20,740 nucleotides of DNA from a virus. Numbering within the stretch: the first letter of the stretch is position 1; the number at the start of each line of letters is the position of its first letter. Both the position numbers and the translations under genes were made by a program. This document shows, one piece after another, positions 1 to 20,740 of the stretch. The notes below the pieces were generated by a model. The model was not told the DNA's origin. It made no database searches and saw only the letters and a program-made list of their open reading frames with translations. The stretch lies in IMG/VR virus record IMGVR_UViG_3300045993_000461, positions 1 to 20,740 of that record. One strand, 5' to 3'.

Positions 1-155
1 CGAAGCGGAGACTCTATGCGGAGTCCATTGGCTGTGATTCTACGGATGGCTCGGGGGACTCCCGGTTTGCTCGTCGTGATCTTCCGACGGCGGTCGCGGT
101 CATGGCACGGGCGGCGAAGCAGCGTTCATTCTTTGGCGAGCTAGGGGCTACGTGA
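1..155 (+). CDS. C-terminal end of upstream gene, probable large terminase subunit (partial)
   Basis: An open frame enters from the left edge (codons starting at base 3) and ends at TGA 153-155, giving about 50 residues ending in FFGELGAT. The fragment is too short to carry a diagnostic motif. The large terminase assignment rests only on position: it lies two small genes upstream of the portal, where the terminase gene usually sits in tailed phages. Its stop overlaps the next start as TGATG, so the two are probably translationally coupled. Confidence 0.5.
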   Translation, partial: KRRLYAESIGCDSTDGSGDSRFARRDLPTAVAVMARAAKQRSFFGELGAT

Positions 156-460
156 TGATCGACACACAGACCGTGACGTTGTATCGGTATTCCAACGACA
201 CGCCCTCCCCTTATCTTGTTGATCTTCCGACTCTTTTCGCAACGATACAGCTCGCCGCGTACCGCTTCTGGCTCTCTGAGCGCCGGGTACCTGCGGCGAT
301 TATTATCCCAAGTCAGCTCGCCATTGCTATGGTGAACAGCGTCGGGCATCCGCTCGTGGGAGGTCTGCGCTATGTCTGTGATTTCATACTCGATGACCAC
401 ACCCCGGTGCCGATGCTCTCGCGCGATGCGGCGGTTGACCCACTGTTCCAATTCATCTAG
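155..460 (+). CDS. small protein of unknown function between terminase and portal
   Basis: It encodes 101 residues starting MIDTQTVTLYRY. I chose ATG 155 because it overlaps the preceding stop as TGATG, as in many gene pairs here; GTG 152 would add one residue. An AGGGG stretch just upstream can serve as ribosome site. The middle is hydrophobic (AAIIIPSQLAIAMV, about residues 47-60) but interrupted by polar residues, so I do not call a membrane segment. I recognise no family. The stop codon TAG is the first part of the 16-bp palindrome at 459-474. Confidence 0.7.
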   Translation: MIDTQTVTLYRYSNDTPSPYLVDLPTLFATIQLAAYRFWLSERRVPAAIIIPSQLAIAMVNSVGHPLVGGLRYVCDFILDDHTPVPMLSRDAAVDPLFQFI

Positions 461-474
461 TCCGACGTCGGACT
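459..474. promoter_or_regulatory. 16-bp palindrome copy 1 (AGTCCGA-CG-TCGGACT)
   Basis: A perfect inverted repeat with 7-base arms and centre CG. It begins inside the stop codon of the upstream gene and is followed at once by GATTCGCGTAA, which resembles the first half of the bipartite promoter element. The same arms occur at 6551, 11083 and 16467. It may be an operator for a dimeric DNA-binding protein; a short RNA hairpin is the alternative. Confidence 0.7.
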
Positions 475-476
475 GA

Positions 477-508
477 TTCGCGTAACACAGGAATCTATGG
501 CTACGATG
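477..508 (+). promoter_or_regulatory. weak fifth copy of the bipartite promoter-like element
   Basis: TTCGCGTAACA (477-487), 14 bases, then TACGATG (502-508) keep the spacing of the four better copies and the TANNNT pattern of a -10 box. It follows the palindrome exactly as at 11083-11111. The second box lies inside the annotated start region of the next gene. If this is a promoter, transcription would start near 513-515, close to the in-frame ATG 515. It is the most degenerate copy. Confidence 0.4.
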
Positions 509-718
509 CGCAGTATGGTTTCGGATGCAGGTATCGACGAGCTGACCGGCGTGCTGACAGACTTCGTCGTGGGCTGTCTTCGCCGCGTAGGCATTGACGA
601 TCTCACGATGGATGATCTTCTTGTCCCCGCACATGCTCGTCGGCTTGCTCGGTGGCTTGTGTCCTGTGCCCCTGAGCTACGCGACGATGTAATCGACGAC
701 TGCCCGTTGGAGCTGTGA
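497..718 (+). CDS. small acidic protein of unknown function upstream of portal
   Basis: It encodes 73 residues from ATG 497, starting MATMRSMVSDAGIDELTG, predominantly helical and rich in Asp and Leu. CAGGAA lies only 3 bases before ATG 497, so in-frame ATG 506 or 515 are reasonable alternatives. A start at 515 would fit a leaderless transcript from the candidate promoter at 477-508. The stop overlaps the portal ATG as TGATG, implying coupled translation. I recognise no family. Confidence 0.65.
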   Translation: MATMRSMVSDAGIDELTGVLTDFVVGCLRRVGIDDLTMDDLLVPAHARRLARWLVSCAPELRDDVIDDCPLEL

Positions 719-2286
719 TGATACTCTCTGAGCCGTTGGCCGCTGGAACAATCCCTGGTGGCGGCGGTGCGATGGCGAACACCACCGCAGATGCGTACAC
801 CCGTCTGCTGATGTGGGAAGCCACGATGACGATGCGGCGCGGCCAATCCAGGCTGATGCGCTATCGCCGTGCATTCGAGTACTACGGCTCTGAGAATGTA
901 AAGCCCGACGAGCTTATACAGCCTCTGGAGATCAACTACCTCAAGGCAACGTGTGAGGCCCACGCGTCGTTCCTTTGGGGACAGTGGGAGCAGCAGGGAA
1001 GCCTCATTGGCTGGGCGCTCAATCCTCGTATCGGCAAGGGCGACAAGGATGTGATGAATGCTATCAACCAATGGCTGATGGGCCTTTTTGACGGTAGCGA
1101 GGAGACTCTGTTCTCCACGGGCCTGAACCAGTCGATCTACGGCGACGGTATCTTGAAGCCTCGGTATCACCCTGAGTTTGACGCCATTGTGCCTGAGTCG
1201 ATACTCCCTGAGTACTTCCATGTACGATGGAGCAACCACGATGTATCCGAGATGCGCGAGGTGGTGATCTCCTATCCTATCGACAGGAAGGACGCCCTCG
1301 AAGAGTTCGGCACTAAAGGTTCGATGCGCTGGTCTATCGCGGCGACGGGCATTACGACGCAGTTTGCGGTGTACTGGGAGCATTGGACGCCGACGACTCG
1401 TCGTGTGTGGATCGATGACCAGCTTGTGGTCGATGAGCCGAACCCCTTCGGTGCGCAGGGGCTCCCTGGCATCATCCCCTTCGTGCATATTCCCAACGTT
1501 CGCTCGGGCGGTGAGTTCTACGGCACATCGGACATCGAGGCAGTGCTGGCGCTCCAAGATGAGCTAAACAAGAAGATGGCCGATGCGGGTGACCTCATTG
1601 CTTACGCGGCCCACCCCATCGTGCTCATCAAGAAGTACTTCGGTAAGGTCGATGCACTGCCCGTCGGCCCTGACGCTATCTGGGACATGGGGCGCGACGG
1701 TGAGGCCGAGTACATGAGCGGCGGGAAGCCTCCCATCGATATCAACGTGTACATCGACCGTCTCCTTGCAATCTTCCAAGACCTGAGCTATATGCCAGCG
1801 GCTGCGTTTGGCCGTAGCGAGACCACGCAGTCATCGGCGCTCGGACTTGCGATGGAGATGATGCCGGTGACCCAGCGGGTGAACTGGAAGCGGCTGCACT
1901 GGAAGCGGGCGCTGATCAACTACGCGCTGTACGCGGCACGTCTCGCCGAGAAGCACGGCATTTTGCCGTTTCCTCGACGCGAGCTCCAGCGGTACACCTT
2001 CACCCCGACCTTTGCTCCAGTGCTGCCGAAGGATCGGGCTGCGGCCGTTCTGGAGAATGTGTCACTCGTTGGCGCGGGTCTCCGTACCATAAAGAGGGCG
2101 CTCGAAGACATGGGCGAGCGCGACGCTGCCCGTCAGGCGCTGGACATCCTCGCTGAGATTGAGCAGAAGATTGAGCTCGGCATGAAGCTTCAGATCGCAG
2201 GCATCGAGCCCGGTGGAAAGAACAAGCCAGGGTCTGGTGGGTCGCCTGAGACGGGCTCAGCGCAGCGTGACGCGACGAAGGGGTAG
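718..2286 (+). CDS. portal protein
   Basis: A 522-residue protein forming, by family, the dodecameric ring at one capsid vertex through which DNA is packaged and ejected. The central stretch resembles SPP1 gp6-type portals: HIPNVRSGGEFYGTSDIE followed by a long helix with LQDELNKKMADAGDL, then YMPAAAFGR before a helical C-terminal half. The C-terminal tail (GGKNKPGSGGSPETG) is flexible and polar. ATG 718 overlaps the previous stop and has TTGGAG five bases upstream; GTG 715 in the same frame is less likely. Length and position between terminase and scaffold agree with a portal. No protease or MuF-like gene lies between it and the scaffold. Confidence 0.93.
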   Translation: MILSEPLAAGTIPGGGGAMANTTADAYTRLLMWEATMTMRRGQSRLMRYRRAFEYYGSENVKPDELIQPLEINYLKATCEAHASFLWGQWEQQGSLIGWALNPRIGKGDKDVMNAINQWLMGLFDGSEETLFSTGLNQSIYGDGILKPRYHPEFDAIVPESILPEYFHVRWSNHDVSEMREVVISYPIDRKDALEEFGTKGSMRWSIAATGITTQFAVYWEHWTPTTRRVWIDDQLVVDEPNPFGAQGLPGIIPFVHIPNVRSGGEFYGTSDIEAVLALQDELNKKMADAGDLIAYAAHPIVLIKKYFGKVDALPVGPDAIWDMGRDGEAEYMSGGKPPIDINVYIDRLLAIFQDLSYMPAAAFGRSETTQSSALGLAMEMMPVTQRVNWKRLHWKRALINYALYAARLAEKHGILPFPRRELQRYTFTPTFAPVLPKDRAAAVLENVSLVGAGLRTIKRALEDMGERDAARQALDILAEIEQKIELGMKLQIAGIEPGGKNKPGSGGSPETGSAQRDATKG

Positions 2287-2290
2287 GTGC

Positions 2291-2539
2291 ATGGTGGTCT
2301 GGACTCCTGAGATGGACGCAGACGCGCTGCACATGGTGCGGTCTGAGTTTGCCGAGGCATATCCCAACGTCTCGTGCCGCGAGTGGTCACAGCGCCGGTA
2401 CGATCTTTGCCGTGGAATCGTGTCACTACCTCCTTCGGAACTGCTCGACGATCTGCCTCTGGGTGCAGACGACTTTGCATTTCGCTACTTTGGTCACGTC
2501 TTGGACTCTGGCTACGTGTTGAGGTTCCGCCATGGGTGA
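2291..2539 (+). CDS. small protein of unknown function downstream of portal
   Basis: It encodes 82 residues, starting MVVWTPEMDADALHMV, from ATG 2291 behind GGGTAGGTGC, four bases after the portal stop. The frame is open further upstream, but that part overlaps the portal gene and reads as Arg-rich shadow, so I start at 2291. Its last 28 bases overlap the 3' end of the minus-strand winged-helix gene, so the two converge. I recognise no family; by position it could be a head accessory protein. Confidence 0.65.
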   Translation: MVVWTPEMDADALHMVRSEFAEAYPNVSCREWSQRRYDLCRGIVSLPPSELLDDLPLGADDFAFRYFGHVLDSGYVLRFRHG

Positions 2540-3306
2540 AGGTGCCTCTCGTAGTCGTCGGCAATGCGCTGCTTTCCTAGTCTGCGCATTGCGGTGACGA
2601 CCGATCCCATATGCGCCGCCCACTCATCGCGCGGATGTCCTTTGAGCCGCTTTTCGACGAATACCTCGATGGCGTCAGCGGATACGTCGCGGAACTCGTA
2701 GGCCGCTTTTGTGCTTGCTCCTAGCCGCAGGAGCAGCGCCTCGCTGCGTGTGAGCCCGTCGATCTCTCGAAGGACATCATCGTCATCATCCGAAGAGGAT
2801 GACTCCATATCTTGAATCTTCTTAGAGATGGTACTCCTTCCGGTTGCATCGTCCGTATACGGAAAACCTATACTCGGTTTTTCCCCCGTGTGTGTGTTTT
2901 CCATACACGGTAATCTCGACCGTCGTGTTACCCCTCGCGCCTCCCAGAATGCGATGTCTTCCGGTGTGGGGAAGATGAGGTAGTGGTTATTGACGAAGCG
3001 GCTTGCGTCGTTGCGCTCCTGCACGATGAGGAGGACGCGGTGGCCCTCGATGGTGAGGATATCGAGGTGGGACAGTGCGGCCGACACGGTCTGCTCGTTG
3101 TAGCCGGTCTCTTTGGCGAGTAGCCGTCGACCAGGGTGCGACCACCCATCCTTGTCGCTGTGGAGGGCGACGGCGAGGAATACTGCCAGCGGGGCTCCTT
3201 TGAGCAGATGCAGATGGTCTCTGAGTGCGACGGATACTTGGACGTAGATGTCGTCGGCGTAGTCGCCCCCTAGCCGTCGCGTACGCCCGTTGAAGATCGT
3301 GATCAC
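2512..3306 (-). CDS. winged-helix DNA-binding protein, antisense to the structural genes
   Basis: A 264-residue protein and the only convincing minus-strand gene. Residues about 36-95 (APLAVFLAVALHSDKDGWS, then RRLLAKETGYNEQTVSAAL and a short beta wing) match the helix-turn-helix type common in phage and plasmid replication initiators and regulators (HTH_36/DnaD-like). A Ser4-Asp5 tract separates this domain from a helical C-terminal part. The start is GTG 3304-3306 with an AGG-containing site about nine bases upstream. Its promoter must lie in 3307-3360. It could be a replication initiator, a repressor or an accessory gene. Whether it binds the 16-bp palindromes nearby cannot be told from sequence. 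Confidence 0.8.
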   Translation of the reverse strand: MITIFNGRTRRLGGDYADDIYVQVSVALRDHLHLLKGAPLAVFLAVALHSDKDGWSHPGRRLLAKETGYNEQTVSAALSHLDILTIEGHRVLLIVQERNDASRFVNNHYLIFPTPEDIAFWEARGVTRRSRLPCMENTHTGEKPSIGFPYTDDATGRSTISKKIQDMESSSSDDDDDVLREIDGLTRSEALLLRLGASTKAAYEFRDVSADAIEVFVEKRLKGHPRDEWAAHMGSVVTAMRRLGKQRIADDYERHLHPWRNLNT

Positions 3307-3360
3307 TGAGCTGCCTCGTGGTATACTTGGTCTGCGAAAACTGAAAAGCGCGGTGCTTTG
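3307..3360 (-). promoter_or_regulatory. candidate promoter region of the winged-helix gene
   Basis: On the minus strand this stretch contains TATACC, about 30 bases before the GTG start, with a T-rich TTTTCAGTTTT run about 15-20 bases further upstream that could act as a weak -35 region. No other space is available for a promoter of this gene before the terminator at 3361. The match to a standard promoter is poor. Confidence 0.3.
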
Positions 3361-3398
3361 CCGATGGGCTGGTGTGACGACCAGCCCATCGGTTTTTT
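3361..3398 (+). terminator. strong Rho-independent terminator
   Basis: A perfect 12-bp stem, CCGATGGGCTGG (3361-3372) with CCAGCCCATCGG (3381-3392), an 8-base loop and six T. The T run follows on the plus strand only, so it stops transcripts coming from the portal side, which have by then crossed the winged-helix gene in antisense. It insulates the scaffold promoter at 3427. Confidence 0.92.
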
Positions 3399-3426
3399 GA
3401 TTCCCCGCCAGTATAGCACGGTGTTA

Positions 3427-3458
3427 TTTGCCTAAGTCTGCCCCCACGATCTAGGCTC
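3427..3458 (+). promoter_or_regulatory. bipartite promoter element A, before scaffold
   Basis: TTTGCCTAAGT (3427-3437), exactly 14 bases, then TAGGCTC (3452-3458). The same pair with identical spacing precedes the capsid, tail tube and chaperone genes. TAGGCT fits the TANNNT pattern of a -10 box in GC-rich genomes, while the upstream half is unlike TTGACA. It lies just after a terminator; a start near 3464 gives a leader of about 35 bases. Confidence 0.75.
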
Positions 3459-3498
3459 AACACGGAACCGGATCGACATAAGGGTAAAGACAACGCAA

Positions 3499-4170
3499 AT
3501 GACTGATGTGACCACCAATACTCAGACCGACCCCGCGCTCAACACTAGTGCGGGCAACGTCTCGGTCAGCGGTGCGACATCCACGCCCACACCAGGGGCG
3601 GGGGCGCAGCCCGTAGACGCAGAGCGATTCAATGGGCTGATGGCCTCGTTTAACCGGGAACAGAGTGCGCGACAGACCTCAGAGGCCGAAGTGGCGAGAC
3701 TCCAGGGGCTGCTCTCTACGGCAGTGGCCACCGAGATCGACCTTCGTGCGCAGATCACGACGCTAGGAGCAGGGAACACGGAGTCGTTGAGCGCCGCTGA
3801 GGGCCGCGCTGCTGTGGCTGCATCGAATGTGGCCGAACTTACGCAGCAGGTAGCGAGGCTCACTGCGGACAACGTACGCCTCCAGTTTCTTGTCGATCAG
3901 CCGGATCTCGGCGCGTATGCCGCTGTGCTGCCGACCACTGGGAATAAAGAAGACCTCGACCGTGCCGCAGCGGCTATCCGCTCCGCGCGTACGGCCGATG
4001 AGTCACGGGTCAGGGAGCATCTCGCAGGCAGCGGGAGCCGTGGGGCCGGGGGGCCACCGCGTGTGACTGGGCAGCAGATGTCTCCGAGCCAGATCAAAGA
4101 CTATCTTGACAACGCCCCACCCGGCGAGTTCGAGAAGCGGTTCGCCGAGGTGACATCTAAGCGCACGTAG
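3499..4170 (+). CDS. capsid scaffold / assembly protein
   Basis: A 223-residue protein with a Thr/Ser/Pro/Gly-rich N-terminal tail (about 1-38), a long heptad-rich, Ala/Glu/Gln-rich helical region (about 45-135) typical of coiled-coil scaffolds, and a charged C-terminus ending EFEKRFAEVTSKRT. Scaffolds guide coat assembly into a procapsid and then leave. Its place after portal and before the coat gene supports this. The Shine-Dalgarno is weak (AGGG 14 bases before ATG 3499). It has its own promoter (3427) and terminator (4196), so it is probably a single-gene transcript. Such proteins diverge fast; the call rests on composition and order. Confidence 0.75.
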   Translation: MTDVTTNTQTDPALNTSAGNVSVSGATSTPTPGAGAQPVDAERFNGLMASFNREQSARQTSEAEVARLQGLLSTAVATEIDLRAQITTLGAGNTESLSAAEGRAAVAASNVAELTQQVARLTADNVRLQFLVDQPDLGAYAAVLPTTGNKEDLDRAAAAIRSARTADESRVREHLAGSGSRGAGGPPRVTGQQMSPSQIKDYLDNAPPGEFEKRFAEVTSKRT

Positions 4171-4195
4171 AGACACGAAGCCTGTCCGTGTCTTT

Positions 4196-4230
4196 GAAGC
4201 CCCCGACGTTGCGAGCGTTGGGGGCTTCTT
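4196..4230 (+). terminator. terminator after scaffold
   Basis: A 13-bp stem with one G-T pair: GAAGCCCCCGACG (4196-4208) and CGTTGGGGGCTTC (4216-4228), with a 7-base loop. The stem is very GC-rich but only a short T-rich tail follows (TTCGT), so termination may be incomplete. It ends the scaffold transcript just before the endonuclease promoter. Confidence 0.75.
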
Positions 4231-4232
4231 CG

Positions 4233-4241
4233 TGGTATAAT
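4233..4241 (+). promoter_or_regulatory. extended -10 promoter of the endonuclease gene
   Basis: TGGTATAAT is an exact extended -10 box (TGnTATAAT). No good -35 is seen at 17 bases, which extended -10 promoters do not need. Transcription would start near 4248, about 25 bases before ATG 4274. This is the host-type promoter pattern and differs from the phage's bipartite element. Confidence 0.65.
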
Positions 4242-4273
4242 GGATATACAATGTAACCAGCCACGGGAGGTCT

Positions 4274-5239
4274 ATGCGCGCAGTCTACGGCATCTTTCAT
4301 AAGGACTCGGATACGTTCTACGTCGGCAGCTCTATAGACGTTGGCGTGAGGTTTCGGCATCATCGGTATCTTCTTCGGCATAATAGGCATACCTGCGCAT
4401 ATCTACAGAATGCCTGGAACAAGCACGGTGAGGCTTCTTTTGAGTTTCGTGTCATCGAGGAATCGGTTGGCACCTTCGAGGATCTTCGTAGACTAGAGCA
4501 GTCGTATCTCGACAAGCACTGGGGTGGTCTCTACAATTCAATGAAAACGGTCGATATCGGAAACATTTGGGACAGTACTGATCGTCGTGTTCGCATGGCC
4601 GAATCGTTACGTAACTCTGATAGCCGTAAGCGTTGGGCTGCGGAGCAATCCGGTGAGTATCCGTCGCTTACGGGGCCGGATGGTACGGTGTATCCGGCTG
4701 GTACAAATCTACGTGCATTTTGCCGCGAGCATGGTCTTAGTTTTGGGAACATCTATTGTCTTATTCGGGGTCTGTACCGAGGTAAGCTGACTATCTGCGT
4801 AACTGGCTGGACGCTGACGGAGCCACACGACTACGATGAGTTACGCCGCCAGCGGCAGGCGTTGACGGCGGAACGCTACGCGTCCGATGAGTATCGGGAA
4901 TGGCGGCGTAGTCAGCAGCGTGAGGGCAGCGAGCGGGTGAACCTTGGTGAACAGATACGCCAAGCGCGACTACGCGAGTACGAAGATCCTGCGAATCGTG
5001 AAAAGGCAAAGGCGCGGCTCGCGTTGACACAGCATTTGTCGATTGCTGCTGTCGCGATTTCGTACCCAGCGTTTGTCGATCCCGACGGTGTTGTCCATGC
5101 ACCTGGGGTAAATCTACGCGCGTTTATTAAGTCTCATGGAATACGCGGTGAGGGTAACTTTCGTCGGATGGTGCAGGGTCATCATCGGACGTGCGAGGGT
5201 TGGCGGTTAGCGACGGAGGATGAGGCGTCGTCGGTGTGA
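4274..5239 (+). CDS. GIY-YIG homing endonuclease with two DNA-binding repeats
   Basis: A 321-residue protein. The N-terminal GIY-YIG nuclease (about 1-90) shows the YGI-type strand (residues 5-7), FYVGSS with the YIG-like YVG at 16-18, conserved Arg26, the WNKHG helix, and Glu75 as expected metal-binding residue. Two related C-terminal repeats follow (about 129-179 and 264-313), each reading PDG, then NLRAF, HG, GN and a final GW; such repeats serve DNA binding in phage homing endonucleases. It would cut an uninterrupted cognate locus and so copy itself. GGGAGG lies just before ATG 4274. It has its own promoter and sits alone between scaffold and coat genes, with more AT-rich codon use than its neighbours: signs of a mobile insertion. 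Confidence 0.9.
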   Translation: MRAVYGIFHKDSDTFYVGSSIDVGVRFRHHRYLLRHNRHTCAYLQNAWNKHGEASFEFRVIEESVGTFEDLRRLEQSYLDKHWGGLYNSMKTVDIGNIWDSTDRRVRMAESLRNSDSRKRWAAEQSGEYPSLTGPDGTVYPAGTNLRAFCREHGLSFGNIYCLIRGLYRGKLTICVTGWTLTEPHDYDELRRQRQALTAERYASDEYREWRRSQQREGSERVNLGEQIRQARLREYEDPANREKAKARLALTQHLSIAAVAISYPAFVDPDGVVHAPGVNLRAFIKSHGIRGEGNFRRMVQGHHRTCEGWRLATEDEASSV

Positions 5240-5241
5240 CA

Positions 5242-5273
5242 TTTGCGTAAGTAGTTCTGCGTGGTGTAGCGTC
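5242..5273 (+). promoter_or_regulatory. bipartite promoter element B, before major capsid gene
   Basis: TTTGCGTAAGT (5242-5252), 14 bases, TAGCGTC (5267-5273). Spacing is identical to the other copies, while the sequence differs at one position in the first half and two in the second. It begins three bases after the endonuclease stop and restores expression of the capsid gene downstream of the insertion. The predicted leader is about 64 bases. Confidence 0.65.
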
Positions 5274-5295
5274 GCAGATAGACAGGGCGCTACCC

Positions 5296-5321
5296 GCTTC
5301 CGGTGCTCGCAACACCGAAGC
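5296..5321 (+). other. hairpin in the capsid mRNA leader
   Basis: GCTTCCGGTG (5296-5305) pairs with CACCGAAGC (5313-5321), giving nine pairs with one bulged C and a 7-base loop CTCGCAA. It lies in the predicted leader, before the ribosome site AGGGA (5329-5333). No T run follows, so it is not a terminator. It could stabilise the abundant capsid message. Confidence 0.5.
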
Positions 5322-5342
5322 ACTGCGTAGGGAACTACACAC

Positions 5343-6533
5343 ATGCCTGATGTGATTAGCGATGTAATCGTCTCAAGCGATTTGCCTGATGCGATGCAAG
5401 TTATATATTCGTCTGAGCTGGGCTTCACCAGCAAGGCCAACGTGATCTACGACCAGTTCGCAGATCGCAAGTCGGACTTCGCCGGAGGCAAGGGCACCAC
5501 CGTCGTGTGGACGACCTATCAGAACCTGCCCCCGAGCATCAAGCCGCTGGTGGAAGACCAGGACGTGGGCGGGATGCAGGTCGCCGACTTCCAGACGGCC
5601 CTCACGATGGAGGAGTACGGCACCGCCATCGGTACCACCGAGAAGATGGATCTGACGAGCCACCACGGCCCGATCAGTAATCTCGTTCGCACGATGCTCG
5701 GCCCGCAGCTTGCGCTCACCACCGATCTGCTGGCCCGCAATGCGATGTTCGACCCGACCAAGGCCACCTACCGCAGCTTCGCGGGCGGCGTCGCCAATCG
5801 CTCGCTGCTCACCGCAGCCGGCGGCAAGCTGACCCCGCAGATCTGCAAGGCGGCGGCGTTCAACCTCGGCGTGCGGCGCATCCAGCCGACACAGGAGGGC
5901 TACCTCGCGGTGGTTCATCCGGCGCAGATCTACGACCTTCGCGACGACCCGTTCTGGATCGACGTGAACAAGTACACCCGTCCTGAGACCATCCTCAATG
6001 GCGAGGTGGGCAAGCTCTACGGTGTGCGCTTCGTCGAGGCTGCGAACTCTCGTCTGCCCAACGGCGGGCTCACCGCCCACCAGACCACGCTGGCGGGTGA
6101 CTCGATTGGCAACCGCGACTATATCACCGTCGTGGCTGCTGCGGGCTTCGCTGCGGGGATGGAAGTGACCATCCATCGGCACTCCACCGTGCCGGATGGC
6201 ACCGATGAGACTGAGGAGCATGTGGTTATCCGCGAGGTCGTGGGCACACGCCTGTACCTGCGCGCCAAGACCACGATGAACCACGCGGCCGGCGACTACG
6301 TCACCGACGGCGTCGATGTCTATGTCACGGGCTTCATGGGCATGGACAAGGCGCTGGGCCGTGGGGCGGTGCTGGAGCCCCAGGTGCGCGTGGCTCTGCC
6401 GACCGACAAGCTGCGCCGCCAGAGCCACGTGGGCTGGTACGCGCTGATGGGCTATGGGATTATCCGCGACTGGGCGCTCGAAGTCGTCGAGACTGCCGCC
6501 AGCGTGTCCGGTGCCCCGGCCTTCCCCTGGTAG
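5343..6533 (+). CDS. major capsid protein, N4-gp56 family
   Basis: A 396-residue coat protein. Features of the N4-gp56 family (HK97 fold) are visible: GTTVVWTTYQNLPP near residue 52, the beta-rich MEEYGTAIGTTEKMDL, and the P-domain-like stretch GYLAVVHPAQIYDLRDD followed by ILNGEVGKLYGVRFVEAANS. Between about residues 240 and 325 an extra beta-rich segment (DYITVVAAAGFAAGMEVT through VVIREVVGTRLYLRAKT) is inserted before the fold resumes at DVYVTGFMGMDKALGRG; it may project from the shell. AGGGA lies nine bases before ATG 5343. It has its own promoter element and leader, and the codons are strongly G/C-ending, as expected for the most abundant virion protein. Confidence 0.93.
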   Translation: MPDVISDVIVSSDLPDAMQVIYSSELGFTSKANVIYDQFADRKSDFAGGKGTTVVWTTYQNLPPSIKPLVEDQDVGGMQVADFQTALTMEEYGTAIGTTEKMDLTSHHGPISNLVRTMLGPQLALTTDLLARNAMFDPTKATYRSFAGGVANRSLLTAAGGKLTPQICKAAAFNLGVRRIQPTQEGYLAVVHPAQIYDLRDDPFWIDVNKYTRPETILNGEVGKLYGVRFVEAANSRLPNGGLTAHQTTLAGDSIGNRDYITVVAAAGFAAGMEVTIHRHSTVPDGTDETEEHVVIREVVGTRLYLRAKTTMNHAAGDYVTDGVDVYVTGFMGMDKALGRGAVLEPQVRVALPTDKLRRQSHVGWYALMGYGIIRDWALEVVETAASVSGAPAFPW

Positions 6534-6545
6534 TAGGTATACGGC

Positions 6546-6571
6546 GGGCAAGTCCGATATCGGACTTGCCC
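6546..6571. promoter_or_regulatory. 26-bp perfect palindrome containing 16-bp palindrome copy 2
   Basis: A perfect inverted repeat with 13-base arms and no loop, centred between 6558 and 6559. Its core, AGTCCGATATCGGACT (6551-6566), is identical to the core at 11083-11098. It lies 13 bases after the capsid stop and 20 before the next ATG. It could be an operator; as RNA it could fold, but there is no T run for a standard terminator. Confidence 0.75.
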
Positions 6572-6590
6572 CCGCTAAGGATAGACGACA

Positions 6591-6911
6591 ATGGCAGAGA
6601 CCTTCTCGGAGTACCTCGACCGCTATCGTGGTCGTGCCGACGTCCTCGCAGGGGCGGCGCTTACCGACGCCCTGGTGCTGGGCTACGTTCAGGGTCAGGA
6701 TATCCAACAGCATGGTGCTTCGGTGGCCTACCAGTTCATCGGCAACGATGCGCCGGGCGGTGTGGCGGGCGACCCGGTGTACCGGCTGGGTACGCTGATC
6801 TTCCTCCAGGATATCCAGGCCCATCTCGACGCCCTGGTGGTGGCCCACTCGATCAGCAAGATCCCCGGTGCCGCCACGGCGTATAGCTGCAACCCGTCGC
6901 TGCGTAAGTAG
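6591..6911 (+). CDS. small head protein, possible decoration or capsid-associated protein
   Basis: A 106-residue protein starting MAETFSEYLDRYRGRADV, with AAGGA nine bases before ATG 6591. It is mildly hydrophobic, without signal or membrane segment, and ends NPSLRK. It lies between capsid and neck genes, where head decoration or minor head genes are common, and is followed by a strong terminator, so it appears cotranscribed with the capsid gene. I recognise no family; the role is inferred from position only. Confidence 0.75.
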   Translation: MAETFSEYLDRYRGRADVLAGAALTDALVLGYVQGQDIQQHGASVAYQFIGNDAPGGVAGDPVYRLGTLIFLQDIQAHLDALVVAHSISKIPGAATAYSCNPSLRK

Positions 6912-6926
6912 CCTCGGTCGGTGAGG

Positions 6927-6961
6927 AGAGGCGCAGTGTTTCAAAGCACTGCGCCTCTTTT
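6927..6961 (+). terminator. Rho-independent terminator after the small head gene
   Basis: A perfect 12-bp stem, AGAGGCGCAGTG (6927-6938) and CACTGCGCCTCT (6947-6958), with an 8-base loop and a short T run (TTT, then CGTT). It ends the capsid transcript. No promoter element is visible between it and the neck genes at 6976, so those depend on read-through or an unrecognised promoter. Confidence 0.85.
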
Positions 6962-6975
6962 CGTTAAGGAGCATC

Positions 6976-7902
6976 ATGGAGCTGTATACGACGTACGGTT
7001 GGCCTGCGGTGACCCGCATCTATGACCTGTTCTTCTACAACACCGTGACGCGCACATCGCACGCGATTGATCCTGATGAGATCACGGGGAGCCCGCGTCC
7101 TGTGCGTGAGAACCGGTACACGATGGGCACGTGTTCCGACGATGTCGGTCTGCTCTACGTGTACCCGGTCAACGAGAGCGGGAAGCGGTTGTCCCCGTAT
7201 ACGTTTCCGATCAACAATCCGGCGTCGCTGTCTACGCTGCGCTGGTTCATTCGTGCGGGCCTCAACGACGTAGAGACGGCCGATGCGGTCGACGTGCAGT
7301 ATCCGGCGTCGCCTCGGTGGCCTGACGCTGAGATCAATATGCACATTCGTGACGCCATCGGGTTGCTCAATGACTATATCCCTCGGGATGTGACGATTGA
7401 GCTTCCCTACGTGGAGATGACGCCGGATCAGGCGAGGGCGTTCACACAGATCAATGACGTCTCGTACTACGACATGATGTTCCAGACATGGCGTGTGCTT
7501 GACCGGGTCATCGTCCGCAACGCGCAGAACTTTCGTCGGTACCAGAAGGCTGAGAAGACGAAGTACTGGGAGCTCGACGACTCAGGCTGGATCATTCTCC
7601 ATGGGATGTACCCACCGGAGACGCTGCTTCGTGTTTCAGGCTCAGGTATCTACACAAAGCCGTTGCGTGACGACGAGCCTATCCAGGTTGACCCCAACGA
7701 CTGGGACATGATCACGCTCTACGCGCAGGGACGATGCTATATGCGCCTTGCAGGACAGGCGGCGCAGCTCGACCGTTGGAAAGAGGATGGGAAGCGCAAC
7801 GACAATCCGATTCTCCCCATCGGCCGTGACTTTCTCAAGCAGGCCGAGCAGCGTATGTGGGATCGTCGTGGGCCGCGCGCAGTGCGGAGGTTTCGTGGAT
7901 GA
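6976..7902 (+). CDS. probable head-tail connector / neck protein
   Basis: A 308-residue protein starting MELYTTYGWPAVTRIYDLFF, with AAGGAG five bases before ATG 6976. A stretch near residue 115, SPRWPDAEINMHIRDAIGLLNDYIP, resembles the N-terminal helix of phage adaptor proteins that dock on the portal, followed by a mixed alpha/beta body and a basic C-terminus (RRGPRAVRRFRG). It begins a run of overlapping genes to 9910. Connector identity is inferred from position, size and this weak resemblance. Confidence 0.65.
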   Translation: MELYTTYGWPAVTRIYDLFFYNTVTRTSHAIDPDEITGSPRPVRENRYTMGTCSDDVGLLYVYPVNESGKRLSPYTFPINNPASLSTLRWFIRAGLNDVETADAVDVQYPASPRWPDAEINMHIRDAIGLLNDYIPRDVTIELPYVEMTPDQARAFTQINDVSYYDMMFQTWRVLDRVIVRNAQNFRRYQKAEKTKYWELDDSGWIILHGMYPPETLLRVSGSGIYTKPLRDDEPIQVDPNDWDMITLYAQGRCYMRLAGQAAQLDRWKEDGKRNDNPILPIGRDFLKQAEQRMWDRRGPRAVRRFRG

Positions 7903-8423
7903 ACATCACATCGGTACTTGACCATTGGATTGAGATATTCGCTGCACGACTCCAAGAGGGTACGTCGGACGACCTTCGGATGAACGTCATCAAGAAGTTC
8001 CCATTCCAAGACGACCCGATCCGCAAAGCACCGTATCTGCTCATCGGGGAGCACCCTGACGATGGCATCGTGCCCGATCTGCCTACGGAGATTGGCGGCA
8101 CTGCGTGGTGGCGGCTTAATCTTCGTATCAAGGCCGCTCCGAAGCCAACGAAGTCGGCCGACCGCGCCTACTATCTTGTTGATCTGCTCGGCCAGCGCAT
8201 TGTGCATACCCTACGGTCGAATGCGTTGCTCGGGCAGACGATCAGCGTGCCAGGGCTCCAGCTCAGTAACCGCGACTGGAACTTCATCACGAAGGTGACG
8301 CACAAAGTGTATGGCGGCGAGTCGGAGTGGCTCTCGTACGTGGAGATTGAGTTCTTTCAGCGTGCACAGGAGCTTGGGCCGTTTCCGTACGGCGCATATC
8401 CTGAGGATTTCATCTATGCCTAG
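7899..8423 (+). CDS. probable neck / tail-completion protein
   Basis: A 174-residue protein. ATG 7899 overlaps the connector stop as ATGA, with GGAGG eight bases upstream, so the upstream in-frame Met near 7857 is rejected. Alternating strands (APYLLIGEHP, WWRLNLRIKAAPKP, WLSYVEIEFFQRA) and a helix RAYYLVDLLGQRIVHTLRS give the alpha/beta pattern of phage tail-terminator or neck proteins that cap the tail tube. No diagnostic motif is seen. The last eight bases overlap the next gene. Confidence 0.6.
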   Translation: MNITSVLDHWIEIFAARLQEGTSDDLRMNVIKKFPFQDDPIRKAPYLLIGEHPDDGIVPDLPTEIGGTAWWRLNLRIKAAPKPTKSADRAYYLVDLLGQRIVHTLRSNALLGQTISVPGLQLSNRDWNFITKVTHKVYGGESEWLSYVEIEFFQRAQELGPFPYGAYPEDFIYA

Positions 8424-8637
8424 CTATACGTATCGTGACGAAGAGACTGGCCACATAGTAGACCATGTTCAGTCGATATTCGAGGATCTCCCCGCAGAGT
8501 TCGAGATCGATGGCCGTGTGTACCGTCGTGTGTTTGAGCCGGTGTCGGTGATCTACGGTTGTCTCGGTTTCTACAACACGGACAATCGCGACGGCATCGA
8601 GCGGTGGCGTAAAGAGAACATCGGCAAGGGGGACTGA
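8416..8637 (+). CDS. FmdB-like small protein lacking zinc-binding cysteines
   Basis: A 73-residue protein. MPSYTYRDEETG follows the FmdB zinc-ribbon start MPxYxYxCxxCG but has Asp8 and Thr11 in place of the first two cysteines. The second Cys pair is also absent near EFEIDGRVYRR. The C-terminal signature GxGFYxTDxR is kept as GCLGFYNTDNR, and Cys49 is the only cysteine. FmdB-like proteins are known in phage genomes, with unclear roles. ATG 8416, with GAGGAT upstream, overlaps the previous gene; the stop overlaps the next ATG as TGATG. The family link rests on the two ends of the protein. Confidence 0.65.
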   Translation: MPSYTYRDEETGHIVDHVQSIFEDLPAEFEIDGRVYRRVFEPVSVIYGCLGFYNTDNRDGIERWRKENIGKGD

Positions 8638-9017
8638 TGGCACTCGCAACGCAGAAGCTCACGATGGATGTGGGGGCCACGTTTCGGTTCCTGTATACGT
8701 GGCGCGACGATAAGGGGTTCCGTGTAGACCTGGATGGGTACACAGCGCGAATGCAGATACGGGCTTCTCGTGGGATCATGGGTATCCTACTCGCTGACCT
8801 TCCTACCTCGACGATTCGTCTCCAGGAGGATAGGGACGCCGAGGGCGGCGTGCTTGGGGTTATCTGTGTGCTGGTGCCTCCACGTATGGCGGATATTCCG
8901 TTCTATGCAAAGTCTGGGTACTATGATCTTGTGCTTACTGCGCCGGACGGTACGGTGAGCCGTGTCTTAGAGGGGGCCATTGTGTTCAATGCGATGACGA
9001 CGGATATGGCTCGCTGA
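8637..9017 (+). CDS. small beta-sandwich phage structural protein
   Basis: A 126-residue protein with the layout of a common phage family: GATFRFLYTWRDDKG, DLDGYTARMQIRAS, a polar middle, then YYDLVLTAPDGTVSRVLEG and a final strand. Members form compact all-beta proteins and occur in head-tail and baseplate modules; exact roles are mostly unassigned. ATG 8637 overlaps the previous stop, with AAGGGGGA upstream, and its own stop overlaps the next ATG as TGATG. It is probably translated together with its neighbours. Confidence 0.65.
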   Translation: MALATQKLTMDVGATFRFLYTWRDDKGFRVDLDGYTARMQIRASRGIMGILLADLPTSTIRLQEDRDAEGGVLGVICVLVPPRMADIPFYAKSGYYDLVLTAPDGTVSRVLEGAIVFNAMTTDMAR

Positions 9018-9910
9018 TGGAATTTACGATCCTTGGTCTGTACGACGGCGTACATGCGTTGTCCCATCTTCGTGTTCGGGAGATGCTTCGATCCTTCGGT
9101 CACGGCCACGGATGGGCGGTGTACAGCGGTGAGCCCATCGACACGACGGCGTACACGTCGATTATCATCGACAGCGCGTTCGACTTCGAGTGGATCGATG
9201 AGATTGCTCGACGGGGCCGCGATCAGCGTCGTGTGGTGATTCTCGACATTGCGGAGGTCGACGCTGCGCGCATTGTCCATGATCATCGGTTCTCAACGCT
9301 GCTCGACAGTCTCGACGCTATTACCGTTGAGACGGTGGCGACTCAGGTACTGGTTGCGCCGTTTATGCCGATGAACACGGTTATGCACGTGCCGACGCTC
9401 ATCGACCCGCAGCGGTGGAGCCTGCACACGGAAGAATCTCGCGACATCGTGATGATCGACAGCAAGGCGCATTACGAACTGGCATCGACGCTGCCGTCGT
9501 ATCTCCAGTCTGACGTGGTGCTGCTCGATCCACGTGACGTGTTCAGCGTGAGCGCGTTTGCGCGGCAGATCGCTGGGGCGGACATCGGCATCTGCACCGA
9601 CGGGCTTCCGCTCGGCCCACTGCTCTTCGGCGCTGCGCGGGTGCCGGTGATCGCGTCGATGTCTCATCTGACGACGATTGGCCGGCGGGGCATTGTGCTA
9701 TCCGACGCCGATGTGCTGAACATCGCTTCCGCTGTTGATCGCTTGCGGGAGGATCGGTCTTTGCACTACCGTCTTGCATCCTCGCTACACGACCACGTGT
9801 GTCAGCGGTGGAGTATCCATAACGCAGGGTCGGTTGGGGCGACGCTCGCGAATCTGGATTATGTGCATCGACGTGTGCGTCGTAAGCTGTATACGATCAG
9901 CGCCGCGTGA
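9017..9910 (+). CDS. glycosyltransferase-like protein (GT-B fold, GT4-like C-terminal half)
   Basis: A 297-residue protein. The N-terminal half alternates strands and helices (EFTILGLYDGV, SIIIDSAFD, RVVILDIAEVD). A linker reading VAPFMPMNTVMHVPTLIDPQRW resembles the NGVD region of group 1 glycosyltransferases. The C-terminal half has ADIGICTDGLPLGPLLFGAARVPVIAS, matching the sugar-nucleotide-binding segment that ends in G-PVVAS, then IVLSDADVLNIASAVDRLREDRSL and a final helix with HVCQRWSI. The usual Glu of the EX7E motif is not evident and the protein is shorter than most members, so activity is uncertain. It could modify a virion protein. ATG 9017 overlaps the previous stop. Confidence 0.6.
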   Translation: MEFTILGLYDGVHALSHLRVREMLRSFGHGHGWAVYSGEPIDTTAYTSIIIDSAFDFEWIDEIARRGRDQRRVVILDIAEVDAARIVHDHRFSTLLDSLDAITVETVATQVLVAPFMPMNTVMHVPTLIDPQRWSLHTEESRDIVMIDSKAHYELASTLPSYLQSDVVLLDPRDVFSVSAFARQIAGADIGICTDGLPLGPLLFGAARVPVIASMSHLTTIGRRGIVLSDADVLNIASAVDRLREDRSLHYRLASSLHDHVCQRWSIHNAGSVGATLANLDYVHRRVRRKLYTISAA

Positions 9911-9942
9911 TTCGCCTAAGTCAATGATCGCCGTATAGGCTC
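9911..9942 (+). promoter_or_regulatory. bipartite promoter element C, before tail tube
   Basis: TTCGCCTAAGT (9911-9921), 14 bases, TAGGCTC (9936-9942). It begins directly after the stop of the glycosyltransferase-like gene. A start near 9948 gives a leader of about 34 bases to ATG 9982 and excludes the in-frame ATG 9946 as start of the tail tube gene. Confidence 0.78.
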
Positions 9943-9981
9943 CTTATGCGTTCGGCCACACCGACGTTGAGGAGCCTCACC

Positions 9982-11028
9982 ATGTCGCTTAGTTCGCTTA
10001 AAGGTAGTGTAGGCGTCGGTATCCAGGCCGCAAAGGGTACCCCGGCGACTACGTTTGCCTACTTTCCTACGCTCAATGCCAATGTCACCGGCGAGCAGAT
10101 GGCGCAGAACCTTCCCCCCGAGGTCGGCGGCACCTACTTTAGCCGTGGCGCGTATAAGGCCGGTCTCCGTGCTCGTGGCGAGCTGGCTATGATCCCCCGG
10201 CCTGATAGCGTCGGCTGGCTGCTTCGAAGTCTGTTCAACGCGGAGTCCCAGGCGATCTCTACCGATGTGGATGCCGCCGCTGTGCTGCTCCACGATCACG
10301 TGTTCACCGTCGGAGACACTGCGGCCCATCCGCATAAGTGGCTCACGGTGCGTCGTAGTGTCTCCGGTGCCTACGGCGAGCAGATGTCCGATGCGCGTGT
10401 TGGCTCGTTCCGCATCGAGGCTGCGGCCGCAGGCGTGGTGCAGACGTCGGTGCAGCTCCTGGGCGGTCTGCACAGCGAGATCCCCGGCGAGGACGTGATG
10501 GCCGAGGATGGCCCGGTGTTCCTGACCTGTTCCGCCGATGTGACGGAGGGCGGTGCTCCGTTCATTGTGGATCGTATCTCGGTGGAAGCCGGTGCGCAGC
10601 TCTCGGACAATGAGTTCCGCGTTGGTAGCTACTATCTGGACGACATCACCCTGCTCCAGCGCGCGGTGACTATCCAGGCCGACGTGCGTATCAAGGCACG
10701 CGATCTGGTTGCCAAGGTCTATCGCAACAATGCGGCCGCCCCGGCGGCGGGGACGCTTGGCGCGTGGAGCCCGGTGCTGTACCGCTCTGGCATCGTGCTG
10801 GAGTTCCGCACGGCAGAGGTCGTGCCACAGATCCTGCGAATCGAGATGCCCGGCGTGGACTTCCTCACACTGCCGGTGCAGTTGTCTGGTGCCGAGATCG
10901 TCCGCGCGCAGCTCAGCGCGTCGGTGACCCTGGACGTGGACAACTTCGACGCTGCGGACGCGGACAGCGCGACGCTCCAGCCGATCAAGATCACCCTGCG
11001 CAACGCGCGTACCACGCTGTACGCGTAG
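9982..11028 (+). CDS. tail tube protein
   Basis: A 348-residue protein starting MSLSSLKGSVGVGIQAAKGT. The N-terminus (VGIQAAKGTPATTFAYFPTL) and the all-beta body with NEFRVGSYYLDD and the late VTLDVDNFDAAD fit the phage_tube_2 type of tail tube protein, which stacks in rings around the tape measure in long-tailed phages. I start at ATG 9982 because GAGGAG lies seven bases upstream and the promoter element ends at 9942; ATG 9946 would be at or before the transcript start. It is flanked by its own promoter and a UUCG-capped terminator, as expected for an abundant protein. Confidence 0.88.
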   Translation: MSLSSLKGSVGVGIQAAKGTPATTFAYFPTLNANVTGEQMAQNLPPEVGGTYFSRGAYKAGLRARGELAMIPRPDSVGWLLRSLFNAESQAISTDVDAAAVLLHDHVFTVGDTAAHPHKWLTVRRSVSGAYGEQMSDARVGSFRIEAAAAGVVQTSVQLLGGLHSEIPGEDVMAEDGPVFLTCSADVTEGGAPFIVDRISVEAGAQLSDNEFRVGSYYLDDITLLQRAVTIQADVRIKARDLVAKVYRNNAAAPAAGTLGAWSPVLYRSGIVLEFRTAEVVPQILRIEMPGVDFLTLPVQLSGAEIVRAQLSASVTLDVDNFDAADADSATLQPIKITLRNARTTLYA

Positions 11029-11043
11029 CTTGCCGGTTCGGAC

Positions 11044-11080
11044 ACAACGGCTCCTTCCTTCGGGGAGGGGCCGTTGTTGT
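11044..11080 (+). terminator. UUCG-capped hairpin, probable terminator after tail tube
   Basis: A 15-bp stem (5' arm 11044-11058, 3' arm 11063-11077) with two G-T pairs closes on the very stable tetraloop C(TTCG)G. The tail TGT is a poor T run, so it may terminate weakly or protect the 3' end of the tail tube message. Confidence 0.7.
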
Positions 11081-11082
11081 GC

Positions 11083-11098
11083 AGTCCGATATCGGACT
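11083..11098. promoter_or_regulatory. 16-bp palindrome copy 3 (AGTCCGATATCGGACT)
   Basis: A perfect palindrome, extended by one further pair on each side (11082-11099). Its core is identical to copy 2. It sits between the tail tube terminator and promoter element D, two bases before the latter, an ideal place for an operator acting on that promoter. Confidence 0.75.
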
Positions 11099-11100
11099 GA

Positions 11101-11132
11101 TTCGCCTAAGTCCGCTACCGTGTACTAGGCTC
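11101..11132 (+). promoter_or_regulatory. bipartite promoter element D, before tail chaperones and giant gene
   Basis: TTCGCCTAAGT (11101-11111), 14 bases, TAGGCTC (11126-11132), identical to element C in both halves. A start near 11138 gives a leader of about 44 bases to ATG 11182. This is the last such element before the giant gene, which therefore probably shares this transcript. Confidence 0.78.
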
Positions 11133-11181
11133 GACGTACCTGCTACCCGCAGTTGGAATCTTCCTACTAGGAGCGACGTCA

Positions 11182-11625
11182 ATGCCTGTTCGTAATCAGA
11201 AGAGTTCGGCGGTCGCGAAGACCCGCGTGCTGAGTCCCAACGACGCCATCGACGACGGTGGTATGGGCATCCCCCTGGATCTGCTCGAAGACGGTACGCC
11301 CGATGTCTCATCGCGCGTCGAGTTCATCGTCAAGATCGCCGACAACCGCGCCGTGCTGGCCCGCCAGGATCTCTTCTCCAAGGTGAAGTACATCAACGAG
11401 GGCGACGGCACCGCCACTGAGCGCAGCTTCCCGATGGGCGCGCTGCGGCTGGAGACGGTGATGCTGGTGCTCACGGGGTGGAACATCACGCCCGACGAGA
11501 AGAGCGCGCCGTACCCGATCACCCACAACAATGTGCTCGACCACGTGAAGCCTGACGAGATGCAGTGGCTCTACGACCGCATCATCGACATGAACGTCGC
11601 GTGGGGTGGCTCGGGGGAAGGCTAA
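11182..11625 (+). CDS. tail assembly chaperone, short form (G-like)
   Basis: A 147-residue protein starting MPVRNQKSSAVAKTRVLSP, with AGGAG eight bases before ATG 11182. The C-terminal part, RLETVMLVLTGWNITPDE through VKPDEMQWLYDRIIDMN, has the pattern of tail assembly chaperones in long-tailed phages, which bind the tape measure protein while the tube polymerises. It lies after the tail tube gene and before a very long gene, the usual order. A G5 run (11613-11617) near its end allows a -1 shift into the next frame. Confidence 0.8.
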   Translation: MPVRNQKSSAVAKTRVLSPNDAIDDGGMGIPLDLLEDGTPDVSSRVEFIVKIADNRAVLARQDLFSKVKYINEGDGTATERSFPMGALRLETVMLVLTGWNITPDEKSAPYPITHNNVLDHVKPDEMQWLYDRIIDMNVAWGGSGEG

Positions 11626-11918
11626 GGCTCGAAGAGGAGATCCGTGAGCAGGTCACCCGGCTTGTTCAAGACGGCTCCATCGCCGAGCCTGGGCTGCACC
11701 TTGATGCGTGGCTGATGTGTAGGAAGCTCCAGGGAGGATCGGAGACCCGAGTCCTCCCTGACGCGGGCGGGGCGCTCGATCAGAACGCAGAGCTTACCTG
11801 GGCCTTCGGGATCATCGAAGACCAGTACGCCCAAGAGACTGAGCTAAAGAAGAACTTTGCCGAGCGTTCTGCGAAGAACGAGGAACTTCGACAAAGCCTG
11901 ATACGACAACGAGGGTAG
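11616..11918 (+). CDS. tail assembly chaperone extension (T-like), made by -1 frameshift
   Basis: The frame one base back from the G-like gene continues past its stop and ends at TAG 11916-11918, adding about 100 residues (GRLRLEEEIREQVTRLVQDG through ELRQSLIRQRG), helical and charged. Tail chaperones are typically made as a short form and a frameshifted long form. The slip would be at the run of five G in TCGGGGGAAGG (11611-11621), where a Gly tRNA on GGG can re-pair with GGG one base back. The only upstream in-frame start, GTG 11565, has no ribosome site, supporting a fusion that begins at 11182. Confidence 0.72.
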   Translation, partial: GRLRLEEEIREQVTRLVQDGSIAEPGLHLDAWLMCRKLQGGSETRVLPDAGGALDQNAELTWAFGIIEDQYAQETELKKNFAERSAKNEELRQSLIRQRG

Positions 11919-11922
11919 GTCA

Positions 11923-14900
11923 ATGAGCCAGGACGATGAGAACATCGAGGCCAGTCGGGTACGTCGTGGTACGGTGCGTGGCGCAGGCGCGGCGAATACC
12001 GGCGCGCAGCGGCGTCCGAATCCCGATGGGGTGTATCGTCCTGGCGCTGACCTGTCTCAAGGCGACGGCGGCGCGTACGGCCCGCACGAAGATAATCGGC
12101 GGCTCACGGCGCTAGGCGACACGTCGCATCTCTCCACGGAGCGCGGCCCTGACGGTCGCGCCTTTCTCGTGGATACGTCGCGCGGTATCCGTAATCGGCC
12201 TACGTTTGAGTCGGTGCGTACGCCGATGGGGCCGATACTCACGACGGAGGCTCGGGTCGCTGCGGACATGAAGCAGGCTCTTCGCGCTGGGCAGTCGACG
12301 GTATCGCTCGATCCACAGTTTAGCACGTCGGTACACACGCCGAACGTGCCTTTGCAGTACGGCCCTGGTGTGCTGCGTACGGTGCTGACCGAGGCGCAGG
12401 CTGGTGTGCTGAGCAATCAGACCCAGAGCACGCGTATGGGCATCTCGTCGCTTGCCACAACGGGCGGTCGCTCGACGTACGGGCACGAGGGCTCCAGGCC
12501 GCAGGCAGGCTCGCCGTCGTCGATGTTCTCAGTTCAGCAGCGCGGGGCCGACGGTCAGCATACCGTCGTGGATACCAGTGACTACTACCGGGGCGGTAGT
12601 GACTCACATACGGGCATGGCGGGCGGTGATCGTCCGGTGGCCCACAGTGCGTGGCCGCTGGCTGCGTCTGGGGTTGGCGGCGATCCTACGGGTGTAGCCA
12701 ACGATGAGGCGTCACGTCGTCAGCGTGACTCCTTTGGGCTGCTCCAGCGGCGGCAGGCCGACGCTCCGAGCAACCCGGTGGCCGCAGAGGCGGCGAAGGC
12801 GCGGCTGTTTCTGGGTCTCGATGCTCCTCTTTACACGGGCGTGTCGATGCATAAGAAGCCGATGAAGTTCCGCATTGCCCCGCCCACCGACCCGACGGCT
12901 GAGGCGGCGCTCAAAGGGCGCGGCTTCGACGCGGCCGACCCCTCCCTTACTGCTGATCCTCCGGCATCTGAGGCATTCCCCGAGAAGAACGTCTATCTCC
13001 CGAATCAACAGGAGAAGGAAGCCTACTACGCGTCGATCAAGACGGCGCATACGGCGCACTTCGACAAGCTCCAGAAGCCGACGAAGCTCGGCACGATGCT
13101 CGACAACATTGTGACCGGCGCAGGCTTTCAGCGGCCTACGGTTGGTACGACGTCTGTGTCGCCGTTTCCCGCCGGTGGCCGGGTGCCTCTGCCCACCGGC
13201 TATGCAGCTCCCGGTGGCGGGGCCACAGGGTTTACCGATGAGCGGAACCGCGCTGCTCCGCTGGGTGCCTACGAGCGCGGCGACGACGCTACTCCCGGCG
13301 TGCATCAGGCCACGTATGTTGAGCCGAGCCCGCTGGCTGCGGTTCGGTCTCCGATGCCCCAAGGTCTGCGTGGTACGGTATTCCCCGAGGCGGCGGCGTG
13401 GGACGCGACGGTGGAGCATCCCGGTGCCCCTGGCTACGAGCGCAAGGTGCGTGGTGCGGTGCCGGTTATCCCTGAGGAGGCGCAGTCGTCGGAGCTGTCG
13501 CAGCGGTTCGAGGACGCCGGTATGGCTATCGCGCGCTCGACGCTCGCTGGTGCCGGAGGTTCCCACGAGCTTCTGCCGATGATGCAGCTCGCGCAGAGCG
13601 TGGGCCAGCGGTACGGCGTCCAGGGCGCGGACTACGTGGGGATGGTCTCTGACTTCTCCCGCGATCTCACCGACCGCTTTGGCGGGTTCCGTGGGCTGCT
13701 CGACAAGGCGCTCGTCGGTGGCGTGATGACGGCTGAGGAGGCGGGGCCGTTTGCGCAGGGCACGCCATCGTCTAGCTCTTGGGACAGCACCGGCGAGCAG
13801 GGCCATAGCAACGCTCAGCGTCTTGGCGAGTTCGTGACGACGCGGCTCCTGCTTAGCGGGAAGCTCAGTGAGTTCGTGGGCGCTGATCCGAGCATCGATG
13901 CGGAGAAGCTGGCGAAGCTCAACGAGGTCGTGGCCCCGAAGCTCCAGCACCTTGAGGCGGCGCGGGCGGTGACCAAGATCGGGGCGCACGATAAGGCCGA
14001 AGGGGCGACGGTCGACGGTAACGACAGCCGGGGTGAGATCGGCATCTCAGGCTTCGGCGGTGAGGACGCCTTCGCGGCTGGTAACCATGTCTCGGCCCCT
14101 TCGGACGCCGACAACGACCAGACACGCCTCGTCAACCAGACCGACCGTGAGCTTGGCGCTGCGCTGAGCAACCTCGGGTCGGCTCTGGAGGTGGCTCAGC
14201 GCCAATCTCAGGGCCGCGACATCACCCACGCGGGTGTTGCGGTGTTCAACCACTCCACAGGCCGCGTAGAGGCTGGGCCGCGTGTCAGCGACTTCTTCCG
14301 CATCCCTGCTATGGCGACCCAGGAAGCAGACTCTGCCGTGAACAGCGCGATGGGCGGTGTTACCGATACCCCGAGTGCTGATTTGGTTATGCGCGAGTTC
14401 AGGCGCATCAACGGCGAAGATGCGGCGATGAGTCGGCAGCAAGCCGAGAAGACGGCGAAGCTCATTGGGCGGGGTCGTCGCACCAGCGCATACCGGCTCC
14501 ACGACTACGGCACGGCGGGCGACGTTTCCGAGGTTGAGAGCGCGCAGTACCACAACTTCACGCTCGACGAAGACCCGTCGACGGCGCAGGACGACATCGG
14601 CGCGCGGAGCGAGCAGAGCATCTTTCAGCGGTATGGGTCGTCAGGCGATTTCCAGGCAGATCCGCTGTCTCTGGCGCTGCGGCACACGGGGCTGGCCGAG
14701 GGCATCCCGCTCAACCGCAAAGAGGAAGCGCTGTACGCTGGCCGTACGCATGAGCCGCTGTCGCTGACACAGATTGGTCAGATGCTCACGAAGTCGCGGT
14801 ACACGCACTCCGACCGCACCGACGTGAACCGGAATGCGCAGCGTGTGTACACCTTCGGCGACCACGTCTCTGACATTCTGACGATGAACCACAGCGAGGC

Positions 14901-17900
14901 TCCGATCTTCACAGAGATGGATGTCGCTGGGGTTGGTGTGGGTGCGGGGCCAACGAAGTACCGCAAGACGCTGCCGAAGTATACGGCGGCGGATCTGTCG
15001 TACCTGGATACGATGCCTGCACGCGCGGAGGGGACGACCGATGCGCAGTGGGAGGCGCAGCAGGGATCAACGAGTGCAGGCTACGAGGCAAACGTGCTGG
15101 CTCACGTGAAGAACCTCGCATCAGGGAAGTCGCAGGCATTCGGCACCGATGATGCTGAACTTCGGAAGATGATCGTTGGCGTGGGAAGCGGTGCCATCGA
15201 CCACGACGCGAAGGCGAAGCCGGATCAGCGGTCTACGCTTCGTGGGGCGCTGGGTCACGTGCAGGGGATTGGGTTATGGCAGGACAACGTCGGCGCTCGG
15301 GCGTCGGACTCTGAGGTCTCTGGTATGTACCTTGGCGGTCTCCGACGTGCAGTCGAAGATCGCCGTGATGCTCTATCTCCGAGCTTCTATGCGGCGCTCC
15401 AGCGTCGGATGGGCAAAGAGGGCGCGACGGTGGACAACGTCGTAGGGCGGCTTCTCACAGGTAGGGCTCGTCGCGGTCGTACCGGCGAACTGATGCCCAA
15501 CGGTGACCCCTACTCAGGGCGCGATCAGCAGCGTATTTTCGAGGACGTGGTTAAGCAGGCCAGCGTCTACGGTCGTCAGGTGCAGGCTGAGCATGTGGCA
15601 GCGTCGGGTAGCGTGACCACGTATGATGATGTGGTCTACGGTCGTACCAAGACGGCCGTAGTGCAAGAGCGCGCGACGGTTCTTGCGCGTAAGGATCTCG
15701 AAGCGCAGCTCGTTGGCAAGACGGCTCGGGAGCAGGCCATGCTCACCGGAAACCGAGGTGCAAAGTACGGCCCGCTGTCCGAAGACAAGGACATGGTCTA
15801 CGGCCCTCGTATGGCGACCGATGCGGAGATCTACGGAACGCGCAACGTGCCGCTCCAGGGTGTGCTTCGCGCGACGGGCGAGCGTGGTCTAGCTGACGAC
15901 GCCGCATACGCTTCGCGTGCTGCCGGTGCCCCTGATCGTCGGTCGACGTTCCGTGAGTCGTTCAGCGGCGCGCTGGCTGCGGAGTATAAGGACGCGAAGT
16001 ACGCCGAGGTGGAGCGTAGCCGCCCGAAGACGTCACTTGACGCATCGAGCCGCTATCGTAGTCAGGTGACGAAGGCAGATCTGGATCGTGCCGATCAGGT
16101 GCCTGCGGATCAGCGCTGGATGGCCGAGGCGCTGGGCGTTGTGGGCGAGGGGCGCAAGGGCATCGTGAGCGGACGCCAGCGGCTTGATCCTAAGCGCCGG
16201 GATCGGCTCTACGATTTCATGCGGTCTCAGGGCCAAGACCCGTCGATGTTCGACGGCATGGGCCACGGCCAGATATCGAAGTACCTCAAGACGGCGCTGA
16301 CGATGGGCGCTATCCAGCGGTCAAGCTCAAACAGTTTCGATCAGTTCGTCGATGACCACGGCAATCTGAGCCACACGACGCATGAGAACTTCGATATCTA
16401 CAAGCACCTTCGTGGGGTGTCGAACCAGAACGCGTTCATCGCGGGTATTGGCAACCCCAAAGGCTCAGTCCGAGATCGGACTAGGGGCGGCTACAACTTT
16501 GTCCAGCAGCTTGGGCTTTCGCTCGATCCGGCGAGTGTGTCGCAGGAGCGGATCGAGGGCGTGGCCGACGGGCGGCTAGGGCGGGGAGAGGGCTTCAAGG
16601 ACGCCGACTTCCCTGACGCGCGCAAGGTGAGCCTCCCTGAGTTCATCTCAGGGAAGAACCAAGACCTCATCCGCCTGCGTGCGGGTCAGCGTGGTGTGCG
16701 CGGTGAGATCTTCGGCCGCAAGGCTGCGGATGGGACGTGGGATCGTACCGGCGCGGACTCCTACATCGCCGGGAAGCAGATGCGCGAGGATCGGCTGGCG
16801 GCGGCGTCTGCACGTCGTGCGCTCCCCCGCGCCTTCATGAAGGCTGAGGGCATCTCCCAGGCGGGCTCCGACGCCGACCGCGACCGCGTAGACATTGAGC
16901 TGGAGAAGCTAGAGACGAAGATGGGGCGGAAGAAGGTCGATGCGGGCGTCGCTGAGCGCCACGCGAACCTCACCGCAGTGCAGGACTACTGGAAGGCACG
17001 TAGTCGCGGCCAGGATGCGGCGGCGATCTCGCACGAGCAGCGAGCGAAGATCCGTGAGCTGGAGCCAATGATTGCTCAGGGCCAGAAGGTCATGAGCTTC
17101 TTCAACGCGCCGCTCGTTGACTCTCACGATGATACGGCGAAGGTCATCGCTCGCGCACGGCACTCGGAGCGCCAGCAGCAGATGGGCGAGTACATCGACG
17201 CCAACGCCTCGCTCTTGGCGCAGCGTGACGCGGCGGGCAGGCCCATCGCTTACGACCGTGACAATGCAGGCACCTACAGCGTTGCTCACATTCGTAACGC
17301 ATTTCGCGAGAGCCTAGAGGGAGGCACGGTACAGGACGCCATCGCGCGTACATCAGCGCTGATCGACGACCACGACCGCTTCCGCGAGCAGGCTGCTCAG
17401 CGTGACGGTAATCCGTTGCTGACCCGAGACAGCGTCGCACGGACAGCGTCAATCCTCGACGCCCGCACGGACTTCCTGCCGATCTCGTTCGATCCGGCGA
17501 CCGTGCGCAACGCGACGGATCGGAGTAGCTTCGTATACGCGAAGGGGGCCGGAGACTACCCGACCCAGGCAGCGGCAGTCGAGGGGGCGGCGCTGACAGG
17601 CATTGGCGAGACCGGCATCATGGCCGACAGCTCGGGTGTCGCTCATCGGAAGAGCGCTGAGCAGATGTACATCGAGTACGCCGGTCGGGCGCTCTCGAAG
17701 CATGACCCTGCGCGTGCAGACCTTGACCAGCTCTCGGTGATTCGTGCGTCGCACGATGGCTACACGTCGGTGGACTCTGGCGCGGGTGGCGGCAAGACGG
17801 AGATGGCGTTGGGCTTTACGGCGAAGACGCTGTGGGAGACTCGGAAGGAGGAAGAGGCGACTGGCACGCCGTCAGACACGAACTTCATCATCCGCACCTT

Positions 17901-20740
17901 CGCCAAGTCGGCGGCTGTGGACATTGAGCGTAAGCTCGATGCGAAGATGGCGAAGTATGACCGGGATCGGGTCGATGTGAAGACCCTGGACGCCGACGCG
18001 ATGAACATCCTTGAAGGCTCGATGGCGTTCCGTCGTGATGCGCTAACGCAGCACACCGGCATCGATGGCTGGGCTGATCAGAGCGCGAAGGTGGACGGCC
18101 AGTCGCAGTCTCCGAAGACGGCGTCGAAGCTGAACCGCATCGTCAGTGAGGACTCGCTGTACGCCCACCTCGGCGACGCGTACCGCAACGCGGGTGGCGA
18201 CACTAAGAATATTCTTGGTGGGAGCTACAAGTCGCTCTGGGAAGACCACATTGTTCCGCTGATGCGCGACCAGGAGATGATCGGCAGCGAGGCTCTGCGT
18301 GCGCTACCCCAGGATGCGACTGCGGAGCACCAGCTCGCGGCGCGCACGATGGAGTCGATGCACCGTGGCTATGCGGCGACCGGCTCCGCAGACCCACTCT
18401 TTGCGGCCATCGCCGCGACTCGGATGCTGAACAACGACGATGTGATGCGCAAGGAAATGCGCGTTGACCAGACGGTCGGTGTGGTGGACGAGGCTGAGGA
18501 CGTGACCAACGCCCACGCGCGGTTCATCTCGGCGCGCTTTGGCAAGGGCTTGATGGCCATCGGCGATGCAGGCCAGAACACGGGCTTGGGCTGGCGCGGC
18601 ACGGCGTTGAACTTCAAGCAGACGCTGGGTAATCTCTGGGGCGGTCGGTCACAGGGTAACACGACGATCAACCCCGAGCTGGCGCTCACTCGAAGCTACC
18701 GTCAGGGGCCGGCGGGCACCGAGGCGGCGAACGCTATCCTTGGGAAGTCCATCACCGGCAACCCAGACCTCGAAGGTGTTCTTGCCTACACGCCGCATGA
18801 TACGCGGGCTAAGGAGATCGCAGCGCAGGCGGATCATATCGCAAAGATGTGGTTCGATCCGGCGATGCACGACAAGTTCACCGATCCGAACAATAGCAAG
18901 GCGACGATTGGCGTCTTTGCTCCCAACCACGTCAATAGCGAGAACGACCCTATCGACGAGCGGATGGGCGAGGCGTTGACGGCGCGCGGTGTTCCTTGGG
19001 CTGATGCGAAGAACGCGGGTAACGACGTTGTCACGCTCGATACCGTCGAGGGCGTGCGCGGTCGCACCTTCGGCACTGCGTTCGGCTTTGGCTTCGGTGA
19101 GGACGGCGGGCAGCGTCCTGGTACGATGAACCAGCTCACGTTTAAGAACGCGCCGATTGCATCACCGGGTCAGATTGCGCAGGCGCTGGCGTCGGGTGAC
19201 ATCGCGGGTGCGCTGAGTGGGGCCAAAGACACGGCGCGCAAGGCGATGGATCGGATGAAGACGGCGTTTACCGGGTACATCGGATTGACGCGGTCGAACA
19301 CGACGATCCTTACTGGCACGGGCGCACCAAGTCGCATCATTCAGCCTGCGCTTGATGCGCTGCGCGGCCGTCGTGGTGAGGCGCTCCCTGAGAAGAACTA
19401 CACGGTGGCCGAGGCGGTGCCGATGGGCCGTGGGGCCGACGACGCGGCCTTTGACCCGGCGATGCTCCACGCAATCACCGAGCAGGGTATGCGGCTGTCC
19501 GCAGAGACCGGCAGCGAGGCCGCACTGACGAAGGACATCCATCACCTCATCCCTGCCGATATGCAGCTCGCCAAGGGCATCGAGCCGTTGATGGCCGAGC
19601 GCGCCCGACAGCACCTTGTGCGCGGCCACGAGGATCAGCACGGCAGCGCGGCTGGGGCCGTAGACGATAACACAGGTGCCCACGTTCGTGACTTCGTGAG
19701 CAACCTGGGCGCTCCGCTGATGCACGATGTGGCAGGTACGGGTGAGCTGACCCAGATGCCCCAGGTTCGTATGAACTGGGAGCAGGTTCAGCGGGTTATG
19801 GCTGGGGATATGACGGCGCTGGTCGGCACGAAGCGCCAGGGCGCTATTCTCGACAAAGAGGGTGAACTCAAGCGCAAAGACGACGGATCGGTCATCGACT
19901 ACGGTCACCGTGAGATTGCGCTCATCGACCATGCGCGCGGTATCAAGACTCCTCGTGCCACCGGCATTGTCCTCAACTTCGGCGACCGTGCTGAGCAGAC
20001 GGCGTTCCAGGCGCTGGCAGGAGAGCATAGCCTCTCCGACGATGAGCTTCGGCGCACTGGTTTGACCCGCGATCAGCTTGGTGCAGAGCTGGCGGCGACG
20101 CATCCGATGTCGCGTCTTAACGACCAGGGTGTGCCTACGGCGTTCCGTGGTCAGCAGGAGTTTGCTCGGGGCGACCATCCGACGAAGGCCGACGTCGGCT
20201 ATCTGAATAAGTTCAGCGTCGCGGCGATGCCCGACCATCTGCGCGCAGCGTCGGTGAACCCCATCGCAGTGGACGCGCAGTCGCGGTACGCCTCTGAGGA
20301 TAACCCGAACGGCGCACGGTACGGCGTGCCTGCGATGCCTGCACAGAGCGCCCGCTATGTCGAGCGTGACGGCAAGCTCTACGATGCTCGTCAGCTTGTC
20401 TCTGGCACCGCAGACGACAAGCGCAACCCCTGGGCAAGTCGGGTGTCGAGGATCGTTGGTAAGACTCGGGAGCGGGTTGCCTACGGCGGCTCTTTCTCCG
20501 CAACGAGCGACCGTGCGGCCTACGACGCGCACATGGCCGCAGGCGGCACCGGCTTTGATCTGGAGGGCCAGGACTGGGCCGACGCGAAGATTACCGACAA
20601 GGCCGCAGAGCTGGCGGCGGTCAACGGTACCTCTCGCGCCGGTCTCGCGGGCCAGCACCTTGCGCAGACGTTGAGGCGGGGCGGCGCACACGACTTCTTC
20701 GAGGGCATTGGCAGCGCGCTCTCTGACAATCAGCACGCGA
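11923..20740 (+). CDS. giant tape-measure-position protein with SF1 helicase domain (3' end outside window)
   Basis: The frame is open from ATG 11923 to the edge: 2,939 codons, no stop. GAGGG lies seven bases upstream. Residues 1 to about 450 are Gly/Ser/Pro/Ala-rich and probably disordered. About 470-1640 is mostly helical and unrecognised. Residues 1648-1730 are a charged, coiled-coil-like stretch. About 1930-2470 is a UvrD-like helicase. The rest (2470-2939) holds HEDQH at 2569-2573 and FDLE near 2879. No membrane segment and no cysteine is present. The gene follows the tail tube and frameshifting chaperones, where the tape measure gene normally sits. It may be a tape measure with an enzymatic domain, or a multidomain (polyvalent-type) virion protein injected with the DNA. 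The function of most of it is unknown. Confidence 0.85.
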   Translation, partial: MSQDDENIEASRVRRGTVRGAGAANTGAQRRPNPDGVYRPGADLSQGDGGAYGPHEDNRRLTALGDTSHLSTERGPDGRAFLVDTSRGIRNRPTFESVRTPMGPILTTEARVAADMKQALRAGQSTVSLDPQFSTSVHTPNVPLQYGPGVLRTVLTEAQAGVLSNQTQSTRMGISSLATTGGRSTYGHEGSRPQAGSPSSMFSVQQRGADGQHTVVDTSDYYRGGSDSHTGMAGGDRPVAHSAWPLAASGVGGDPTGVANDEASRRQRDSFGLLQRRQADAPSNPVAAEAAKARLFLGLDAPLYTGVSMHKKPMKFRIAPPTDPTAEAALKGRGFDAADPSLTADPPASEAFPEKNVYLPNQQEKEAYYASIKTAHTAHFDKLQKPTKLGTMLDNIVTGAGFQRPTVGTTSVSPFPAGGRVPLPTGYAAPGGGATGFTDERNRAAPLGAYERGDDATPGVHQATYVEPSPLAAVRSPMPQGLRGTVFPEAAAWDATVEHPGAPGYERKVRGAVPVIPEEAQSSELSQRFEDAGMAIARSTLAGAGGSHELLPMMQLAQSVGQRYGVQGADYVGMVSDFSRDLTDRFGGFRGLLDKALVGGVMTAEEAGPFAQGTPSSSSWDSTGEQGHSNAQRLGEFVTTRLLLSGKLSEFVGADPSIDAEKLAKLNEVVAPKLQHLEAARAVTKIGAHDKAEGATVDGNDSRGEIGISGFGGEDAFAAGNHVSAPSDADNDQTRLVNQTDRELGAALSNLGSALEVAQRQSQGRDITHAGVAVFNHSTGRVEAGPRVSDFFRIPAMATQEADSAVNSAMGGVTDTPSADLVMREFRRINGEDAAMSRQQAEKTAKLIGRGRRTSAYRLHDYGTAGDVSEVESAQYHNFTLDEDPSTAQDDIGARSEQSIFQRYGSSGDFQADPLSLALRHTGLAEGIPLNRKEEALYAGRTHEPLSLTQIGQMLTKSRYTHSDRTDVNRNAQRVYTFGDHVSDILTMNHSEAPIFTEMDVAGVGVGAGPTKYRKTLPKYTAADLSYLDTMPARAEGTTDAQWEAQQGSTSAGYEANVLAHVKNLASGKSQAFGTDDAELRKMIVGVGSGAIDHDAKAKPDQRSTLRGALGHVQGIGLWQDNVGARASDSEVSGMYLGGLRRAVEDRRDALSPSFYAALQRRMGKEGATVDNVVGRLLTGRARRGRTGELMPNGDPYSGRDQQRIFEDVVKQASVYGRQVQAEHVAASGSVTTYDDVVYGRTKTAVVQERATVLARKDLEAQLVGKTAREQAMLTGNRGAKYGPLSEDKDMVYGPRMATDAEIYGTRNVPLQGVLRATGERGLADDAAYASRAAGAPDRRSTFRESFSGALAAEYKDAKYAEVERSRPKTSLDASSRYRSQVTKADLDRADQVPADQRWMAEALGVVGEGRKGIVSGRQRLDPKRRDRLYDFMRSQGQDPSMFDGMGHGQISKYLKTALTMGAIQRSSSNSFDQFVDDHGNLSHTTHENFDIYKHLRGVSNQNAFIAGIGNPKGSVRDRTRGGYNFVQQLGLSLDPASVSQERIEGVADGRLGRGEGFKDADFPDARKVSLPEFISGKNQDLIRLRAGQRGVRGEIFGRKAADGTWDRTGADSYIAGKQMREDRLAAASARRALPRAFMKAEGISQAGSDADRDRVDIELEKLETKMGRKKVDAGVAERHANLTAVQDYWKARSRGQDAAAISHEQRAKIRELEPMIAQGQKVMSFFNAPLVDSHDDTAKVIARARHSERQQQMGEYIDANASLLAQRDAAGRPIAYDRDNAGTYSVAHIRNAFRESLEGGTVQDAIARTSALIDDHDRFREQAAQRDGNPLLTRDSVARTASILDARTDFLPISFDPATVRNATDRSSFVYAKGAGDYPTQAAAVEGAALTGIGETGIMADSSGVAHRKSAEQMYIEYAGRALSKHDPARADLDQLSVIRASHDGYTSVDSGAGGGKTEMALGFTAKTLWETRKEEEATGTPSDTNFIIRTFAKSAAVDIERKLDAKMAKYDRDRVDVKTLDADAMNILEGSMAFRRDALTQHTGIDGWADQSAKVDGQSQSPKTASKLNRIVSEDSLYAHLGDAYRNAGGDTKNILGGSYKSLWEDHIVPLMRDQEMIGSEALRALPQDATAEHQLAARTMESMHRGYAATGSADPLFAAIAATRMLNNDDVMRKEMRVDQTVGVVDEAEDVTNAHARFISARFGKGLMAIGDAGQNTGLGWRGTALNFKQTLGNLWGGRSQGNTTINPELALTRSYRQGPAGTEAANAILGKSITGNPDLEGVLAYTPHDTRAKEIAAQADHIAKMWFDPAMHDKFTDPNNSKATIGVFAPNHVNSENDPIDERMGEALTARGVPWADAKNAGNDVVTLDTVEGVRGRTFGTAFGFGFGEDGGQRPGTMNQLTFKNAPIASPGQIAQALASGDIAGALSGAKDTARKAMDRMKTAFTGYIGLTRSNTTILTGTGAPSRIIQPALDALRGRRGEALPEKNYTVAEAVPMGRGADDAAFDPAMLHAITEQGMRLSAETGSEAALTKDIHHLIPADMQLAKGIEPLMAERARQHLVRGHEDQHGSAAGAVDDNTGAHVRDFVSNLGAPLMHDVAGTGELTQMPQVRMNWEQVQRVMAGDMTALVGTKRQGAILDKEGELKRKDDGSVIDYGHREIALIDHARGIKTPRATGIVLNFGDRAEQTAFQALAGEHSLSDDELRRTGLTRDQLGAELAATHPMSRLNDQGVPTAFRGQQEFARGDHPTKADVGYLNKFSVAAMPDHLRAASVNPIAVDAQSRYASEDNPNGARYGVPAMPAQSARYVERDGKLYDARQLVSGTADDKRNPWASRVSRIVGKTRERVAYGGSFSATSDRAAYDAHMAAGGTGFDLEGQDWADAKITDKAAELAAVNGTSRAGLAGQHLAQTLRRGGAHDFFEGIGSALSDNQHA
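16467..16482. promoter_or_regulatory. 16-bp palindrome copy 4 (AGTCCGA-GA-TCGGACT), inside the giant gene
   Basis: Both 7-base arms are exact, with centre GA. In the reading frame it spells part of GSVRDRTRGG and forces a CGA and a nearby AGG Arg codon, while Arg elsewhere in this gene is mostly CGT, CGC or CGG. No promoter element is seen beside it. It could be a regulatory or DNA-binding site imposed on coding sequence, or chance. Confidence 0.5.
17710..19332 (+). other. UvrD-like superfamily 1A helicase domain within the giant protein
   Basis: Motifs occur in the canonical order. Q motif: LDQLSVIRA, Gln1936. Motif I (Walker A): GAGGGKTE, Lys1958. Ia: FIIRTFAKSAAVDIERKL (1988-2005). Ib: VKTLDADAMNIL (from about 2019). 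II: VVDEAEDVT, Asp2189-Glu2190. III: AIGDAGQNTGLGWRG, Gln2218 and Arg2225. IV: LTRSYRQGPAGTEAANAIL, Arg2260. IVa-like: IGVFAPN to MGEALTARGVPW. V: TLDTVEGVRGRTF (2371-2383). VI: YIGLTRSNTTILTG, Arg2457 as arginine finger. Catalytic residues are kept, so ATPase activity is plausible. Oddities are DEAED for DEAQD, Glu2376 where the His of motif V is usual, and a short stretch between IV and V that leaves little room for a 2B domain. Confidence 0.88.

Follow-up and report, generated by a model that had tools for sequence, protein, structure and literature searches.

A UvrD-like superfamily 1 helicase domain in a giant, cysteine-free protein encoded in the tape-measure slot of a tailed phage

Enzymes delivered with the virion are already known, the N4 RNA polymerase and the P1 Dar proteins among them, and P1 DarB is an ejected protein. 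N4-like virion RNA polymerases contain no cysteine, and a relevance of this trait to cell entry has been suggested (PMC2784036, PMC3715699). Iyer et al. (2017) described SF2 (SWI2/SNF2) helicase modules in polyvalent proteins such as P1 DarB, as well as UvrD-like SF1 helicases that a few actinomycetes carry within giant proteins, in conjugative contexts (PMC5512222). Literature titles and abstracts yielded no description of a helicase in the tape-measure slot.

The window (the whole stretch of DNA analysed, 20,740 nt, which is the full length of the genome's record) is a tailed-phage structural block, comprising genes for the portal, a putative scaffold, the major capsid protein, several small proteins and the tail tube, followed by chaperone-like frames and a giant ORF (Table 1). 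A reading made from the sequence only had placed a tail tube and frameshifting chaperones ahead of the giant; the tail tube was supported by its family match, and the chaperones by their position and overlapping −1 frames, with no family matched by either frame and a weak frameshift signal. The putative scaffolding protein likewise matched no family. A GIY-YIG homing endonuclease gene (4274-5239, + strand; PF01541, phrog_314) separates the putative scaffold gene from that for the capsid protein, and a replication-initiator/HTH-like gene (2512-3306, − strand) lies within the structural block, between portal and scaffold, but on the opposite strand. Directly ahead of the tail tube is a gene for a 297-aa protein (9017-9910, + strand), which matched nothing in phages, Pfam or NCBIfam and gave a chance-level match only in PHROG.

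Table 1 Positions of structural genes and helicase motifs in the window (residue numbers refer to the giant protein).
Feature	Position (nt)	Strand	Basis
Portal protein	715..2286	+	phrog_64, E=3e-14
Putative scaffolding protein	3499..4170	+	Location between the portal and capsid genes; no family match
Major capsid protein	5343..6533	+	phrog_1357, E=1.5e-38
Tail tube protein	9946..11028	+	Phage_tube_2 PF18906, E=6e-13; phrog_290, E=2e-15
Putative tail assembly chaperone, first frame	11182..11625	+	Position, overlap with next frame
Putative chaperone extension, −1 frame	11565..11918	+	Overlapping open frame
Giant ORF, 2,939 codons	11923..20739	+	No cysteine, no membrane-like segment; 3' end outside contig
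Q-like motif DLDQLSVIRAS, residues 1933-1943	17719..17751	+	By-eye reading against UvrD
Motif I / Walker A SGAGGGKT, residues 1952-1959, Lys1958	17776..17799	+	Single occurrence, 0.0007 expected; PF00580
Motif II / Walker B VVDEAED, residue 2187	18481..18501	+	Single occurrence, 0.0004 expected; helicase-profile alignment
Motif III IGDAGQNTGLGWRG (IGDAGQN..GWRG, residue 2213)	18559..18600	+	Profile alignments
Motif IV LTRSYRQ, residue 2255	18685..18705	+	Single LTRSYR-pattern occurrence, 0.08 expected; helicase-profile alignment
Motif V TLDTVEG, residue 2371, degenerate	19033..19053	+	Single pattern occurrence, 0.012 expected; outside every profile match
Motif VI YIGLTRS, residue 2452	19276..19296	+	Single occurrence, 0.0004 expected; outside every profile match

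The open frame that this reading had reported behind the tail-tube and chaperone-like genes is intact: it opens with an ATG 4 nt past the second chaperone frame, continues uninterrupted and runs off the contig. Its codon-position GC pattern resembles that of the neighbouring genes. The encoded protein is hydrophilic (GRAVY −0.55), and no internal repeats were found in it. Scans against Pfam and similar collections detected the helicase as the only domain; approximately 1,900 residues match nothing, the C-terminus lies beyond the contig, and no polyvalent LPD, ART, peptidase or methylase domain was detected in the available sequence.

Profile comparisons support the UvrD-like motif set proposed for residues 1930-2470. 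UvrD (PF00580) matched residues 1940-2226 above the curated cut-off (E = 3.1e-8 with the whole protein, 2e-9 with a 600-aa piece), and the PHROG DNA helicase family phrog_1967 matched with E = 6e-7. A custom profile built from E. coli UvrD, Rep and two Streptomyces phage helicases aligned with residues 1945-2275, through motif IV (hmmsearch 5.7e-9, for a search space of one protein); comparison of this profile with the giant by hhalign gave a probability of 86%, versus 0.1% for another piece of the same protein used as control. A weak match to GajB (E = 0.044) was also obtained, and AlphaFold run without homologues gave no usable model (mean pLDDT 34).

Motifs I-VI follow one another in the same order as in UvrD, within residues ~1930-2460; the chance expectations in Table 1 were calculated from the composition of the giant protein. 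Both Walker motifs and the arginines of motifs IV and VI are intact, and the Walker A lysine falls at Lys1958, as predicted. The Q-like motif is no evidence by itself, since a loose Q...[VIA] pattern is expected ~30 times by chance, and motif III was placed by profile alignments because its spacing, one residue longer, caused the pattern to miss it. Motifs I, II, III and IV, expected with the 1A domain of SF1A helicases, are all represented. For the 2A domain, motif VI is good and motif V degenerate (TLDTVEG versus TLHSAKG in E. coli UvrD, with the usual His and Lys missing); the second RecA domain is assigned from these two motifs only, and profile scans of the giant gave no match to the UvrD C-terminal family. 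Motifs IV and V are ~110 residues apart, versus roughly 275 in E. coli UvrD (our own count), a distance too short to accommodate a complete 2B subdomain. On this evidence, the region is an SF1A-type domain, probably a compact one.

No homologue of the giant was found by tblastn in phages and plasmids or by a viral-contig scan with a 760-aa piece. Further viral-contig scans returned 600 candidate stretches with the helicase alignment, 26 with the fragment of motifs II-III and 47 with motif peptides joined together, and a genome-contig scan returned 365; none of these was confirmed. Single-protein scans match exact 8-residue stretches, and distant relatives may escape them. A PDB sequence search gave chance matches only. 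The case consequently rests on a single truncated sequence, which is its main weakness.

We then considered whether the composition of the giant resembles that of ejected proteins. It contains no cysteine in 2,939 residues, whereas its codon-position composition predicts ~37, and the cysteine rate in the window's own structural genes predicts 8.7 (P 1.7e-4). Cysteine is also missing from T7 gp15, from T7 gp16 and from the 3,342 residues read of N4 virion RNA polymerase, versus 12 in the 883 residues of T7 RNA polymerase, 10 in T7 DNA polymerase and 13 in the gp4 primase-helicase. The ejected P1 DarB has 9, so absence of cysteine is not required, and as these controls are few and hand-chosen, the trait is supportive rather than proof. 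The overall hydropathy of the giant is close to that of N4 virion RNA polymerase, T7 gp15/16 and polyvalent giants, and unlike that of tape measures. Large, cysteine-free, hydrophilic and encoded in the structural block, the giant has the traits of ejected giants.

Polyvalent proteins, which unite at least two domains in a single chain and typically pair conflict-related enzymes with LPD domains, were examined in capsid-related phages. A single-protein scan with the capsid protein found no relatives; 80 loci were collected through a three-row alignment and used for this comparison only. Two of the five giant ORFs scanned in these loci carry polyvalent domains above the Pfam cut-off (ART-PolyVal and LPD23 in L022, LPD3 in L053), and L023 has a sub-threshold ART-PolyVal. 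The L022 giant, on a viral contig (14699-20665), is a cysteine-free ORF of 1,989 aa. The capsid protein is all that these phages have in common with the window, so the likeness is one of analogy, not synteny. The cysteine-free, hydrophilic profile, the position in the structural block and the polyvalent giants of capsid-related phages together strengthen the idea of carriage and ejection. The reading we favour, at a probability of roughly 55%, is that the giant is a virion-packaged protein of the polyvalent/N4 virion RNA polymerase type, bringing an SF1 translocase into the host along with the genome, and that the tape measure lies past the contig end; packaging and ejection of the giant are what we infer from these traits.

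The giant could instead be a large non-virion protein, a helicase for replication or recombination that carries long extensions, acts in the cytoplasm during replication and lies among late genes by chance. Free UvrD-like phage helicases do exist (e.g., Streptomyces phage JustBecause gp80), but the two compared here are far smaller (495 and 501 aa) and contain cysteine; the total lack of cysteine in nearly 3,000 residues and a gene that directly follows the chaperones likewise make this explanation unlikely. Alternatively, the giant may be a virion protein in which the helicase domain has lost catalysis and is retained for structure or DNA binding; this would account for the deviant motif V and the undetected UvrD C-terminal family in what is one sequence. 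The intact Walker A, Walker B and arginines of motifs IV and VI speak against it, and we consider this the least probable of the three alternatives weighed here.

The third alternative, an unusual tape measure with an inserted helicase domain, would have the giant set tail length and its helicase part ejected too. Viral contigs and named phages supplied the tail-tube relatives (58 ORFs with a match to the tube; genome contigs gave none), and a tape-measure profile was grown from the Demosthenes tape-measure domain (PhageMin_Tail). This profile matched ORFs in 49 tail-tube loci, several of the loci without a match being short contigs; most tail-tube relatives use for the tape measure the very slot, behind tail tube and chaperones, that the giant occupies. 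The size also fits, with tape measures of about 2,900-3,300 aa in Gordonia, Rhodococcus and Tsukamurella phages, and so does the cysteine depletion: the tape measures of L003 and L096-L152 have 0.034% Cys versus 0.343% in the following genes, approximately tenfold less, and cysteine therefore cannot separate cargo from tape measure. The giant, however, scored −1.2 bits against the profile, which is no match for the part of the ORF within the contig. Near-complete tape measures in tail-tube loci have 10-39 membrane-like segments and GRAVY values of about −0.10 to +0.33, whereas the giant has none and its GRAVY lies well below that range; partial ORFs at contig ends show fewer segments (e.g., none in the 599 residues of L127). 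P-loop-like strings occur in the tape measures of some relatives, and the helicase profile did not match them.

In a contig with a related tail (L138), a gene for a 1,287-aa PhoD phosphatase/laminin-G protein (11793-15653) separates tail tube and tape measure, so gene insertion in this slot is possible. With this precedent, the missing profile match and the absence of membrane-like segments, it is likely that the giant is an additional gene and that the real tape measure lies downstream past the contig end, although the ORF is cut off by the contig end and could have a tape-measure part at its far end. We place the tape-measure alternative between the other two in likelihood. Of the original proposals, an SF1 helicase in the tape-measure slot is thus real, by domain matches and gene position, and a giant that itself serves as tape measure found no support, lacking the domain and the hydrophobic segments.

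Under the favoured reading of a virion-delivered translocase, the giant would be produced late, alongside the tail proteins, travel in the particle and pass through the tail into the host as the first DNA enters. There, ATP would power movement of the UvrD-like SF1A domain along single-stranded DNA, at ends or gaps in the incoming genome. This translocation could strip host end-processing or restriction enzymes from the entering DNA or, alternatively, help start replication, in either case before phage gene expression. The ATPase activity, the substrate and the purpose of the domain are what we infer for it. The full proposal, that the particle of a long-tailed phage contains a UvrD-type SF1 helicase within a cysteine-free giant, that the tail injects it and that the motor acts on the incoming genome ahead of all phage gene expression, seems to us evenly poised. 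If true, delivery of an SF1 motor by a tailed phage would extend the range of injected cargo to a DNA-translocating enzyme, a type of delivered enzyme that is rarely seen. How a long-tailed phage accommodates a tape measure plus a protein of ~300 kDa or larger, and how incoming linear DNA is dealt with at the very start of infection, would become testable questions.

Among known systems, polyvalent proteins such as P1 DarB resemble the giant in joining a giant protein to a DNA-acting enzyme, with proposed entry into the host alongside DNA; they differ in that the giant's helicase is SF1, belongs to a tailed phage and follows chaperones, and in that the scans of the giant detected neither LPD or ART domains nor a peptidase or methylase. 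N4 virion RNA polymerase and T7 gp15/gp16 are also large, hydrophilic, cysteine-free and encoded in a structural block, but they are podovirus proteins with RNA polymerase or internal-core/wall-degrading functions and no helicase. The tape measures of Gordonia, Tsukamurella and Rhodococcus phages (Demosthenes, Woes, TIN4, Trogglehumper) share the slot, the size range and the cysteine-poverty of the giant, but are hydrophobic and carry a tape-measure domain (PhageMin_Tail plus lytic transglycosylase in Demosthenes), neither of which applies to the giant. UvrD, Rep and PcrA share the ordered motifs I-VI, whereas the giant's domain lacks room for a full 2B, has a degenerate motif V and is fused behind ~1,900 unmatched residues. 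Virion-delivered enzymes and UvrD-type helicases in giants of conjugative elements are thus already known; delivery of an SF1 helicase by a tailed phage would be the addition.
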